From positions 5,069,266 to 5,133,265 of the forward strand of contig OY282444.1 in NCBI GenBank assembly GCA_958296125.1: DNA of 64,000 nt, written 5' to 3'. The DNA comes from an uncultured Poribacteria bacterium (GTDB lineage Bacteria > Poribacteria > WGA-4E > PCPOR2b). Below are positions 1 through 64,000 of this stretch, one piece after another; positions within the stretch are counted from its first letter, which is position 1; every line of letters begins with the position of its first letter. The notes under the pieces were generated by a model, which worked only from the letters and a program-made list of their open reading frames with translations, did not search any database and was not told the DNA's origin. Made by a program: the position numbers and the translations under genes.

Positions 1-2
1 TC

Positions 3-560
3 CGTCCCCACAAAGCTATCCTGAAACACCCCGCCCAATTAACTTTTTCTTACGCTCGTCCGATTGTGAATGAATTTGACTCGACAAAACTCAGTTTATA
101 TTTCTGGGATGATTTTCAGGAGAAGTGGATACCGATAAGCAGCCGCGTAGACCGTGATGCGAAAACGGTGTCAGCAAGCATCAACCATTTCGCCCCTTAT
201 ACGCTCATGGAGTCGGATCAGGTGATTCCGCCCTCAGATTCATTGCGCATTGATGCCATCAGACTCAACCCACCTGTATTTTATGCTCCCGAAACGAATC
301 GACTCACAATCGAGTATCTCCTCAACGCTCCAGATTCCAACGAGGCGAATGTGACGATTGAAATCTTTGACTTCCACGACCAGCCCGTTGTCACAATACT
401 CAAGGATGCGCCACGACGCATCGGGCGTAATGCAGAGCAGTGGGACGGACGAACCGAAAGTACCGAAATCGTACGAAATGGGCGATATGTCCTGTTGATC
501 ACCGCTGAAGCAGGGGGCGAGACGGTTTCGGAAATAGAATTGCTGGTTGTCTTTAAGTAA
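3..560 (+). CDS. C-terminal end of a secreted protein with a FlgD-like Ig domain (5' end outside window)
   Basis: The reading frame is open from base 3 to the stop at 558-560, so the gene begins before the window; the GTG at 66 is only an internal codon. The visible 185 or so residues have two parts. The first is a short beta-rich module ending in NHFAPYTLM, of the kind found before C-terminal sorting or Ig modules in large secreted proteins. The second, about 95 residues, has the pattern of FlgD-type Ig domains: a pro-rich start, alternating strands (VTIEIFDFHDQPV), an EQWDGR turn and a final NGRYVLLI strand. Such modules sit at the end of extracellular proteins. The function of the whole protein cannot be read from this piece. 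Confidence 0.6.
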   Translation, partial: RPHKAILKHPAQLTFSYARPIVNEFDSTKLSLYFWDDFQEKWIPISSRVDRDAKTVSASINHFAPYTLMESDQVIPPSDSLRIDAIRLNPPVFYAPETNRLTIEYLLNAPDSNEANVTIEIFDFHDQPVVTILKDAPRRIGRNAEQWDGRTESTEIVRNGRYVLLITAEAGGETVSEIELLVVFK

Positions 561-643
561 AGCGCGACATGAAACGTGATACCCAAGAATCAAACATGCT
601 GCTAGCCTTTTCACTTTGATGTTGCAATTTTATCTTCGTGATG

Positions 644-865
644 TTACGATTGTTGATAAAAAAAGCCAAGACAAATTTTGCACAGGAAAATAAGATGCAA
701 TCTTTTGTTCATATAAAGAAAAAATGGTGCAAAAGCCAGATCGCGCCTTAATAGTGCAGAAAAATCGGCTGTGGTTTTTATTCTTTCAAATTTTTTATAA
801 GGATCGTAGTTAAGGATAACTGATAAGTTTTCCTCAATAACAGCGCGGAGTTCTGTGTCTATCAT
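644..865 (-). CDS. possible small hypothetical protein, 73 aa
   Basis: A minus-strand frame begins at an ATG (863-865) that has a strong GGAGG ribosome-binding site a few bases upstream, which is the main reason to list it. The first 45 residues (MIDTELRAVIEENLSVILNY and on) look like ordinary soluble protein with charged helices. The last 25 residues are hydrophobic and Cys/Phe rich and encoded by AT-rich DNA, so the frame may be a decayed or frameshifted 5' piece of a longer gene. It lies in the otherwise empty 400-bp gap between the first gene and the divergently oriented oxidoreductase gene at 963. No family was recognised. Confidence 0.3.
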   Translation of the reverse strand: MIDTELRAVIEENLSVILNYDPYKKFERIKTTADFSALLRRDLAFAPFFLYMNKRLHLIFLCKICLGFFYQQS

Positions 866-962
866 CTGCCCCTCCAAATCCAATGAAAAGGATACGGATT
901 TAGTCCACCTATTGTTACGTGCGGGATGACATCCGGTTTCAGTTAAACAAGGAGAGCAAATC

Positions 963-2006
963 ATGACCAACGCAACCTACCGAGCGGGCATCATCGGGCT
1001 CGGTTTTATCGGCGGGGCAGACCAAGTCTCCGGAGATGCCCTCGGTCAGCATGTCAGTGGCCTCGATGGCACACATTTCGATGCCCTATCCAATCATCCC
1101 CGCGTTAATTTGGTCGCCGGTAGCAGCCGCAATGCTGGACGGCGAGAACGCTTCGCGCAACGCATGGATGCAGCAATCTACGCCGACTGGAAGGCGATGC
1201 TGGCGCAAGAAACACTCGACATTGTGAGCGTAGCAACGTATGCGCCGGTTCATGCAGAAATCACCGTTGCCTGCGCCGAACAGGGAATTCGCGCTATCTA
1301 CTGTGAAAAGCCGATAGCGACACGGCTCCCAGATGCAGAACAGATGGTTAAGGCATGTGACGAAGCGGGTGCGCTTTTGGTCCTCAATCACCAACGACGG
1401 TTCAACCTCAACCACCGATCCCTACGAGATTTTATCGCTGCAGATGGTTTAGGAGAATTGACTTCTGCGTCGCTGCAGTGGGGATCTGGCAGGCTGGGAA
1501 ATGTTGGCACGCATATGATTGACGCACTCCTTATGCTCACCGGTCAAAAGATCCAAGCCGTCTCCGCGACACTTGACCTCGCCGGCAAACCCGACTGTCG
1601 TGGTCCAGAATTTCGTGACCCCGGCGGGTGGGGTGTCATCAGATTAGAGGGCGGAATCGTAGTAACAGTTGACGCAGGAGACTACGCCAAAGTTCCGGGA
1701 CGAATCATCCTCAACGGCACCGAGGGTCGCGCTATCTCCGATGGCAGCAGTGTAACCTTTGAATACTGGGACGGACGTGGGGAACATTGGGGCAGCACCA
1801 GCAATGGAGTGACAGGGATGGACCGAGCGGTCACAGAAATTGTGGCGTGGCTTGATGATGGAACGGAATTTCCGTATGCTGCATCCGGAGCTGTCGATAC
1901 GATGGAAACCATTGTCGGCTTTCACGCCTCACACGGTCGGAACGCAGCGTGGACGGAGCTTCCACTGTCGGGTTCAGACCGTGAGCGCGAAGTCCTCTGC
2001 GGGTAA
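963..2006 (+). CDS. Gfo/Idh/MocA family oxidoreductase
   Basis: NAD(P)-dependent dehydrogenase of the Gfo/Idh/MocA family, 347 residues, which usually oxidise or reduce sugars, inositols or their acids. The N-terminal Rossmann fold shows the dinucleotide loop GIIGLGFIGG near residues 9-18. The family catalytic-loop motif is CEKPIA near residue 115. The C-terminal half has the alpha/beta substrate domain (GNVGTHMIDALLML). The start is fixed by an AAGGAGAG ribosome-binding site eight bases before the ATG. The gene lies 25 bp upstream of a lipoprotein binding-protein gene and ABC importer genes on the same strand, so it may process the imported compound. The substrate cannot be predicted from sequence alone. 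Confidence 0.88.
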   Translation: MTNATYRAGIIGLGFIGGADQVSGDALGQHVSGLDGTHFDALSNHPRVNLVAGSSRNAGRRERFAQRMDAAIYADWKAMLAQETLDIVSVATYAPVHAEITVACAEQGIRAIYCEKPIATRLPDAEQMVKACDEAGALLVLNHQRRFNLNHRSLRDFIAADGLGELTSASLQWGSGRLGNVGTHMIDALLMLTGQKIQAVSATLDLAGKPDCRGPEFRDPGGWGVIRLEGGIVVTVDAGDYAKVPGRIILNGTEGRAISDGSSVTFEYWDGRGEHWGSTSNGVTGMDRAVTEIVAWLDDGTEFPYAASGAVDTMETIVGFHASHGRNAAWTELPLSGSDREREVLCG

Positions 2007-2031
2007 CGATATGAGGGAGATTCCTGAGCCC

Positions 2032-4122
2032 ATGAATATGAAGCGCAAAGCAGCGAAGTTCCTAAAGCTCCTATCGTTCTCCATCAGCGTCATGCTTGCT
2101 TTAGTCGCTTGTCGCGGAGACGTGGATGAGGCATCTTCTAACAGCGCCGCAGAAACGACAGGAGATGCGGGCTCAACTGAATCTCGTGAAGCCATTGAAA
2201 TTCCATCAACGCCCCCTCCCCCTCGCCTGCCTTCAAACGGTGTATCGGCATCAGGTCCCATCTCGGTCAGTAGTCAGAAGTATGCTTTGCCCTCCAAATA
2301 CAACGAAGTGCCCTTCTTCGTTGAGTTAGTTGCTGCCGGCAAATTACCGCCCATCTCCGAACGCCTCCCCCTAGAACCGTTTGTGGTGGGACCTGGGGTG
2401 CTGAACTCCGAGCAGTGGCTGGATTGGGAGGTCGGCCGCTACGGCGGCACCGTCCGTACCACCAACCTCAACGGCTCTATGCATGAATTGGCGTTGGCGA
2501 TGGGTATGACGATTCTCAGGGCACCGGATCAGAGCACCAAGAATCCACTCCCCGCCATGGTGAGCAGCTACGAGATCAACTCAGACTTCACCCAATACAC
2601 GCTCACCATCCGCGAAGGTCTCAAATGGTCTGATGGTGTGCCCGTTACCACCGAAGATGTGCGGATGACCTTTGAGCTCTACGGCGATGAGCGAATTTAC
2701 CCAACTTTCCCCATCAAAGCCAGAACTCTGGGTCGTGCAGACGGCCCCCCCGGCAAAATCACTATCATTGATAATTTGACCTTCAGAATCACCTTTGATT
2801 TCCCCTATGGTCAATTCCTAGCGGAACTGTCTTCTTGGATTCCAGATTACACCTTGCTCTTTAGACCCGCTCACTTTATCAAACAGTTCCACGCAGATTA
2901 CACCGACATGGCTGAAATCCAACCGATTCTTGATGAGTTAGAGATCAAGACTTGGGAAGACCTAGTCATCCTCAAGGATATGCGCCACTGGGAGCTATAC
3001 CGAGCGCACGGCCTCGGTGTTCCCTCACTGACCCCATGGATCGCCGAGGAGGTCACCAGTTCAGTGGTCAGGGCAGTTCGTAACCCCTACTACTGGAAGG
3101 TCGATATCGCCGGCAACCAACTTCCCTATATTGACCGAGTCGAGGCAGAAGTCTCAAACCAACTCCAGTCCATAATCCTGAAAACGGCTGCTGGGGAATA
3201 TGATGTAGTTACCTCTTTTGCCCAAATCAGAGAAATGCCCCTTTATCGGGAAAATGCAGCGCGCTCCAACATCAAAACAGTCCTCCACGGCTCAATCAAT
3301 AACCCACCGATTCTGTTCCTCAATCACGACTTCGACTATGAAACTGAGGACAGCATCTGGCAGCAACTGGTCTCCGACCCACGCTTTGGCAGCGCGATAG
3401 CTAGTGCGATTGATAAGGAGGACGTGAATAACACCCTCTACTTTGGTCGTTACACCCTCGATGGCTTCACCAAAGAAACCTTTGACCCGCAGGTGTCTAA
3501 CAAGCTGCTCGACGAGATTGGTATGACTGAACGCGACGCTGACGGCTTCCGAACCGATCCGAATGGTAACCGTTTTGAGTTGAGAATCACTACTGCTGAA
3601 GTCTCACCCGACTTTCTCGGTTTGGGCGAACTCTTAAAGAGCTATTTTGAAAATGTGGGGGTTCGCACCACCCTTGACGTGATTGGCAGTTCGTTGTTTG
3701 GCCAGCGCATGAACGGCAACGAATTAATGGCTACCATCCACTGGAGCGACGAACCTATCTGGCCCCCCGGCATCTCCGAAGATTATTGGCCAGGCTTTAA
3801 GGGGCACTGGGCACCGATGTCAGAGATGTACTTCAACACAAATGGCGAATCTGGCCGAAAACCCCCGCCCTACTTGCAGAAGTTCTTCGACCTCCACGTT
3901 GCTCGGAAAGTCGTTCCGCCCCAGTCAGAAGCAGGAGAAGCACTTTATGCTGACTTGGTGAACTGGTTCTCACAACACTACGTCACCATTTGGCCTGTGG
4001 GCAGAATGACAGTTCCGACCGTGTACAACGCTGACTTGGGCAACGTGATTAAAGACGGCTATCCTTTTGACCGTGCCTTAGATTACGGTATGGAACAACT
4101 TTTCTTCAAGACACTGCAATAA
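2032..4122 (+). CDS. ABC importer substrate-binding lipoprotein, family 5 (peptide/oligosaccharide type)
   Basis: Extracytoplasmic solute-binding protein of the SBP_bac_5 (DppA/OppA) family, 696 residues from the chosen ATG at 2032. The frame stays open further upstream inside the previous gene, but the ATG at 2032 has GAGGGAGA upstream and gives a proper lipoprotein signal: KRK, a hydrophobic stretch, then a lipobox ending LALVAC near residue 28. A Ser/Thr/Pro-rich linker follows, then family hallmarks such as YTLTIREGLKWSDGVPVT and YYWKVDIAGNQLPYIDRVE. It is longer than DppA (about 530), as is common for the sugar-binding branch of this family. It heads a set of permease and ATPase genes ending at 9049. 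The ligand is unknown; peptides or oligosaccharides are both possible. Confidence 0.88.
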   Translation: MNMKRKAAKFLKLLSFSISVMLALVACRGDVDEASSNSAAETTGDAGSTESREAIEIPSTPPPPRLPSNGVSASGPISVSSQKYALPSKYNEVPFFVELVAAGKLPPISERLPLEPFVVGPGVLNSEQWLDWEVGRYGGTVRTTNLNGSMHELALAMGMTILRAPDQSTKNPLPAMVSSYEINSDFTQYTLTIREGLKWSDGVPVTTEDVRMTFELYGDERIYPTFPIKARTLGRADGPPGKITIIDNLTFRITFDFPYGQFLAELSSWIPDYTLLFRPAHFIKQFHADYTDMAEIQPILDELEIKTWEDLVILKDMRHWELYRAHGLGVPSLTPWIAEEVTSSVVRAVRNPYYWKVDIAGNQLPYIDRVEAEVSNQLQSIILKTAAGEYDVVTSFAQIREMPLYRENAARSNIKTVLHGSINNPPILFLNHDFDYETEDSIWQQLVSDPRFGSAIASAIDKEDVNNTLYFGRYTLDGFTKETFDPQVSNKLLDEIGMTERDADGFRTDPNGNRFELRITTAEVSPDFLGLGELLKSYFENVGVRTTLDVIGSSLFGQRMNGNELMATIHWSDEPIWPPGISEDYWPGFKGHWAPMSEMYFNTNGESGRKPPPYLQKFFDLHVARKVVPPQSEAGEALYADLVNWFSQHYVTIWPVGRMTVPTVYNADLGNVIKDGYPFDRALDYGMEQLFFKTLQ

Positions 4123-4467
4123 CAACACCAACAGGACTTACGCAGTTGATATTAGGTATCAGGGAAATTACACGCAATGGAAGGGTGTCAATCAGACACA
4201 ATATTTACATACGATTGCCCTACCCCCGTAGGCGAGTCATCTTGCCCCGCATTACCTGCGGAGGATCAATCGAGTCGTTCAATACTCCGACGAAGAAAAT
4301 CTGTGGGTTGCCGCGATTGATTGGGATGCAATCCGAGAGGTCACACCCGTTGCATCTCAACCAGAACATCAAATCGGTGACGTTGCTACCTGACCCGCCG
4401 TAGCCTGCGGCACCAGACGCAGATTTGCTTATTGGCTCTCTTTTTCACCAAGGAAGAAAAAAGGTCT
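4123..4467 (+). other. 345-bp gap within the ABC importer cluster, no supported gene
   Basis: No frame here has both a ribosome-binding site and family resemblance. The region carries GC-rich segments with inverted CCCCGTAGGCG/CGCCGTAGCCTGCGG-like elements around 4218-4415 and an ACTTACGCAGTTG segment at 4136-4149, similar to motifs seen in other gaps of this window. One plus frame around 4245-4390 has protein-like texture (VQYSDEENLWVAAIDWD), which may be a remnant of a gene inserted between the binding-protein gene and the first permease gene. I see no terminator, so the downstream genes may still be cotranscribed. Confidence 0.35.
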
Positions 4468-5466
4468 ATGAAAGCGTTTATCGTGCGCCGGATGATACTC
4501 ATCATCCCCCTTCTTTTCCTGATCTCCGTTATCTCTTTCGCCACGATCTTGCTGCCGCCTGGGAGCTATGTGGAGACCTATGTCCAAAATCTCGAACGCA
4601 CAGGGTTCATAATGGATCAGGGGCAAATCGAGGCAATTTATAGGCAGTACGGTCTTGACCAGCCTGCTGCGCTGCAGTATGTTCTGTGGATGAGCAACTT
4701 CCTACTGAAAGGCGAAATGGGACGCTCCTTTATCTACCAACGGCCTGTGAAGGAAATTATTATGGAGCGCCTGCCCATGTCGGCGGCTATAGCCTTAGTC
4801 TCTTTGGCGGTCACTTGGCTAATAGCTATTCCCATCGGCATTTACTCCGCGTTAAGACAGTATTCAGTAGGGGATTACATCGCCACCGTCATTGGTTTTG
4901 TCGGGCTAGCTTTACCAAACTTCTTGCTAGCGTTGGCAATCGGGTATTGGGTATTCGCCAGCACGGGGCGGGCAATTACGGGTCTTTTTTCCATAGAGTA
5001 CAAGGGGGCACCTTGGTCGATTGCCAAGTTCGTTGATTTACTGGGAAATATTTGGCTGCCCATTGTGGTCATCGCCAGTGCCGGCACCGCATCGCTAATC
5101 CGCATTCTTCGCGCCACCCTGCTAGACGAAAAAAACAAACAATACGTTACCACTGCGCGGGCGAAAGGATTGCCGGAGTGGCGGCTCATTATGAAATATC
5201 CAGTAAGGGTCGCAATCAATCCCCTTATTAGCACCATCGGCTGGACATTGCCCTTTATCGTTAGTGGTGAGATTATCGTCTCTCAAACACTCGGCTTGGA
5301 GACACTTGGTCCGGTACTCCTAGCGGCGGCTTTGGGTGAGGATATGTTTTTGGTGGGCAGCATTGTGATGATTTTAAGTAGCCTTACAGTCGTAGGCACC
5401 CTGCTTTCAGATATTCTGCTGGCTTGGGTGGATCCGCGCATTCGCTTTGAAAGGACCCGGGTTTAA
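4468..5466 (+). CDS. ABC importer permease, DppB/OppB type
   Basis: Inner-membrane permease of a peptide-type ABC importer, 332 residues from the ATG at 4468, which follows an AAGGAAG...AAGG ribosome-binding region. The product starts with the usual single N-terminal membrane helix (MKAFIVRRMILIIPLLFLIS), has the periplasmic segment with YRQYGLDQPAALQYV, then five further helices. The cytoplasmic EAA loop, which couples to the ATPases, is at KQYVTTARAKGLPEWRLIMK. It pairs with the DppC-type permease that follows 59 bp downstream. Confidence 0.9.
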   Translation: MKAFIVRRMILIIPLLFLISVISFATILLPPGSYVETYVQNLERTGFIMDQGQIEAIYRQYGLDQPAALQYVLWMSNFLLKGEMGRSFIYQRPVKEIIMERLPMSAAIALVSLAVTWLIAIPIGIYSALRQYSVGDYIATVIGFVGLALPNFLLALAIGYWVFASTGRAITGLFSIEYKGAPWSIAKFVDLLGNIWLPIVVIASAGTASLIRILRATLLDEKNKQYVTTARAKGLPEWRLIMKYPVRVAINPLISTIGWTLPFIVSGEIIVSQTLGLETLGPVLLAAALGEDMFLVGSIVMILSSLTVVGTLLSDILLAWVDPRIRFERTRV

Positions 5467-5525
5467 AGAGCAAAACTTATGTCCGGGTAAGCTGTGAAAT
5501 AAATTACCTGACCGTGTATCAGAAT

Positions 5526-6701
5526 ATGAACCAAACAACAGCACACTCATTTTTTTCAAGAGTCACCTCTATCTATGTCAAATGGAGGGAAGCCCGCGCG
5601 AGGAAACTTCAGGAAAGCCTTTACTACGCCTCGCAACGTCAACTGGTGTGGCACGCTTTCAAAACGCATAAACTTGCCCGCATCTCGCTTGTGGTTCTGG
5701 CTATACTCTATTTTGTCTCAATTTTTGCTGACTTCTTTGCCCCTTTTGGTCCGCTCGATCGGTTTAAGGATTTCAATGACGCACCGCCAACCGGCATTTA
5801 CTTTATCAACGCAGATGGAAAGTTAATCCGTCCCTGTGTCTATGAAACAAAAAGAGTGCTAAATACCGATACTTTTAAGTATGAATATTCAGAGAATCCA
5901 TCAAAGACACATATCATTCGCTTCTTTGTAAAGACAGAACCGTATAAATTGTTAGGATTTATTCCCATACGGCACAAACTTTTTGGTCTTGAAAACCGAC
6001 AAGTGCCGCTGTTATTGTTTGGGTCAGATCGGTTGGGTCGAGATGTTTTTTCTAGAGTCCTCTTTGCCGGACGCATCTCCCTCTTTATTGGTTTTGGCGG
6101 TGTGCTAGTCGCGTTTATTTTGGGTAGCATCCTAGGGGGTATCTCCGGCTATTACGGTGGCGTGGTCGATGAAGCCATCCAACGGGTTATTGAAGTGTTG
6201 ATCAGTGTGCCCGATATTCCGATTTGGATCGCCCTATCCGCGGCACTGCCCCGCGATTGGGGAACGATTAACATCTACTTTGCGATCACCTTGATCCTGT
6301 CAATTCGAGGTTGGACGGGCCTGGCGCGCGTAGTCCGTGGCAGAATTATCAGTTTGCGCGAAGAAGAGTTTGCGCTGGCAGCCAAAGCCGCCGGAGCAAG
6401 CGATAGGCGCATCATCTTCAAGCATCTGTTACCCGCCTTCAGTAGCTATCTGATCGTTCATATAACCTTGGCAATCCCCGGTATGATCTTGGGTGAAACG
6501 GCACTCAGTTTCCTCGGGCTTGGTATCAGACCGCCGGCAGTCAGCTGGGGCACCCTACTGCAAGAAGCGCAAGATGTGAACGTCCTCGCCAATTTTCCTT
6601 GGATGCTTATCCCGGCACTCTTTGTTGTCGGATCCATTCTCATGTTCAACTTCGTCGGTGATGGCTTGCGCGATGCAGCCGATCCATACGCTTCGAGGTA
6701 A
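5526..6701 (+). CDS. ABC importer permease, DppC/OppC type
   Basis: Second permease of the importer, 391 residues from ATG 5526; a GTG four codons upstream (5514) is an alternative start. An N-terminal cytoplasmic arm and one membrane helix (near residue 55) are followed by an unusually long periplasmic loop of roughly 90 residues, then LFGSDRLGRDVFSRVLFAGR, the standard DppC motif, and five more helices. The EAA loop reads EEEFALAAKAAGASDRRIIF. It is predicted to form the heterodimeric channel with the product at 4468. The next gene in the set lies 160 bp downstream, separated by a palindromic repeat. Confidence 0.9.
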   Translation: MNQTTAHSFFSRVTSIYVKWREARARKLQESLYYASQRQLVWHAFKTHKLARISLVVLAILYFVSIFADFFAPFGPLDRFKDFNDAPPTGIYFINADGKLIRPCVYETKRVLNTDTFKYEYSENPSKTHIIRFFVKTEPYKLLGFIPIRHKLFGLENRQVPLLLFGSDRLGRDVFSRVLFAGRISLFIGFGGVLVAFILGSILGGISGYYGGVVDEAIQRVIEVLISVPDIPIWIALSAALPRDWGTINIYFAITLILSIRGWTGLARVVRGRIISLREEEFALAAKAAGASDRRIIFKHLLPAFSSYLIVHITLAIPGMILGETALSFLGLGIRPPAVSWGTLLQEAQDVNVLANFPWMLIPALFVVGSILMFNFVGDGLRDAADPYASR

Positions 6702-6737
6702 CGAATTTAACACCTATAGGCCCTACGCACTTCAGTT

Positions 6738-6799
6738 TGTAGGCGCGTACTTCAACCCGCGTTCGGACGGGCGATAAATTGCCCGACTACACACCTACA
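6738..6799. repeat. palindromic intergenic repeat (REP-like)
   Basis: A 62-bp element bounded by TGTAGG (6738-6743) and its complement CCTACA (6794-6799), with an inner CGGGC/GCCCG hairpin (6768-6772 and 6781-6785). A second small hairpin, CCCGAT-TC-ATCGGG, follows at 6815-6828. It sits between permease and ATPase genes of one transport system, so it is expected to be transcribed and folded in the mRNA. It resembles other short palindromes in gaps of this window. Confidence 0.6.
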
Positions 6800-6861
6800 G
6801 ATAGATTGTAGCTGCCCGATTCATCGGGTGTCCGTGCCGAACCTAGAACTTTCTAACAACC

Positions 6862-7890
6862 ATGTCTAAAAACAACGTGAGGCACAACACTGAAGACCTT
6901 ATTCTGGAAATTAAAAATCTGAAAACCCACTTCATGCTGGACACGGGAACAATCCACGCCGTTGATGGAGTGAATTTAACGATTTCGCGCGGCAAAACCT
7001 TGGGCGTGATCGGTGAAAGCGGTTGTGGCAAGTCGGTCACAGCCCATTCGATTCTGCGGCTCATTCCGTCGCCGCCCGGCAAGATCGTTGATGGCGAAAT
7101 CCTGCTGCACCGAGATGGTGAGGTCATCGATATTACTAAGCTCAAGCCCACGGAAGAAATGATGCGGAATATCCGGGGAAACGACATCGGCATGATCTTT
7201 CAGGAACCGATGACCTCATTTGGGCCCCTGCACACGATTGGCGACCAGATTATGGAGACAATTCTAATCCATAACGATGCCGCCAACAAGAACGAGGCAA
7301 GAGACCAAGCGATAGATCTTTTACGTCAAGTAGGCATTCCCAATCCAGAACAACGTATTGATGCCTACCCGCATGAATTTAGCGGCGGGATGCGCCAACG
7401 GGCTATGATTGCCATGGCGCTCTGTTGCTCACCTACGCTCCTGATTGCCGATGAACCGACAACCTCGTTAGATGTCACGATTGAAGCACAGATTCTGGAA
7501 CTCCTGACCGGCCTTCAAGCACAAACAGGTATGGCTATCATGCTCATCTCGCACAATCTGGCGGTTGTTTCAGAGATGGCAGATGATATCGCGGTCATGT
7601 ATCTTGGCAAACGGGTTGAGTTTGGTAGCACCGACGCGATTTTTGACAATCCGCTACACCCTTACACCCAAGGGTTGTGGCAATCTATCCCCAGCGTAGA
7701 CGGTCCCCTCGAAAAACTGGTGCCGATTCCGGGCATCGTTCCCAGCCCTAGGGATTTGCCACCGGGCTGTGTTTTCGCCTCTCGCTGTTCAGAGTTTATG
7801 CCCGGCATCTGCGATGCACCGAAACCGGTCCCGATCATTGAGGCGGAGCCCGATCATTTTGTTGCTTGTTATCTTTATAGTAACGGGTGA
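6862..7890 (+). CDS. ABC importer ATPase, DppD/OppD type
   Basis: Cytoplasmic ATPase subunit of the peptide-type importer, 342 residues. Walker A is [10 protein letters not shown] near residues 51-60, the Q-loop is in [15 protein letters not shown], the ABC signature is [15 protein letters not shown], and Walker B is [12 protein letters not shown]. The C-terminal oligopeptide/dipeptide transporter extension ([20 protein letters not shown]) carries the Cys pattern that in this family can bind an iron-sulfur cluster. It is expected to form a heterodimer with the DppF-type ATPase at 8033. The start is the first ATG of the frame; the ribosome-binding site is weak. Confidence 0.92.
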
Positions 7891-8032
7891 CGAGTAAGTT
7901 TAATTCCAGTGACCATCTAAAGCTCCAACGGCGTGCCATAGTTCTATACTCAATTAGCTCGGTGTGTCCCACAACATATCAGCGGCAGATTAACACTCCC
8001 TGATTCTCAATTTCCAGTAAGACATACTCACA

Positions 8033-9049
8033 ATGAATAAAAACGGAAAACCTATTATAGAAGTTCGAGATTTACGGCAGTTTTTCCCCATCCAAGAGGG
8101 CTTTCTACGGCGGACTATTGGCTACGTCAAGGCTGTTAATGGGGTCAGCTTGACAATTAATGAGGGCGAGACCTTGGGCCTCGTGGGCGAGAGTGGTTGT
8201 GGCAAGTCTACTCTAGGCTGCGCCATTCTCCGGCTTTATGAGCCGACGGGTGGTGAGGTCATCTTACATGATGGAGATGAAAAGCTATCTGTACTTGAAC
8301 TTTCCCACCGCGAGATGCGCCAAGTACGCGCTAACATGCAAATGATTTTTCAGGACCCATTTGCCTCATTAAACGAGCGGATGACGGTCCTAGAAAACGT
8401 GATTGAGCCGCTGGTTTGCAACAACATTGGGACAAGCCAAGAACGCGAAGCAAAGGCTGAAAACCTTTTGATGCAAGTGGGGCTTCAAAAAGAACATTTG
8501 CGTCGCTACCCACACAGCTTTAGTGGAGGGCAGCGGCAGCGAATTGGCATCGCTCGGGCACTCTCCATTGAGCCGAAATTTGTCGTCGCGGATGAACCCG
8601 TCTTTGCCCTCGATGTGTCGGTGCAGGCGCAAATCCTGAACCTGATGCAGGAACTGCAAGCCGAATTTGGCCTCTCCTATCTCTTCATCTCGCACGATAT
8701 GGCAGTGATCCGCTATGTATCTGATCGCATTGCTGTCATGTACGTAGGCAAGTTGGTCGAATATGCCGAGCGCGACGAACTGCTGCAACACCCCACTCAC
8801 CCCTACACCGAAGCCCTACATTCAGCTGTGCCTCGACTGGCCCAACGGGGTCGCCGGGACCGTATTATCCTTGAAGGAGCCCCGCCCGATCCCGGTGATT
8901 TGCCTCCCGGCTGCGTTTTCCAAACCCGATGTAAATATGCTGAAGCGAAGTGTAGAGCGGAAGAGCCAGAACTTAGAGAAATTTCAGACGGTCATTTTGT
9001 GGCATGTCATTTGGCAGAAGATCTGAATCTGGTGGGAATTCAAAGTTAG
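8033..9049 (+). CDS. ABC importer ATPase, DppF/OppF type
   Basis: Second ATPase of the importer, 338 residues. It shows Walker [10 protein letters not shown] near residues 52-60, signature FSGGQRQRIGIARAL, Walker B FVVADEPVFALD, and the C-terminal transporter extension [14 protein letters not shown]. The D-loop region has Phe where Ser is usual (DEPVFALDVS rather than DEPVSALDVS), a mild change. It completes a five-gene importer with the genes at 2032, 4468, 5526 and 6862. A 142-bp gap separates it from the first ATPase gene. Confidence 0.92.
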   Translation: MNKNGKPIIEVRDLRQFFPIQEGFLRRTIGYVKAVNGVSLTINEGETLGLVGESGCGKSTLGCAILRLYEPTGGEVILHDGDEKLSVLELSHREMRQVRANMQMIFQDPFASLNERMTVLENVIEPLVCNNIGTSQEREAKAENLLMQVGLQKEHLRRYPHSFSGGQRQRIGIARALSIEPKFVVADEPVFALDVSVQAQILNLMQELQAEFGLSYLFISHDMAVIRYVSDRIAVMYVGKLVEYAERDELLQHPTHPYTEALHSAVPRLAQRGRRDRIILEGAPPDPGDLPPGCVFQTRCKYAEAKCRAEEPELREISDGHFVACHLAEDLNLVGIQS

Positions 9050-9088
9050 TTGGCGTATAGCAGGTTAGAGCAGGTCAGGGTGGAAATA

Positions 9089-9212
9089 GTTGACATACTC
9101 CCAAGCCCAAAGGATTGGGATTCTCACCCCTGTGTCTCTCCGTTCCGAGAGCAGGCCTGTCCCGATCGCGGGACGGAACGGACAATGCTTGGGCTTTACG
9201 GGCTAAAGCCCC
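9089..9212 (+). repeat. palindromic dispersed repeat, copy A (IS200/IS605-end-like)
   Basis: The element starts GTTGACATACTCCC, forms a CCCAA...TTGGG hairpin and reads GGGATTCTC, which is the form of the right end of IS200/IS605 elements next to tnpB. It continues with nested hairpins: GTCCCG-ATCG-CGGGAC inside CCGTTCC...GGAACGG, and finally GGGCTTTA-CGGGC-TAAAGCCC (9191-9211). The last 33 bases (9180-9212) match copy B at 30660-30692 with only two differences. No tnpA or tnpB frame is nearby, so this looks like a solo, non-coding end. Confidence 0.6.
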
Positions 9213-9251
9213 TTGAGGTAAGTGGAGTAACGGCATGGAAAACCCAATTTT

Positions 9252-9917
9252 TCAGAATGTGTCGATGCCCTCAAACTCAGAGTCATCGGGAGGTTCCACC
9301 TTCGCATTACGACCAAATCTAAAGGTCACTACGACCGAGAGACCGTTCAGATCTGAATTATGGAGTCCTTCGATTCCAACGCCACGGATATAGCGATAAC
9401 TTCCACCAAAATAGATTTGGAGATAAGTTTTCATATTCCATACTATATTGAGTCCCGGCTCAACAATAAAAAAAGTATCATCGGGCCCACCCAATCTACC
9501 AAATTCATCGTATCCATAATATGAACCAGCCCGTTGATACCGATCCATCAGCCCGCCAAACCCAATCAAAGTTTGGGCAGAGAGGTGGAAATCGTGAGGG
9601 GGAGCGATAATATATTCCAGCTCCAGTCCACTATAAGCAAATTCAAAGTCACGTTCAGCCCTCGATGTCTCTACCTCGATGTCTCTGAGCAAGCCATAAA
9701 AACCGCCCCCAATCGCCAACGTATGCTTATAAATCCAGCCCCCTCGACCACCAACCATCAAGCCGAATACATCGTTGATCCTCGTCACCTTTAACACCGG
9801 TCCCCCAAAACCGCCACTTTCGCTCGGTTTCTCAGTTGTTGTTTCTTTCAAATCCTCTTCCGCCCCAAGAGACACTACTAGCATAAATAAAAACAACAAA
9901 AGCGTCAATTTTTTCAC
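9252..9917 (-). CDS. outer-membrane beta-barrel-like protein with signal peptide
   Basis: A 221-residue secreted protein of unknown role. I chose the GTG at 9917 because GGAGGAG lies six bases upstream; the frame opens at a TTG five codons earlier. The start gives a classic signal peptide (KKLTLLLFLFMLVVSLGA, cleavage near AEE). The mature part alternates short amphipathic strands rich in Gly, Tyr and Phe (LMVGGRGGWIYKHTLAIGGG, YLQIYFGGSYRY, LSVVVTFRFG), the pattern of a small 8- to 10-stranded outer-membrane barrel. It is convergent with the ABC importer genes, and both sides carry palindromic repeats. No specific family was recognised. Confidence 0.6.
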   Translation of the reverse strand: MKKLTLLLFLFMLVVSLGAEEDLKETTTEKPSESGGFGGPVLKVTRINDVFGLMVGGRGGWIYKHTLAIGGGFYGLLRDIEVETSRAERDFEFAYSGLELEYIIAPPHDFHLSAQTLIGFGGLMDRYQRAGSYYGYDEFGRLGGPDDTFFIVEPGLNIVWNMKTYLQIYFGGSYRYIRGVGIEGLHNSDLNGLSVVVTFRFGRNAKVEPPDDSEFEGIDTF

Positions 9918-10757
9918 CGAATTCTCCTCCAAATTTTGACTGAAATTGCCCCATGCTTTATATGGATCAGGGAGAAAAAGTATCAGGAAGAAAAGGATTG
10001 GGATTCGGGCGAGTCCGTCCTTCAGGAATCGAATTGTGGTATCAACACGGATAGCGAACCGAAGTCCGTCTTACGTCCGCTCCTCCAAAGCCCTGTTAAA
10101 AGGTCTTATGGACAATGCCCTGCCCTTATTGCCCTTATGGGGGGGACCGCGGCAATACAGGAAGAATTTGGTGTCTTTGCACTCAAACGGTTAGCCAACT
10201 CCATCCCCTCCCTAAAGGGTTTGGGCTGCGGGGGCTTATCAGCAAAATATGGTAACATATCCCGCTTATTTTTTAACTGCTCCCAATGTTGTCCGCAGGC
10301 GAGACCCCCGCGAACGGGGCGGGGAGACATGGAGTGCCCTGTGCTATCGCAGCCCAAACTTGCTTCCCTGGTCACGGAACGGACCCGTTCACTTCGTTGT
10401 TTCTACGACACGCTTCAGGAGAGTATGAAATAATTATAACACATTTCTAAGGCGTGTGCAAGGTCAAGCACCACGCTTGGCTTTTACGTTTCCCAAACTG
10501 TTTTGAACAGCCAAACAGCGATTGATGTTAAAATAATAGGACTGCCGCATTTCAGATTGCAGTCGCACAATTGATCGACTTATCGTGATCTTCTATTACT
10601 ATACATGGCGCGCTTCAGCTGCCGAAATCAATTATCTGACTACGGATCTAAAGCTAGCCCTCAAATCTCTTGCCTCAATCAACGCCACCATGTTACCATC
10701 AGATGGCGAAGATCAACTAAACGCTGCAAAATCAACCACTCGATCAGGAGGTAAACA
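9918..10757. other. 840-bp gap with repeat fragments, no supported gene
   Basis: A plus-strand frame spans 9936-10433 but its translation is Cys/Pro/Arg-rich, has no ribosome-binding site and resembles no family, so I do not call it. The DNA carries GATTGGGATTCGGG near 9995 (similar to copy A), and a GAGACCCCCGCGAACGGGG hairpin near 10302-10320 that reappears inverted at 33648-33665. GGTCAAGCACC (10462-10472) is also shared with that locus. This looks like decayed mobile or palindromic elements. The promoter of the gene at 10758 must lie in the last 300 bp, but I see no convincing -35/-10 pair. Confidence 0.45.
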
Positions 10758-11555
10758 GTGCCAAGATACGAACTCGATGGACAGGTGGCGATTGTAACGG
10801 GTGCCGGCCGCGGAATTGGCAGAGCGACCGCCTTACGGTTGGCTCGCGAGGGTGCGAGCGTCATCGTTGCGGACATCAATGAAGCAAATGCGAAAGGGGT
10901 TGTCGAAGAAATCGAGTCTACCACTGGGATCGCCCACCCTGTTACAGTGGACGTAACGATCAAAAGCGATACCGAGCGAATGGTGTCCGAAACAGTCGCG
11001 GCATTTGGCAAGTTGGATATTCTGGTGAACAACGCGGGTATCGCAATTATCGCTTCGCTTATGGACACCGATGAGGCTGCGTGGGACACGCTGATGAACG
11101 TGAACGCAAGAGGCGTATTATTCTGTTCGCAAGCGGCTGCGAGGCAAATGATTGCTCAGGGCAACGGTGGCCGCATTATCAACAACGCCTCCGGCGCGGG
11201 CAAAGTCGCGCCCGGCAAACGCACACCGCTTGGTGCCTATGCTGCCAGCAAACACGCCGTTGTCGCGCTCACCAAGCAATTCGGCTTGGAGTTGTCACCG
11301 CACGAGATTCTGGTTAATTGTGTGTGCCCCGGCATTGTAGACACACCGATGTGGGACTTGATTGACCGTGAAATCGCACAGTTGGAAGGTGCGCCAGTTG
11401 GTTCGGTGAAGGCGCGAGCGGTCGCAGGCATTCCGGTTGGACGTATCCAGCAACCGGAAGATGTTGCTAACCTAATCGCCTATCTAGCGTCATCAGACGC
11501 AAGCTACACCACAGCACAAGCTCTCAACGTGTCCGGCGGTATGCTGCCATATTAA
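10758..11555 (+). CDS. short-chain dehydrogenase/reductase (SDR)
   Basis: Classical SDR, 265 residues, an NAD(P)-dependent oxidoreductase of alcohols or ketones. The start is a GTG placed six bases after a perfect AGGAGGT ribosome-binding site (10746-10752). The cofactor loop is TGAGRGIGRATAL (residues 14-26), the structural motif NNAG is present, and the catalytic set includes Ser in INNASGAG and YAASK. The C-terminal end VSGGMLPY is typical. It leads a same-strand group with a C45 hydrolase and a second SDR. The substrate cannot be assigned. Confidence 0.9.
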   Translation: MPRYELDGQVAIVTGAGRGIGRATALRLAREGASVIVADINEANAKGVVEEIESTTGIAHPVTVDVTIKSDTERMVSETVAAFGKLDILVNNAGIAIIASLMDTDEAAWDTLMNVNARGVLFCSQAAARQMIAQGNGGRIINNASGAGKVAPGKRTPLGAYAASKHAVVALTKQFGLELSPHEILVNCVCPGIVDTPMWDLIDREIAQLEGAPVGSVKARAVAGIPVGRIQQPEDVANLIAYLASSDASYTTAQALNVSGGMLPY

Positions 11556-11682
11556 GGATTGCCAAAAATCTCGCGTCGGACCGCCGCGTCAATAGAAAAG
11601 TCCTTGCCCTTAACCCCAAAATCGGTTATCCTTTTGGTGGATTCTACCATTCGCGAATCTGCCCATTTTCAGAGGAGAGAAC

Positions 11683-12714
11683 ATGACAGAACATATATTC
11701 CCCCTAATTGAGGTATCCGGCAGCGCGTATCAGATGGGCTATCAGCATGGTGCACAAGCCGCCGAGCTCGTCCACAAGTACCTGCTATGGATTGAGAGAC
11801 TGACAGGTAAACCGAGGGGCCTGTTGTGTCGGAACGCGATGGCTTTTCTACCCATGATGGAGACACTCAGTTCCGCCTTCGTGGAGGAGGTTCGAGGCCT
11901 CGCCGACGGGGCAGACATTAGTTTTGAAGAGGCAGTGCTTTGTCAGGCACGGGCCGAAGCCGCCCGCGTGCACGATGGGGGATGTACGGCGTTTGCCCTC
12001 ACCGGTTCATCCACCGCCGCTGGTCTCCCCTTGGCGGGTCAAAATCAAGATCTGGAGACGGAATACGCGGATGTGGCGATTCTGCTTCACGTCAAACCGA
12101 CCGACGGCCGGCCTAGAGCCTTGATATTTACCTTTGCCGGACAGCTTGGCTATTCAGGCATGAACGAGCACGGGTTAGCCCACTTTGCCAACGCCTTGTA
12201 TGATTTCCAGTGGTGTTCCGGTCTGCCGCACTACCCTCTCAAGCGTGTTATGTTAGAGCAGCCGAACCTTGAGGGGTGTATTAAACTGTTGAAAAAGCAC
12301 CGGACCTGCTCGGCGGCAAATGTAGTAATCTGCGATGGCGCAGGCAAAATCGGCGATGTGGAGATCCGCCCTGAAGGGATTGCACCTTTCGAGGACGAGC
12401 ATTCAGACTGCCGCATTCACACTAACCACTACTTGACCGCTCCATTTGCAAATTACGAGACCCATTCCCTGCCGGACTCCTGTCCACGCCTTGAGCGCAT
12501 CCGCGTGCTAATTCGGGAGAATTGGGGGGAGATTACCGTCGAAACTATGAAGCGTATTCTTGCAGACCACCACGGCGATCCGGGCGGCATCTGTCGGCAC
12601 GGGGCAAAGAACATGCACTCGATCTCCGGCTACATCGCTGAACCGGCGCAGCGGGTATTGCACGTCCGTCGAGGGCACGGTTGTCTGGGCACTTGGCAAA
12701 CTTACTCGGTATAG
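11683..12714 (+). CDS. C45-family Ntn-hydrolase (acyl-CoA:6-APA acyltransferase-like)
   Basis: A 343-residue protein of the isopenicillin-N acyltransferase-like family (peptidase family C45), whose members are made as proenzymes and cut themselves to expose an N-terminal Cys nucleophile that cleaves or transfers amide-bound acyl groups. The expected cleavage site is Gly100-Cys101 in HDGGCTAFAL. Further family features are GQNQD, about 15 residues after the Cys region, and MNEHGLAHFANAL. The start ATG follows AGAGGAGAGAAC. It sits between two SDR genes, so the three may act on one amide- or ester-containing compound. It lacks a signal peptide, suggesting a cytoplasmic role. Confidence 0.82.
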   Translation: MTEHIFPLIEVSGSAYQMGYQHGAQAAELVHKYLLWIERLTGKPRGLLCRNAMAFLPMMETLSSAFVEEVRGLADGADISFEEAVLCQARAEAARVHDGGCTAFALTGSSTAAGLPLAGQNQDLETEYADVAILLHVKPTDGRPRALIFTFAGQLGYSGMNEHGLAHFANALYDFQWCSGLPHYPLKRVMLEQPNLEGCIKLLKKHRTCSAANVVICDGAGKIGDVEIRPEGIAPFEDEHSDCRIHTNHYLTAPFANYETHSLPDSCPRLERIRVLIRENWGEITVETMKRILADHHGDPGGICRHGAKNMHSISGYIAEPAQRVLHVRRGHGCLGTWQTYSV

Positions 12715-12755
12715 GCTGATGACGCTTGAGACCCTTCTGTTGGAGGACGTAGGAA

Positions 12756-13535
12756 ATGCAACTTAAAGGCAAAACGGCGATTATTACGGGAGCGGCGGGT
12801 GGTATCGGTCGCGCCACAGCCCTTCGATTCGTGCAAGCAGGGGCGCAGGTTGTGGCTGCCGACATTCAACAAGAAGGTGCCGAAGAAACAGCCCGTATTG
12901 TAGGCGCGGATCATCCTGACGCAGTCATCGCACAAGCGGTTGATGTCAGTCGGGGAGATCAGGTAGACCGACTTATCTCAGACACAGTTTCACATTTTGG
13001 TCGGCTCGATGTCATCTTCAGTAATGCCGCGATCATGCGAGATGGATCGGTCGTAGATTTGCCCGAAGAGGACTGGGATGCGCTCTTTGATGCCAACGTT
13101 AAAGGGGCGTTTCTCTGTGGAAAATATGGTATCCCCGCCATGCGTCAAAGCGGCGGCGGGTCGTTTATCATCACAGCATCGGTAAACAGCTTTTATGCCG
13201 AGTCAGACATCGCGGGCTATTGCGCCACCAAAGGGGCGGTCCTACAACTCACGCGAGCCATGGCAATCGACCACGGGCCCGAAGGAGTCCGCGTCAACTG
13301 CATTTGTCCCGGCTGGATCGAAACAGCGATGTCACAACCCTTTTTGGAGGAAAACCCCGACGGTCGAGAGTTTGCAGGCACAATCGCTCCAGTGGGGCGC
13401 ATCGGTCAACCCGAAGATGTAGCGGAGGTGGCACTGTTCCTAGCGAGCGATGCGTCGCGGTTTGTCACCGGAGCCGCTTATACCGTAGATGGCGGTTGGA
13501 CAGCAGGCATGACAAAAGCACTCGCGTTAATTTAG
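12756..13535 (+). CDS. short-chain dehydrogenase/reductase (SDR)
   Basis: Classical SDR of 259 residues. The ATG follows GGAGGACGTAGGA. The cofactor loop is TGAAGGIGRATAL (residues 10-22), and the catalytic motif is YCATK. A small change is SNAA where NNAG is usual. It lies 41 bp downstream of the C45 hydrolase gene and is about as long as the SDR at 10758, but the two differ through most of their length, so they are probably not a recent duplication. The substrate is unknown. Confidence 0.9.
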   Translation: MQLKGKTAIITGAAGGIGRATALRFVQAGAQVVAADIQQEGAEETARIVGADHPDAVIAQAVDVSRGDQVDRLISDTVSHFGRLDVIFSNAAIMRDGSVVDLPEEDWDALFDANVKGAFLCGKYGIPAMRQSGGGSFIITASVNSFYAESDIAGYCATKGAVLQLTRAMAIDHGPEGVRVNCICPGWIETAMSQPFLEENPDGREFAGTIAPVGRIGQPEDVAEVALFLASDASRFVTGAAYTVDGGWTAGMTKALALI

Positions 13536-13782
13536 AAAGTACCTAAATTGAACGCCACGGAAACAAAGTCGATAGCGTTGTCGGTTGGGTTGAACGGGAA
13601 CCGTGAAACCTGACATCCCCGAACTAATAAATTCACATAGCCTGTTCTTGGTTTTAATGGATCGTGGGCGTGAATTTTCAATAGGTTCAGGTTACGTAGC
13701 CACTTAGGTTAATAACAAAACATTTCACCGTCAGGGAGCCCCCCTGAATCTTCCAACATAATCATCTGGAGAATATCAAACA

Positions 13783-15159
13783 ATGATGGCAAATGCCCCC
13801 AAAGATTTATCTACACAAGATTACCGCAAAATGGATCAGGCACACGCTTGGCATCCGCTCTTTCAACACCAACTTTTAGATCAGTCGGATCTCCTCGTCT
13901 TTGAAAAAGCCAACGGAACAACGATTATCGACGCGGATGGAAACGAATACTTAGATGCCTACTCGGCACTTTGGAATGTGAACGTTGGTTACGGTCGGCA
14001 GGAGATTGCCGATGCTGTCTATGAGCAAATCCAGAAGTTGCCATACTATCCACACGCGCAGATTAACATTCCCGCAACACTCTTGGCTGAAAAACTCACA
14101 GGCCTCCTGCCGGGCGATCTGAATCACGTCTACTTCTGCAACAGCGGCTCAGAAGCCAATGAAACCGCGATAAAAATGGCGAGGCAATACGGGAGGCAGA
14201 AATATCCCGGCGAGAATCGCTACAAAATTATCAGTCGCTATCGCGGGTATCACGGCTTCACGTACGGGGCGATGTCCGCAACAGGGCAAACCCGTCGTCG
14301 AAAAGCGTTTGAACCCCTTGTCCCAGGCTTTCACCATGTCCACCCGCCCTATACCTACCGATATGCACACGGGCGCAGCGAATCGGATTTCGGCATCGCC
14401 TGCGCCAACGAAATCGAGAAGGTCGTTCAATGGGAAGGGGTAGAGACAGTTATAGCCGTGATTGCCGAGCCAATCATCGGTGGGGGGGGAGTGCTTGTGC
14501 CGCCGGACACCTATCTCCCAAGAGTCAGAGAGATTTGTGATAAATACGGGCTCCTGTTAATCCTCGACGAAGTGATCACCGGCTTCGGTAGGACGGGGAA
14601 AATGTTTGGCTGCGAACATTGGGATGTCGAACCGGACATCATCACCCTCGCCAAAGGGTTGACAAGCGGCTACATCCCGCTGGGAGCAGCTGTGGCAAGC
14701 GATGCCGTTTTTGAGGAATTTCTCGGTGAGCCGGGGGAAAGCCGAGAGTTCGCCCAAGTCTGCACCTACGGTGGGCACCCCGTTGCGTGTGCAGCAGGAC
14801 TGGCAAACTTGGAGATCCTCACAGAGGAGAGACTATCAGAAAATTCCGAACGCGTTGGTGCTTACCTCCTCAAAAACCTGAAGACGCTAGAAAGCCTCCC
14901 AATCGTCGGAGATGTCAGAGGGAAGGGCCTGATGATCGGCGTTGAACTGGTCAAGGATAGCGATAGGACGCAACTGGACACCGCCACAACGAAAGCAATT
15001 TGTGGGGAGATTCTCAAGAGAGGCATCATCGTCGGACGGATTGGACAGACTGTGGATGAGCCTGAAAATATCATCTTCCTCGCCCCGCCGCTGATCTTGA
15101 CGATTGCCGAGGCGGATCGGATTTTTGAGACGCTCCATGACGTGCTTACAAACTTTTAA
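13783..15159 (+). CDS. class III (omega-amino acid) aminotransferase
   Basis: PLP-dependent aminotransferase of class III, 458 residues. The PLP-binding lysine is Lys291 in ITLAKGLTSGYIPLGA, and the preceding LILDEVITGFGRTGKMFG carries the Asp that contacts the pyridine nitrogen. The N-terminus (HAWHPLFQH, DADGNEYLDAYSALWNVNVG) resembles taurine:pyruvate and beta-alanine:pyruvate transaminases. These use omega-amino acids as donors and pyruvate or 2-oxoglutarate as acceptor. Two adjacent ATGs (13783 and 13786) are possible starts. A 247-bp gap separates it from the SDR gene; that gap holds an inverted AAATTCAC/GTGAATTT pair (13630 and 13671). Confidence 0.85.
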   Translation: MMANAPKDLSTQDYRKMDQAHAWHPLFQHQLLDQSDLLVFEKANGTTIIDADGNEYLDAYSALWNVNVGYGRQEIADAVYEQIQKLPYYPHAQINIPATLLAEKLTGLLPGDLNHVYFCNSGSEANETAIKMARQYGRQKYPGENRYKIISRYRGYHGFTYGAMSATGQTRRRKAFEPLVPGFHHVHPPYTYRYAHGRSESDFGIACANEIEKVVQWEGVETVIAVIAEPIIGGGGVLVPPDTYLPRVREICDKYGLLLILDEVITGFGRTGKMFGCEHWDVEPDIITLAKGLTSGYIPLGAAVASDAVFEEFLGEPGESREFAQVCTYGGHPVACAAGLANLEILTEERLSENSERVGAYLLKNLKTLESLPIVGDVRGKGLMIGVELVKDSDRTQLDTATTKAICGEILKRGIIVGRIGQTVDEPENIIFLAPPLILTIAEADRIFETLHDVLTNF

Positions 15160-15359
15160 GTTGGGCAATCCATAGGCACCGAAAGCGAGTAATCACCTTT
15201 GGTGCGAATTGATGCGGATATTGAGTTCAAGAGTTCAACTAGTGAACCAATGAATCCCTGACCATAGTGAGGTATTAAATAATACACATTACCAAGCGAG
15301 AATTTGATAACCTCTGTGAAACCTTACGTGCCGCAGATGCCGATATTCGGGACATCGTT

Positions 15360-15977
15360 ATGTTCGGCTCCTTCGTTTACGCCCCCTCTCTAGCGCGGGA
15401 CATCGATCTGGTCGTTACGACAACCAAGCGGAAAGATTATGACGTTTATCTCGATGCGGTGGCAGATTTCCCGATTACTGTGGATGTGATCGCGCGACAG
15501 CCGGGCGAGGCATTCGGTGACCGCATTGCCTGGGGCATAAAAGCGGTTGGGCAGGTTCTCGCGGGTGATGGACAAACGCTAGAGGAGGTAATGGAGGTAC
15601 CCGTTCCTACTTTTGAGAATGTTCGGCAGCTGTTCGTTAGGGCGGATGAAAACTGGGAAAGTGCCAAACAGGAGCAGAATCCTTTTCTAAAGGATGACAA
15701 ATATCGGGATAGTTTTAATAAGCTGTTTGACATCGCCCGTAATGCTGCTATGGGTTACCTCAACAGCGAACAAACGAGATGGGGGCAGCTGCACCGTGCA
15801 TTACCTCAACTCTTTTCGGAGCGATTCAGGGAAATTATTGACACGCTCCATATTAGCTATGGCTATCATGGCGATTACCCCACAGATGAAGTTGACGAGG
15901 AATTTCGGCATCGCCGAGATCTGGTAGAGGAGTTTGTAGACGATTTAGAACGAGCCGCTTCAGAAAATCCCCTTTGA
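15360..15977 (+). CDS. fused minimal nucleotidyltransferase-HEPN-like protein
   Basis: The product has a Pol-beta-type nucleotidyltransferase motif (GSFVYAPSLARDIDLVV, GS followed ten residues later by DxD) and a helical C-terminal part (about residues 95-200) resembling a HEPN/substrate-binding domain. In two-gene form, MNT and HEPN proteins make a toxin-antitoxin pair; here they are one chain. The coordinates use the first canonical start, ATG 15360. However, that puts the GS motif at residues 3-4 and deletes the strand and helix expected before it. The frame is open and protein-like back to 15279 (KREFDNLCETLRAADADIRD) but contains no ATG, GTG or TTG; ATA 15282 lies eight bases after a GAGGT. 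Translation may start at ATA or ATT, or the gene may have lost its start. Confidence 0.65.
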   Translation: MFGSFVYAPSLARDIDLVVTTTKRKDYDVYLDAVADFPITVDVIARQPGEAFGDRIAWGIKAVGQVLAGDGQTLEEVMEVPVPTFENVRQLFVRADENWESAKQEQNPFLKDDKYRDSFNKLFDIARNAAMGYLNSEQTRWGQLHRALPQLFSERFREIIDTLHISYGYHGDYPTDEVDEEFRHRRDLVEEFVDDLERAASENPL

Positions 15978-16005
15978 CAAATGAAATGCTTTGAGACAAA
16001 AAACC

Positions 16006-17124
16006 ATGAAAGATTTACTACAAATTAACAATCGAAAACCGACGTGGCAAGTCAATGTCGGAAACGTGTCGATCGGCAACGGCAACCCGATCTCGATCCA
16101 AACGATGACCACCACGCTGACCCACGATATTGATGCCACCCTGCGCCAAACCGAACGGTGTGCGGAAGCCGGTGCACAGATTGTACGCGTTGCCGTCCCG
16201 GAAGAGAGAGATGCGAAAGCATTGCCTGAACTGGTCAAACGCGCGTCTGTGCCGATTGTCGCAGACATCCATTTTAATTATCGATATGCGCTGGCAGCTG
16301 TTGATGCCGGCGTTGCGAAAGTGCGAATCAACCCCGGCAACATCGGGGTTGAAAAACGGATTGCACAAGTCCTCTCCGCTGCCAAAGCTGCACATATTCC
16401 GATTCGTATCGGTGTCAACGAAGGATCCCTCGAAAAAGACCTATTGGATAAATATCCTTCGCCCACAGCCGAAGCCCTCGTTGAAAGTGCGATGCGTCAC
16501 GTCAATATCTGCGAAGCCCACGACTTTACGGATATTATCATCTCCGTCAAATCCAGTGAACCGCTGCGGATGATTCAGGCGAATCGGCTCCTCTCCGCCA
16601 AAGTTCGTTATCCACTCCATCTAGGGGTAACAGAGGCAGGGACACCGCGCCGGGCGCATGTCAAATCGACGATTGGCATCGGCACGCTATTGATGGAAGG
16701 CATCGGTGACACCATCCGCATCTCGATTACCGGCGATCCAGCGGAGGAGGTGCTCACGGCGAAGGAGTTACTCCGTACCCTCGGCTTGGCGGATAACCTC
16801 CTTGATGTCGTCTCCTGCCCATTCTGTGGACGTGGCGATGCAGAGGCCGATTACGAGGGTATTGTCACCGTCGCCGAAGAGCTACTCGAAAAGCACAATA
16901 TCAAGCTCCCTGTCGCCGTCATGGGGTGTGAGGTGAACGGACCGGGCGAAACCCGAAACGCAGAGGTCGGGATTCACTTAGGAGGTAAGGAACTCGCTGT
17001 GCTGAAGATCCGCGGTGAGAAGGTCAGGACGTTTCGCGGGAAGGCTGAAGTCAACCCACAGTTCTTAGCGAACGCGCTGTTGGAGGCGGCACAACAGGTG
17101 CAAAACGAAGCGGGGAGAGCATAG
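16006..17124 (+). CDS. ispG: 4-hydroxy-3-methylbut-2-en-1-yl diphosphate synthase (flavodoxin)
   Basis: IspG (GcpE) catalyses the penultimate step of the MEP isoprenoid pathway, turning MEcPP into HMBPP with a [4Fe-4S] cluster. The product, 372 residues, has the TIM-barrel half (PISIQTMTTT, GAQIVRVAVP, VRINPGNIG, IGVNEGSLEKDLL) and the cluster-binding half with SCPFCGRG and VMGCEVNGPGE, together giving the three Cys and the Glu ligand. It is the short, bacterial form. A TTG at 15991 in frame is an alternative start. The stop codon abuts the ATG of the enoyl-CoA hydratase gene, so the two are likely cotranscribed. Confidence 0.96.
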   Translation: MKDLLQINNRKPTWQVNVGNVSIGNGNPISIQTMTTTLTHDIDATLRQTERCAEAGAQIVRVAVPEERDAKALPELVKRASVPIVADIHFNYRYALAAVDAGVAKVRINPGNIGVEKRIAQVLSAAKAAHIPIRIGVNEGSLEKDLLDKYPSPTAEALVESAMRHVNICEAHDFTDIIISVKSSEPLRMIQANRLLSAKVRYPLHLGVTEAGTPRRAHVKSTIGIGTLLMEGIGDTIRISITGDPAEEVLTAKELLRTLGLADNLLDVVSCPFCGRGDAEADYEGIVTVAEELLEKHNIKLPVAVMGCEVNGPGETRNAEVGIHLGGKELAVLKIRGEKVRTFRGKAEVNPQFLANALLEAAQQVQNEAGRA

Positions 17125-17901
17125 ATGGATGAAATAGATGGGAAAATCGTCGTCCGTCAAACCGAGGCGATAACGACAATCCAACTAAACCGCCCCGAAA
17201 AACTTAATGCCGTTGATCGTGACATGCTGGATATCCTTGATGTCGAGGTGAACCGTTTGCATCGAGACGAATCGGTGCGCGTCATTGTATTGGAGGGAAG
17301 CGGAGAACGGGCTTTCTGCGTCGGCGCAGACCTCAACCAGATCGCAACCTTCGAGCTCGCTGATATCCGCAAATGGGTCAACGATGGGAATCGCGTCCTC
17401 AGTCGGCTTGCCAACCTTCCGGTCCCTGTGATTGCAGTAATCAACGGCTACGCGGTTGGCGGTGGACTTGAATTCGCGCTGGCATGTGACCTGCGGATTG
17501 TGTCAGAGGATTCCAGTTTCGGATTGCCGGAGATTACACACGGCTGGTTTCCGGGGTGGGGTGGCACCCATCGACTGCTGCAGGTCATCGGCGAGGCAAA
17601 AGCGAAAGAGATGGTATTTCTCGGTGAGCGGATTGACGCACGAACCGCACACGGCTTGGGATTGGTGAATCGCGTCGTCCCTGGAGAACACTTAGCGGAT
17701 GAAGTGCAGCAGATCGCCGAGTCGCTCGCTCAGAAAAGCCCGGTTGCAGTGAGAGCCGCCAAAGCCGCGTTGACCCGAAATCCGATGCCGGAAAATGGGT
17801 TTGAAATCTCCTATGAAGCTTTGGCGTTATCAACCTGTTTCACAACGCCGGAGGTGCAGCAAGGGTTGGCGGCATTTTCGAGTCGGAAACGTGAGACGTG
17901 A
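17125..17901 (+). CDS. enoyl-CoA hydratase/isomerase family protein
   Basis: Crotonase-fold protein, 258 residues. The oxyanion-hole segments are RAFCVGADLNQI and NGYAVGGGLEFALACDLRI. The active-site region LPEITHGWFPGWGGTHRL keeps the first catalytic-type Glu, while the second position carries His or Gly rather than a clear Glu, so isomerase, hydratase or another crotonase activity are all open. Its ATG directly follows the ispG stop codon with no gap, which indicates translational coupling. The link with isoprenoid synthesis is not obvious. Confidence 0.88.
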   Translation: MDEIDGKIVVRQTEAITTIQLNRPEKLNAVDRDMLDILDVEVNRLHRDESVRVIVLEGSGERAFCVGADLNQIATFELADIRKWVNDGNRVLSRLANLPVPVIAVINGYAVGGGLEFALACDLRIVSEDSSFGLPEITHGWFPGWGGTHRLLQVIGEAKAKEMVFLGERIDARTAHGLGLVNRVVPGEHLADEVQQIAESLAQKSPVAVRAAKAALTRNPMPENGFEISYEALALSTCFTTPEVQQGLAAFSSRKRET

Positions 17902-17956
17902 AGAAATCGGATTGGTAAATCATAGTAAAAACAAGAAATAAAAGGAATCATTCTCA

Positions 17957-18763
17957 ATGAAATACATCATGTTCACGAAACATTTGGAAGGCTTAGATGT
18001 TGGAGGTATCATCAGTGCCCTGAAATCGGTCGGCGTGGAAGGCGCAGACCTGTGCGTCCGTCCCGGTTATCCGGTCAATCCCGAAAACGCCGAAAAACAG
18101 CTGCCAGCGGCTGCCAAACAACTCGCCGATGAAGGGTTATCAATCCCGCTTGTGACGGCACCCACCAGTTTTCTGGATCCGGAAGCCCCCGATGTCCAAC
18201 GGGTATACGCGGCATGTGGAGATGCAGGTGTCGCCAATCTCAAGGTCGGCTATTGGCACTGGTCGAAGGAAGATGGCGGCTATTGGGCACAGGTCGATCG
18301 CATCCGCGCAGCTCTCGACGGCTTTCAAGCCCTGTCCGCAAAACACGATGTTCGCACCTGCCTTCACAACCATTCGGGGACTTCGATGGGGCTAAACTCA
18401 TCTGCCGTAATGAATCTCGTCAAAGGATTCGATCCGCAGCATGTGGGTGTATTTGCGGATCCGGGGCACCTCTCGATTGTCGGAGAGCCAATCGATATGG
18501 CACTCGACATCGTGAAGGACTACCTCGCGGTGATCGCGTTTAAGGATATGATGCAGACTCCGGGCAGCAGCACGCGGGTAGTCCGAATGGGACACGGTTT
18601 CGTCGATTGGGAAACAGCGGTCAGAACCTTAACGGAGATAAATTTCGAGGGCCCCGTCTGCTTCCACAGCGAATATAGCGGGGAGCCGGTGGATACCGTC
18701 ATTGATCTCGCCCGTATTGATGTCCGATTTATCAAGAGCCTGCTTGCGAAAAGTGGGGAATAA
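17957..18763 (+). CDS. sugar phosphate isomerase/epimerase-like TIM barrel protein
   Basis: Xylose-isomerase-like TIM-barrel protein (AP endonuclease 2 superfamily), 268 residues. It begins directly on the first barrel strand (MKYIMFTKHLEGLDV), and has LHNHSGTSMG and VGVFADPGHLSIVGEP, which carry metal ligands in relatives, and VCFHSEYSGEP near the end. No signal peptide. It lies 13 bp upstream of a second TIM-barrel gene of the same superfamily, and the pair probably act on related sugars or inositol derivatives. The exact reaction is not predictable. Confidence 0.8.
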   Translation: MKYIMFTKHLEGLDVGGIISALKSVGVEGADLCVRPGYPVNPENAEKQLPAAAKQLADEGLSIPLVTAPTSFLDPEAPDVQRVYAACGDAGVANLKVGYWHWSKEDGGYWAQVDRIRAALDGFQALSAKHDVRTCLHNHSGTSMGLNSSAVMNLVKGFDPQHVGVFADPGHLSIVGEPIDMALDIVKDYLAVIAFKDMMQTPGSSTRVVRMGHGFVDWETAVRTLTEINFEGPVCFHSEYSGEPVDTVIDLARIDVRFIKSLLAKSGE

Positions 18764-18776
18764 AAGGGGGGAACGA

Positions 18777-19589
18777 ATGAGCCAATTTACACTCGCATTA
18801 AACACCAGCACAATTCGTCCGGCGGGTTTAATGGACAAGATTCGGATTGCCGGTGAAACAGGTTACCAAGCCATCGAACTCTGGAACGACGACCTCACCG
18901 CTTATGAAAGGCAACACGGTTCATTAGCCGATGTGAAACATGCTCTTGATGACTATGGGCTTTCCGTGGCGACCGTTATTGCCCTGCACGATTGGTTGGA
19001 TACCACCGGCGAAGCACATCAGCGGGCACTCGAAGAAGCGAAGCGGCGGATGGCGCAAGCCGCCGCCGTCGGCTCCACCTACAGCGTCGCAAGCCCACCG
19101 CGTGGGGTCGCAGACTTGCAATTGGGCGGTCAAAATTATCGTGAACTCCTCGAATTGGGGCGTGAAGTTGGTATCAAACCTGCGATGGAGTTTTTGGGCT
19201 TCGTGGACGGGATTAATCAGGTCAAGCACGCTTGGGAAGTCATGGAGGTTGCCGCCCATCCCGACAGCACCATCGTCCTAGACCCCTTCCACATCTTTCG
19301 GGGAGGCGGTGAAATCGATGATATGCGCGGAATCCCCGCGGACAAGATTGCGGTGTTCCATTTTAACGATGCACCGGCCTCACCACCACGTAAGGAGCAG
19401 ACCGATGCCGATCGCGTCTACCCTAGCGATGGCATCCTCGATCTAAAAGGGATGATCGCTATCCTAAAGGAAGTGGGCTATCAGGGCGTAATCTCTTTAG
19501 AGTTGTTTAACCCCAGCTATTGGGGAGAAGATCCGAGGGAAGTTGCAGGCATCGGGTTGGAGAAGATGAAGGCAGCAATCGGTGCCTAG
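18777..19589 (+). CDS. sugar phosphate isomerase/epimerase-like TIM barrel protein (IolE/IolI-like)
   Basis: Second xylose-isomerase-like TIM barrel, 270 residues from the ATG at 18777, which follows an AAGGGGGGAACGA ribosome-binding site; the open frame extends upstream into the previous gene but has no better start. Metal-ligand segments typical of inosose dehydratase or isomerase relatives are visible: AMEFLGFVDG, IVLDPFHIFRGGG, IAVFHFNDAPAS, and ISLELFNPSYWG. Only 13 bp separate it from the preceding gene, so the two are likely one operon. Confidence 0.82.
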   Translation: MSQFTLALNTSTIRPAGLMDKIRIAGETGYQAIELWNDDLTAYERQHGSLADVKHALDDYGLSVATVIALHDWLDTTGEAHQRALEEAKRRMAQAAAVGSTYSVASPPRGVADLQLGGQNYRELLELGREVGIKPAMEFLGFVDGINQVKHAWEVMEVAAHPDSTIVLDPFHIFRGGGEIDDMRGIPADKIAVFHFNDAPASPPRKEQTDADRVYPSDGILDLKGMIAILKEVGYQGVISLELFNPSYWGEDPREVAGIGLEKMKAAIGA

Positions 19590-19712
19590 TCGTGGAATCG
19601 GATTACCGCTCGATTATCGTTGCCATCGCCAGATTGTTGCCCAAGCATATACATCAATAATGTGTTCGCGCATGTTAGCTATCTCGGAAGATTACGATAA
19701 GGAACCGCTAAG

Positions 19713-21869
19713 ATGAATTCAACCCAAAAGATATACCGCCTTGGCATTGACATCGGCGGCACCTTCACCGACATTGTGTTGATAGGGGATGATGGCTCGG
19801 TGCTCACCCAAAAAGTGGCCTCCACGCCAGATAATTACGCAGAGGGCATAGTTGCAGGCTTGGCACCGCTGCTGCCCCGTCAGATTACCGAAATAGTACA
19901 TGGCACAACAGTAGCGACCAACACAATTTTGGAGCGTAAAGGTGCTTTAACCGCGCTTATCACAACGAAGGGCTTCCGAGACGTGCTCGAAATTGGACGT
20001 TTACGCTATCCGCGTTTGTATGACCTGACTTGGGAAAAGCCTCTTCCATTGGCATCGAGACGTTTACGGCGCGAGGTTGAGGAGCGCATCGACGCGAACG
20101 GTGAAATCGCGCAGCCGTTGGATGTCGAAAGGGCGCGGGAGGTGATTCGCTGGATACTGGCGCAAAATATTGAATCTCTCGCGGTCTGTCTCATCAATGC
20201 CTACATCAATCCTGCCCACGAGCGGCAGTTGGGTGAGCTCATCCACGAACTAGCACCGGACCTACCTGTTTCCCTGTCTTGCGATGTCCTACCCGAAATC
20301 AAAGAGTATGAGCGAACGAGCACGACTGTTATCAACGCTTACCTCCAACCCGTCGTCAGTCGCTATCTGCACTCGCTGTCCGATCGACTGAACCAAGCAT
20401 CAATCCCGGGCTCGGTGGAAGCCTCGCCTTCTCACCACGATTCACCAATCACCGGTGATCCCCTTTCGCTCTATGTCATGCAATCCAATGGCGGGGTCAT
20501 GTCCGCTGCATCCGCTGCCGAGATACCCATTCATATCATCGAATCGGGCCCAGCGGCGGGGGTCATCGCTTCACTCACGCTTGCAGAGCGGGTTGGTCTA
20601 TCCAACGTTTTGACGCTCGATATGGGCGGCACTACGGCAAAGGCATCATTAATCGAAGATAGGCAGATCATGCACTCGCCGGAGTACCAAGTCGGTGGGG
20701 GGGTCTCGGTTGGCACCCGTTTGAGCAAAGGGGGCGGCTATCCGTTGCGTGTGCCCGCAATTGACATCGCTGAGGTCGGTGCTGGCGGTGGAAGTATCGT
20801 GTATCTGGACAAGGGCGGAGCCCTACGGGTGGGACCACAAAGTGCTGGCGCGGTGCCGGGGCCTGCCTGTTATGGATTAGGTGGAGCGGAACCAACGCTC
20901 ACCGATGCCAATGTGGTGCTCGGTTATCTCAATCCAGGGCACCTCGCAGGCGGTGCGCTGCCCCTGAACGCAGAGAAGGCACACCAAACCCTGCACGACA
21001 AAATTGCGGTCCCACTCAACTTGAGTAGCCCCGACACCGCTTATGGGGTCTATCGTATCGCCGCGGCGAACATGGCGCGGGCGGCACGAGCGGTATCATT
21101 AGAGCGCGGGCGCGACCCACGCGAGTTTGTGCTGTGTGCTTTCGGCGGCAACGGTCCCCTACACGCGACCGAGCTGGCAGAATCGCTCGGCATGAAGCGG
21201 ATCCTCATCCCGCCCTCTCCCGGCCTCTTCAGCGCGTTTGGGCTACTCTACGCGGACATTGCCTATCACTTGGTCCAAACCTACAAGCATCTACTCACTG
21301 AACTTGACGCGGGTGAATTCAAGGCAACATTGGGACGACTGGAAGCCTCGGCGCGGGCAGAATTGATGGCAGAAGGAGAAACCGCCGCACAGGTCTCGGC
21401 CTCTCGGAACGGAGTGATCTTGCAGCGTGCCGTAGACCTACGCTATGCGGGCCAATCGTCTGAACTGACGCTGCCCATCGTTGATGCCGATATCGGGCAG
21501 CCGCAGTTTTTCCACATATTGGGCGAGCGGTTTGCCGCCGACCACGAACGGACCTACGGACACCGCGCACCCGATGACCCTATAGAGGTTGTCAACCTGC
21601 GCTTGACCGCCATCATTCCAACCCCCAAATCCCAGTTCTCATATCTCCAACCCCGCAGTGCTCAATCCTTAACCCCCAACCGTCGTTGTTACTTTGGTGC
21701 GGAAACCGGCTGGCTTGAGGTGCCGGTGTTATCTCGTGATGTGCTGGGGAGCGAGTCTCAAAGCGGACCATTCATCATCGAAGAGTATGACACAACGATT
21801 CTGGTCCCACCATGTTGGACAGCAGGGCGGGATGAATGGGGGAATATCGTCATTGAGATAGCGGACTGA
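19713..21869 (+). CDS. hydantoinase/5-oxoprolinase subunit A
   Basis: HyuA-type ATP-dependent hydantoinase or oxoprolinase subunit, 718 residues. The actin-like ATPase fold shows GIDIGGTFTDIVLI at residues 10-23 and LDMGGTTAKASLI in the middle, with EIVHGTTVATNTILERKG between them. ATP-dependent ring opening of 5-oxoproline, N-methylhydantoin or acetone carboxylation by relatives normally needs a B subunit (HyuB), encoded next door; none is present here. Residues about 230-247 and 630-650 are low-complexity inserts rich in Ser, Pro and Thr, possibly decayed repeats. A 122-bp gap separates it from the isomerase gene. Confidence 0.88.
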   Translation: MNSTQKIYRLGIDIGGTFTDIVLIGDDGSVLTQKVASTPDNYAEGIVAGLAPLLPRQITEIVHGTTVATNTILERKGALTALITTKGFRDVLEIGRLRYPRLYDLTWEKPLPLASRRLRREVEERIDANGEIAQPLDVERAREVIRWILAQNIESLAVCLINAYINPAHERQLGELIHELAPDLPVSLSCDVLPEIKEYERTSTTVINAYLQPVVSRYLHSLSDRLNQASIPGSVEASPSHHDSPITGDPLSLYVMQSNGGVMSAASAAEIPIHIIESGPAAGVIASLTLAERVGLSNVLTLDMGGTTAKASLIEDRQIMHSPEYQVGGGVSVGTRLSKGGGYPLRVPAIDIAEVGAGGGSIVYLDKGGALRVGPQSAGAVPGPACYGLGGAEPTLTDANVVLGYLNPGHLAGGALPLNAEKAHQTLHDKIAVPLNLSSPDTAYGVYRIAAANMARAARAVSLERGRDPREFVLCAFGGNGPLHATELAESLGMKRILIPPSPGLFSAFGLLYADIAYHLVQTYKHLLTELDAGEFKATLGRLEASARAELMAEGETAAQVSASRNGVILQRAVDLRYAGQSSELTLPIVDADIGQPQFFHILGERFAADHERTYGHRAPDDPIEVVNLRLTAIIPTPKSQFSYLQPRSAQSLTPNRRCYFGAETGWLEVPVLSRDVLGSESQSGPFIIEEYDTTILVPPCWTAGRDEWGNIVIEIAD

Positions 21870-21937
21870 AAACGGGTGCCTCGCTCCCTCGTTTTCTGCT
21901 CTTCACCCCCGCTCACAGGAGAGGCTAAAGACACAAA

Positions 21938-22840
21938 ATGAATCACCTGAGCGTCGAACAGCTAACCACAAAAAATCGAAACGCAGCACTATCCTTGATA
22001 AATGATGCCTACGCGAATGTGCACGGATTTCAGCCGCTCACCACGGCTGATTTGAGCGTCCTTGAACAATCCGGTTGCTTCGCACTTGGTTCTGTGGACG
22101 GCAAGCTGGTCAGTTTCGCATACAGTTCCATGGTAGAGGAGGGAGTGGGCCATGTCCGTTGGGCAGGTGTACCCGATGCTCTCCGGGGCGAATGCCGGAG
22201 CCTGCCCCCGATGCAGGCATGTATTAACGCCCTCAAAGGTAAAGGTGCAAAGCGGATTGGCGTGGCGAATTGGCTGGATGCCCCTTATCGTCAGATGTTG
22301 AGCCACTTTGAACTAGACGGAATTGAAGTTGAACATGACCAGCTTATCTTGCGGCTTGACATGCGCGACTACACGCCACAGTCCCCCCCGATCAAAGGGG
22401 GGTATAACCTGCGAACATTTCGAGAGGGCGATGAGCAAACCTGGGCGGAGGTCAAGAATGCGGTGTTTGGCAGTTCATCGAAATCGGAGGAGTTCTGGAC
22501 CCAAACCTTCTTGGGTGTCAACAAGAGATTAGACTTTGCCCCACAGGGATTCTTCTTTGCCGAAAAGGAAGGGGAACCTGTCGGCATCTGTGCGGGCATC
22601 GTCCTGCATGATCGAAAAAAGATTGGCGGAACTTACCCCGGCGGCATTGGTTGGACAGGGGTCCATAAAGACCACAGAGGTGTCGGACTCGGCAGAGCTC
22701 TGATGGTTAGTTCCCTAAATTACCTGCATGACCGGGGCATCGCCGTGACGGAGGTCGGCACCCAGTTTTATCGAACCGCAGCGGTGAATCTATACGAAAG
22801 TCTTGGTTTTCGCATTTACACCGCTTGGTTTACTATTTGA
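21938..22840 (+). CDS. double GNAT-domain acetyltransferase
   Basis: A 300-residue protein with two GNAT folds. The C-terminal domain is the better conserved one: GGIGWTGVHKDHRGVGLGRALM holds the acetyl-CoA pyrophosphate loop (RGVGLG) and TAAVNLYESLGFRIYTAW the last strands. The N-terminal domain (about residues 1-140) is more diverged. The linker between them carries a CCCCCC...GGGGGG palindrome that is translated as SPPIKGG. The ATG follows AGGAGAGG. The acceptor substrate is unknown. Confidence 0.8.
   Translation: MNHLSVEQLTTKNRNAALSLINDAYANVHGFQPLTTADLSVLEQSGCFALGSVDGKLVSFAYSSMVEEGVGHVRWAGVPDALRGECRSLPPMQACINALKGKGAKRIGVANWLDAPYRQMLSHFELDGIEVEHDQLILRLDMRDYTPQSPPIKGGYNLRTFREGDEQTWAEVKNAVFGSSSKSEEFWTQTFLGVNKRLDFAPQGFFFAEKEGEPVGICAGIVLHDRKKIGGTYPGGIGWTGVHKDHRGVGLGRALMVSSLNYLHDRGIAVTEVGTQFYRTAAVNLYESLGFRIYTAWFTI
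22383..22402. repeat. G/C-run palindrome inside coding sequence
   Basis: A run of seven C, then GATCAAA-like loop and six G, forms a strong hairpin inside the gene at 21938. It is the typical form of short intergenic repeats, here kept in frame in the linker between two GNAT domains, where insertions are best tolerated. Confidence 0.55.
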
Positions 22841-22845
22841 TTCGC

Positions 22846-23610
22846 TCAAACACATCCGGGGGATTCCTTGCCGCGTAAGAGCGGAAAGTCCGGCTTTTTA
22901 TCTGGGTCGCCCACCCATTTGGAATCCGCTCGCATGTAACTGGTCGCAAGCCCCCGACGGCGATGTGGTGTCCGATTTTCGCCACTACCGTGAACGGTCA
23001 AACTGTGGTGGAAACTACATCCACCCGCTTTCAGCACCACCGGCACCGCTGCTGATTCGTCTATACCTTGGGCGTGCAAGAAATCTCGCCTTTCATGGGG
23101 CCAAAGTCCCTTCTTGTAACTGCCGGGCAGCAACCGCACGCAACCGTTCTCTTCTGTAGCATCGTCCAAGGCTGTCCAGCAACTCACAAGCGTGGGCGGA
23201 TCCACGGAAGCCCAATAAGCCGAATCCTGATGCCAAGAAACAATCGAACCGTGGAAAGCAGGTTTCATCAAGGTCTGGGTGTGGAATAGTTTGATATCTT
23301 CCGTCCCAAGCAGCTCCGCAACGATGTCCAAGATATTCCGGTTGCTGGCATGGTCAAAAATCACTTCGTCGTAACGATGGGGATCTAAGAGTTGCCAGAC
23401 CTTGTCGCGACGGGGCACGTTCTCAAGTTCGCCTCTCTGGGCGGCAGCTTCTAGCCGCACCCCTGCCTGCTCCGCATTGGGATGCGAGCCATCTGCTAGG
23501 GCATCTACCCGCTCACGCAAGGCTTTTAATGCTTCCTCCGACAGGAAGGGCCCGTAAATCACAAATCCATCGCGTTCGTAATCTGCTTTTTGTTTATCCG
23601 TTAAGGTCAT
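22846..23610 (-). CDS. phytanoyl-CoA dioxygenase (PhyH) family protein
   Basis: Fe(II)/2-oxoglutarate-dependent dioxygenase of the PhyH family, 254 residues from the ATG at 23610, which has GGAGG upstream; the frame extends further but overlaps the next gene. The iron facial triad is visible: H127-x-D129 in SWHQDSAYW and a distal His in LTVHGSGEN, with an Arg for 2-oxoglutarate in HRRRGLATSY. The N-terminus YERDGFVIYGPFLSEE is typical for the family. Members hydroxylate many substrates, so the role is open. It is 46 bp downstream of a minus-strand membrane-protein gene. Confidence 0.88.
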   Translation of the reverse strand: MTLTDKQKADYERDGFVIYGPFLSEEALKALRERVDALADGSHPNAEQAGVRLEAAAQRGELENVPRRDKVWQLLDPHRYDEVIFDHASNRNILDIVAELLGTEDIKLFHTQTLMKPAFHGSIVSWHQDSAYWASVDPPTLVSCWTALDDATEENGCVRLLPGSYKKGLWPHERRDFLHAQGIDESAAVPVVLKAGGCSFHHSLTVHGSGENRTPHRRRGLATSYMRADSKWVGDPDKKPDFPLLRGKESPGCV

Positions 23611-23656
23611 CTGAGCCTCCTTGTATCGTTGATTCAGTAATTCCTGAGTGGTTCCT

Positions 23657-25312
23657 TTATTTTCCTTCCAAGATAATCTGAATTTCGGTCTCGACAAAAT
23701 CATCGTTGAAATTGATGCCGGCGGTGATTAATCCGAGCGCTTCCAATGGGGGCAGGTTATCTATTATGCGCCGCATCAGTTTTGCGTCGCCCCCCTGTGG
23801 AAGCATCAAACCGGCAATCGGAAGCAGACGTTTCAATTCCGGAATGAAAAGGCTTGGCTGAATCCGAATATGGCTATCGCTTGGGTGCTTTAAGTGCTCA
23901 GGCATTTTCGTATCAGCCAACGTAACCTCCTGCCCGGTGAAGGCATTAATAGCAGACTTCACCCCCCCAAGCGTTGTGCCGATGATCCAGTAATTATCGA
24001 GGAGCACATATCCTCCTTTTAGGGCGAAGATAAATCCGAGTTGGAGTTGTATCGGCTGTAACTCTATGCCTTGGTGCGCTAGCGGAGACGGGAATCGGAG
24101 CGGTTTACCGTTGAAAGCGATCTCAGTCCGCTTGAGTTTTGTTAAAACAGCTTCTAAGTTCGCTCGGTCTTGAATCGGGCAAATCAGGAGCATCGAAGGC
24201 ACCAACGCGGGGGCACCCGTCGGGGGAGGGAGCAGTGCCAGCACAATTCTGGCTTCAAGGTGGCGTGATAAATCAATCCCATTTTGCTGATATTTCAAGG
24301 GCAGATTGGCTTTCATCTGCTGCCACACCCCTGCGAGATTTACGTCGTTGCACTCACTCAGAAATGCAGTTTTTGCAGGAAGCATCGAAAACAGTTTTTC
24401 GTCTACTGGTCGTGGGGCTTGTCCTAGGGAACGGAAATCCCTGTTCCCTACATGCGAATTGGTGTTTCTAATTATTCGGTGTTGCGAGTAGATTACGCCA
24501 TCCTCGTAGCGATTACTGAACGTCCACACATCGATCCCCTGTAATAATGATTTGAGAGGTTCGTCAAACTTAAAGACTTCAGCCAGTTTGGCAAGATTGA
24601 TATAAACCGCGTTACGAGCGGTGTCATACTGTTGGTGCAGATAGTCGCCTGTCGCCGCTAGCGCGGTAAACCCCTGCTTCTGTTCGGTGTAGATGTCGGC
24701 CGTATCCTGAATCAAAGATTTATCTGTTGCCAGCAGACCGATCTTGCCAATAAAGGCATAGCTGAAGTTTTGCGGATAACCTGTGATAGTGTTGATATCC
24801 AGCTTTCCATAATTCTCCGTCAACCGTTTGTATTTGGGGTTGATGGGGGCTGTCGCGGTGAGTGCCGCAATTTCCAGTTTCTGCTTTGCTCCGAGGGCAC
24901 TGATGAGCAGAAATGAAAATTTGCCGTCCCGCTTATAGACACTCAAAATCGCTTCTTCACTCAAGTAACCTCGAATCCGCTTGGGGTCAAATTTCCCGCC
25001 CATTTCGGCTTCCCACCGCCGCTTCTGATACATGAGCCGCCGCCACCAGAATTCGCTTCGGATTTCTGCAAGGATAGGTATCTGTGTCGTCTGCATCCCC
25101 AATTCGCTCCGTTGAAACGTCTCAATGAAACTCCCAAGGTCCTTTACACTTACATAGCAGATGGGGGCATCGGGGAGCAGGGCAAGGAGGCTCTGATCCG
25201 GATCCCAGAGAGAGGTCCGGTGATAAATCAGCACAATCAAGAGCAAAAGGATGACAACTGCGCTGAAGATAAGAATCTGCTTCTTGGAGAGTTGAAAGCT
25301 TATGCGTGGCAA
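23657..25312 (-). CDS. membrane-anchored DUF3352-like protein
   Basis: A 551-residue protein with one N-terminal transmembrane helix (KKQILIFSAVVILLLLIVLIYH, here given as positions 10-31) and a large extracytoplasmic part. Its overall pattern (LLALLPDAPICYVSVKDLG at the front, a GGYVLLDNYWIIGTT segment, and GLITAGINFNDDFVETEIQ at the end) resembles DUF3352 proteins, whose function is unknown. The only possible start is TTG 25312, since an in-frame stop lies three codons upstream and the next Met is far inside. A palindromic repeat (24425-24450) is inserted in frame and translated. The family call is tentative. Confidence 0.6.
   Translation of the reverse strand: MPRISFQLSKKQILIFSAVVILLLLIVLIYHRTSLWDPDQSLLALLPDAPICYVSVKDLGSFIETFQRSELGMQTTQIPILAEIRSEFWWRRLMYQKRRWEAEMGGKFDPKRIRGYLSEEAILSVYKRDGKFSFLLISALGAKQKLEIAALTATAPINPKYKRLTENYGKLDINTITGYPQNFSYAFIGKIGLLATDKSLIQDTADIYTEQKQGFTALAATGDYLHQQYDTARNAVYINLAKLAEVFKFDEPLKSLLQGIDVWTFSNRYEDGVIYSQHRIIRNTNSHVGNRDFRSLGQAPRPVDEKLFSMLPAKTAFLSECNDVNLAGVWQQMKANLPLKYQQNGIDLSRHLEARIVLALLPPPTGAPALVPSMLLICPIQDRANLEAVLTKLKRTEIAFNGKPLRFPSPLAHQGIELQPIQLQLGFIFALKGGYVLLDNYWIIGTTLGGVKSAINAFTGQEVTLADTKMPEHLKHPSDSHIRIQPSLFIPELKRLLPIAGLMLPQGGDAKLMRRIIDNLPPLEALGLITAGINFNDDFVETEIQIILEGK
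24425..24450. repeat. palindromic repeat inserted in frame in a CDS
   Basis: TAGGGAAC (24425-24432) and GTTCCCTA (24443-24450) form an 8-bp stem with a 10-base loop. This is the usual form of short intergenic palindromes, but here it lies inside the minus-strand gene 23657-25312 and is read as part of a segment such as GNRDFRSLG without a stop. The surrounding residues (about NTNSHVGNRDFRSLGQAPR) look foreign to the rest of the protein. Confidence 0.6.
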
Positions 25313-25488
25313 AGGGAGTTAGCAGTGTGAAGAAAATTGGTTGATGATAATCCGGTTGAATTAATATCCAAAACCTTATAAAATAGGACGTGCAGTCTAA
25401 TATACCACTACCTGCAAGCAACGTCAAGCACGAAAGCGTGGGAATAATGATCCAGCAGTCAAACTCCACAACCGATTTCGGAGGTCTT

Positions 25489-26649
25489 ATGAAAACCTAT
25501 CGCGTCGCAATTTTAGGATGTCGTGGACGGGGCACCGCCGCGGGCCGCGCCTATCACGCCCATCCACGCATCGAAGTCGTCGCATTGTGTGATCTTGTTC
25601 AGGAACGACTGGACACTCTCGGCGACGAGTTGGGTGTTGCTGCCCGGTTTACGGATTTGGACGAGATGATTGTCCAAACCCAACCCGACATCGTAGCTAT
25701 CCCAACGGGGACAGAGTTCCACTACCCACTCTGTATGCGGGTATTGGAACATGGTGTCCATATTGAAGTTGAAAAGCCGATGTGTGTTGACCTTGAAGGC
25801 ACAAGTGCAGTGATGGCAAAGGCAAAGGAGAAAGGAGTTCGGGTGGCGGTCCATCACCAGGGGCGCGTTGGCGCGCTCATGCGAGCGATGTATAAGGCGT
25901 TCACCGAAGGCACGATTGGCGAACTCCGTTATATCAACAGCCGCGGCAAAGGCTACTACGGTGGCTTGGGATTGATGAACATCGGCACGCATCAGCTGAA
26001 CAATATGCTGAAGTTTGCGGGTCATTGTCGTAGTGTTTCCGCCGTTGCGCTGACCGACGGCCATCCCATCACGCCCGATGATGTCCTACCATCTCCGCTC
26101 GGCATGGGGACGATTGCGGGGGAATCTATCACAGCGACGCTCCACTTCGACAACGGTGTCACCGCGAATCTCCTGCAACACCGCTTCCCCGCTAGTCCGG
26201 TGATGGAAATCGTCGGTACTGAAGGCAAACTCTTCGGTTCGGCGTGTCTGCTCATCAAAGGCGGTGCGTGGCATCTGCCGCAACCTGTCTATATTCCAGA
26301 GGGAAGGTCTGATCAATGGGAGCCGCTAGAACCCGTCTACCCGGAGCACTATGACCGCTCAAGTCCAGCCAAGCTGGATGATTACTGGTTCGTTGAGGAG
26401 TATGTTTCCGCCTTGGACCAAGACCGGGACCACGAGTGCTGCGGTGCAGAGGGGCACCATATCGTGGGTATTATGATGGGGATTTTCGAGTCAGCGGCGT
26501 ATGGGAAGCGGATTGACCTGCCCCAAAAATGCCTTGAGCATCCACTGCTCCGCTGGCGGCGTGAACAAGGTTTAGCACCCCCTGAAACCATGCCTCGGGA
26601 CTATCGCGAGTGGCTGGCGGTGGAAGATCAGCGGCTCGGACGGAATTAG
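25489..26649 (+). CDS. Gfo/Idh/MocA family oxidoreductase
   Basis: NAD(P)-dependent sugar dehydrogenase-like protein, 386 residues from ATG 25489, chosen because GGAGGT lies four bases upstream; the frame is open 33 codons further back without a better start. The dinucleotide loop is AILGCRGRGTAAG at residues 6-18, and the catalytic-loop motif is VEVEKPMCVD. The C-terminal domain has NIGTHQLNNMLKF with the family His. It heads a same-strand run with an enolase-superfamily dehydratase, a sulfatase and an UxuA-like dehydratase, which suggests a sugar-acid or uronate substrate. Confidence 0.88.
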   Translation: MKTYRVAILGCRGRGTAAGRAYHAHPRIEVVALCDLVQERLDTLGDELGVAARFTDLDEMIVQTQPDIVAIPTGTEFHYPLCMRVLEHGVHIEVEKPMCVDLEGTSAVMAKAKEKGVRVAVHHQGRVGALMRAMYKAFTEGTIGELRYINSRGKGYYGGLGLMNIGTHQLNNMLKFAGHCRSVSAVALTDGHPITPDDVLPSPLGMGTIAGESITATLHFDNGVTANLLQHRFPASPVMEIVGTEGKLFGSACLLIKGGAWHLPQPVYIPEGRSDQWEPLEPVYPEHYDRSSPAKLDDYWFVEEYVSALDQDRDHECCGAEGHHIVGIMMGIFESAAYGKRIDLPQKCLEHPLLRWRREQGLAPPETMPRDYREWLAVEDQRLGRN

Positions 26650-26706
26650 GCAATTTTGTGTCTACGCGCTTAGGGGATAGGCTTTTCCAAAACGAAAGGA
26701 ACGCTG

Positions 26707-27867
26707 ATGAAAATTGCACAAATCGAAATATATCCGCTTGAGGCAAAGTTATCGACACCGTTCGGCTGGTCTCAGCGATGGACAGATACACGCATGACAA
26801 CCGCGGTGAAGATTACCGCTGATGACGGGACGCACGGCTGGGGCGAGAGTGGCGATCCACGGACGATGGAAGCTCTCGCCCCACTGCTCATCGGCAAAGA
26901 CCCACGACGCACAGAGGCAATTTGGCAGATGCTATATATGCTTGGGTATCAAGGGCACGGTTTTGCCGGACCGCAGATGCTCGCCATCAGTGCGTTCGAC
27001 ATGGCACTGTGGGATATTGCCGGAAAAGCCATCGGGTTGCCAGTTTGTGAGCTGCTAGGCGGGAGGGTGCGTGACCGCATCCCTGTATACGCCACCGGAC
27101 TCTACTACACGGAGGACGATTTTCCGGAGGCTTTGACCGAAGAAGCCCTCGGATATGCTCAGGCAGGTTTCACGGGGATGAAAATGAAGATCGGCGGCAA
27201 GCCAGTTGAGGAGGATATCAAACGAGTATATCACCTTCGTGAGGCACTTGGTCCACAAACGCATCTCATGGTGGACGCAAACGAGGCTTATAGTCCGACA
27301 ACAGCGGTTAGGGTGGCTCAAAAACTTGCCGACGCGGACCTGATGTGGTTTGAAGAACCGTGTGGATCTTACAATGATGAGGGCAATCTGCTTGTTCAAC
27401 AGTTGGGTTTGATGCCCATCGCCGGTGGTGAAAGTCTGAAGTCGCGGTATGAATTCGCTGAACGCCTCGCCAGCCACATGTTCGACATTATTCAGCCGGA
27501 CATCGTCAACGCCGGTGGGGTGTCAGAGATGTTCAAGCTCGGCCACATGGCAAACGCCTTCGGTGTCCACTTTAATCCACATTTTTGGGGGACTGGGATT
27601 AGTCTATCAGCGACACTGCATGTGGTTGCCTGTCTGCCATCAAATCCACCCTCCGACTCTCCTGAACCGTACATCAATCAATCCGTTATGGAGTTTGATC
27701 GGACCCCCCATCCGATTCGGGAGAACCTCACAGATCCGATTTTTGATCAGGTGAATAGCCACATCGCAGTCCCAACGACTCCAGGGTTAGGAATCGAGGT
27801 GATTGAAGCGGAAGTCCGCCGATTCTTGGCAGGGGGACTGAGTTCTCCGATTCGGGTTGGCGCGTGA
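26707..27867 (+). CDS. mandelate racemase/muconate lactonizing enzyme family (sugar acid dehydratase-like)
   Basis: Enolase-superfamily enzyme, 386 residues. The catalytic pair Lys159-x-Lys161 (GMKMKIGG) is present; metal ligands are Asp190 (LMVDANEAY), Glu216 (WFEEP) and Glu242 (AGGES); the partner dyad is Asp265 (QPDIVNAGG) with His292 (HFNPHFWGTG). This full set defines the mandelate racemase subgroup, which includes galactonate, gluconate, fuconate and mannonate dehydratases. The substrate cannot be chosen from sequence. The ATG follows AAAGGAACG, 57 bp after the Gfo/Idh/MocA gene. Confidence 0.88.
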   Translation: MKIAQIEIYPLEAKLSTPFGWSQRWTDTRMTTAVKITADDGTHGWGESGDPRTMEALAPLLIGKDPRRTEAIWQMLYMLGYQGHGFAGPQMLAISAFDMALWDIAGKAIGLPVCELLGGRVRDRIPVYATGLYYTEDDFPEALTEEALGYAQAGFTGMKMKIGGKPVEEDIKRVYHLREALGPQTHLMVDANEAYSPTTAVRVAQKLADADLMWFEEPCGSYNDEGNLLVQQLGLMPIAGGESLKSRYEFAERLASHMFDIIQPDIVNAGGVSEMFKLGHMANAFGVHFNPHFWGTGISLSATLHVVACLPSNPPSDSPEPYINQSVMEFDRTPHPIRENLTDPIFDQVNSHIAVPTTPGLGIEVIEAEVRRFLAGGLSSPIRVGA

Positions 27868-28002
27868 TTCACTAGTGCTTTTTAATTTGCTACAGTTTAT
27901 GTGTTGAGGTGGCAAGGGTAAACTTGAGGGAGATGGTGATAATAGATAAAGCGAACCAACCTTAATGATTATAACACCTACTTCAGACAAAGGAGACTTA
28001 GA

Positions 28003-29541
28003 ATGACCGACAAACGCCCGAACATCCTATTTGCTTTCGCTGACGACTGGGGCAGGTATGCCAGCGCGTATCAACAGATCGAAGGGGATAGCACCCCCAA
28101 TGCCCTATTGGACACGCCGAACTTTGACCGCGTGGCATGTGAGGGGGTCCTATTCACCAACGCTTTCGTGCCCGCGCCTTCCTGCACGCCGTGCCGCAGT
28201 TCTTTACTCACGGGTCGCTACTTCTGGCAGACGGGGCGTGGGGCAATCCTCCAGGGAGCGGTCTGGGATGCGGCCATCCCCTCATATCCCTTACTGCTGG
28301 AAGAAGCGGGCTACCATATCGGCTACACCTACAAAGCATGGTCACCGGGGACACCGCGCGATGCACCCTACGGTGGAGAGCGGACCCGCTACGCACCGGC
28401 AGGAACAAAATTCGGCGAGTTTTCGTTCGTTGCCACGGAAAATGTTCCCGAACACGGTGTCGAGGGCGCGAAACAGATTCTCTATGACGAATCGCGTCAA
28501 AACTTCGATGCCTTTCTAGAGGCACGCCCCCCGGATACACCATTCTGCTACTGGTGGGGACCCACAAACACGCATCGCAAATGGCAGCGGGGGTCTGGCC
28601 AGGCACTCTGGGGGTTAGACCCGGACGACCTGAAGGGGCGTCTACCTGCTTTTCTGCCGGACGTGCACGATGTGCGCGAGGATGTCTGCGATTACTTGGG
28701 TGAATGTCTCGCTGTGGATGCCGGGCTCGGCTTGCTTCTGTCCCGTCTAGAAGAGTTAGGGGAATTGGATAATACACTAATTGTCGTGAGCGGCGATCAC
28801 GGCATTCCGGGCTTCCCACGCGGCAAATGCAACCTATACAATCTTGGTTGCGAGGTGGCACTAGCGGCGCGTTGGCCTGGACATGTCCCCGCCGGTCGAA
28901 CGGTAAACGACTTTGTGAACCTCATGGATTTGGCACCGACCTTCATGGAAGCTGCTGGACTTGAACCCCACAGCGACATGACGGCTCGGAGTCTGCTCAA
29001 TGTCCTGACCTCATCACAAAGCGGTCAGGTGGATCCGGAGCGGACTTTCGTTGTTACCGGTCGAGAACGACATGTTGGCACAGCGCGGGAGAGGAATCTG
29101 CCTTATCCGCAACGCGCTATCCGCACGAAGGATTTCCTGTATATCCGCAACTTCGCTCCTGACCGTTGGCCGATGGGTGACCCAAAAGGTTTGGACAATC
29201 CTACCGCGGAGGCTCCGTCGTTTGACGAACTGTGCAATGACACAAGAATCGTCTATCCCGACATGGATGCCAGCCCAACGAAGGCGTGGATGATTCACCA
29301 CCGTGCGGAGACGCAGGTGTGCAAGCTATTCGAGATGGGGTTCGGAAAGTTCCCAGCGGAGGAACTCTACGACCTGCGGGTAGACCCCCACTATCTGAAC
29401 AACGTGGCGGCAGCCCCTGCCTATAGAGCGGTCCAACAACAACTCTCTGATCAGCTCATGAGTGTTCTGAAAGAACAGAAGGATCCACGAGTTGTCGAGC
29501 CGGACTGCCGTTTCGAGCGTTCCCCATTCACAGACATCTAG
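28003..29541 (+). CDS. type I (formylglycine) sulfatase
   Basis: Arylsulfatase-family hydrolase of sulfate esters, 512 residues. The Cys of the C-x-P-x-R motif, which a formylglycine-generating enzyme converts to the catalytic residue, is Cys61 in [13 protein letters not shown]. Metal ligands are Asp14-Asp15 near the N-terminus and the DH of [10 protein letters not shown]. No signal peptide is visible, so the enzyme may act in the cytoplasm on imported sugars, or its export signal is unusual. It lies between genes for two sugar-acid dehydratases, which points to desulfation of a uronate-containing glycan fragment. No formylglycine-generating enzyme gene was seen in the window. Confidence 0.9.
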
Positions 29542-29579
29542 AGCGTATCGATTAACTAATTTGAGAAAGGCAAACGTAT

Positions 29580-30572
29580 ATGATTCAGATTGCAGAAATG
29601 CTCGGCCCACACCCCTCGCCGCTGTGGAGATTGGTCAAGCAGTGCGGCGTTGATTACGCAGTCGGCGCGATGGACTTCCAGAACGACACAGAAAACCTAC
29701 CACTGGCGGAACGACCGTGGGGGTATAATTCGCTCACACGGGTGAAAAAGGCTTACGAGGACGGCGGATTTAAACTTGCTGTCATTGAGAGTCGGCCTCC
29801 GTTGAACAAAGCCAAACTTGGATTGCCCGGACGGGACGCGGAAATCGAAACTGCTTGTGAACTCATCCGTAATATGGGAAAACTGGACATTCCGGTCTGG
29901 TGTTATGAGTGGATGGCGGTGTTCAATTGGATGCGTACCTCTACGGCGATACCTTCTCGCGGCGGCGCGCTAGTGACAGGCTACGACAATGAACAGATGC
30001 ATAACGAGCCAAACACTGAATACGGCGTTGTGACTGAGGAACAGTTGTGGGAGAACCTGGAATACTTCCTTGAGCGTGTCGTGCCGGTGGCTGAAGAGGC
30101 TAACGTCAAATTGGCGATGCATCCCGATGACCCGCCGCTTTCTCCCATCCGGGGGATTGGTCGGATTATGCGGAGCGTCGAAAACTATCAGCGTCTGATT
30201 GATCTGGTGCCGAGTCCGGTGAACGGGATTACGCTCTGTCAAGGCAACTTTACACTGATGACAGACAATCTTCCGTCGGTCATCCGTCATTTCGGGGAGC
30301 AGAACAAAATCTTCTTCGTGCATCTGCGTGATGTGAAGGGGACATCGGAGCGATTTGAGGAGACCTTCCACGACGACGGCAAGACCGATATGTTAGCGTG
30401 TCTAGAGGCATATCGGGAGATTGGATTCAACGGCGTGCTGCGTCCCGACCATGTGCCAACAATGGAGGGCGATAGCAACGAATACGCGGGATATTCATCG
30501 CTTGGACGGCTGTTTGCCATCGGTTATATCAAAGGGTTGCGTGAATCAATTTTGACATATTCCCAAACCTAA
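29580..30572 (+). CDS. mannonate dehydratase (UxuA family)-like
   Basis: TIM-barrel dehydratase of the UxuA family, 330 residues; UxuA turns D-mannonate into 2-keto-3-deoxygluconate in hexuronate breakdown. Family segments are seen in order: [28 protein letters not shown] (Cys ligand), VHLRDVKGT (His ligand), FHDDGKTDM, and [14 protein letters not shown]. The length is shorter than E. coli UxuA (about 394), as in the compact branch. Its last codons overlap the start of dispersed repeat copy B, which seems to supply the end of the reading frame. It completes the run beginning at 25489. Confidence 0.88.
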
Positions 30573-30692
30573 AGGTGATTCTATATCCGTGCCGTCCCTG
30601 GTCTCGGAACGGAGGTCTCGGCACGGACAGGGCAGGCCCGATGCAATCGGGGCTAGAACGGACAAGGCTTGGGTTTTACGGGCTAAAGCCCC
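30552..30692 (+). repeat. palindromic dispersed repeat, copy B (IS200/IS605-end-like)
   Basis: The element begins TTGACATATTCCCAAACC, parallel to copy A at 9090, then AAAGG...GATTCT, several CGTTCCGAGA-type inverted segments, and ends with the GGGTTTTA-CGGGC-TAAAGCCC hairpin. Bases 30660-30692 match 9180-9212 with two differences, and 30577-30613 match copy C at 62207-62243 with two differences. Its left 21 bases are coding for the UxuA-like gene. Confidence 0.6.
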
Positions 30693-30787
30693 ATTTGATA
30701 AGAGCTAAATCGGGGGGCTCACTGCCGCAAGATGTGTCATGGTAATAGCGTGGCAAAAAAAATCTGCTGCAAATCGGTAGATATTCT

Positions 30788-30816
30788 TTGACAAACCGAT
30801 CAATACAGGTTATAAT
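30788..30816 (+). promoter_or_regulatory. consensus sigma70 promoter of the iron importer genes
   Basis: TTGACA (30788-30793), exactly 17 bases, then TATAAT (30811-30816): a perfect match to both boxes and to the ideal spacing. The start of transcription should be near 30823, 57 bases before the ATG at 30880. The perfect palindrome TAATTATAATTA overlaps the -10 box (30809-30825 region) and could be an operator, for example for an iron regulator, but I do not see a convincing Fur box. Confidence 0.75.
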
Positions 30817-30879
30817 TATAATTATGTTTTTGAAACTGAATCTCAATATCAATAAGATAATATCATTTTTGGAGGGACA

Positions 30880-31878
30880 ATGCTAAGATATCTAGTTGGA
30901 ATTCTAGGTCTATTTCTAACTGTATGGACGGTTGGTGCCGCCGGTGACAGTGAGTTGGTCGTCTACTCAGGACGCAGCAAGGGTTTGGTTCACCCCATTA
31001 TCAAGCAGTTTGAGAAGGAGAAGGGCATCACGGTCAAGGTGCGTTACGGTGCCACCGCTCAACTCGCGGTGGCTTTGTTGGAAGAGGGATCGAAAAGCCC
31101 CGCCGATCTTTTCTGGGCACAAGATGCCGGGGCACTCGGTGCAGTTAGCAAACAGGGGTTGTTTCAGGCGTTACCCGAATCCATCTTGTCGAAAGTTCCG
31201 GACAGATTTCGCAACTCTGAAGGAATGTGGATTGCAACGAGTGGTCGCGCGCGGGTCCTCGCTTATGCGCCTGAGCGTGTCAAGGCGGATGAATTGCCCA
31301 GCAGTATCTTCGATTTGACCGACGCAAAGTGGAACGGACGGGTCGGCTGGGCACCACAGAACGCGTCATTTCAAGCCTTCGTAACAGCGATGCGTGTCCT
31401 TGAGGGAGAGGAAAAAGCGGAGGAATGGCTGCGCGGCATGAAGGCAAACGGTGCGAAAAGCTACCCGAAAAACACCCCTATTATTCGGGCACTTGCCGCT
31501 GGAGAAATTGACCTTGGTTTACCTAACCACTATTACTTGATGCGCTTCAAAAAGAGTGACTCTAGGTTCCCTGTTGAGCAAACTTTCTTTACGTCCAGTG
31601 ATCCGGGGAATCTCGTCAACGTCGCTGGAATCGGTATCCTGAAAAGCAGCCGTCACACTGAAGAGGTCAGTAGCTTCGTCCAATTCCTGCTATCTCCAAA
31701 AGTGCAGCAATTCTTCATCAGCGAGGTCTTCGAGTATCCTGTCACGGATGCGGTCATCCCTAGCGAAAAATTGCTGCCACTGGATGAGCTCTTAAAACTT
31801 ACGCCCGAGCTCAACTTAGAAGAGTTGGACGACCTAGAAGGGACCTTGAAACTTCTGCACAAGGCGGGTATTCTGTGA
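30880..31878 (+). CDS. Fe(3+) ABC importer periplasmic binding protein (FbpA-like)
   Basis: Periplasmic ferric-iron-binding protein, 332 residues, preceded by GGAGGG. A signal peptide is evident (LVGILGLFLTVWTVGAAG). The family start is ELVVYSGRSKGLV, and the two adjacent Tyr that coordinate iron in FbpA/FutA proteins are seen in LPNHYYLMRF near residue 218. GLFQALPES and the C-terminal FVQFLLSPKVQQFF also fit. It is the first gene of an FbpABC set with the two-domain permease (overlapping start) and an ATPase. Confidence 0.9.
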   Translation: MLRYLVGILGLFLTVWTVGAAGDSELVVYSGRSKGLVHPIIKQFEKEKGITVKVRYGATAQLAVALLEEGSKSPADLFWAQDAGALGAVSKQGLFQALPESILSKVPDRFRNSEGMWIATSGRARVLAYAPERVKADELPSSIFDLTDAKWNGRVGWAPQNASFQAFVTAMRVLEGEEKAEEWLRGMKANGAKSYPKNTPIIRALAAGEIDLGLPNHYYLMRFKKSDSRFPVEQTFFTSSDPGNLVNVAGIGILKSSRHTEEVSSFVQFLLSPKVQQFFISEVFEYPVTDAVIPSEKLLPLDELLKLTPELNLEELDDLEGTLKLLHKAGIL

Positions 31879-33467
31879 TCTATTCTGAGGCAAGATCTTT
31901 TCCACCATGGTATTTCTTCGTCCCCGGATTCGCCATCGGGACCGGGGTATTGCTGCCGCTGATTTACCTCCTTGTTCGAGCATTTGGGGCGGAAACGGGG
32001 GAGCTAATCCAAATTGTCTTCCGCGCCCGGACGGTGCACCTTTTGGGTAATACCCTCCTCCTCGTTATTGGGGTTGTGGGCACCGGCATGTTCTTGGCAG
32101 GGCCGCTCGCATGGGTAACAACACGGACAGATCTCAAAGGCAAACGATTTTTTACGTTGCTTGGGGTGTTGCCACTGGCAATCCCCGGCTATGTGATGGC
32201 TTACGCCTTATTGGGTTTAAGCGGTCCCAGCGGAACCTTCGCAAACCTGTTCGGTCCAAGTTTTCCGAATCTCTGGGGATATTGGGGTGCCCTCATTGCC
32301 CTCAGTTTTTACACCTTCCCGTATCTCTTTCTAAACCTGCGGACAGCACTATTGGGATTAGACCCTACGATTGAGGAATCCGCTTATAGCCTCGGCAGCA
32401 GATCTCGCGAGGTCTTCTTTCACGCAATTTTGCCACAACTTCGTCCCGCTCTCTATGCCGGCGGACTCCTCGTCGGGTTGCATGTGCTTGGGGACTTCGG
32501 GGTGGTATCTCTGATGCGATATGAGACCTTCAGCTATGCGCTCTACACGCAATACACCGCTGCTTATGATCGCACCTACGCCGCGTGGCTTGCGCTGATG
32601 CTTCTCGCGCTTACCGGCAGCCTGCTCTATCTTGAGGCAAAGTTATTGCGCGGAAGCAAGTTCCACCGCACAGGCAGCGGCACCTCACATCAAGCCAGCC
32701 CAATTTCCCTGGGTATTTGGAGGATGCCCACCTACATTTATCTCAGCATTTTGACACTCGCTAGCGTGGTTGCACCCACTGTGACAATCGGCTTCTGGAT
32801 GCTCAAGGGGGTTGATGGCTCATATACGCAGGATTTCTTCCGAGCTCTCTCTGGCTCTTTTCTGGTATCAACGCCCGCTGCTTTCCTCACCGCCATTTTC
32901 GCACTCCCCTTAGCCTACTTGGGTGTGCGATATTCATCTTTGATCTGCCGCACACTGGAACGTGGCGCGTATATCGGTTATGCGACACCCCCGCTGGCCT
33001 TCGCCCTTGCCCTCATCTTCTTTTTTCGGGGGGTTCCGGCGGTTTATCAGACGCTTTGGATCTTGATCTACGCCTATACCGTGCATTTTCTCGCAGAGGC
33101 GATTGGGCCCGTCCGCAGTGCCCTCTATCAAGCCTCGCCCCATTTGGAGGAAGCTGCCAGATCGCTCGGCTATCGGCCCCTCAAAGCGTTTTTCAAATCC
33201 ACCTTTCCACTGTTGCGCGGTGGGCTTACTGTCAGTATCGCTTTCGTTTTTCTCTCGGCAATGAAGGAACTTCCGTTGACCTTCCTCCTTTCGCCTGCGG
33301 GCTATGAGACCTTGGCGGTAAACGTCTGGAGTTACACAACGGAAGCGATGTTCGCTGAGGGGGCACGGTATGCACTTGCAATTGTGCTCTGCTCGGTATT
33401 GTTTGTCGGCTTGTTGTTAATGCAGGACGCAGAAACATCGTATAAATATGCAAAAGTGCCAACATAA
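31875..33467 (+). CDS. Fe(3+) ABC importer permease (FbpB-like, two permease domains)
   Basis: A 530-residue inner-membrane permease carrying two fused six-helix permease domains, as in FbpB/FutB and ThiP. Two EAA-type coupling loops are visible: EESAYSLGSRSREVFFHAIL in the first half and EEAARSLGYRPLKAFFKSTF in the second. Translation starts at a GTG that overlaps the TGA stop of the binding-protein gene (GTGA), so the two are translationally coupled. It acts with the binding protein at 30880 and the ATPase at 33750. Confidence 0.9.
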   Translation: MIYSEARSFPPWYFFVPGFAIGTGVLLPLIYLLVRAFGAETGELIQIVFRARTVHLLGNTLLLVIGVVGTGMFLAGPLAWVTTRTDLKGKRFFTLLGVLPLAIPGYVMAYALLGLSGPSGTFANLFGPSFPNLWGYWGALIALSFYTFPYLFLNLRTALLGLDPTIEESAYSLGSRSREVFFHAILPQLRPALYAGGLLVGLHVLGDFGVVSLMRYETFSYALYTQYTAAYDRTYAAWLALMLLALTGSLLYLEAKLLRGSKFHRTGSGTSHQASPISLGIWRMPTYIYLSILTLASVVAPTVTIGFWMLKGVDGSYTQDFFRALSGSFLVSTPAAFLTAIFALPLAYLGVRYSSLICRTLERGAYIGYATPPLAFALALIFFFRGVPAVYQTLWILIYAYTVHFLAEAIGPVRSALYQASPHLEEAARSLGYRPLKAFFKSTFPLLRGGLTVSIAFVFLSAMKELPLTFLLSPAGYETLAVNVWSYTTEAMFAEGARYALAIVLCSVLFVGLLLMQDAETSYKYAKVPT

Positions 33468-33560
33468 CTAGCAAATAGACGGGATGAGAGAAAAGAAGTT
33501 CAGGACTTCAATGAGTCATTCACGTTTTGCACATCGCGTTGCACGTCTTATATCGATCGG

Positions 33561-33712
33561 GTGGGCAACCCCAAGGGTCGCCCCTACATTAGTTTTGTGT
33601 AAGGTAAAAATCACGGTGCTTGACCCAACGCTGTCCGTGCCGCCTGCCTGTCCCGTTCGCGGGGGTCTCAGCACGAACAGACCAGGAAAGCATTGGGATT
33701 GTGAGAAATTCT
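33561..33712. repeat. palindromic repeats between permease and ATPase genes (copy D)
   Basis: Two elements lie in the 282-bp gap. At 33561-33588, GGGCAACCC-CAAG-GGTCGCCC forms a hairpin with one mismatch. At about 33618-33712 a longer element contains CCCG-TTCG-CGGG (33652-33663) and the segment CCCGTTCGCGGGGGTCTC, which is the reverse complement of a segment at 10302-10319. It also shares GTCCGTGCCG and GGTCTC-type pieces with copies B and C. The ATPase gene must be expressed through or from this region. Confidence 0.5.
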
Positions 33713-33749
33713 TTCAAGTTGAAAATCCCAATCTATCCGGGGAGTAATA

Positions 33750-34796
33750 ATGCAGCCTCTGCTTAGTATCCGTAACATCACCAAACGATTCGATCGTAAC
33801 CTGTCCCCGGTGGTCGAGTTCCTCTCTTTCGAGGTCTATCCCGGCGAAATCTTCGCTCTTTTGGGGCCGAGTGGCTGTGGAAAGACAACAACGCTACGCT
33901 TGATTGCTGGATTCGAGCGTGCTGATGGGGGAGAGATTTACGTGGATGGGCAATGCTTTGAAGGATCCAAAACCCACCTGCCGCCCGAAACACGAGACAT
34001 TGGGATTGTTTTCCAAGAGTACGCGCTCTTTCCTCACCTTAACGTGTTGCAGAATGTCGCTTTTGGACTCAAGAAGCTGCCCGCAAAACTACGGGCTGAG
34101 CGCGTCATGACAGTGTTGGAAATGGTGGGAATGGCCAGCTTCAAAGATCGGAAGCCACACGAACTTTCTGGCGGGCAGCAGCAGCGGGTGGCACTGGCTC
34201 GCTCAATCGCCCCAAGCCCCAAACTCATCCTGCTGGATGAGCCATTTTCTAACCTCGATGCCGGTATGCGGCACTCTACGCGCGAGGAGATTCGATTCCT
34301 CTTAAAGGATGCGGGGATGAGCGCGGTGTTTGTCACGCATGATCAGGAGGCAGCCCTCTGCTTCGCAGACCGGCTGGCGGTCATGCAGAACGGACGTATT
34401 GAACAGATCGGCATACCTGAGCGGGTTTACCACCGTCCGCAAACACCATTCGTGGCAGACTTTCTGGGTGTGACCAACCTAATCATCGGTGAAGCTGAAG
34501 GAGACTGGGCTGAGACACCCTTGGGCAGATTCCAGATTGCCCCCTCAGCGCGTGGGGCGGTCCTCCTCTCGATTCGTCCGGAGCATCTAGTCATGGCTCA
34601 GCCGGAGACGGAAGGGCACAGTAACGGTGTCGGCGAAATCGTCATGCGTGAGTTTAAGGGACATGATCTGACCTATCGAGTGAAGATTGGAACAGAGAAT
34701 TATGTCGTGCAAACCGACTACTGCTGTCCACTTCAAGTGGGAGCTCAAGTGACCCTTCAAGCCGTTGGGCCTGCGGTAGTCGTGAAAAAGGGTTAA
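33750..34796 (+). CDS. Fe(3+) ABC importer ATPase (FbpC-like)
   Basis: ATPase of the iron importer, 348 residues. Walker A is LGPSGCGKTTTLRL near residues 38-47, signature LSGGQQQRVALARSI, Walker B LILLDEPFSNLDAGMR, and the H-loop VFVTHDQEAAL. A C-terminal TOBE-like domain (GAVLLSIRPEHLVMA) is present as in the FbpC/PotA group. The ATG follows GGGGAG. It lies 282 bp after the permease gene with repeats in between. Related ATPases serve thiamine or spermidine import, but the neighbouring FbpA-like protein supports iron. Confidence 0.9.
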   Translation: MQPLLSIRNITKRFDRNLSPVVEFLSFEVYPGEIFALLGPSGCGKTTTLRLIAGFERADGGEIYVDGQCFEGSKTHLPPETRDIGIVFQEYALFPHLNVLQNVAFGLKKLPAKLRAERVMTVLEMVGMASFKDRKPHELSGGQQQRVALARSIAPSPKLILLDEPFSNLDAGMRHSTREEIRFLLKDAGMSAVFVTHDQEAALCFADRLAVMQNGRIEQIGIPERVYHRPQTPFVADFLGVTNLIIGEAEGDWAETPLGRFQIAPSARGAVLLSIRPEHLVMAQPETEGHSNGVGEIVMREFKGHDLTYRVKIGTENYVVQTDYCCPLQVGAQVTLQAVGPAVVVKKG

Positions 34797-34934
34797 ACCC
34801 TGTTGGAATGAACGCCTGTCCCAATGTTGTTCGATTCAGGAAAAGCCAACAGCATCGGGAATTCAAAACACAGTCTTTTCCTTAATCCTGTGAATCCTTG
34901 AGTCCTGATTAAATCTTGGAAGAGAGCATAGAAC

Positions 34935-35621
34935 GTGCCGAAAAAAAAGACAGTGCACCGCCGAAAAGTGGTGGCTGATACCAGTCTCCCGCCGACTCAT
35001 CCACTTCGTTCCAAGCTCTACGTTATCACCGATCGACAACTCTGTGCGCCACGGAGCTTATACGACACCATCCATGACCTCTTAGATGTAGGGGTATCCG
35101 CAATCCAACTCAGGGAAAAAGACCTGAACGACACCGAATACATCAAATTAGCAGAACCCCTCTGCAAGCTGTGCCACGCCTATTCCGCTCAACTGTTCAT
35201 TAACTCACGTATCAAGATGGCTATGACCGTCGGTGTAGATGGTCTCCATTTGCCGGGCGATTCAGCGTCCGTGCGAAAAGTGATTGAGGAGACGAATCGC
35301 CGCTTCATCGTCGGCAGCTCCGTTCACACACTGCCTGAAGCCAAGCAGCGGGAAATGGAAGGCGCAGATTTTATCACCTATAGCCCAATCTACCCAACGA
35401 CTAGTAAACCGGGCTACGGTCCTGTTGTCGGTTTGGACGGGCTGTGCACGGTCACAGAGGGAGTCAACATCCCTGTCTTTGCGTTAGGCGGAATAACGCC
35501 TGAACGGGTTTCAGAATGCCTTTATGCCGGTGCCTATGGGGTCGCGGTGATGTCCGGGGTGATGTCTCCGGAGAACGGTGCAGAGCGGGCAAAGGCATAT
35601 CTGAAGCACCTGCTGGAATAA
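34935..35621 (+). CDS. thiE: thiamine-phosphate synthase
   Basis: ThiE joins HMP-diphosphate and thiazole phosphate to make thiamine phosphate. The 228-residue product is a TIM barrel with QLREKDL, LFINSRIKMAMTVGVDGLHL, GSSVHT, the phosphate-binding FITYSPIYPTTSKPGYGP and FALGGITPERV. The GTG at 34935 gives a basic N-terminal tail (MPKKKTVHRRK) before the barrel starts near residue 30. I looked for a TPP riboswitch in the 138-bp gap and did not find one; the gap holds a CTGTTGG/CCAACAG inverted pair (34800 and 34846). thiD follows 18 bp downstream. Confidence 0.93.
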   Translation: MPKKKTVHRRKVVADTSLPPTHPLRSKLYVITDRQLCAPRSLYDTIHDLLDVGVSAIQLREKDLNDTEYIKLAEPLCKLCHAYSAQLFINSRIKMAMTVGVDGLHLPGDSASVRKVIEETNRRFIVGSSVHTLPEAKQREMEGADFITYSPIYPTTSKPGYGPVVGLDGLCTVTEGVNIPVFALGGITPERVSECLYAGAYGVAVMSGVMSPENGAERAKAYLKHLLE

Positions 35622-35639
35622 CAACGGGAGTTCCCAAAC

Positions 35640-36428
35640 ATGAAACAAATCTTGACAATTGCTGGCTCAGACTCAGGAGGCGGCGCAGGAATTCAAGCTG
35701 ACCTCAAATCCATCCACGCCAACGGCGGTTTTGGGATGTCCGTCATCACGTCAATTACAGCGCAGAATACACGCGAAGTGACTTGCGCCTTCGATCTGCC
35801 AACCGATCTGATTGACGCGCAGATTGACGCTATCTTCTCGGATTTTGATGTCGCAGCCCTCAAGACGGGAATGCTATCTTCATCCGAGATCGTGGGGACT
35901 GTTGCGGAGAAACTGCGCGAGTATTCTCCAAAGAATATCGTGATCGATCCGGTAATGATTTCCAAAAGTCAGTATCCCCTGCTGAAACCAGAGGCGGTTG
36001 AGCGTTTGAAGGCCGAGGTGCTGCCGCTTGCAACGGTCATCACACCCAATGTTTATGAAGCCGAACTGCTCGCCGAATGTGAGATTCAGACAATTGATGA
36101 TGCGAAAGGGGCAGCGAGGGTGATTCAGGAATATGGGTGCCAGAGTGTGCTAGTCAAAGGAGGACATCTCCCGAGGGGCCAATCAATTGATGTTCTGTAT
36201 GCCAATGGGGCTTTTACCCTCTTTGAGGCAGAGCGGATTGAAACGAAAAACACGCATGGTACGGGCTGTACTTACTCCGCAGCAATCGCTACACACCTTG
36301 GGATTGGAAAAGACCTCGTAGTTGCCATTCAGTCCGCGAAAGATTACATCACGAACGCTATCCGCTATTCTCTCGACATCGGGGGGGGACACGGACCTAC
36401 CAACCATTTCTACTTTTTGAATAGGTAA
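35640..36428 (+). CDS. thiD: hydroxymethylpyrimidine/phosphomethylpyrimidine kinase
   Basis: ThiD phosphorylates HMP twice to HMP-diphosphate, the substrate of ThiE. The 262-residue product has the ribokinase-type N-terminus TIAGSDSGGGAGIQADLKS, GFGMSVITSITAQNT, VIDPVMISKS, and the anion hole with catalytic Asp/Cys region KNTHGTGCTYSAAIA near residue 200. It forms a two-gene operon with thiE (18 bp apart). It converges on the minus-strand gene at 36608; no clear terminator is visible in the 179 bp between them. Confidence 0.94.
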   Translation: MKQILTIAGSDSGGGAGIQADLKSIHANGGFGMSVITSITAQNTREVTCAFDLPTDLIDAQIDAIFSDFDVAALKTGMLSSSEIVGTVAEKLREYSPKNIVIDPVMISKSQYPLLKPEAVERLKAEVLPLATVITPNVYEAELLAECEIQTIDDAKGAARVIQEYGCQSVLVKGGHLPRGQSIDVLYANGAFTLFEAERIETKNTHGTGCTYSAAIATHLGIGKDLVVAIQSAKDYITNAIRYSLDIGGGHGPTNHFYFLNR

Positions 36429-36607
36429 TACTTAAGTTGCCCCCTATCTCAGCAGGTTGGTCTTCCTAGCCCCACCCTCGTCCCAATCTGCATAGGGGAC
36501 ACATATCTTATGTGGACTTGTCAACGGGGTGTGTGGATTGTTTGAAGATTCCTTACTTAGGGAATATCTGTCCTAAAAGCGAGACTAGACACAACGCTGC
36601 TGGTTTT

Positions 36608-39600
36608 TCAAAATCTCTGTGACAGAAGTAAGATGGGGATAAAATTACGTTCTTTCCGTAACGCGCGCGCAACTTCAAACCGAAGGGCAACGGACGGATT
36701 ACCGAGGAAGAGAGACAATCCAACTCCAACCGATGTATTGAAACGGTTGAATCTGAGATTTTCATCATCGAACCAAGCGTATCCTGTATCCAAGAAAGCT
36801 GCTACCGCCCCTAAAGGTCCTTCACTTTCATCTAGATATCTGATTTTCCCAAAATGGATTCGGTATTCCACATTGAAGAGGAGCAGATTGTCCCCGACGA
36901 ACTCTTTGAAATCGTAACCGCGTAAGGCACTGATTCCGCCTAGATAGAGCAGGCGTTGTCTAGGAAGCGGTCCATTGGAGAACCCCCCTTCCAGACGAAA
37001 GTCCAGATGATGGTTGTTCAACAGTTGATTATCGCGCATAATTGTAAAGCGATACAGGTTAAAATCAAAGTCGCTTTTGAGTTTTTCATCTGCATATTCG
37101 AGGGAGAAATTCCCCCGCCAACCGCGCTTGGTGCGGTAATCTGGTATTGAGACCGTCCAAAAATTCTGCATTTGAGGTGTCGGAGGCTTTCCGCTATTGA
37201 AATGATAGCCCAGAGTTACGCTACGCAAATTGCCCTCGTCAATTCGCAGATTACTTCGTTTTGGGATGTTTTTATTAAACATACTCCAATCGGTTGACTT
37301 AAATAAAGTCTCGTGGTCTTCATCAGTAAATTCCAACGTAATGTCCATTGATTGCGATAACTGACCCTTTACCCGAGCCTGATACCCCTTGCGCTGGTAG
37401 TAATCCAAAAAGGTGTACCCAAAGAGGAGTGCGGCAAGGAATTCTTCGCCTTCGGACAATCCAGTATAGTCGTTAGTATCTGTCCGTTGGTAAATACCTC
37501 CACCAATGCTCAGAGCGTGATCATCAAACCAAGTCTTTTCAGCCCCTAGTTGATAATTCCAAATTTTGCTTGACAATCCGTTGCTGACCTCCCCATAGAT
37601 TTGCGCGTTCGCCTCTAGGGGCGAAACCGCTCCACCTCCGCCTAAAATTAAGCCGTGTACGCGGTTAAAGTCGAAGACGGGTCGCCAATTCACGTTGATT
37701 CGCGATCGCTCCTCAACCTCAATGGCAAGCACGTTCCGCTCCCCTTCTCGCTTCACCTCCCAGCTTTTGATGTTCTTGAAGTAGAGGTTATTTTCATTGA
37801 GCTTTGCACGCATCTGATTGAGGCGCGTCGTGCCAATCTGTTTGCTATAGGCATCTCCCTGCTTGAAACCGAGCGCATTAGTCAGCTCTGCGCGCTTAAT
37901 TCGACGGTTTCCAGAAAAACGGATGTCGTCCAAATGCCCTTCCTCAACCTCAATCAACAGCTGGGTGTCAGCGAATCGATAGGTGACCTGCACAAGGTCA
38001 TACCCATGATGCCTATAAAGGTTTTCAATCAGTTGGCATTTGATGGTCAGTTTTTCGATTGAAGTGCGCCCTGGCTTCAACCCAAATGCTTTGTGCAGGA
38101 ATGGAGATATAAAGTATCTGTTTCGGTGTAAATCCAGGCGTTTCACAACCCCCGTTGGCACTTCGGTCACATGGATACGCAAATTCACTCTAAAGATAGG
38201 GATTGGTGGCGGTTCATCGCGAGTATCCCCGGCACGTGGCGCGCCAGTCTCTGGTGAATTGAACCGTCCCCTGACGGACAATCCGCCGGGTATTTCAACG
38301 TTCTCCTCAACGGCATCGCTTGTCTCTAGACGCACCTCGCGAAACCAATCGAGTGCTTCCAGTTCACGGTTGAGCCACGTCAGCTCGTCGATCGAGATAA
38401 GGTCGTCCGGCTGGAAGGGGAGTTTCTCAAGCAGTTCTGCTATCGGAATCTTACTGTTTCCTTCAACTTCGATGGTGACGAGTGAGAGCTGTTCCACGGA
38501 TTCAGAGCCCTGTGAAGGTTCAGAATCTTCCGTCTCAGTTAAGCGTATAACACCCAATCGATCGGGCCAATGGGGCCACCATGGACGAATTTCGTCGTAA
38601 GTAGGTGACCAGTAGCTGTAGTTGGTGCTCGGCTTCAACGAAGATTCAGTGGGCTGACCCCGCATTTTGCGATGTAGGTTAAAACGCCAATTTTCGGATG
38701 AGGTAGCCTCAAGCGTATCACGCGGCAACGCAACCTCCACGCTCCAAAAAGTCGGGGCAATCTGCGTTTTAACTTGGGCGCGGGAATCCCAAGCGGGTTT
38801 TGCCATTCTTTCATAAGCAGTTTCAAGGTCGGAATCCGACGAATCCTCCGCCTTGATGTGCTGATCAAAAACCACACCAATCGGGTTGATAACGAGATGG
38901 TGGTAGGTCGGGGTGTCCGGATTCGGATCCACTAGGATTTCTAGCGCGTCATCAAGCCAAACCGCTGAATCTGGGTTGGTTTGTGTGATTTGAACCCGCT
39001 TCATCTGTGAATCATACATCCTAGCACCGATATAGAGATACTGCTCATCCCACAGAAGAAATCCTTGTGTCTGTTCCTTTGGCTGCGTGGTTGCATCTGC
39101 CTGATAGAAGGGGGAAAGTGGCACCGACTTTGCCCAAGCTTTCTCAAATAAGTCACCATCAATTACCGGTTGTAAGGACGCGCGAGGGATGTCAACTGTC
39201 GGCGGTGGGGTCAAATCGTCTTCAGCGTAAAGATTATCGATTTTCGCCTCACTATCGTCCACTTTGGATTCAGTGGAAACAGATTGAGAGGGTCGAATGG
39301 TAATCCCCTGACTTGCGGTCATTTGAATCAGGGGGCCGCCATCGTTGATCCAACCTTGGACGACATCTCCCACATAGGCGGTCTCAAGTTCCACCGGCAG
39401 ATCAATAGTAATGGCGCGTTGGTCTTTGTTTTCGACCTGTATCTCGAGGTCCGCCGGGTAGCTTTCTGGGGTGTGCAACCAAATGGCTCCGTCGCGCGCA
39501 TTGAGAATCATTTTGGCCGCAATCTCGTCCAAAACCACAAGATTTATTGAACCGGACTGCGTCTCAAATGTGTTGGTGCCACCGATCAAGAAGATCTGTC

Positions 39601-40297
39601 CGTAGATTCGCCCTTCTTGAGTGCTGACCTGATATTCTCCCATCACTTTATCGAGATGAATATGGCCGACCGTTGTTGTCAAAACCATGTTGCCGCGGAT
39701 GCCGTGTACCCGAATATCCCCAGATTCTGCTTTGATTTTGAGAAATAGATCGGGAGGCGTTTCAATGAAACAGTCTAGACGCGTCAATTTGGCATCTGAA
39801 TCGGGAGATTCCGGAAGGCGTGGGGTCAACAGCAGGATATCGTCCTTCGTGGAAATGTCCAGTTGCACCGCGTTGAGGTATGTTTGGACAATTCCTTCGT
39901 TGCCCCCTGTCCCATGCTTTTCAAGTTTGACGGTGATTTCTTCCTGCGCCGCCGCCCTCACCTGCACACTCCCCGCGCAGGGCAACGCCATTTCAAGCCC
40001 ATAAACATTATCATAACTAATCTGTTGTGCGGAGGTTGAACGATACTGCGAGGTGTTCTGCTCAGAGTCAGTTGGTGTAACCGCCTCTTCGGCTCCGGTT
40101 TCGTTGCCCCGATACCTTGATAGGAGGTCTCTAACCTTTGGGTTTGGGATAGTAGTAGCTACAGTTTCATTTCGAGCGTCTGCAAAGCTGACCCCAACAA
40201 ATCGCGACAGGTGCTGCTGGTCCCCTGTCCCTGCATCAATAATGCTATAAAACAGGCAGATGTAGAAGATGAGAACAGGTCTTGTGATGGTAGGCAT
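36608..40297 (-). CDS. adhesin-like / CBM9-like / POTRA / Omp85 barrel fusion protein
   Basis: A 1229-residue outer-membrane protein with an unusual order of domains. After a signal segment (residues 1-23), residues 90-340 resemble a DUF4097-type beta-helix (SGDIRVHGIRGNMVLTTTVG, TFETQSGSINLVV). Residues 375-585 look like a CBM9/DOMON carbohydrate-binding fold (PVIDGDLFEKAW, YLYIGARMYDSQM, WLDDALEILVDP, FWSVEVALP). Three POTRA repeats follow at about 605-660, 717-787 and 788-865. Residues 870-1229 form an Omp85 barrel with the conserved loop motif LRGYDF. Omp85 proteins insert or secrete proteins across the outer membrane. No BamA partners or secreted substrate gene lie nearby; the role is inferred only from the domains. 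The start is ATG 40297. Confidence 0.85.
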   Translation of the reverse strand: MPTITRPVLIFYICLFYSIIDAGTGDQQHLSRFVGVSFADARNETVATTIPNPKVRDLLSRYRGNETGAEEAVTPTDSEQNTSQYRSTSAQQISYDNVYGLEMALPCAGSVQVRAAAQEEITVKLEKHGTGGNEGIVQTYLNAVQLDISTKDDILLLTPRLPESPDSDAKLTRLDCFIETPPDLFLKIKAESGDIRVHGIRGNMVLTTTVGHIHLDKVMGEYQVSTQEGRIYGQIFLIGGTNTFETQSGSINLVVLDEIAAKMILNARDGAIWLHTPESYPADLEIQVENKDQRAITIDLPVELETAYVGDVVQGWINDGGPLIQMTASQGITIRPSQSVSTESKVDDSEAKIDNLYAEDDLTPPPTVDIPRASLQPVIDGDLFEKAWAKSVPLSPFYQADATTQPKEQTQGFLLWDEQYLYIGARMYDSQMKRVQITQTNPDSAVWLDDALEILVDPNPDTPTYHHLVINPIGVVFDQHIKAEDSSDSDLETAYERMAKPAWDSRAQVKTQIAPTFWSVEVALPRDTLEATSSENWRFNLHRKMRGQPTESSLKPSTNYSYWSPTYDEIRPWWPHWPDRLGVIRLTETEDSEPSQGSESVEQLSLVTIEVEGNSKIPIAELLEKLPFQPDDLISIDELTWLNRELEALDWFREVRLETSDAVEENVEIPGGLSVRGRFNSPETGAPRAGDTRDEPPPIPIFRVNLRIHVTEVPTGVVKRLDLHRNRYFISPFLHKAFGLKPGRTSIEKLTIKCQLIENLYRHHGYDLVQVTYRFADTQLLIEVEEGHLDDIRFSGNRRIKRAELTNALGFKQGDAYSKQIGTTRLNQMRAKLNENNLYFKNIKSWEVKREGERNVLAIEVEERSRINVNWRPVFDFNRVHGLILGGGGAVSPLEANAQIYGEVSNGLSSKIWNYQLGAEKTWFDDHALSIGGGIYQRTDTNDYTGLSEGEEFLAALLFGYTFLDYYQRKGYQARVKGQLSQSMDITLEFTDEDHETLFKSTDWSMFNKNIPKRSNLRIDEGNLRSVTLGYHFNSGKPPTPQMQNFWTVSIPDYRTKRGWRGNFSLEYADEKLKSDFDFNLYRFTIMRDNQLLNNHHLDFRLEGGFSNGPLPRQRLLYLGGISALRGYDFKEFVGDNLLLFNVEYRIHFGKIRYLDESEGPLGAVAAFLDTGYAWFDDENLRFNRFNTSVGVGLSLFLGNPSVALRFEVARALRKERNFIPILLLSQRF

Positions 40298-40570
40298 CCC
40301 CGGGTCACCTCAAGCTGAAAAACGGTATTTCCAACGCACTATAGTATTGGGCTGGCAGGTTTGTTAAAATGTTGAGACAGTTGGCGAATTCAAGCGGTCT
40401 TAGCTCACAATGCCCTTGGACGAGCGGCTCTCGTTTTGATCAATGGGGTTTCACACCAGAGTCTAACAGATAGTTCTGAAAGACCTCCAGAAAAGTGTCT
40501 GATAGCGAAAAGTTTAGCAGATCTCCCGTTGCGCGTCAAACAGATTTTTTCCCTAATATTTTTTGCTTGT

Positions 40571-40753
40571 GTTTTTAATGGAGTGCCCGTTCAGGGTTAT
40601 ATCCTTGAGGAACGTCCAGAGATTATCGGCGACGAATTGGAGCGGGACGTTCATTGGAAGGGAGGCAGCGATGTCAGCAAACTGGCCGGAACCCCGACCC
40701 GTCTGTGCCTTGCGCTGAAGGATGCAGACCTATTTTCGTTGCGTTTTCGCTAG
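40571..40753 (+). pseudogene. remnant of a glycosidase-type C-terminal beta-sandwich
   Basis: The last 60 residues of a frame opening at 40436 (FNGVPVQGYILEERPEIIGD, then RDVHWKGGSDVSKLAG and ALKDADLFSLRFR before the stop) match the C-terminal segment that ends many secreted glycosidase- or sialidase-like proteins of planctomycete- and poribacteria-type genomes, where GSDVSKLAGKPVRLRF...DADLYSLRF is standard. The upstream 130 bp encodes nothing related, so only the 3' end of the gene survives. It overlaps the stop codon of the convergent MFS gene by three bases. Confidence 0.6.
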
Positions 40754-42051
40754 TGGGATTCTTTGTCAGAATGCGCTCTATCTTTCAAAAAAATGACTAT
40801 CGGCAGCGCAAATAGCATCACCGCACCGTTCGCATAGAAGACGGCTTTTAGTCCATAGAGGTCTCCGACGAAGCCGGCGAGATATGGCGCAGTTGCAGAA
40901 GCGATGAAACTTAGGGTATAGTGCAGCGCATAACCTCGGCTACGGAATTGAGGCGTAAGTGTCGGGGCTGTTCCAACATAGATTACAGAAGAGGTTCCGT
41001 TTAACATAAACCCAAACAGTGGTAGGAACAGCAGACGAACCCATCCTGACGGCACCGAAGGCAGGGCAAAGCAGCCAAGTATCATCAATAACTCTGTGAG
41101 CAGAATAATCTTTTTGATGCCAAATTTCTGTACTGGCATCCCGCACAGCAGTTTCCCCAAAGCACCGCCGAAAAATGTCAGGGACATCAACCCACCTACA
41201 GTCCCCGCCCCACCACGGTTTTTGATGAAAAATGCCAGAAACGTCGTAACAGCGGATCGAATACCGTTATCTAAAAGTCCGAGGATTGAATAGAGTGTAA
41301 ACTGGGTCGGCTGCGCGATACCCCAATCTTGAAACGTCATCCACTTTGCAGAATTGCGGTTTTGTTCTTCCATCTTCGGTGCAGGGTGTTTCCTTGTTAC
41401 ACCGATGTCTGCTCGAAAGAAACAGATATACAAAACAGAGGCTGCAAGCCCAATCGTTCCCAACCCCGCGCAGCTCGCGCCCCAGCCAATCCTGACGACT
41501 AGGATCCCCGCTAAAGCTGGGAAGAGCACCTTTCCAACATCGCCAAAAAAGTTCAAGGTGCTGATTGCAGGGCCCGCCTTTTCGGGTGGATAAACATTTG
41601 AGACAAGGGCGGTCCCCACTGGATGATATACCCCACCCCCTACCCCGGACGAAAAGATCAATATCAGTGCTAAAGGATAGCTGACCGCCAGAATCAACCC
41701 CATGTAACTTAGACTGAACCACGTTGTGCCTATGCCTAGGATTAATATATCTCCGAGTCGTTCTGCCAAAAGCCCGGCGGGTATCTGGGTCACGCTTATC
41801 GCTCCATGACTAGCAGTTTTAAGGAGACCGGATTGGGTGTAGGTGAGATTCAGATCTACTGCGATGAACGGAAGCAGGATGGATAGACTGGAGATGTAAC
41901 CGTCGTTGATGATGTGAAGCAGACTACACCACCATAGATATTTTTTCGGTGTTGTTGGGCTCGGTTTCGGAATGCCTACCGAGTTGCGGGTTGAAACGAC
42001 CGCATTCTTTTTAACTGGAGGGGTGCGTCGAAAAATAGTGGGAATTCTCAT
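40750..42051 (-). CDS. MFS transporter (Fsr/fosmidomycin-resistance-like)
   Basis: Twelve-helix major facilitator superfamily exporter, 433 residues. After a basic N-terminal tail of about 45 residues, the first helix reads LWWCSLLHIINDGYISSLSI, which together with the following LTYTQSGLLKTA pattern resembles the Fsr branch. The motif GVGGGVYHPVGTALVSN in helix 4 is also characteristic of that branch. The transported compound is unknown. The start ATG is at 42051. It converges with a gene remnant and shares its stop region. Confidence 0.85.
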   Translation of the reverse strand: MRIPTIFRRTPPVKKNAVVSTRNSVGIPKPSPTTPKKYLWWCSLLHIINDGYISSLSILLPFIAVDLNLTYTQSGLLKTASHGAISVTQIPAGLLAERLGDILILGIGTTWFSLSYMGLILAVSYPLALILIFSSGVGGGVYHPVGTALVSNVYPPEKAGPAISTLNFFGDVGKVLFPALAGILVVRIGWGASCAGLGTIGLAASVLYICFFRADIGVTRKHPAPKMEEQNRNSAKWMTFQDWGIAQPTQFTLYSILGLLDNGIRSAVTTFLAFFIKNRGGAGTVGGLMSLTFFGGALGKLLCGMPVQKFGIKKIILLTELLMILGCFALPSVPSGWVRLLFLPLFGFMLNGTSSVIYVGTAPTLTPQFRSRGYALHYTLSFIASATAPYLAGFVGDLYGLKAVFYANGAVMLFALPIVIFLKDRAHSDKESH

Positions 42052-42116
42052 GGATTTTGTAATAGCGTCCGGTTGCTATTGGGGGTTCAACCTTTCGCAA
42101 GGCTAGTTGCTATGGG

Positions 42117-42407
42117 TCATGTGTCGTGTCCCGTTTTGTTCATTGGACGCGCGGAGAGGTCGGTTCGAGGGGGAGTATCCCACGAAATATAACCACACAC
42201 CGGACATCGGAGTTCTGCTTCGACAAGATTCCTAACATTTCCTGTTTTTCGCGGTTTTCGTTGAGTGCGGCACTGCGGGCAGCGGACGGAGCGTAAATCG
42301 TAGGATTCGCCTCGTCCGAAACGGACCAAGAGATAGAAGAGCCCACAAACCACCCCGACAATAACAATATAGCAAAGAATAAAGAGTAGGAAAGGAATAA
42401 TTTCCAT
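42117..42407 (-). CDS. small membrane protein with zinc-ribbon motif
   Basis: A 96-residue protein from the ATG at 42407, which lies four bases after the stop of the upstream gene (42412) and follows GAGAG. One N-terminal membrane helix (MEIIPFLLFILCYIVIVGVV) is followed by two CxxC pairs (RCPQC and RCPVC) about 25 residues apart, giving a four-Cys zinc ribbon. The close spacing suggests cotranscription with the broken glycosidase-like gene. The function is unknown. Confidence 0.6.
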   Translation of the reverse strand: MEIIPFLLFILCYIVIVGVVCGLFYLLVRFGRGESYDLRSVRCPQCRTQRKPRKTGNVRNLVEAELRCPVCGYISWDTPPRTDLSARPMNKTGHDT

Positions 42408-42411
42408 TCTC

Positions 42412-44591
42412 TCAAGCCTTCTGTAAGTGCAGCACACTCAAACCGTAAACGATTACGCTCGGGAGGGTAAAACGAATCCGCGCCCCAAGTGTTTCGTGAT
42501 GCAGGACGACCGAATCTCGCTGCTCCGGATAGAGCCACTCAACCTTTTGCACCAGATAGCCAGCAGGCACTTTGCACTCCACTTCAACCCGACCGACCGG
42601 CTGAGGCGTTTCGATGTTTGCCCCCTCATCCTGCCGGTAGTTGACCCAATGCAGCACCAAAGCCTCGTGCCCTTTAGGCAACCAAGCGCGAACTCGGACG
42701 AACCATGGGGCATCGGTCTCTAGGTATGCTCCCCCAAGCAACCCTTCCAAATCCCTAAGAAAATCCTGCCCGAAAGGATCGTTCTCTATGAGCGGATATA
42801 CGGGTAATTGTAGGTCAGCCCTTACCTCCACTGAATCAGGTTCCCATTCTCCTCTTGGGATGTAGCACACTCCCTCCAGCTTTGAACTCTTACGGCTGTC
42901 GTCCGTTTGCATTTGCCAATCTGTTAGCAGACCTTCGGGGTAGGGCTGTCCGTTAAGCTGATATTTTCCGGTTTCTCCCGTAAAGATGAGTTTCCCATTG
43001 GGATGTAGCACACTCCCTCCAGCTTTGAACTCTTACGGCTGTCGTCCGTTTGCATTTGCCAATCTGTTAGCAGACCTTCGGGGTAGGGCTGTCCGTTAAG
43101 CTGATATTTTCCGGTTTCTCCCGTAAAGATGAGTTTCCCACCTTTTTCGACGAACTGCTTGAGGTGTGCCCCCTCCTCTGGGGATAGACGTTTCACATCG
43201 GGCAAGATGAGCGTGTGATAGTTAGCGGCACACTCAAGGAGTTGTTCATCGAGAACTATGTCGAAGAGCAGGTGCCTATTCTCCAACAACCGACCAATCC
43301 GCTTGAGCGGTTCCAGACAGTCGGCTTCCTCCTCTAACTCCGCGCGGCGCGGATAGATCAATGCTATCTGTGCCCAAGGTTGGGCTGGGTGCAGAAGGGT
43401 TTCGTGGTCGGCGAGAAAACGCTGATAGCGGATAGCGGGACCGTAGTAGTCCTCCACCGAGAAATTCAGATTTTCATCATAGCCCCAATGATATGCTAGT
43501 GCTGCGCCATGATTTGCTGCAGCTTCAGCAATCGACAACCGCAAGCGGCGGAAATCATATTTGTTAATCACAAAAGGCTTGCCCCCTCCAGCCGCATAGA
43601 TAAACCGAGCGGGCATTCCCATATCTGCCAAATAGCCGTGCTTGATGAAACTCATACCCTTATACCCGCCTTGGCTATACCAGATATAATCCTCATCTTT
43701 TGCCCATAACGCGCTCGGCAGGAGGCTGCGTTCGTCATGCGGTTGGAAATCGTATTTGTGATACCACTGTGCTAGCAGGAGTTCAGGCTTCAGTGAACGG
43801 CCGTGTGCAATAAATATTTCGTCTAGTGCCTCTTTGCGACGCAGGTGGGTTGCACGGTTGACGGTTAGCTGAAACCGTTGCTTCAGGTCCGCCGGACATT
43901 CTCGGCAGGGTGTCAGGAAATCTGTGACTTCAACGAGATCTCGTCTGCCAAAAATCCGTCGCAAATCTGCGCTGTCGAAGGCTTCCTGTAGCCGACCTTG
44001 CACATAATCTTGGCAATAGCGGCACCGGCAGAAGTTCTCGAAGTTATGATGCACATTGAATCCATCTATCCCCAACTCAATGGCTTTGCTCACCATCGGT
44101 TTCAGGGTGGCAAGCCAGTGCGGATTACACATACAACCGCTATACGTCAGATACGGCCGTCCTTCGATGTCCCACCGTCGCAACGACCTATCCGCGAGTC
44201 GCTGTTGGGCATCTTCTGCGCTGACACAGGGCGCAGTCCCTAGAAGGCCCTCGGTCCAGATTCTCTCCCAAGCACCGAATAGTCCCAGTCCCTTTTCGTG
44301 GTTTCCGTAGTGCCATGCCATGCTCATCTGCCCAACAACCCGCGCGCCAGCCCCTTGGAGTTGAGGGATGATTTCTGCCGCGCAGGCAAGATTTTCGCTT
44401 ACGCCAATTAGTGGCATCCCCACCCAGTGACGATTTACTTCAGGGTCATCCGCCAAACTGTAAAACATTGGACCAAAGGTTCCCACCTGCACAACCTGCA
44501 ACTTCGCCCTTCTCACATGCTCAACCAGATCTAACTGTTGCGGTATGCTCCAGTGTTCAGCCATGCGATTAAACCAGAAATTCTCTGCCAT
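42412..44591 (-). pseudogene. glycosidase-like TIM-barrel gene broken by a 143-bp tandem duplication
   Basis: Two minus-strand frames (44591-42924 and 43011-42412) belong to one gene. Translation starts at ATG 44591 (GGAGGAAAC upstream), reads a TIM-barrel hydrolase-like region (SGCMCNPHWLATLKPMV, DGFNVHHNFENFCRCRYC) and then a beta-galactosidase trimerisation-like segment (LILPDVKRLSPEEGAHLKQF, GGKLIFTGETG). It then runs through a 143-bp segment that is repeated exactly (42855-43140) and out of frame. Removing one copy restores a single frame of 2037 bp, 678 residues, with a beta-sandwich C-terminus. The intact protein would likely be a glycoside hydrolase-like enzyme. A family could not be fixed. 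An assembly error is possible. Confidence 0.7.
42855..43140. repeat. exact tandem duplication of 143 bp
   Basis: Copy 1 is 42855-42997 and copy 2 is 42998-43140; reading them side by side I see no difference. Both start TTGGGATGTAGCAC and end GAGTTTCCCA. The unit is not a multiple of three, so it shifts the frame of the gene that contains it. Perfect identity implies a very recent event or an assembly artefact. Confidence 0.9.
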
Positions 44592-44687
44592 GTTTCCTCC
44601 TTGATTACATTTTGGGACTGAAAGGGATTGGTGTTCAGTCAATGTGACTCACCTGAAGCCTAAGCTGCATCTTTTACTTTCTGTTGA

Positions 44688-45992
44688 TCATGCGAGTGCT
44701 TCTAACAGACGGGAGACATCTTCTTGGTTGTTAAAGACAGAAGGGGAGATTCGCATCTTGTTGCCGTAGCGCATTGCAACGTGAACACCAGCATTTCTGA
44801 GTTTCGCCATTGTTGTCGCTGGATCCGGTGCTGCAAAAGTCACAATAGGACTTTCGTTCCCCTTGGGTGTGATAGCGGGATAGCCAATCGCGGGCAGTTC
44901 ATCCATCAGGCGATCGGTGAGCGTGCGTACATGATTGCGGATGTTATGAACCCCCAACCGGAGGATGTACCTCAGACTTTCTTGTGCACAGATGGCACCT
45001 TCGTAGGACGGATAGCTGACTTCATAACAGGTGGGACCGGGGGTTGGTGTAAAGGCGAACTCTGCGCCAGCCGGATCAGGTTTTTCAACCCAAGGGGCAT
45101 AATTAAAACTCAAGCCGCCGCAATGCTGAGTGGGCTTCACCACTGTTCCTTGAAGGTCCGACCGCACATAGAGGAAGCCAAATCCCTTGACACCCATGAG
45201 CCATTTGAAGGTGGAGCACGCAGCGAAGTCGATGCCCATCGCTTGCACGTCAACCGGCACAGCCCCTACACCCTGAATAATATCGACATAGAGATAGGCA
45301 CCATGTGCATGGGCAAGGTCGCTGATAGCTTTTACGTCCGAGAGGTAGCCGTTGACGTTGGATACCAGCGTAATGGAAACCAGTTTGGTGTTTTTATCAA
45401 TCGCACGCTCCATGTCCCGATAGTCGATTTGCCAATCACGGTGTTTGACGATTCGGAGACTCTCAAAGTCGTGCTTTGTATTAAGGACGTTACCCGGGAC
45501 GGTGCACATCTCAGCACCTTCGCTGCACGGGAGCGCAGATGCCTGCTGCCGAATTTTGTAGTTGTAGAGGGACGCGGCGTAGTGCAGGTCATGGGTGACA
45601 ATGTTGCCGCCGGAGAGATGTTCCTGCATGCCGTTGATCAGGTTGCTCTCTGCCTCGACAGCACTGCGGGCAAAGGCTATATCTTCCGGGCGGGCGTTGA
45701 TAAGTTTGGCAAAGAGATGCTTCGATTCGTCCCGGGATGCCGCCCACGGGGGCCACCACGGCTCGCCAACCTCGTGTGTGACCCAGTCGATATAGCGGTG
45801 CAGGGCTGCGGCCGAGTGAACACTGAACGGGTGTGATGAGGCGTTATCAAAGTATGCAGCTGTCTTTGCCCGTGGAAAGTCGTTGCGGACTGCGTCAAAG
45901 TCGGGCGTTCCATCCGTAGACGTGACAGCGGTCGTTTGCTCGTTCGCTGGGTGAGCGATGGCATGACGAGGAGGAGCTTGGTGAGGGTTCAT
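44688..45992 (-). CDS. class V aminotransferase (cysteine desulfurase / isopenicillin epimerase-like)
   Basis: PLP enzyme of fold type I, class V, 434 residues. The substrate-fold start YFDNASSHPFS, the HDLHYAAS segment, the Asp contact in AHGAYLYVDIIQGVGAVPVD and the PLP lysine in CSTFKWLMGVKGFGF identify the family. Members include cysteine desulfurases, kynureninase-like enzymes and isopenicillin N epimerase; no active-site Cys loop is obvious, so desulfurase is less likely. The first 25 residues are a Pro/His-rich tail. A long plus-strand frame across this gene (44724-45836) is a shadow. It lies 96 bp upstream of the broken glycosidase-like gene on the same strand. Confidence 0.83.
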   Translation of the reverse strand: MNPHQAPPRHAIAHPANEQTTAVTSTDGTPDFDAVRNDFPRAKTAAYFDNASSHPFSVHSAAALHRYIDWVTHEVGEPWWPPWAASRDESKHLFAKLINARPEDIAFARSAVEAESNLINGMQEHLSGGNIVTHDLHYAASLYNYKIRQQASALPCSEGAEMCTVPGNVLNTKHDFESLRIVKHRDWQIDYRDMERAIDKNTKLVSITLVSNVNGYLSDVKAISDLAHAHGAYLYVDIIQGVGAVPVDVQAMGIDFAACSTFKWLMGVKGFGFLYVRSDLQGTVVKPTQHCGGLSFNYAPWVEKPDPAGAEFAFTPTPGPTCYEVSYPSYEGAICAQESLRYILRLGVHNIRNHVRTLTDRLMDELPAIGYPAITPKGNESPIVTFAAPDPATTMAKLRNAGVHVAMRYGNKMRISPSVFNNQEDVSRLLEALA

Positions 45993-46362
45993 GATGGATC
46001 TCCAACGCTGGGTTGAGGAGGTTCATGTGTCAATTATTCAAATGTATCAGTAACTCTAAAATTTACCATAAATGAAACTCGCGTCAGGGACAAAAATTCA
46101 CGGGTACTCAGTTTTTGGACTTGATACTAGCACACGTGCCCGAAAAACGAGGTTTCTGTGCTGAAGTCTCCACGATTATCGTATCAGTGTTTCATCGATT
46201 TTGCAACAAAAATGTAATCAATTTGTCATTCCATTGTTTTATGAAAGAGTGGTATAATAACGCAAATTACCACCTTCCGCACCGCTGATGCTTTGGAGGG
46301 TTCGGCTTTTCGCCAAGCTGGTGTTGATTCGTCGTAGAAAACTCGGTATACGAGGTGCCTTT
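45993..46362. other. 370-bp divergent intergenic region
   Basis: It separates the minus-strand aminotransferase gene from the plus-strand amidohydrolase gene and must hold promoters for both. An AT-rich stretch ends with TATAAT at 46253-46258, about 105 bases before the amidohydrolase ATG; its -35 box is poor (TTCCAT at 18 bases). No gene is visible: the plus frame open from 46288 has no ribosome-binding site for its first ATG. Confidence 0.4.
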
Positions 46363-47388
46363 ATGCCATTCGGAGGCAATGACTGGCTTGCTTTAACCCC
46401 GGAACCGACCTTGGAACCGGAGATTCCTATTTGTGACCCCCATCACCACTTCTGGGACTTTCGGACGGAGCGCGTTCCTTACCAACGGTATCTGCTTCAC
46501 GAGCTAGCCGCTGACGTGAACAGCGGTCACAACGTGCGCTCCACTGTGTTTGTTGAGGCAAGAGCGATGTACCGCTCCGACGGACCGGAGCCGATGCGTC
46601 CTGTGGGTGAAGTCGAATTTGTGCAAGGGTTAGCAGCCGCCAGCGCGAGCGGGCTATACGGACCCTGCCGGGCTGCGGCTGCCATTGTCGGGCACGCCAA
46701 CCTGAACCTAGGAGATCGGGTTGAACCGATACTTCAAGCGTTGCAGGCAGCCAGTCCCAACCGATTTCGCGGTATCCGCCACGCCGTAACTTGGGACCCG
46801 CATCCAGAGGTGGAAAATACGACCGCTCACAAAATGGAGAGGCAGTTGGCTAGTGACGATTTCCGCGCTGGTGCACAGGTGCTGGCACGTATGGGGTTGT
46901 CGCTAGAGGCTTGGTTGTATTTCCCGCAGCTGCCCGAATTGGCAGATTTCGCCAAAGCACTGCCTGACTTGACCATTATTCTCAACCATATCGGCGGCTT
47001 ACTGCGGGTAGGTCCTTATGCCAACCGGGACGACGAGGTACTCGCCACTTGGCGGAGCGGTATCGCTGCCGTCGCAGAATGCCCCAATGTCAACGTCAAA
47101 CTGGGGGGGATCGGGATGCCCCGCACCGGTTTTGACTGGCACGCCCGAACAACACCCGCCGGTTCGGAAGAACTCGCATCGGATATGGCACCCTTGATGA
47201 ATTATTGCATTGAACAGTTTGGCCCCGACCGGTGTATGTTTGAGAGCAATTTCCCGGTGGATAAGGTATCATATTCCTACAACGTGATGTATAATGCTTT
47301 CAAACGGTTGTCATCGGGCTATTCGGTTGCCGAGCGCGCTGCTATGTTTCATGATACCGCCGCTCGCGTATATCGGATAGAGCTTTAA
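46363..47388 (+). CDS. amidohydrolase 2 family protein (sugar lactonase-like)
   Basis: Metal-dependent TIM-barrel hydrolase of the amidohydrolase-2 family, 341 residues from ATG 46363, which follows a GAGGTG. The N-terminal metal-binding motif is CDPHHHFWD near residue 29, and later ligands are in LNHIGG and FESNFPVDK. This branch (with L-fucono- and L-rhamnono-lactonases) opens sugar lactones to acids. The IlvD/Edd dehydratase gene follows after 50 bp, which gives a lactonase-dehydratase pair as in non-phosphorylating sugar oxidation pathways. That pathway reading is inference. Confidence 0.82.
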   Translation: MPFGGNDWLALTPEPTLEPEIPICDPHHHFWDFRTERVPYQRYLLHELAADVNSGHNVRSTVFVEARAMYRSDGPEPMRPVGEVEFVQGLAAASASGLYGPCRAAAAIVGHANLNLGDRVEPILQALQAASPNRFRGIRHAVTWDPHPEVENTTAHKMERQLASDDFRAGAQVLARMGLSLEAWLYFPQLPELADFAKALPDLTIILNHIGGLLRVGPYANRDDEVLATWRSGIAAVAECPNVNVKLGGIGMPRTGFDWHARTTPAGSEELASDMAPLMNYCIEQFGPDRCMFESNFPVDKVSYSYNVMYNAFKRLSSGYSVAERAAMFHDTAARVYRIEL

Positions 47389-47438
47389 CGCGCTTTTTAC
47401 ACACACTTTTCGGTGTTGTAAAGGATCGGTATGAGGAT

Positions 47439-49136
47439 ATGATGCAAACAAAAAATCCATCAGGCATCAAAAGCGGCTTGACAAACTACGGAGATCCGGA
47501 GTTCAGCGTCTACATCCGTAAGGCGTTTGCGAAAGCGATGGGGTATTCGGATGAGGAGTTGGAACGTCCGATTGTCGGCATCATCAATACCTTCAGCGGT
47601 TTCAATAGCTGCCATCACAATTTTGGTGACCTAATCGAAGCGGTAAAGCGGGGGGTGCTGTCTCACGGTGGGCTTCCGATTGAATTCCCAACAATTTCGC
47701 TTGGAGAGATGTTCACGGCACCTACGACCATGATGTTCCGCAACCTAATGGCAATGGACACGGAGGAAATGATCCGAGCTCAGCCGATGGATGGTGTTGT
47801 CCTGTTAGGTGGATGTGACAAAACCGTTCCCGCCCAACTGATGGGGGCTGTGAGTGCAGACTGTCCGGCGATTTGTCTAGTTGCGGGTCCGATGATCACC
47901 GGGGATTATCAAGGTGAACGCCTTGGAGCTTGCACCGATTGCCGCCGATTCTGGGGTGAGTATCGCGCTGGACGTTTGGACGGGGACGAGGTGGATGAGA
48001 TTGGGGGCCGGTTGTGCTCCAGCACGGGGACTTGTATGGTGATGGGCACCGCCAGCACGATGGCAGCGTTGGCAGAGGCACTTGGACTGATGTTACCCGG
48101 TGGAGCTGCCATCCCCGCGGTGATGTCGGAACGGCGGCGGCATGCAGAGGCAACGGGCAGAACGATTGTCTCGATGATCCAGAACGATCTCCGTCCGTCG
48201 AAGATTTTGACGCAACAATCCTTCGAGAATGCAATCCGCGTCCTCATGGCAATTGGTGGTTCGACAAATGGGGTCATCCACTTGACAGCGATTGCGCGGC
48301 GCCTTGGCATCCGCCTCGACCTCGCCGACTTTGATCGGATCAGCGATGAAACCCCTGTCTTGGTGAATCTCAAGCCGAGCGGTAATTATTATATGGAAGA
48401 CCTCTTTAAGGTAGGTGGGGTGCCGGTTGCGATGAAGGCTCTCGAAGATATTCTCCATCGAGATGCACAGACGGTGTTGGGGAGCACCATCGGAGAAAAT
48501 CTCACAGCAGTGCCGCATCCGCCGGCGTGGCAGGATGTCATCAAGCCCAGAACGACACCGCTGTTTGAATCCGGAACGCTTGCCAGTCTTTTTGGGAACT
48601 TAGCTCCACAGGGAGCGGTGATTAAGCGTTCGGCCGCTTCGCCACATCTGCTGACGCATCGGGGCCCAGCAGTTGTTTTTAAGTCGCTGGAAGACCTGCA
48701 CAACCGCATTGATGATCCCAATTTACCCGTTACCAAAGATCATGTCATCGTCCTCCAGAACGCGGGCCCGATCGGCGGACCGGGGATGCCGGAAGCAGGT
48801 TATCTCCCAATTCCGAAGAAGCTCTTGCGGGCTGGCGTTAAAGACATGGTTCGTATCTCCGACGCTCGGATGAGTGGAACGGCATTCGGCACGATTGTGC
48901 TTCACATTGCCCCCGAAGCGGCTGTCGGGGGCCCTTTGGCGTTGGTAGAGGAGGGTGATCTGATTGAGTTGGATGTCCCGAACAAACGGTTGGAATTGTT
49001 GGTGGGCGAGGCGGTATTGGCAAAGCGGAGGGAGCAGCTGGTCCTTCCTGAACCGCACTTCCAACGAGGCTACGGGTTGCTATACACCCAGCACATTGAG
49101 CAGGCGCATTTAGGTTGTGACTTTGATTTCCTTTAA
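47439..49136 (+). CDS. IlvD/Edd family dehydratase (sugar acid dehydratase type)
   Basis: Iron-sulfur dehydratase of the IlvD/Edd family, 565 residues. Three Cys expected to hold a [2Fe-2S] cluster are at 58 (FNSCHHN), 126 (GGCDKTVPA) and 199 (SSTGTCMVMG). The GPIGGPGMPEAGYLP and ISDARMSGTAFGT segments are typical. The sequence is closer in texture to arabonate, xylonate or galactonate dehydratases than to the branched-chain amino acid enzyme, and the lactonase-like gene just upstream supports a sugar-acid substrate; dihydroxy-acid dehydratase is not excluded. ATG 47439 and ATG 47442 are both possible starts. Confidence 0.85.
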   Translation: MMQTKNPSGIKSGLTNYGDPEFSVYIRKAFAKAMGYSDEELERPIVGIINTFSGFNSCHHNFGDLIEAVKRGVLSHGGLPIEFPTISLGEMFTAPTTMMFRNLMAMDTEEMIRAQPMDGVVLLGGCDKTVPAQLMGAVSADCPAICLVAGPMITGDYQGERLGACTDCRRFWGEYRAGRLDGDEVDEIGGRLCSSTGTCMVMGTASTMAALAEALGLMLPGGAAIPAVMSERRRHAEATGRTIVSMIQNDLRPSKILTQQSFENAIRVLMAIGGSTNGVIHLTAIARRLGIRLDLADFDRISDETPVLVNLKPSGNYYMEDLFKVGGVPVAMKALEDILHRDAQTVLGSTIGENLTAVPHPPAWQDVIKPRTTPLFESGTLASLFGNLAPQGAVIKRSAASPHLLTHRGPAVVFKSLEDLHNRIDDPNLPVTKDHVIVLQNAGPIGGPGMPEAGYLPIPKKLLRAGVKDMVRISDARMSGTAFGTIVLHIAPEAAVGGPLALVEEGDLIELDVPNKRLELLVGEAVLAKRREQLVLPEPHFQRGYGLLYTQHIEQAHLGCDFDFL

Positions 49137-49249
49137 TTATACCTTCGTTCTGATTCAGATTTGGGTGGCGGAATGTGCCAATGCCACAACCAATTCTGTC
49201 GCAACGCCAATCAGGTCAGTGAAGCCCCTCCGTTCCGAGAATCTTTGAC

Positions 49250-49450
49250 CTATTGTTGTCTGGTGTGAAAAGTGCGAATTTTATTTTTCCGTTGCCGTTT
49301 TAGCTCTAAACGGCGGCGTTTTGCGCTCGGCTTCTCATAGAAGCTACGCCGTCTGATTTCCGTGACGATACCCGCCTTGCCGCATATCTTCTTGAAGCGG
49401 GCAAGTGCTCTATCAAGTGTTTCGTCCGGTTCAACTCTGACATGAATCAT
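49250..49450 (-). CDS. rpsU: 30S ribosomal protein bS21
   Basis: Small basic ribosomal protein of 66 residues, the usual length. It shows the family pattern VRVEPDETLDRALARFKKIC, then RRRSFYEKPSAKRRRLELKR and a very basic tail. bS21 binds near the anti-Shine-Dalgarno region of 16S rRNA and helps initiation. It is a single gene here, transcribed from a strong promoter at 49595-49623. Confidence 0.95.
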   Translation of the reverse strand: MIHVRVEPDETLDRALARFKKICGKAGIVTEIRRRSFYEKPSAKRRRLELKRQRKNKIRTFHTRQQ

Positions 49451-49594
49451 TATATCAAACCTACCCCCCTTTCAGTTCTTGGGATTTTAGCAACCCGTGA
49501 CAGGTTGTGCAGAAAGTGTAGCGCGGATAATCATGAATAAGGCGTGAAGTAGTGCGATACCTGCATAGATGCTGATGAAATAAAAGGTCGCTCT

Positions 49595-49623
49595 ATTATA
49601 CCAATTTATACCCTTATTCTCAA
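49595..49623 (-). promoter_or_regulatory. sigma70-type promoter of rpsU (minus strand)
   Basis: On the minus strand TTGAGA (49623-49618), 17 bases, then TATAAT (49600-49595). One mismatch in the -35 box and ideal spacing. Transcription would start near 49588, leaving a leader of about 138 bases before the rpsU ATG at 49450. Confidence 0.65.
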
Positions 49624-49736
49624 CAGAAAATTTTGATACAGGCGATATTAATTTCAAAATTTAAGACAGGATGCCATTTTGCGACACGAATACGGTTTCC
49701 TACTTTGTAGATTGCCTGATTATTGAGGAGGACAAC

Positions 49737-50732
49737 ATGGGGCTCAAATGGGGAGTGCTTGGCGCGGGAAGCGTTGCACAACGTCGAGCTATCCCGGCGA
49801 TAAATCAAGCAAAAGATGCGGAACTCCATGCGCTGCTCTCTAGGGATGCAGCACGGGCCAAGCGGCTCTCGACAGAGCATGGAGCACAGACGTATTACAC
49901 AACGGTCGAGGCTCTCCTATCAGACGAAACATTGGATGCAATTTATATTTCAACCCCTGTGTATCTGCACTGCGAGCAGGTCATCGAAGCTGCCGAGCGA
50001 GGGTTCCATGTTCTCTGTGATAAACCGATGGCGATGAATGCGGAGGAGTGCCAACGGATGATCGATGCCTGCGAAGCAAACGGTGCACATCTTCAAATCT
50101 GCTTTCTGTTCCGCTTCCACTCCTGTTTCCAAAAAATAAAAAGCTGGGTGGCGGAGGGCAGTTTGGGACAAATTGTCCAAGGACGGGTGCCGTTTCTGAA
50201 ACCGTTTCCGATCCCGCCGGGGACTTGGCGCGGCAACCCAAATCAGGGTGGCGGCGGCTGCCTGATGGATCTTGGGGCACACGGAGTCGATCTCTTACGC
50301 TATATCGTCGGAGAAGTGAGTCAGGTCAGTGCATTCTGCAACAATGCGCTCCACCGCTATGATGTCGAAGAGACCGGAATGATCATGATGCGTTTTGAGA
50401 ACGGGGCTCAGGGGTTCATCGACACCAGTTTCTCTGCTGCGGGCTGTGACCTTGTCATTGAGATATATGGAACAGATGGGTGGGTGTGGGTCTATAATGA
50501 TGACGGTTGGAAGATTAAACGCTCCTCCAACGGCGAGTCTCAAATCATCAACTCTCAGTATGAAGACCTCTACCAAAGTCAATTTGAGCATTTTGCGCGG
50601 TGTGTGGCTCAAGGGGAGCAACCAATCGTCACAGGGTTAGATGGGCTGCGCACCAATAGGATTCTTGCAGCTGCTTACAAATCAGATCGGACGGGGCGAG
50701 CCGTTTCATGCCCCGCGGAATATCCAATTTAG
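49737..50732 (+). CDS. Gfo/Idh/MocA family oxidoreductase
   Basis: NAD(P)-dependent dehydrogenase-like protein, 331 residues from ATG 49737, which is preceded by GAGGAGGACAAC; the open frame starts 22 codons earlier without a ribosome-binding site. Dinucleotide loop GVLGAGSVAQRRAIP at residues 6-20, catalytic-loop variant CDKPMAMN (Asp in place of the usual Glu of EKP), and GGGGCLMDLGAHGVDLLRYI in the substrate domain. It is not near sugar genes; its neighbours are rpsU and groESL. Substrate unknown. Confidence 0.87.
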   Translation: MGLKWGVLGAGSVAQRRAIPAINQAKDAELHALLSRDAARAKRLSTEHGAQTYYTTVEALLSDETLDAIYISTPVYLHCEQVIEAAERGFHVLCDKPMAMNAEECQRMIDACEANGAHLQICFLFRFHSCFQKIKSWVAEGSLGQIVQGRVPFLKPFPIPPGTWRGNPNQGGGGCLMDLGAHGVDLLRYIVGEVSQVSAFCNNALHRYDVEETGMIMMRFENGAQGFIDTSFSAAGCDLVIEIYGTDGWVWVYNDDGWKIKRSSNGESQIINSQYEDLYQSQFEHFARCVAQGEQPIVTGLDGLRTNRILAAAYKSDRTGRAVSCPAEYPI

Positions 50733-50737
50733 AGGGT

Positions 50738-50786
50738 GACAAAATGACGCAGTAATGATAAAATGTATCCATAATGACATTTTGTC
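50738..50786. promoter_or_regulatory. inverted repeat upstream of groESL, candidate activator site
   Basis: GACAAAATG (50738-50746) and CATTTTGTC (50778-50786) are perfect complements about 31 bases apart. A second related piece, TGTCAATATGTCA, follows at 50800-50812. They lie 60-110 bases upstream of the sigma54 promoter, where enhancer-binding proteins usually bind. No CIRCE element (HrcA operator) was seen. Confidence 0.45.
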
Positions 50787-50843
50787 TCAGTTTTAAGTGT
50801 GTCAATATGTCATTGGTAGGCGAATAATCCAGTAATAGCGGGG

Positions 50844-50859
50844 TGGCATATCTATTGCA
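50844..50859 (+). promoter_or_regulatory. sigma54 (-24/-12) promoter of groES-groEL
   Basis: TGGCA at 50844-50848 and TTGCA at 50855-50859, with the key GG and GC pairs exactly 12 bases apart, match the sigma54 consensus TGGCAC-N5-TTGC at all but one position. Transcription would start near 50870, 43 bases before the groES ATG. Neither a sigma70-type pair nor a CIRCE element is visible in the same gap. Confidence 0.75.
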
Positions 50860-50912
50860 CACTGGTTGTATTGTTTCATTGATTTTAACCTTAACGAAAA
50901 GGAGACTGAGAT

Positions 50913-51203
50913 ATGGCACTCACGCCGTTAGGCGATCGGATTTTAATCCGACGCACTGAAGAAGATGAGCAGACAACCAGTGGAGGGATTATCATCCCTG
51001 ACACTGCCAAAGAGAAACCCCAAGAAGGGGAAGTTATCGCTGTTGGGAAAGGGCGCTTGCTTGACGATGGCGACCGGCAACCCATTGATGTCGCAGTTGG
51101 AGACAAAATCCTGTTTGGGAAATACTCCGGCACTGAAGTGACGTATGAGAACGAAGAGTTGTTGATTCTACGCGAAGATGACATCTTGGCAAAAATTGGC
51201 TAA
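50913..51203 (+). CDS. groES: co-chaperonin GroES
   Basis: GroES, 96 residues, forms the heptameric lid of the GroEL folding chamber. The sequence has the full family pattern: [12 protein letters not shown], the mobile loop [32 protein letters not shown] and [15 protein letters not shown]. The start follows AAGGAGACTGAGAT. groEL starts 33 bp downstream in the same operon, behind a sigma54 promoter. Confidence 0.98.
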
Positions 51204-51212
51204 TTTTGGTAG

Positions 51213-52871
<1,659 letters not shown>

Positions 52872-52895
52872 GTGCCTGAAGTTATTGGCAGATAT

Positions 52896-52931
52896 GGAGG
52901 GTAAAGATTTTCCTTGCCCTCCATTTTTTTT
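52896..52931 (+). terminator. intrinsic terminator after groEL
   Basis: GGAGGGTAA (52896-52904) pairs with TTGCCCTCC (52914-52922), nine pairs including one G-U, loop of nine, followed by A and eight T (52924-52931). This is a textbook rho-independent terminator. Confidence 0.85.
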
Positions 52932-53054
52932 CTCTTCCAATAAACCCCATCTTCTTTCCAACCGTTAGTAGTCGCACAATTTATTGTGTGCGCTACACTC
53001 CGATGTTACTGCCTATCCCGCGCTCCCTATCTCCTCCTGAGAAGGACTCAAGAC

Positions 53055-55835
53055 ATGCGCTTGTCATGGAATGAAATCCGTGCCCGCGCCGCCGCATTCG
53101 CTCAGGAATGGGCGGATGCAGGCTACGAAAAGGGGCAAACCCAACTTTTCTACCGCGATTTTTTCGCCATCTTTGATCTGCCCGTGCGCCGGGTTGCCGC
53201 GTTTGAGGAGCCCGTTAAACTGCTCGGCGATCGGCGCGGCTTTATTGACCTGTTCTGGAAAGGGGTGCTCCTCGTTGAGCAGAAAAGTATGGGGCGCAAC
53301 TTAACACAAGCCAAAGCTCAAGCGTTCTCTTACTTCCCCGGTCTCAAGGACACTGACCTGCCGCGCTACCTCCTGTTGAGCGATTTCCAAACGTTTGAGT
53401 TATACGACCTTGACGAGGATGAAAACGTTGCCTTCCCCCTCGCTGAGCTGCCTCAACATATCGAAAAGTTTGGCTTCATCTCGGGTGTGCAGAAGCGATC
53501 CTTCAGGGATCAAGATCCGGTCAATATCGAAGCCTCCGAGCGCGTTGGGGAACTCCACGACGCGCTGGCTGACTCCGGCTATACGGGTCATGATCTGGAA
53601 CAATTCTTGGTCCGCATCGTCTTCTGCTTCTTCGCCGACGACACCGGCATCTTTGAGCCACGCGACATTTTTCTCGATCTGCTAGAGAACCGGACGCGGG
53701 ACGATGGATCGGATCTCGGGGGGTGGCTAGCGCAACTGTTTCAAGTGCTCAACACGCCGGTAGACTGTCGCTCCAGAAACCTTGACGGAGACCTCGCCCG
53801 CTTCCCCTATGTCAACGGTGCCCTATTCCGCGAACCCTTGCTCATCCCGTCATTCGATTCCAAAATGCGTCAGCGGCTGATTGATGCTTGTCATTTTAAT
53901 TGGTCGGACATCTCCCCAGCAATCTTTGGATCGCTCTTTCAGTCAGTGATGGACAAGGAGGAACGCCGCGCCCAAGGCGCACACTACACCACCGAAAAGA
54001 ACATCCTCAAGGTAATTGAACCGCTTTTCCTCGACGAGTTGCGTGCCGAATTCCGACATATCCGAAACCGTCGGGACAACCGTCGCCTCCCCGAACTAAT
54101 CTCTTTTCAGCAGCGACTCGGTCGGTTGCGCTTTTTTGATCCGGCGTGCGGCTGCGGCAACTTCCTGATTATTGCCTACCGTGAGTTGCGAGCGTTGGAA
54201 ATAGAGGTGTTAAAAGAGATTCGTCCGCATGGTCAACTTGACATGCTCGCACAGTCGCTGTCGGTGGTCGATGTGGATGGATTCTATGGGATTGAGTTGG
54301 GGGAGTTTCCCGCGCATATCGCCGAGGTTGCCCTGTGGATGATGGACCACATCATGAACAACCGCCTGAGTTTGGAGTTTGGACAAATCTATGCGCGCAT
54401 CCCGTTGGAGAAGTCGCCGCATATCAGGCACGGTGATGCGCTGGAAATTGATTGGACGGGGCTGCTACCGCCGAAGGAATGTTCCTACGTGCTCGGCAAT
54501 CCGCCGTTTGTGGGGGCGAAGCTCCAATCGCCACAGCAGCGCGAACAGGTGCGAAACATCGCCGCACTGGGCAAAAGCGGCGGCACTCTTGACTATGTGA
54601 CCGCGTGGTTTATCAAGGCGGGTGAATATATCCAACAGAGCGAGACGCAGCTCGGCTTTGTGGCAACCAATTCCATCACCCAAGGCGAACAGGTGGCGCA
54701 GCTGTGGCCCCTTCTGTTTGATCGTTGCAAGCTGGACATCGCCTTTGCCCACCGCACCTTCGCTTGGGGTTCGGATGCCCGCGGCATGGCGCATGTCCAC
54801 GTCGTCATTATCGGATTGGCAAAACGGGGTGCCGCCCCGCGGGAGAAACGGTTGTTTTCCTACGATAGCCCCAAGGGTGAACCACACGAAAGCCTGCACA
54901 CCGCCCTCTCACCCTACCTGTTTGATGCCAGCGGACTGACTGATTCACGGATTGTCGTCAGGGAGGAATCTCGGCAGATCAATGGACTGCCGAAGCTAAT
55001 CGGCGGCTCTATGCCCATTGATGGAGGACACTACATTTTCAAAGCCGAAGAACGCGCTGCGTTTTTGCAAGAGGAGCCCAATGCCGAACCGTATCTGCGG
55101 CCCTTTGTGGGAAGTCGTGAATTTCTACAGGGGGGAGAACGCTGGATACTACGCTTGGCCGACGTGCCGCCCCAAGTGCTGAGGACCCTGCCGAAGGTTC
55201 GTGAGCGTATTGCCGCTGTCCGCGCCTATCGGTTGGCGAGCAAGAGCAAATCCACCCAAGCACTTGCTGAGACACCGACGCTTTACCACGTCAACGTCCT
55301 TCCAGATGCGCCGTTTCTAGTTATACCGGAAGTGAGTTCTGCACGGCGGGAATATGTGCCGATTGGCTGGTTGGAGCCGCCGGTGATTCCGAGCAATAAG
55401 GTGCGCGTACTACCAAACGCCACACTTTGGCAGTTTGGACTTCTTACATCTACAATGCACATGGCATGGGTTAGGAATATTGGTGGGCGACTCAAAAGCG
55501 ACTTTTCATACGGAATTGGCATTATTTACAACACCTTCCCGATGCCTCCTGTCCCTGCGGAACGATTGCAACGTCTCGAACCTTACGCCGATGCCGTCCT
55601 CGCCGCTCGCGCTGCACATCCCGACGCGACCTTGGCTGACCTCTACGACCCCGATCTGATGCCGGTAGCTCTCCGTAGAGCACACCGCGCCTTGGACGGT
55701 GCCGTTGATAAGCTTTACCGGCGTTCGCCATTTTCATCAGACCGTGAGCGGGTTGAGCACCTGCTCAGTTTGTATGAAAAGATGATGGTGCCGTTGGCGG
55801 CGGGTGCTACACCGCGGCGGCGACGGAGGGGATAG
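53055..55835 (+). CDS. MmeI-type (type IIL) restriction-modification enzyme
   Basis: Single-chain restriction enzyme and adenine methyltransferase, 926 residues, very close to MmeI in length (919). The N-terminal PD-(D/E)xK nuclease has Asp65 and Glu75-x-Lys77 (DLFWKGVLLVEQKSMG). A helical segment follows, then the gamma-class methyltransferase with motif I DPACGCGNFL near residue 360 and motif IV NPPF near 482. The C-terminal recognition domain ends with SDFSYGIGIIYNTFPMP, as in MmeI relatives. Such enzymes cut about 20 bp from their site and protect by methylating one strand. The ATG at 53055 follows GAAGGA; the frame opens 23 codons earlier. No DISARM partner genes are present. Confidence 0.88.
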   Translation: MRLSWNEIRARAAAFAQEWADAGYEKGQTQLFYRDFFAIFDLPVRRVAAFEEPVKLLGDRRGFIDLFWKGVLLVEQKSMGRNLTQAKAQAFSYFPGLKDTDLPRYLLLSDFQTFELYDLDEDENVAFPLAELPQHIEKFGFISGVQKRSFRDQDPVNIEASERVGELHDALADSGYTGHDLEQFLVRIVFCFFADDTGIFEPRDIFLDLLENRTRDDGSDLGGWLAQLFQVLNTPVDCRSRNLDGDLARFPYVNGALFREPLLIPSFDSKMRQRLIDACHFNWSDISPAIFGSLFQSVMDKEERRAQGAHYTTEKNILKVIEPLFLDELRAEFRHIRNRRDNRRLPELISFQQRLGRLRFFDPACGCGNFLIIAYRELRALEIEVLKEIRPHGQLDMLAQSLSVVDVDGFYGIELGEFPAHIAEVALWMMDHIMNNRLSLEFGQIYARIPLEKSPHIRHGDALEIDWTGLLPPKECSYVLGNPPFVGAKLQSPQQREQVRNIAALGKSGGTLDYVTAWFIKAGEYIQQSETQLGFVATNSITQGEQVAQLWPLLFDRCKLDIAFAHRTFAWGSDARGMAHVHVVIIGLAKRGAAPREKRLFSYDSPKGEPHESLHTALSPYLFDASGLTDSRIVVREESRQINGLPKLIGGSMPIDGGHYIFKAEERAAFLQEEPNAEPYLRPFVGSREFLQGGERWILRLADVPPQVLRTLPKVRERIAAVRAYRLASKSKSTQALAETPTLYHVNVLPDAPFLVIPEVSSARREYVPIGWLEPPVIPSNKVRVLPNATLWQFGLLTSTMHMAWVRNIGGRLKSDFSYGIGIIYNTFPMPPVPAERLQRLEPYADAVLAARAAHPDATLADLYDPDLMPVALRRAHRALDGAVDKLYRRSPFSSDRERVEHLLSLYEKMMVPLAAGATPRRRRRG

Positions 55836-55924
55836 TGGAGAAAACTGCGTCACCCATAAATTGGGATTTCACTACACTTAAAAGGCCCTTTTTAATTTCA
55901 CCCTTTTCTTTAGGAGGTAAGAAA

Positions 55925-56290
55925 ATGAGATTTTTACTGATCCTTGCTTTACTATTTCTGTCTGCTTGCAGCCTGGAAGATACACTGTTAACGCTTGATC
56001 GCGACGAGGAGCATATTGAAATTATCACGATTGGTCCCTACACCGAGCGGTGTCATGATGCACATCTTGAACGGGATTGTTTGGTGGAATACAATGAAGA
56101 CTCAGGTCGCTGGGAATTTTTCTACGAATCTATTCAGGGCTTTGATTTTGAACTGGGATTTATTTACACGCTTGAGGTTCGATTGGAAGACCGTGGCACG
56201 GAAATACAGGATGTGGGGCGATATGCCTATCATCTTGTTAAGGTAATCGAGAAGAAGAAAGCCTCCGATGATTTTAGTTACGGTTGGTAG
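55925..56290 (+). CDS. DUF4377-like lipoprotein
   Basis: A 121-residue lipoprotein from ATG 55925, with AGGAGG upstream. The signal MRFLLILALLFLSACS has a lipobox LSAC, with Cys15. The mature part resembles DUF4377: IGPYTERC near the start, then CLVEYNEDSGRWEFFYESI, QGFDFELGFIYTLEV. Its role is unknown. It lies between the MmeI-type enzyme and a DUF2779 nuclease but as a surface lipoprotein it probably has no part in DNA processing. Confidence 0.75.
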   Translation: MRFLLILALLFLSACSLEDTLLTLDRDEEHIEIITIGPYTERCHDAHLERDCLVEYNEDSGRWEFFYESIQGFDFELGFIYTLEVRLEDRGTEIQDVGRYAYHLVKVIEKKKASDDFSYGW

Positions 56291-56401
56291 CCGCGCGGAG
56301 TAGATTACCCGACTTAAACCCGAACAAGAGATCGAGGAAACTACAGGAAAGCTATATGTCCTTGGAAACCCAACGTTATTAAATCTTAGTGGAGTGTAAT
56401 A

Positions 56402-57874
56402 ATGATAGATTATCTTACAAAATCAAAGTACTTGAACGGACTACAGTGTCATAAACGCCTCTGGTATGAAAAGAATCATCCGGAGAGATCGACAGCTACT
56501 TCCAGATCGCAACAACGAATTCTTGATCAGAGTAGAGAGGTGGGGAACCTCGCTCGGGATTATTTCCCAAGGGGCGAGCGGATTGAGGCAACAGGGCCCG
56601 TCGAAGCTGTAGAGCAAACCCAAGATGCCATAAGACGTGGCATTCCGTATATATTTGAAGCCTCTTTTATTTTTAATGATATTTGGGTGCGATGTGACAT
56701 TCTTCAGAAAGATTCAGACTCGTGGAAAATCATTGAAGTTAAGTCATCAACCAAAGTCCGAGAGGAGAAGTATCATCTACATGACCTAGCTATCCAAAAG
56801 CATGTCTTAACTGGACAAGGCGCGTCCATCTCTGGAACACAGTTGATGCTTATAAATAATAAAGAGTGCGTATATCCAGATCTCTCTAATTTGTTTACCA
56901 TTGAGGACGTAACAAATCAAGTGGATCGGTTAATGGGCGATGTTCCTAACAATATACAGACATTCAAAAACATACTTGGCGAAAGTGCTGAACCGCCGGT
57001 CTTGATTGGTGAGCATTGCGAAAAGCCCAATCGCTGCCCATTTAAGGAGCATTGTTGGGAATACGTTCCTGAGCTTTCAATTTTCACCATTCCGCGACTG
57101 AGTTGGAATAAAAAGGACGAGTTGGTAGAAAAGGGGATACTTAGTTTGCACGATCTCCCTGACGATTACTCACTGACTGAAAAACAGCGCGCTTACGTTG
57201 ATATGGTTCTGAATGATAAGTCAGAGAATGATAAACCAGAGATTGATGTTGAGGGAATCAAACAGAAATTATCAACTTTAGAATACCCTATCCACTTCTT
57301 TGATTTTGAAACCGACAACCCTGCGATTCCGAGGTTTGAGGGATTAAGTCCATACCAGCAATTTCCATTTCAGTATAGTTGTCATATACTACAATCCAAT
57401 GGCGAGGTTACGCATCACGAATACTTGCACACCGATACAACCGATCCAAGATTACCTGTAGCGGAATCTTTGCTTAAACATATTTCTGATGTCGGTTCGG
57501 TGGTTGTTTACTCGGCTTCTTTTGAACGCCGGATACTTCAGGACTTGGCTCAATTTTTTCCCAAGCATTCTGCAGCACTTCAATCAATTATTTCCAGACT
57601 TTGGGATCAGATATTGATATTCAGGAACCACTATAAACATCCGGGGTTTCTCGGTTCTGCTTCCATCAAAAATGTCCTTCCGATTTTGGTGCCTTGTCTT
57701 TCCTACGAAGAGTTAGACATCCATGAGGGTGGTGATGCTCAAGCTGTCTGGGATTTAATGATTAGGACCACAAATGAAAGAGAAAGAAGCAATATGATTA
57801 ACCACTTGAGAGAATATTGCGAGATGGATACGCGTGCTATGGTTGAGATCCACAAAGCGTTGCTTCGACTGTAG
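56402..57874 (+). CDS. DUF2779 protein: Cas4-like Fe-S nuclease fused to a DEDD exonuclease-like domain
   Basis: A 490-residue protein. The N-terminal part looks like a Cas4/RecB-type PD-(D/E)xK nuclease: Cys16 (GLQCHKRLWYEK), Asp99 and Glu112-x-Lys114 (RCDI, IIEVKSSTKV), and a Cys cluster at about 205, 211 and 217 (CEKPNRCPFKEHCWE), which together give four Cys for a [4Fe-4S] cluster. The second part (from about residue 295) starts HFFDFETDNP and has later SASFERRILQDL and EYCEMDTRAMVEIH, the pattern of a DnaQ-like 3'-5' exonuclease. Its cellular role is unknown. Its base composition is lower in GC than its neighbours, which suggests transfer. Confidence 0.8.
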   Translation: MIDYLTKSKYLNGLQCHKRLWYEKNHPERSTATSRSQQRILDQSREVGNLARDYFPRGERIEATGPVEAVEQTQDAIRRGIPYIFEASFIFNDIWVRCDILQKDSDSWKIIEVKSSTKVREEKYHLHDLAIQKHVLTGQGASISGTQLMLINNKECVYPDLSNLFTIEDVTNQVDRLMGDVPNNIQTFKNILGESAEPPVLIGEHCEKPNRCPFKEHCWEYVPELSIFTIPRLSWNKKDELVEKGILSLHDLPDDYSLTEKQRAYVDMVLNDKSENDKPEIDVEGIKQKLSTLEYPIHFFDFETDNPAIPRFEGLSPYQQFPFQYSCHILQSNGEVTHHEYLHTDTTDPRLPVAESLLKHISDVGSVVVYSASFERRILQDLAQFFPKHSAALQSIISRLWDQILIFRNHYKHPGFLGSASIKNVLPILVPCLSYEELDIHEGGDAQAVWDLMIRTTNERERSNMINHLREYCEMDTRAMVEIHKALLRL

Positions 57875-57977
57875 ATTCGATTGTGGTCAAAGATCGATGA
57901 ACGGTGCTTAACCTTTGGATTTAGGAATTCGGGTCGCTGGTATGCTGGACACATGCTGCCCCGCTGAGGCTTTGAAA

Positions 57978-57997
57978 GTCGAGCTAGGAAGCTCGAC
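57978..57997. repeat. short palindrome (REP-like)
   Basis: GTCGAGCT-AGGA-AGCTCGAC forms a perfect 8-bp stem with a four-base loop, followed by CTAC. It lies between the convergent genes at 56402 and 58068 and could stop or stabilise transcripts, though no T run follows. Confidence 0.6.
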
Positions 57998-58067
57998 CTA
58001 CAAATTGTGGAGACGGAAAACCGATGGATTTTCAATAACTGGCAACTTGCGTTAGAATACCCACCAA

Positions 58068-59150
58068 TTACCCCATTCGGAGGCTTCGGTCCTCCAGCGG
58101 CAGATCGATTCGGACATTGCCGCGGCGATGGGATTCACGTAGCGCAATAGCAATCTCTAACGCCTCCCTGCCAAATTCGCCCGGACAGATTCGCTCCTCT
58201 CCAACTTCAAGGGATCTGCAAACACCTTCGATCGCGTCCACCATTGAACTCCGCGGATACCAAGGGTTGGGAAACTGACATCGGATGGGGCCACCCGTCT
58301 CTGGGTGGGTGCTCCACAGCTCAAACTGGGCGTGAGCGTTGCGTGAAACGATGCGTCCTTTGTCACCGATAAATTCGAGCGTCCATGTCTCCCCAGAAGT
58401 TTCGGATTGGGTATTCATGACAGCGCGGACATCGTTCTCATAGACGATATATCCCGATCCTGAGAGGTCATTATCTCCCGTCGCTCTTTCTTCGCTGTCC
58501 ATCACGCCAAAGACCCACTTTGCCGGGGCACCGGCAAATAGGCGAAAGAGCGCGAGCGTATGGCTATGCAGATTGGAGAGACTAGCTGGGCTGTGACAGA
58601 TCATCGATCTCAAATTACCGATGGCACCGTCAGCGATTGATTGGCGCGCGTTTGTGTACCAGTTATACCAGTTGAGGTGACATGCAATAGCGAGGATAGT
58701 CCCGTGCTTGTGGCAGGCATCAATCATTGCATCTGCTTCCGCAAGGGTGCGGCACATCGGTTTCGTGGCATAAATCGCCTTGACACCCGCCTCCGCTAAA
58801 CCGATAGTAACCTCCGCACGGGGTTCGGGACGGGTTGTTAAGCAGACAATGTCTGGCTGTTCCCGCTCCACCATCTCTCGATAGTCGGTGTAAAGGGCTT
58901 CAACACCCCAACGCCGTTTGAAGTCATCCAGCTTTGCTTGATCCACATCGGCGGCAGCGACTAGGGCCACTCCCCGCGCCTCAATCATTGCCGGGGCATG
59001 AGCCCAGGGCCATGGGTAGTGTGGCATTCCGATATGTTCATCGTCGATCGTGCTGCCCATTCTGCCACATCCGACAACTGCACCGCGATAGGTGCGTTTG
59101 GGTTTGCTCTCGTGAACGACGCGAAATGCTTCGCCTTTGGGTTCAGCCAT
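58068..59150 (-). CDS. Gfo/Idh/MocA family oxidoreductase
   Basis: NAD(P)-binding dehydrogenase-like protein, 360 residues. After a polar leader of about 20 residues, the dinucleotide loop is GAVVGCGRMGSTID. The catalytic-loop motif is altered: ATKPMCRTL, with Thr before Lys-Pro where Glu or Asp is usual. Other features are LEFIGDKGRIV and a C-terminal helical end. The start ATG at 59150 follows GGAAAAACTC. It lies downstream of pspA on the same strand, but 104 bp apart, and a shared job is not evident. Confidence 0.83.
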   Translation of the reverse strand: MAEPKGEAFRVVHESKPKRTYRGAVVGCGRMGSTIDDEHIGMPHYPWPWAHAPAMIEARGVALVAAADVDQAKLDDFKRRWGVEALYTDYREMVEREQPDIVCLTTRPEPRAEVTIGLAEAGVKAIYATKPMCRTLAEADAMIDACHKHGTILAIACHLNWYNWYTNARQSIADGAIGNLRSMICHSPASLSNLHSHTLALFRLFAGAPAKWVFGVMDSEERATGDNDLSGSGYIVYENDVRAVMNTQSETSGETWTLEFIGDKGRIVSRNAHAQFELWSTHPETGGPIRCQFPNPWYPRSSMVDAIEGVCRSLEVGEERICPGEFGREALEIAIALRESHRRGNVRIDLPLEDRSLRMG

Positions 59151-59253
59151 GAGTTTTTCCTTTCGGTATCAGTTGTGGAAATCGGTGCGTGAAGCGCGAA
59201 ACCAAAACGCAGGGTAACCGTTTTTTTACCTTTCACGCTTCACCCTTCACCCT

Positions 59254-59943
59254 TTACGCCTTATCTGAATCGGTGCCGTTTCCAAGTTTTGCTTTCAGTG
59301 CGACAAGGTCATCGTCAACGCTGTCTTTCGTCTCTAACGCTGCGAACTCATCTTCGAGAGAATCCTTCTCAAAATCAGCCATTTCCGCGGCGGCATCCGC
59401 CCGTGCTTCCATATCACCGACCTTCTGCTCCATCCGATCGAAGGTGTCAAAGGCACTGCTATCTTTCATACCTGCCATCGTTTCATGGATCTGCTTTTGC
59501 GCTTTAGCTCGCCTCTGACGTGCAATCAGCAGATTCTTCTTACGACCGGCTTCCCCAATCTTTAGTTCCAGGGCTCTCAAATGTTCCTTGAGTTGGTCAA
59601 CAGCCTGTCGCTGTTTGTCCCACTGGATTTTGTATTCATCCGCGAGTTGTTGAGCCTCATTTCGCCGTGCTAGGGCTTCTCGCGCCAAGTCATCGCGTTC
59701 CTTCTGAACGGCGATGGTCGCTTTCTCTTCCCACTGCTTGGCTTGTCCGGCGGTTTCCTGATACTGTCTCTGAAGACGCTTTTCATCGGCAATCGCGGCA
59801 GCAACCTTCCGTTTCGTATCAACAAGCTGCTCGTTCATTTCAATGATAACTTGATTGAGAACCTTTTCCGGATCTTCCGCTTTGGTTAGCGCGTCATTCA
59901 CATTGGCTTTGAAGACTGTGGAGATTCGACTGAAGACACTCAT
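59254..59943 (-). CDS. pspA: phage shock protein A (PspA/IM30 family)
   Basis: Membrane-protecting coiled-coil protein, 229 residues from ATG 59943 (GAGGGATAT upstream). The start MSVFSRISTVFKANVNDALT and EDPEKVLNQVIIEMNEQLVD are diagnostic; the rest is almost all long helices with heptads, which assemble into ESCRT-III-like rods and rings on stressed inner membranes. The last 30 residues are acidic. A sigma54 promoter lies about 80 bases upstream, as in enteric bacteria where PspF controls the operon; no pspF, pspB or pspC gene is seen in this window. Confidence 0.93.
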   Translation of the reverse strand: MSVFSRISTVFKANVNDALTKAEDPEKVLNQVIIEMNEQLVDTKRKVAAAIADEKRLQRQYQETAGQAKQWEEKATIAVQKERDDLAREALARRNEAQQLADEYKIQWDKQRQAVDQLKEHLRALELKIGEAGRKKNLLIARQRRAKAQKQIHETMAGMKDSSAFDTFDRMEQKVGDMEARADAAAEMADFEKDSLEDEFAALETKDSVDDDLVALKAKLGNGTDSDKA

Positions 59944-60023
59944 TTTAATATCCCTCCGTATCACATAGACTGCGGTTTAAGTTGATTGAACCGTTGATCG
60001 GTTCGTGAAATCGCTTTCGATGA

Positions 60024-60039
60024 TGCAAGGGACTTGCCA
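60024..60039 (-). promoter_or_regulatory. sigma54 (-24/-12) promoter of pspA (minus strand)
   Basis: On the minus strand TGGCA (60039-60035) and TTGCA (60028-60024) have the GG and GC pairs exactly 12 bases apart: TGGCAAGTCCCTTGCA. Transcription would start near 60013, about 70 bases before the pspA ATG. The arrangement is the same as the one in front of groES. Confidence 0.72.
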
Positions 60040-60531
60040 TTCAGTCTTATCGGCACGATTATACCACAGCAGCTCACCCATGGCACCGTTGCTGCCTGAA
60101 TTTCAGGTAACAGGTATTATACAATCAAATCCCGCGCATGTAAAGGGCATCTTGATTGTGGCCCGGGGTATTTTGAATTTGGTGAACTCAACCTCCCGTT
60201 ATTGGAATTACTATTTTTTTCAGAGAAGGAGCAACATACTTCCCAAAGTGTTGAAAAACAGATGTTGGGTTCGTATCGATTGAGGCTCTCAAATTTGGGA
60301 TTCCGGATTATTTACCTCAAGCCATCTCATTGTTAGGTGAGACAACAATTTAAGGTTGATTTTTTAACTTTTTTGGCATATCATTTTTGGTAGGCGGCCC
60401 TTTGAATTTTATACTGAATAATTTTACTGGAAGCACCTAAAAATTCATAACGCATAAGAGTTACGCAGCTAAACGTTCAGTGCCCCCGATACGGAGATTG
60501 GGGTTCAAGTGCAAGATTATGGAGGCTAGAT
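60040..60531. other. 490-bp AT-rich intergenic region
   Basis: No gene is supported: the plus frame at 60005-60283 lacks a ribosome-binding site and family resemblance. The region must contain the enhancer sites for pspA and a promoter for the ankyrin gene. An ATTGTT...AACAAT hairpin at about 60331-60351 is followed by T-rich DNA. An ACGCAG motif near 60464 recalls the gap at 4136. Confidence 0.4.
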
Positions 60532-61218
60532 ATGGAACTCGGTTCAATTCATGACGCAGCAGCCAACGGAGACCTAGATACAGTAAAGAAAATCCTTGAA
60601 CAGGACCCCGGGCAGGTCAACCAAGATGACAGATATGAATGGTGTCCTATATTTCATGCCGGATTAAGATGCCATTATGATGTTGTTAAATATCTCATAG
60701 ACTGTGGCGCTGATTTGGCAGCGCATGATGGCTATGTGATTCACTATGCTGGACAAGTGCCAGACAATAAGGAAGTTATATCGTTGCTCACCGCGTATGG
60801 GGGGGTGGATGCACATACCAAACCGTCAAGTGAAATTGCACGCCAGTTTATATACGCTGTGTTCTTAGCCAATGTGGGGCGAGTGAATGCAATGCTTCGT
60901 GATAACCCAAAGTTAGTCAAGGAGCGTTATGCCCGTGGCGATACGGCTTTGCACCATGCTGCTCGAAACGGCGACTTGGAAATTGTAGAGCAGTTGGTCA
61001 GCGGGGGTGCAGATGTCAATGCGACAGCGGATCAGGGGCATTTTCCCCTATACTGTGCAGCCGGTCATGGACATGTAGAAACGACGCGGTATCTAGTAGA
61101 AAATGACGCAGACTTGCAAGCGAGACTCGCGGATGGCAAAACAGTCACTGAATGGCTAAAACAATATGCGGATCATGACCGTCGCTTGAAATCCACTCTG
61201 GATGTATTGGAGGGATAA
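60532..61218 (+). CDS. ankyrin-repeat protein
   Basis: A cytoplasmic 228-residue protein made almost only of ankyrin repeats, which serve as protein-binding scaffolds. Clear repeats are at about 5-37 (IHDAAANGDLDTVKKIL), 40-70 (DVVKYLIDCGADL), 138-170 (GDTALHHAARNGDLEIVEQL) and 171-203 (GHFPLYCAAGHGHVETTRYL), with two more diverged ones between. No signal peptide. GGAGG precedes the ATG. The partner is unknown. Confidence 0.9.
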   Translation: MELGSIHDAAANGDLDTVKKILEQDPGQVNQDDRYEWCPIFHAGLRCHYDVVKYLIDCGADLAAHDGYVIHYAGQVPDNKEVISLLTAYGGVDAHTKPSSEIARQFIYAVFLANVGRVNAMLRDNPKLVKERYARGDTALHHAARNGDLEIVEQLVSGGADVNATADQGHFPLYCAAGHGHVETTRYLVENDADLQARLADGKTVTEWLKQYADHDRRLKSTLDVLEG

Positions 61219-61290
61219 CACTTGCCCTATAAAACCTCGATAAACTTTGATGTTATGGCTTTTTATTACAAGCACTGAGCTGGGGGAGAT

Positions 61291-62034
61291 ATGGAGAAGG
61301 AGATACTACAACATGCGATTGAGGTGTTCGCGCGTGGCTTCTGTTTTACGCGCAGTTTTACACATCCCTGTCTGGCAGAGCGTATTGGGAAAATTTGGGT
61401 GGTACGCGATGCTCCACGAAAACGCGGGGCCTACCGTAGAGAAGAATGGATTGCACACGGGGTAACACCAGAGACGATTGACGAGACTGCCCGCAAACAC
61501 ACACGTGGTCGATTCGCCGTATGTGCGATTTATGGTGTTGATGAATCCGATCAACCGCTGCGATCAGGTTTCAAAGCACTCAATTATAGACTTGGGGGCA
61601 CAGAGCCTATAATGGTGCATGAGTTGAAACGAATTCCGCGCTTTGATAGTCCTGTAGAGATTGTGCGCGTTACTACAGTGAATTTGGCAGAGAAAGTGAA
61701 TAAAGCGGCGAGGTCGCGTCAGATTCTGCCCGAACATCTGGCGAAAGATGCGCCATTGCGTCAATACGTCGCGTTGGTTGACGATAAACCGGTAGGGTGG
61801 GTTCGCAGCATTGATGTGGAGCAGGCGACCTGGTGTGCTGATATGTATGTGGTTCCAGAGTTTCGTCGTCGTGGCATCGCTCGTGCGCTGATGGCTCAGA
61901 TGTTGCGTGACGATCGCGTCAACGGCTCGAAATTAGCGGTACTCACCGCCAGCCACGCGGGTGCTAAACTGTATCCAGTTGTGGGATATAAACAGATCGG
62001 TACGCTCATGTTGTACACACCGAAGAAGCATTAG
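61291..62034 (+). CDS. GNAT family acetyltransferase
   Basis: A 247-residue protein with a C-terminal GNAT domain: ADMYVVPEFRRRGIARALMAQML holds the acetyl-CoA loop (RRRGIA), and GAKLYPVVGYKQIGTLMLY the last strands. The first 130 residues have no clear family, but the layout resembles acetyltransferases of the same length in related genomes. The ATG follows GGGGGAGAT. Acceptor unknown. Confidence 0.8.
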   Translation: MEKEILQHAIEVFARGFCFTRSFTHPCLAERIGKIWVVRDAPRKRGAYRREEWIAHGVTPETIDETARKHTRGRFAVCAIYGVDESDQPLRSGFKALNYRLGGTEPIMVHELKRIPRFDSPVEIVRVTTVNLAEKVNKAARSRQILPEHLAKDAPLRQYVALVDDKPVGWVRSIDVEQATWCADMYVVPEFRRRGIARALMAQMLRDDRVNGSKLAVLTASHAGAKLYPVVGYKQIGTLMLYTPKKH

Positions 62035-62206
62035 CGGTCAGTAGCCTTGCTGTCGATCCAAGCTGCTCAGCTTGGTCGTCGGCAGCCAGAGAAACGTTGT
62101 CCACACTTTTCTACTAGCTGTTCGTTCAGAACCACAGGAGCACAACAGATACCGTTTTTGGGCTGCAATTCCCGAAATTGATGACTGCTATCTAAGGGTC
62201 ATAAGG

Positions 62207-62243
62207 GATTCTATACCCGTGCCGTCCTTGGTCTCGGAACGGA
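62207..62243 (+). repeat. palindromic dispersed repeat, copy C (partial)
   Basis: GATTCTATACCCGTGCCGTC and on to CTCGGAACGGA matches copy B (30577-30613) over 37 bases with two differences. It lies just downstream of the stop codon of the convergent membrane-protein gene. The hairpin end found in copies A and B is missing here. Confidence 0.6.
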
Positions 62244-62267
62244 CAGACCTTGTGAGATACCGTTGTC

Positions 62268-64000
62268 TCACACCCAAAAACCGTAGGTTGACATCCTCCC
62301 CAGAATGCCGAAGAGCGTCCAGAGACTCCCAACGGTGAACTCACCGAGAATAAGCCCTAAGAAGAAAGGAGCGACGCGACGATGCAGCCCAATGCCACCA
62401 TGTCGCAACAGCAGCCACTTGATGAGCCAACTCACGAAAAGGCAACTCCATGTCACATTCATCCCCCAACTCGTTGAGATAGCAAAACCGGCAGGATGGA
62501 AGGGCCACCACACAAATCGCATACGGAAGAGCATCAGGAAACTGGCGATGATAAAACCGCAGACCATGAAGCCGCTCTCGGCGATCAATGTGTCTGTCGG
62601 TGTGCTCAGCCAACGATCGAGCCGTCGATACGGTTCGATACCGAACGCGCTCAGCGAAGGTGAGTAGGCACGAGCCTCCATCCCCAGCCGGTATCCGCGG
62701 TCAATCAGTGCCCAAAAGCCAGAAAGTGAGCCGAGCAATGCGGCGAGCATCAGTGCGAGTGCAAGCCGCCGCAGGTTCAGATGTGTCCGCTCCGCCATTT
62801 TGAACCCCTCCAGTTGATGCGGCATCGGGTGGCTGCGGTAGGCGCGGTTGATGAACCAGAACATTGAGAACATCACCAGATTCCCGCGTCCCAGCTTTCG
62901 CGTGCCAATTGTTCGTGTGAGGATTTCGTCGGGCCCGGAATAGTGTAGGTCATGGACAGGCGTTCCCAACTCCGCCCGCATACGGGTAACGGCGATGGAA
63001 ATCGCGTAATAAAGGACGAAGAAACCGACTGTGATGGGCACCGTTGCCCCACCGCGATAGCAGAAGCAGATAAGAAACACCATCACACCGATTAGCCCCA
63101 ACACCGCTGTGCGATACCTCATCGGTTCATTCAAGTCGTCGAGGTCCGCTGCTCCACCGAACGCCTTTCTGATGACCGCTATCAGGTGTTTTCGGCTTGC
63201 CCAAAGTGCGATGACAGCAAGCGCGATATAGCCCCCGGATGCTTGTTCCCTCATGTAGGGAAAGTGTGGCAGACTTCGTAAGCCCATCGCAGCACCTGCA
63301 ACGCGCATCAGCCGCCAAAACCAGAAGAAAAACCAGCATGAAAACGATAGGTCAAGCGGGATGAAAAATCCGAGTCCGATGGCAAATGGGTAGAACGAAA
63401 GTCGAACTCGGCCCATGGCGTTCCACGGCTTATCGGTGAAAAGTTGGAAACTCTGAATCCGTGTCCGAAGCTCCGGGACAACAGGGAAGATGAAGTTCAG
63501 TCCATTCAGCAGTGCCAGCGTTCCCGCGATGGCGAATCCAAGCCACATCATCCGATTCCGAAAAAATGTTTGCCGCTGTGTCTCCGTCATCTGGAGTGGG
63601 AGTTGGATAATCGGGTAGCTAAGTTTCTCGTGTTCAATCCACCGTTTGCGAACAATCACGTTGATGCAAAACATCCCGAACACTAGCACAAAGATAAATG
63701 TTGTCCACCACAGGACGGGCGAGGTCCAGCCGATCAATTGTTCGGGGGTGTAAAGGTTTAATTCACCCTCGTAATACCCACGGGCAACTTTGCTATCGCT
63801 GACAGTTAGCCACTCCGGTAGGTGGGGCAGAAATAGATCCCGCCATTCGTTTTCCGGCGTGGCAAAGCGGAAGGCGTGTCCTAACATTGGCACGAGGATT
63901 TCGAGCATGTCGTGCCCCGTGATGCCAGACGCGATGGAGAGCATCAGGTAGATGATGATAAGTTCTCCCTGATTTAGCACAGAACGCGGTGAAAACCACT
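62268..64000 (-). CDS. polytopic membrane protein, DUF6785/OPT-like (5' end outside window)
   Basis: At least 577 residues of a membrane protein with some 11 to 13 helices. The frame is open to the window edge (WFSPRSVLNQGELIIIYLML), so the GTG at 63980 is internal and the N-terminus is missing. The sequence IEHEKLSYPIIQLPLQM and SYYG-type loops, and the C-terminal WPFHPAGFAISTSW and GLILGEFTVGSLWTLFGIL, are those of the DUF6784/DUF6785 proteins, which resemble oligopeptide transporter (OPT) proteins. Substrate unknown. Confidence 0.75.
   Translation of the reverse strand, partial: WFSPRSVLNQGELIIIYLMLSIASGITGHDMLEILVPMLGHAFRFATPENEWRDLFLPHLPEWLTVSDSKVARGYYEGELNLYTPEQLIGWTSPVLWWTTFIFVLVFGMFCINVIVRKRWIEHEKLSYPIIQLPLQMTETQRQTFFRNRMMWLGFAIAGTLALLNGLNFIFPVVPELRTRIQSFQLFTDKPWNAMGRVRLSFYPFAIGLGFFIPLDLSFSCWFFFWFWRLMRVAGAAMGLRSLPHFPYMREQASGGYIALAVIALWASRKHLIAVIRKAFGGAADLDDLNEPMRYRTAVLGLIGVMVFLICFCYRGGATVPITVGFFVLYYAISIAVTRMRAELGTPVHDLHYSGPDEILTRTIGTRKLGRGNLVMFSMFWFINRAYRSHPMPHQLEGFKMAERTHLNLRRLALALMLAALLGSLSGFWALIDRGYRLGMEARAYSPSLSAFGIEPYRRLDRWLSTPTDTLIAESGFMVCGFIIASFLMLFRMRFVWWPFHPAGFAISTSWGMNVTWSCLFVSWLIKWLLLRHGGIGLHRRVAPFFLGLILGEFTVGSLWTLFGILGRMSTYGFWV

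Follow-up and report, generated by a model that had tools for sequence, protein, structure and literature searches.

A Toastrack-CBM9-POTRA-Omp85 fusion protein retained across nearly the whole phylum Poribacteria

A single protein of Poribacteria carries, behind a signal peptide, a Toastrack (DUF4097) domain, a CBM9 domain, three POTRA repeats and an Omp85 barrel. The fusion is ancient and has been kept stably in nearly all of the phylum. The gene lies in the window, that is, the whole stretch of 64,000 nucleotides analysed here (contig OY282444.1 of an uncultured Poribacteria bacterium), where positions 36608-40297 of the minus strand form one uninterrupted open frame of 1229 residues. The anatomy of the protein is firm, and it is a member of the Omp85 superfamily, distinct from BamA and TamA, for which we infer glycan binding and an accessory role in the biogenesis or homeostasis of the outer membrane. 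The survey of Heinz and Lithgow (2014) defined ten Omp85 subfamilies, and within its main text (PMC4104836) this architecture is not among them and the words 'carbohydrate' and 'Poribacteria' are absent; an earlier note on this DNA had called such a front unusual. Literature searches for CBM9 together with Omp85 (and POTRA), for Poribacteria with Omp85 and for DUF5916 returned no paper, while the architecture may already stand in protein databases as an unnamed one.

Domain anatomy and the CBM9 site

Pfam matches above cut-off were obtained for DUF4097 Toastrack (residues 186-276; 3.2e-6), CBM9_1 (residues 379-538; 3.9e-10), POTRA (6.3e-16) and Omp85 (PF01103, residues 910-1218; 4.8e-9). A profile of the POTRA and barrel parts matched BamA and TamA structures in the PDB (best 5.6e-26), with an alignment to BamA that spans the three POTRAs. 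The two motifs of the Omp85 superfamily are present, (V/L)RG(F/Y) of loop L6 as LRGY at residue 1125 and FxDxG as FLDTG at residue 1168, the D and G of the latter being invariant in 24 orthologues; both also occur in the short form described below and in the paralogues. Together, these matches bear out what had been read from the letters alone, namely a 1229-residue frame with three POTRA-like repeats and an LRGYDF-loop barrel, a CBM9-like part and a beta-helix-like part guessed to be DUF4097 (Table 1). Among the orthologues, most N-termini show a hydrophobic segment and several an A|Q-type end. Since the signal peptide (assigned by eye) is combined with a C-terminal outer-membrane barrel, the front domains should be periplasmic unless they are secreted, and the analogy with PlpD, taken up below, likewise points to the periplasm.

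Table 1. Features of the 1229-residue fusion protein and their positions in the window
Feature	Residues	Positions	Strand	Basis
Signal peptide	1-22 (approximate)	40232..40297	minus	Hydrophobic N-terminus, no lipobox, by eye
Toastrack (DUF4097) beta-helix domain	88-345	39263..40036	minus	PF13349 3.2e-6; glycines every 9 residues
CBM9 domain	376-590	38528..39172	minus	PF06452 3.9e-10; profile to PDB 1i82 1.7e-9
Counterpart of clamp Trp71 of TmCBM9-2	Trp447	38957..38959	minus	Tool alignment; W in 41/43 orthologues
Probable counterpart of clamp Trp175	Trp574	38576..38578	minus	Placed by motif, not tool alignment; W 41/43
POTRA 1, with variable insert	604-713	38159..38488	minus	Profile alignment to BamA POTRA
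POTRA 2	716-787	37937..38152	minus	Pfam; profile alignment to BamA
POTRA 3	788-866	37700..37936	minus	Pfam PF07244 790-864
Omp85 beta-barrel, C-terminal Phe	867-1229	36611..37699	minus	PF01103 4.8e-9; TamA and BamA structures
L6 motif LRGYDF	1125-1130	36908..36925	minus	Sequence motif
Inner-wall motif FLDTG	1168-1172	36782..36796	minus	Sequence motif

The Toastrack fold has been described as a single-stranded beta-helix linked to envelope-stress complexes, and protein docking has been proposed for its intracellular members (PMC11237479). In the poribacterial protein the glycines 193, 202, 211, 220 and 229 follow one another every 9 residues and belong to nine Toastrack glycines conserved in at least 80% of orthologues; five 9-residue steps among these nine would arise under random placement with p about 5e-5 (about 5 of 100,000). 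Such spacing is as expected of beta-helix rungs, judging from the sequence, and the Pfam match is stronger in an orthologue (L061, 1e-9, PF13349). The profile of this part had no relative in the PDB. Structure predictions with three sequences (the window protein, L031 and L032) reached mean pLDDT values of 45 and 29, with residues ~185-285 only at 74-90 as short repeated strands, and a fold search with these low-confidence models returned nothing significant. The 'adhesin-like' label once given to this part is not supported, the part being a Toastrack and no adhesin helix. While an intracellular location has been proposed for the Toastrack family, the signal peptide read by eye and the outer-membrane barrel would argue against it here; a docking role would be carried over to an exported domain by analogy.

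When the CBM9 parts of 25 orthologues were combined into a profile, it matched PDB entry 1i82, TmCBM9-2 of Thermotoga, at 1.7e-9. In TmCBM9-2 the sugar is held between Trp71 and Trp175, although sugar binding is not universal among CBM9 folds (PMC8280721). Trp447 aligned with Trp71. Close by, Glu453 falls opposite a Glu of 1i82, a chain whose numbering is, by our count, off by one. For the second clamp residue, Trp574 is presumably the counterpart of Trp175, a lead that comes from comparing the motif WxPT...WPH...G with the CBM9-2 tail. Each of the two tryptophans occurs in 41 of 43 orthologues, the glutamate in 40 of 43, and N471 and G582 in all 43; the stand-alone CBM9 proteins of the same genome have H or Y at the second clamp position. 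Because the putative clamp tryptophans are conserved, glycan binding by this domain is plausible on sequence grounds, while the conservation of these residues could also be structural.

Distribution in the phylum and a short form without POTRA

A frame of at least 1000 residues matching the fusion protein was counted among the listed rows in about 70 of 85 Poribacteria genomes, belonging to two classes. The long form is present in 7 of 9 genomes of its own family (f1), 2 of 2 of f2 and 56 of 59 of f3, the genomes without it in f1 and f3 being mostly fragmented or incomplete. Families f5, f6, f8, f9 and f10 contributed one long form each (f9 and f10 forming the other class), and no homologue was found in the six genomes of f7. 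All of Toastrack, CBM9, POTRA and Omp85 were detected by Pfam in the f9 member, whereas matches were below cut-off or missing for CBM9 and Toastrack in f8 and for Toastrack in f10, and the f5 protein had no significant CBM9 match. Pairwise distances of the four protein parts across orthologues are correlated at r 0.955-0.970, and the parts have therefore descended together. That a frame-preserving assembly error had joined two genes, a possibility raised in the earlier note, is accordingly out of the question for practical purposes, since the same join and domain order recur across these genomes and classes and the domains co-evolve; the fusion is real. A scan of genome contigs with the single protein matched two Poribacteria only, viral contig and plasmid collections held no relative, and a PHROGs search gave no match.

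The homologue of family f4 (L052, L053 and L054; three genomes, two genera) is 649-687 residues long and consists of a Toastrack followed by the barrel, with both barrel motifs retained and CBM9 and all POTRAs absent. Loss of POTRA was found in this family alone among those tested. In the barrel tree f4 is nested within the long-form clade (support 96/97), L052 being a long branch and the branching order within the clade not settled, and a search of the f4 genomes for a separate CBM9-POTRA piece found other CBM9 proteins only. For these two reasons the short form is most simply read as a loss, and since f4 survives on Toastrack and barrel, the core, whatever its role, can do without CBM9 and without POTRA. 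In the sister barrel group (L040, L055, L041), DUF4252 or nothing stands ahead of the barrel.

The f4 variant is also the strongest evidence for a non-translocating scaffold or stress sensor, in which Toastrack and barrel would be the core that monitors the outer membrane and signals its condition, and CBM9 and POTRA would serve only to tether or stiffen this core. The short form retains exactly this core, Toastracks are tied to envelope-stress complexes (PMC11237479), and the sister clade has DUF4252 in place of the Toastrack. However, POTRAs are retained in all other families, both barrel motifs persist even in f4, and among the neighbours in the families compared no sigma, kinase or PSP gene is conserved; the explanation ranks second, with odds clearly on the short side.

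In all three f4 genomes the short form faces a convergent gene whose product has a Por sorting-type tail (L053:10974-17363, L054:3-6761, L052:8029-9759), which in L053 is a giant Big_9/cadherin-like protein. In 2014, poribacterial sorting tails were reported without Por genes, their route being unknown (PMC3909097). These observations could suggest that the fusion protein is the export channel for such proteins, but f7 genomes, which lack it, still have sorting-tail proteins, and every genome tested has a protein resembling SprA, the known type IX channel, so that this proposal is largely refuted and very improbable. As for the SprA/Sov-like protein itself, it has 2170 residues in the genome of the window (L079:1892-8404; G000:C1 near 1482193), matches TIGR04189 at 6.3e-42, below the equivalog cut-off, and SprA_N at 1.5e-7, and gives one match per genome in 12 of 12 Poribacteria genomes tested; the genome of the window has 32 Por sorting-tail matches.

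Omp85 paralogues and gene neighbourhood

The same genome encodes four further Omp85 proteins (L036, L037, L038, L039). Two of them, L037 and L036, score above the cut-off of the BamA model and have five POTRAs each, and L036, located downstream of the only TamB gene of the genome (TamB in L078), is BamA/TamA-like; L038 has three POTRAs. A single protein at L039:2869-5781 combines Peptidase_MA, a TolB-like propeller and an Omp85 barrel. Because the genome has each of these separately, the fusion protein is none of the BamA, TamB-linked, three-POTRA or TolB-Omp85 types, and in the barrel tree a 100/99 branch splits it from all four paralogues. It scores 62.9 bits against the BamA equivalog cut-off of 297 and has three POTRAs rather than five, and 31.7 bits against the TamA cut-off of 625, with the sole TamB gene adjoining L036.

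Two-partner secretion was considered in the same manner, in that the protein might be a translocase exporting an unlinked substrate. Its POTRA and barrel layout and weak FhaC/ShlB model matches to the barrel are consistent with this. Yet the ShlB score (15.1 bits, cut-off 22.7) is insufficient, the barrel is nearer to Omp85 than to TpsB models, there are three POTRAs against two in FhaC, and no linked exoprotein or cognate substrate gene was seen in any family compared, so that a translocase of this type is unlikely.

With respect to gene neighbourhood, in the own genus the fusion gene has an MFS gene on its upstream side and runs towards thiD and thiE in convergent orientation. The next gene in both f2 and f3 is gcvT, beyond which f3 has a DctP-type TRAP cluster. 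No neighbour is kept across the families compared, and therefore no cognate secreted protein travels with the fusion gene. Elsewhere in the window, positions 40436-40753 hold what is left, 105 residues, of a gene whose counterpart in the corresponding position of L032 and L047 has ~465 residues, and a 143-bp direct tandem duplication (99%) at 42850-43135, which may be a mutation or an assembly artefact, breaks the frame of a gene into 42924-44642 and 42412-43011.

Possible function and comparison with known systems

The explanation favoured here, at a probability of roughly 0.4, is that of an accessory protein of outer-membrane biogenesis or homeostasis with a glycan-holding and protein-docking arm. 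The barrel would be placed in the outer membrane, and the three POTRAs, CBM9 and Toastrack would form one long periplasmic arm, in which CBM9 most likely grips the end of a periplasmic glycan by its aromatic clamp and the Toastrack may offer a docking face for proteins. The POTRA-barrel part may then help to assemble or maintain the outer membrane beside the glycan anchor point. This reading is preferred because of PlpD, formerly taken as the type Vd model: its front domain was detected in the periplasm alone, and the protein has been proposed to act in lipid homeostasis (PMC11116518). Also counted in its favour are seven or eight other proteins of the genome (L069-L075, L066; about 690-820 residues) in which CBM9 stands ahead of DUF5916, a region that may be a barrel. 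Against it count f4, which lacks CBM9 and POTRA, and f7, which lacks the protein.

Export of the front domains was also weighed, with Toastrack and CBM9 as the passenger of a type Vd-like autotransporter moved to the cell surface. The signal peptide, front domains, POTRA and barrel reproduce the layout once named type Vd, and beta-helix passengers are common; however, the front domain of PlpD itself stays in the periplasm (PMC11116518) and f4 has a Toastrack without any POTRA, making such export improbable. Of the glycan-sensing or peptidoglycan-anchored insertion or secretion device envisaged in the earlier note, glycan binding stands as plausible given the kept putative clamp tryptophans, and a secretion role is not supported, with no cognate substrate gene among the neighbours compared. 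It is also unlikely, though worth stating, that the protein represents a new Omp85 class, neither insertase nor translocase, in the form of a phylum-wide glycan-coupled machine with a Toastrack-barrel core that is POTRA-free in one lineage.

In Omp85 fusions, nature itself has tested roles of the barrel beyond protein insertion or export. Here, an uncultured phylum retains an Omp85 protein whose arm probably binds a glycan and whose Toastrack is exported, and the natural variants of f4 make the function of an Omp85 barrel without POTRA directly testable.

When set against known systems, the poribacterial protein has in common with TamA and BamA the Omp85 barrel with both motifs, and with TamA the number of three POTRAs, but differs from both in its extra front of 500 residues and in NCBIfam scores far below cut-off. 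The WD40-type subfamily of Heinz and Lithgow (2014) likewise has periplasmic-type domains before the barrel, its front being a propeller, and its counterpart in the own genome is L039. A Toastrack fold is shared with LiaG and the Toastrack proteins of the PSP network (PMC11237479), which are proposed to be intracellular, whereas the poribacterial Toastrack follows a signal peptide and is borne on an outer-membrane barrel. The CBM9-DUF5916 proteins resemble the fusion protein in that CBM9 comes early in the chain and is followed by a long, possibly barrel-forming region, and differ from it in lacking POTRA and any Omp85 match. Finally, PlpD (PMC11116518), which among the well-studied Omp85 fusions comes closest, unites a signal peptide, an extra folded domain, POTRA and an Omp85 barrel in one chain, as is the case here, although it has one POTRA and an enzyme as its front, while the poribacterial protein has three POTRAs preceded by Toastrack and CBM9 and no known catalytic domain.

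Follow-up and report, generated by a model that had tools for sequence, protein, structure and literature searches.

A sigma54-type promoter box with upstream palindromes at groES-groEL and other chaperone genes of Poribacteria

Heat-shock genes in bacteria are usually controlled by a dedicated sigma factor, or by repressors such as HrcA, and any sigma54 promoter requires an enhancer-binding protein (EBP). In Myxococcus xanthus, lonD is under the control of HsfB-HsfA (Ueki and Inouye 2002, as cited in PMC9109919). Predicted sigma54 promoters have been reported in Planctomycetota and Bacteroidota at groES, groEL, ibpA, grpE, dnaJ and dnaK (PMC12316311), and that survey credits the sigma54-dependence of some such chaperone promoters to a Blattabacterium genome paper. 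The hrcA-grpE operon of Chlamydia trachomatis has a sigma54 promoter (PMC7482065, PMC8762339), and groESL3 of Bradyrhizobium japonicum is RpoN-dependent (PMC4842269). At norVW of E. coli, three NorR enhancer sites act as the scaffold on which a higher-order EBP oligomer forms (PMC2941729). A search of the open-access literature found no paper combining 'Poribacteria' and 'sigma54'.

The groES-groEL control region

The window, by which we mean the whole 64,000-nucleotide stretch of DNA analysed, is part of a 5.16 Mb Poribacteria genome contained in a single contig. It includes groES and groEL, preceded by a sigma54-type box and three palindromes (Table 1). GroES gave a single match genome-wide, and GroEL was 82% identical to that of the nearest named record, an uncultured Poribacteria bacterium, on which the phylum assignment is founded. 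Past groEL, positions 52986–55835 hold a 949-aa ORF which, judged from its sequence, resembles a large adenine-specific DNA methyltransferase.

Table 1. Features of the groES-groEL region, with positions in the window
Feature	Position	Strand	Basis
Palindromic site 1, GTGACAAAATGACGC, candidate EBP site	50736–50750 (core 50738–50748)		9 of 13 positions invariant in six same-genus species
Palindromic site 2, ATGACATTTTGTCTC, candidate EBP site	50774–50788 (core 50776–50786)		11 of 13 positions invariant in six same-genus species
Palindromic site 3, GTGTCAATATGTCAT, candidate EBP site	50799–50813 (core 50801–50811)		9 of 13 positions invariant in six same-genus species
Sigma54 -24/-12 promoter box, TGGCATATCTATTGC	50844–50858	+	Near-consensus sequence; genus and order conservation
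Predicted transcription start	50870	+	Inferred from known sigma54 promoter geometry, about 12 bases past the GC of the -12 element
Ribosome-binding site AGGAGA	50900–50905	+	Sequence
groES, 96 aa	50913–51203	+	NCBIfam co-chaperone GroES models
groEL, 544 aa	51237–52871	+	TIGR02348 GroEL, 859 bits (cut-off 582)

The initial annotation had described TGGCAT-N5-TTGCA at 50844–50859, with GG and GC 12 apart and 53 bases ahead of the groES ATG (50913), and this element was found as described; the box as delimited here, TGGCATATCTATTGC, has the same GG/GC spacing of 12 and a gap of 54 bases from its end to the groES start. When the box pattern was allowed up to one mismatch, 8 matches were seen in the window against 5.4 expected, with the groES box the only exact one. 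Judged by count alone, the groES box as a single motif is weak and not above chance. All 15 of its positions were invariant in an alignment of six same-genus species, and the form TGGCAYRN4[TC]TGC was present at each of the 30 groES loci compared, drawn from families f1, f2 and f3 of the same order. The proposal of a sigma54 promoter at groES is supported by this near-consensus box and its retention at 30 of 30 order-level loci, and conservation, which had been named as a check on the proposal, extends to the upstream sites, since both were kept in close and distant relatives.

Upstream of the box, GACAAAATG (50738–50746) and CATTTTGTC (50778–50786) had been paired as an inverted repeat. Both arms are present, but they do not form one element, and a third site (50799–50813) had been missed. 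The arms as first paired correspond to the left part of site 1 and the right part of site 2; a single hairpin or operator with a 31-bp loop was rejected because the arms are the outer parts of two separate palindromes. The palindrome has the consensus rTGhCAwwwTGdCAy (about 13 bp), and three copies are placed inside 74 bp upstream of the groES box. As a single motif it is only mildly above chance by window count, GNCAWWWTGNC giving 7 matches against 2.9 expected. Outside the box and palindromes, 34 of 111 positions were invariant in the same six-species alignment. The box and palindromes together are above chance, given three sites in 74 bp, conservation in genus and order and a genome-wide excess over a control pattern. 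It is their conservation that decides against chance, the single motifs being weak.

Two or three palindromes were found upstream of the box at all 30 order-level groES loci, at near-fixed spacing. Three sites were present at groES in family f1 and in most loci of genus g8 of f3, with core starts relative to the box at about -107/-68/-43 and -119/-79/-54, respectively, and one or two elsewhere. In f3 genus g6 the groES loci carried a pair of sites, near -118 and -78, and a pair was also present at the f2 locus read (L028), at -107 and -43. Wherever a groES locus of the order had both site 2 and site 3, the distance between them was 24 or 25 bp. Between the host family and f3-g8 the whole groES array was shifted by 11–12 bp, about one helical turn, and the clpB site was shifted by 11–12 bp between same-genus species. 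Displacement by this amount is expected under a face-of-helix constraint. Testing all site positions for a helical period gave a weak signal (mean vector 0.23; best period 10.5 bp, chosen by scanning), and we therefore draw the helical-phase argument only from the 11–12 bp displacements.

The box-palindrome module at other genes

In the host genome, a box with a palindrome was also found ahead of clpB (L166), hsp20 (L167) and an operon containing a response regulator and dnaK (RR-dnaK, L139). Relatives carry the module before dnaK, grpE-dnaK, clpB, hsp20 and lon, and the identities of the target genes were confirmed by profile matches. The initial proposal of sigma54 control of groESL is supported, but control common to a whole set of chaperone genes had gone unnoticed.

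We searched 58 genomes with the box-plus-palindrome pattern in two gap ranges and obtained 180 and 177 matches, compared with 34 and 19 for a reversed control pattern. Since the control also matches, part of the non-chaperone matches are due to chance. Of the 18 wider-gap matches in the six same-genus genomes, every one was at groES, RR-dnaK or clpB, and each of these three occurred once per genome. The first recognised gene in the loci read was groES in 34, dnaK in 17, clpB in 14, hsp20 in 13, RR-dnaK in 11, lon in 3, grpE in 2 and none of these in 24, a tally that is not an unbiased rate because the loci were partly hand-chosen and some places were counted more than once, and in which the RR-dnaK label of one locus (L249) is based on receiver similarity only.

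Across the loci read, the targets were groES, RR-dnaK, clpB and hsp20 in f1; groES, dnaK, clpB, hsp20 and lon in f3; and grpE-dnaK, hsp20, a dnaK (L481) and a response regulator on its own (L482) in f4, the groES of which was outside the loci read. Outside the order, the module was seen at groES, RR-dnaK, clpB and hsp20 in f5, at groES and RR-dnaK in f7 and at groES in f8, and in another class of the phylum f10 carries it at groES. No match was obtained for G058 (f9) or G068 (f7) in the one gap range searched phylum-wide. Among 79 contigs from other records, none showed the strict module before groEL; loose candidates were found in one Aegiribacteria, one Planctomycetota and one Cytophagales contig.

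A response regulator matching the receiver domain only is present ahead of dnaK in f1, f5 and f7 (L139 924–1418, L361 and L364), and in f4 (L482) the module is followed by such a regulator alone; it is possibly a feedback or phosphate-sink element. What appears to be rsmH (mraW), with cell-division genes, is preceded by a box and one palindrome in three f3 genomes (L256, L268 and L269).

Relatives in f3 also carry the module ahead of anti-phage genes. These are Cas10/Csm1 at L272, ThsB at L370 and L467 (two species), a Ymh-TIR pair at L278 and L475 (likewise two species) and, at L369, a CBASS cyclase that has an AriA/AriB-like gene farther downstream. The control region of the TIR pair is a close copy of that of groES, including the three sites. 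These cases were chosen after inspection from loci without a recognised chaperone gene, and without a matched control, and are therefore a lead rather than a result. It is a tentative and on balance unlikely proposal that one EBP together with sigma54 replaces the heat-shock sigma factor in the folding-stress response of Poribacteria, and that some lineages recruited anti-phage systems (CBASS, Thoeris, TIR and type III CRISPR) into the regulon. If it is true, folding stress or infection would turn on defence via the chaperone promoter.

Candidate regulators and alternative readings

The initial annotation had proposed looking in the genome for rpoN, whose absence would have counted against its reading, and for an EBP; both were found. 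The rpoN gene of the host is full-length and encodes a protein of 568 aa with all three sigma54 Pfam domains (activator-interacting, core-binding and DNA-binding; PF04552, E = 2.6e-57) and the RpoN box, and about 20 PF00158 proteins represent the EBPs. A second RpoN-like protein (457 aa; C1:518910 region, L374 851–2224) has the sigma54 DNA-binding domain only. Near-identical TGGCATGGTAATTGC-like sigma54 boxes were observed at C1:2877593, 2879833, 2884592, 1713927 and 4428790, three of them clustered after an EBP gene, and may constitute a separate sigma54 regulon.

EBP ortholog groups A to D had reciprocal best hits in all five order-level genomes compared. Group A was rejected as the regulator as it had none outside the order, and group B as it had none in G061, a module carrier. 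Reciprocal best hits for groups C (L290) and D (L289) were obtained in eight module-carrying genomes, including G006, G009, G045 and G011 and, outside the order, G061, G065 and G059, and were absent from G063 (64% complete), the comparison having covered only part of the EBP sets of G065 and G063. Group C is an AtoC-like regulator with an intact receiver and usually an adjoining histidine-kinase gene. None of the eight group D sequences aligned has the phospho-accepting aspartate in its receiver-like domain, and in several genomes the group D gene is followed by those for a small membrane protein and a MoxR ATPase. In the host genome (C1) the group D gene is near 3.7265 Mb and the group C gene near 4.269 Mb. 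Groups C and D form a shortlist of candidate regulators, short of an identification. We lean slightly, as a guess, towards group D, since a chaperone-titrated activator would need no kinase. No convincing autoregulatory sites were seen before the EBP genes.

HrcA was detected in every one of the 11 f1 and f2 genomes and not in any of the 47 from f3 and f4, some of which are incomplete. Two operons of the host contain dnaK, one of the sigma54 type and one of the HrcA/CIRCE type; the latter, hrcA-grpE-dnaK-dnaJ (C1:2473044 region, L332 2209–7024), carries the CIRCE-like site TTAGCATTC-N9-GAGTGCTAA. No CIRCE element was found at groES, either in the window or in the 30 loci, and CIRCE control of groES was rejected on this ground.

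The palindromes may alternatively be the operators of a separate stress regulator other than an EBP, either a repressor or an ordinary activator, with the sigma54 box activated from elsewhere. Such a regulator would be in keeping with a lone GTGCCATATTGGCAT palindrome before groES in an Eisenbacteria contig, where there is no strict-form sigma54 box, and with the lack of an experimental or autoregulatory link between any EBP and the palindromes. We nevertheless consider it improbable, as the Poribacteria palindromes are placed 40–200 bp upstream of the box, near-fixed and helically displaced, at every target type, and a sigma54 promoter requires an EBP anyway. A main groESL promoter of the sigma70 type, overlying the palindromes and leaving the sigma54 box an accessory, is suggested by a 10 of 12 match at 50736–50764 and a 9 of 12 match at 50799–50828 (3 matches found against 0.9 expected from shuffles, both strands), a sigma70-like match overlapping sites 1 and 2; tandem sigma66 and sigma54 promoters are, moreover, known at Chlamydia hrcA (PMC7482065). 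However, the -35-like hexamers belong to the palindromes, and the -10-like hexamer falls between sites 1 and 2, in a stretch that is not conserved and varies in sequence and length within the genus. The sigma70 promoter was rejected because this -10 hexamer is not conserved in the genus alignment, and an accessory role for the sigma54 box is very improbable.

The initial annotation had also drawn a comparison with rhizobial nif-linked copies, by which this groESL would be under NifA. Bradyrhizobium groESL3 is listed as RpoN-dependent (PMC4842269), and the window does contain one TGT-N10-ACA match; this match, however, is missing from the five other same-genus species, and TGT-N10-ACA occurs in only 6 of the 30 loci, at varying places. 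The genome has a single GroES match, and the genes having the module in common are chaperones. The comparison was therefore abandoned and NifA control is scarcely credible; neither NifA nor NtrC sites upstream of groES are conserved.

Proposed model and comparison with known systems

The conservation and distribution of the module indicate that groES-groEL is very probably one operon of a Poribacteria chaperone regulon run by sigma54 and one EBP. We infer that groES-groEL is controlled by an enhancer-binding protein, with RpoN-driven transcription, binding of the EBP to the palindromes and activation by protein-folding stress. Sites that lie from tens to about 200 bp upstream, are often several per promoter and are helically displaced would fit EBP dimers acting by looping. 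Sigma54-RNA polymerase would sit in a closed complex on the -24/-12 box, and EBP dimers would bind the 13-bp palindromes upstream, where the three groES sites could seed an EBP hexamer. The EBP would then contact the polymerase via DNA looping and open the closed complex using ATP. If true, a phylum-wide chaperone regulon under an ATP-driven enhancer switch would add another layout of heat-shock control. The presence of two families without detected HrcA beside two having it lets the replacement of such control be studied, and the operator motif allows a direct test of the regulator.

In number and layout the three palindromes at the host groES recall norVW of E. coli, whose sigma54 promoter is preceded by three enhancer sites; NorR, however, answers nitric oxide, and no NorR ortholog was assigned. 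Bradyrhizobium groESL3 is likewise a groESL under RpoN, but is a nif-linked extra copy, whereas the host groES is the only GroES match found and has no conserved NifA site. The Chlamydia hrcA-grpE operon is a chaperone operon bearing a sigma54 promoter; unlike Poribacteria groES, it also has a sigma66 promoter, in tandem with the first and under HrcA/CIRCE, and belongs to a developmental regulon. In Myxococcus, the NtrC-like response regulator HsfA activates a heat-shock gene, and lon is a target in some Poribacteria too; there, however, one published heat-shock gene stands beside secondary-metabolite and pilus genes, whereas in Poribacteria a set of chaperone operons is involved across the phylum. 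The survey of Planctomycetota and Bacteroidota assigns the same classes of chaperone genes to sigma54 by sequence (PMC12316311); in its available text it is a promoter profile survey without a shared operator or a mention of Poribacteria, whereas the Poribacteria module has shared palindromes. Sigma54 or NtrC-like control of single chaperone genes is thus already known, which makes the Poribacteria system a variant.

What the first reader, a model, noticed from the sequence alone, without database searches (positions are those of the whole stretch)
60013..60039. pspA also has a sigma54 promoter, suggesting a shared sigma54 stress regulon
Seen: TGGCAAGTCCCTTGCA on the minus strand, exact 12-base spacing, about 80 bases before pspA. 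A check by eye of the other gaps found no further match, and the only two hits sit before two stress genes. Known: pspA is sigma54-dependent in enterics through PspF. Inference: envelope and folding stress are joined under sigma54 in this lineage.
Basis: partly seen in the sequence, partly recalled or inferred. Interest (0 to 1): 0.65.

Follow-up and report, generated by a model that had tools for sequence, protein, structure and literature searches.

The report
Conserved sigma54-type phage-shock promoters in Poribacteria
The site before this membrane-protection gene looks like a real, conserved switch of a specialised kind that marks most of the organism's phage-shock genes, while several protein-folding genes carry a related but distinct switch of the same broad class.

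Summary
TGGCAAGTCCCTTGCA lies at window 60024-60039 (-), 80 nt before pspA, in a Candidatus Poribacteria genome. By consensus alone it is weak: 4 window matches at >=10/11 against 3 for a reversed control. Conservation rescues it: 7 of 7 pspA orthologues keep it 60-81 nt before the start codon, while the sequence above it is about as alike as shuffled DNA.

It belongs to a distinct promoter class, YGGCAA-N4-CTTGYA. In the own genome the exact T-form occurs four times: before pspA, a PspA/PH/YqiJ-like/flotillin operon, a nuclease/PspA operon and an ECF sigma gene. Six genus genomes hold 22 sites, reversed control 0. Ordinary sigma54 sites stand before groESL (14 of 16 genomes), clpB (15 of 16), hsp20-degP and glnA.

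So envelope and folding stress genes both carry sigma54-type promoters. Shared control is not shown: the classes differ, no enhancer is shared, no PspF equivalog was found. A divergent RpoN-like paralogue occurs in 9 of 58 genomes, all with psp-class sites; it may be the dedicated factor. There are no expression data here. sigma54-driven psp and heat-shock genes are known elsewhere: a new variant of a known kind.

The parts
60024..60039 (-). sigma54-type -24/-12 site TGGCAAGTCCCTTGCA, psp class
   Evidence: exact spacing, kept in 7 of 7 orthologues; class recurs before PspA operons
59254..59943 (-). pspA (PspA/IM30 family, 229 aa), clade A
   Evidence: PF04012 E 2.5e-55; TIGR02977 176 bits, below its 243 cut-off
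59944..60023 (-). Conserved leader between site and pspA, with an inverted repeat GAACCG/CGGTTC at 59988-60004
   Evidence: pairwise identity 0.35-0.93 against 0.30 shuffled; repeat read by eye, not tested
60116..60144 (-). sigma70-like hexamers TTTACA-N17-TATAAT, 76 nt above the site; possible second promoter
   Evidence: 11 of 12 bases; comparable hexamers in 4 of 7 orthologues
50844..50859 (+). sigma54-type site TGGCATATCTATTGCA, generic class, 53 nt before groES
   Evidence: site of 10-11/11 before groES in 14 of 16 genomes
50775..50812 (+). Palindrome pair TGACATTTTGTC ... GTGTCAATATGTCA above the groESL site; enhancer or operator candidate
   Evidence: seen in family relatives; not at the other non-coding sites
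50913..51203 (+). groES
51237..52871 (+). groEL
   Evidence: PF00118 E 3.7e-77

Best explanation
The site is a sigma54-type (-24/-12) promoter of pspA. It belongs to a small membrane-stress regulon with its own promoter variant, YGGCAA-N4-CTTGYA. Shown: the site, its exact spacing, its conservation at promoter distance, and its recurrence before PspA-D/PH/YqiJ-like/flotillin, before nuclease/PspA-C and before an ECF sigma gene. Inferred: that a sigma54-type RNA polymerase starts transcription there under membrane stress, and that an activator or a dedicated RpoN-like factor supplies the signal. Chaperone genes (groESL, clpB, hsp20-degP) use the ordinary sigma54 class, so the two stress responses share a promoter type, not a demonstrated regulator.
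For: 7 of 7 pspA orthologues keep the site at 60-81 nt, with unconserved sequence above. 4 exact matches to TGGCAA-N4-CTTGYA in 5.16 Mb, 3 of them before PspA operons. 22 matches in six genus genomes against 0 reversed; 15 before PspA operons, 4 before the ECF gene, 3 in genes. D operon 10 of 10 loci, C operon 8 of 10. rpoN and activators present. Strict sigma54 pattern 55 against 17 control. E. coli pspA and pspG have the same frame with TTGTA.
Against: No transcript data. Position 6 is A and several sites have GT for GC, off the generic consensus. No conserved enhancer near the pspA site, no activator gene in the psp loci, no PspF equivalog among 4 scanned. sigma70-like hexamers lie above the site in 4 of 7 orthologues. 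G9 and G12 lack the site at the C operon.
Confidence: 0.72

Rival explanations
1. Refinement: the psp-class sites are read by the divergent RpoN-like paralogue (RpoN2), a second sigma54-type factor for membrane stress, while ordinary RpoN reads the TGGCAY...TTGCT class.
For: RpoN2 in 9 of 58 genomes, all nine with the D site. Class pattern 45 against 12 control in the 11 genomes of those two families, 76 against 94 in the other 47. Two site classes in one genome. Its RpoN box differs: ARRTVTYYRNKF against ARRTVAKYREEL.
Against: G5 has D and C sites but no RpoN2 found (it is a 95% complete MAG). The link follows family lines, so the Fisher value is not an independent test. No significant similarity to the sigma54 activator or core-binding domains.
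Confidence: 0.3
2. Ordinary RpoN reads both classes, and the psp class is tuned by an unlinked PspF-like activator acting from afar or from solution. This shares the main claim with the best explanation.
For: Full RpoN with all three domains; about 20 activators, several without a sensor domain. E. coli pspA and pspG use one RpoN with similar TTGTA sites (the PspF role from PMC9239133).
Against: No conserved upstream enhancer at pspA; class-specific bases in the core site are not expected from activator choice (inference).
Confidence: 0.42
3. The motif is an operator or leader element, not a promoter: it is nearly palindromic (GCAA-N5-TTGY), sigma70 drives pspA, and a regulator (perhaps RpoN2 as a plain DNA-binding protein) acts there.
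For: sigma70-like hexamers of >=10/12 above the site in 4 of 7. In G1, G5, G9 and G12 like motifs lie about 200-370 nt from pspA-type genes, above sigma70-like promoters.
Against: Exact -24/-12 spacing; constant distance to the start; G1, G2 and G7 lack a good sigma70-like site; likeness to E. coli psp promoters.
Confidence: 0.2
4. Chance match.
For: In the window 4 sites of >=10/11 against 3 reversed; 23 of 55 strict genome matches lie inside genes.
Against: 7 of 7 orthologues; 22 against 0 for the class in the genus.
Confidence: 0.03

Closest known systems
E. coli psp regulon (pspA operon and pspG; sigma54 with PspF)
   Same: PspA genes behind -24/-12 sites; both E. coli sites end in TTGTA like the D and C sites
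   Different: No pspF beside pspA, no PspF equivalog among 4 scanned; position 6 is A; three PspA paralogues, flotillin and an ECF sigma gene in the set
sigma54-linked heat-shock genes of Planctomycetota and Bacteroidota (PMC12316311, passages)
   Same: groESL and small heat-shock protein genes behind sigma54 sites
   Different: Here also clpB and hsp20-degP; dnaK has CIRCE; Poribacteria are not named in that paper's main text
PspA-flotillin-YqiJ/YuaF/NfeD operons (PMC11237479, PMC9239133, passages)
   Same: PspA with flotillin and a YqiJ-like membrane protein
   Different: A sigma54-type site heads the operon; the passages read give none
Multiple rpoN genes, as in Rhodobacter sphaeroides (PMC12316311, passage)
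   Same: Two sigma54-type genes in one genome
   Different: Here the second is recognisable by its DNA-binding domain only

Membership tests
sigma54-dependent promoter | GG and GC elements with 10 bases between, in a TGGCA...TTGC frame | tested here: met
   GC is GT in D and C sites
sigma54-dependent promoter | Place and conservation upstream of a gene | tested here: met
   7 of 7 orthologues, 60-81 nt
sigma54-dependent promoter | sigma54 gene in the genome | tested here: met
   AID, CBD and DBD
sigma54-dependent promoter | Enhancer for an activator | tested here: inconclusive
   None conserved within 120 nt above; farther or downstream sites not excluded
sigma54-dependent promoter | Transcription start and RpoN dependence | not testable with these tools
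   No expression data
PspF-controlled psp system | PspF equivalog | tested here: inconclusive
   4 of about 20 activators scanned; best TIGR02974 score 253 against a 443.55 cut-off
PspF-controlled psp system | pspF next to pspA | tested here: not met
   No activator gene in the 33 loci searched at E 1e-15
sigma54 factor (RpoN2) | DNA-binding domain with RpoN box | tested here: met
   PF04552 E 2.3e-23; ARRTV kept in 8 of 9, SRRTV in G9
sigma54 factor (RpoN2) | Activator-interacting and core-binding domains | tested here: inconclusive
   No Pfam AID or CBD listed at E<=10; one 22-residue non-significant match to the CBD part; structure model unusable. Not filed as a sigma factor

The most novel reading that the evidence does not exclude
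Two families of Poribacteria carry a dedicated, highly diverged sigma54-type factor that reads its own promoter code (YGGCAA-N4-CTTGYA) to run a membrane-stress regulon of three PspA paralogues, flotillin and an ECF sigma factor, possibly without an upstream enhancer, beside an ordinary sigma54 system that drives GroESL, ClpB and Hsp20-DegP.
Probability: 0.27. Interest if true: 0.75.

Novelty: new variant of a known kind. Interest (0 to 1): 0.52.

Why it matters
In the papers read, psp control by PspF is described only for Enterobacteriaceae; this gives a testable promoter code and regulon in an uncultivated phylum. If RpoN2 is the cognate factor, it is a natural split of sigma54 promoter specificity, and the missing enhancer would raise the question of activator-free sigma54 transcription. 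It also adds Poribacteria to the lineages where chaperone genes sit behind sigma54-type promoters.

Tried and rejected
PspF-like regulator: four short AAA+ activators scanned; none reaches the PspF cut-off. A two-gene candidate (DUF2089 helix-turn-helix protein plus an AAA+ protein without HTH and with a weak SHOCT-like N-terminus, E 0.0024) was attractive, but no DUF2089 match was found in G9 and G12, which have the D site, so it is unlikely to be the general psp activator.

Activator genes next to psp loci: none found by tblastn in 33 loci at E 1e-15.

Loose motif: with one mismatch the psp-class pattern is near control level (46 against 39), so only exact matches were used. 24 of those one-mismatch loci were classified; 18 lie inside genes.

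Shared palindrome GACA-N3-TGTC: among the 32 non-coding sites only groESL has it. RpoN2 upstream regions: no psp-class site seen in nine. RpoN2 structure: one job, mean pLDDT 44.6, not used further.

Literature: Poribacteria with sigma-54 gave 1 paper and Poribacteria with phage shock protein 2; listings only, none opened, none deals with this by title and abstract start. clpB, groESL, RpoN, heat shock and sigma-54-dependent together gave 0 papers. A search for Rhodobacter RpoN2 promoter specificity gave 0.

Full report
What was checked. The window is G000:C1:5069266-5133265 of a single-contig 5.16 Mb genome. Its nearest named relatives are Candidatus Poribacteria MAGs. The motif TGGCAAGTCCCTTGCA is at 60024-60039 on the minus strand, 80 nt before the ATG of a PspA/IM30 gene.

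Chance. The loose pattern is at chance in the window (42 against 33.9). On an 11-position consensus the site scores 10/11 because position 6 is A, and the window has 4 sites of that quality against 3 for the reversed consensus. The evidence from the window alone would therefore not have been enough. Genome-wide, TGGCA-N6-TTGCW has 55 exact matches against 17 for the reversed pattern. With a simple home-made gene caller, 28 of 55 lie at a promoter-like place, 23 inside genes and 4 elsewhere between genes.

Conservation at pspA. All 7 orthologues examined (own, G1, G2, G3, G4, G7, G8) have TGGCAA-N4-CTTGCA 60-81 nt before the start codon. Pairwise identity in the 120 nt above is 0.23-0.49 in 20 of 21 pairs (0.93 for G1-G2), against a mean of 0.34 for shuffled sequences; below the site it is 0.35-0.93 against 0.30. 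Conservation thus begins about at the site, which is the pattern of a promoter with its leader, and no conserved enhancer shows close above. sigma70-like hexamers above the site reach 10 or more of 12 in 4 of 7.

A psp promoter class. TGGCAA-N4-CTTGYA occurs exactly 4 times in the own genome: before pspA, before a PspA/bacterial PH/YqiJ-like/flotillin operon (4211594), before a bifunctional-nuclease/PspA operon (4207395), and 239 nt before an ECF sigma gene (4655772). The own genome has four PspA-family genes; three are behind such sites, and the fourth has a sigma70-type TTGGCA-N17-TATAAT (read by eye). In six genus genomes ATGGCAA-N4-CTTGYA has 22 matches, reversed control 0. By position 15 are before PspA operons (5 pspA-A, 6 D, 2 C, 2 B), 4 before the ECF gene and 3 inside genes. 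The D operon has the site in 10 of 10 loci and the C operon in 8 of 10, missing in G9 and G12. Against 26 generic promoter-like sites, the 29 psp-class sites differ at position 6 (A against C/T), 11 (C against mostly A) and 16 (A against mostly T). The search pattern fixed positions 6, 11 and 16 of the psp class and W at 16 of the generic class; the complete recovery in pspA and D orthologues is the less circular evidence. E. coli pspA and pspG, read from the K-12 record, have TGGCACGCAAATTGTA and TGGCATGATTCTTGTA; their TTGTA is shared with the D and C sites.

Folding stress. groESL has TGGCATATCTATTGCA 53 nt before groES. A site of 10 or 11 of 11 is before groES in 14 of 16 genomes; G11 and G14 lack it. 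clpB has a site of 10 or 11 of 11 in 15 of 16; G8 lacks it. Sites of 10 or more occur about 0.013 times per 200 nt of one strand in own-genome sequence. In the own genome an exact site is 71 nt before hsp20, followed on the same strand by a Do-family protease, and another is before glnA. Conservation of the last two was not tested. hrcA-grpE-dnaK has canonical CIRCE in G1, G5 and G6 and a degenerate form in the own genome. groESL has a palindrome pair above its site that other non-coding sites lack; it could be an enhancer or an operator.

Who reads the sites. The genome encodes a full RpoN and about 20 activators with the sigma54-interaction domain. A second gene, called RpoN2 here, has only a recognisable sigma54 DNA-binding domain. 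It is found in 9 of 58 genomes: G0-G4, G7, G8, G9, G12. All nine have the D site. G5 has D and C sites without it. G6 lacks it, and no D or C locus of G6 was among the places listed. In the 11 genomes of these two families YGGCAA-N4-CTTGTA has 45 matches against 12 control; in the other 47 it has 76 against 94. The psp loci of the 47 were not inspected one by one, except the PspA genes of G11 and G14, which showed no site. The association follows family lines and is a lead, not proof. The N-terminal part of RpoN2 shows no significant similarity to the other sigma54 domains and the predicted structure is not usable.

What is known. Passages read: PMC12316311 reports GroEL, GroES, IbpA, GrpE, DnaJ and DnaK genes enriched behind sigma54 promoters in Planctomycetota and Bacteroidota and lists PspA among associated genes. 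PMC9239133 and PMC11237479 describe PspA with flotillin, NfeD or YqiJ/YuaF partners, and PspF as a regulator hard to tie to the Psp response outside Enterobacteriaceae. None of the three mentions Poribacteria by the terms searched. PMC8762339 describes a tandem sigma66-sigma54 promoter at hrcA-grpE-dnaK in Chlamydia (passages).

Verdict. The confidences of the first two rivals overlap with the best explanation, since they are two ways in which it could work.

Noticed in passing
L184:9202-10463 (G000:C1:915202-916463): A DUF2089 helix-turn-helix gene is followed by a sigma54-activator-type AAA+ gene that keeps GAFTGA but lacks the HTH and has a weak SHOCT-like N-terminus: possibly a two-protein activator.
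   Followed up: partly
L353:6100-8232 (G000:C1:2872099-2874231): hsp20 and a Do-family protease gene (degP-like) lie on one strand behind a sigma54-type site, near a response-regulator activator gene.
   Followed up: partly
G000:C1:431899, 2233108 and 3752308: Three sigma54-type sites share a long similar upstream sequence, as if promoter modules had been copied.
   Followed up: no
L125 and L126 (G9, G12): Two CGGCAA...CTTGCA copies lie 218-367 nt above a pspA-type gene that has a sigma70-like promoter nearer the gene.
   Followed up: no
window 59988-60004: Inverted repeat GAACCG/CGGTTC in the pspA leader; G2 and G3 seem to have GACCC/GGGTC there, perhaps a leader hairpin with compensating changes (by eye).
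   Followed up: no
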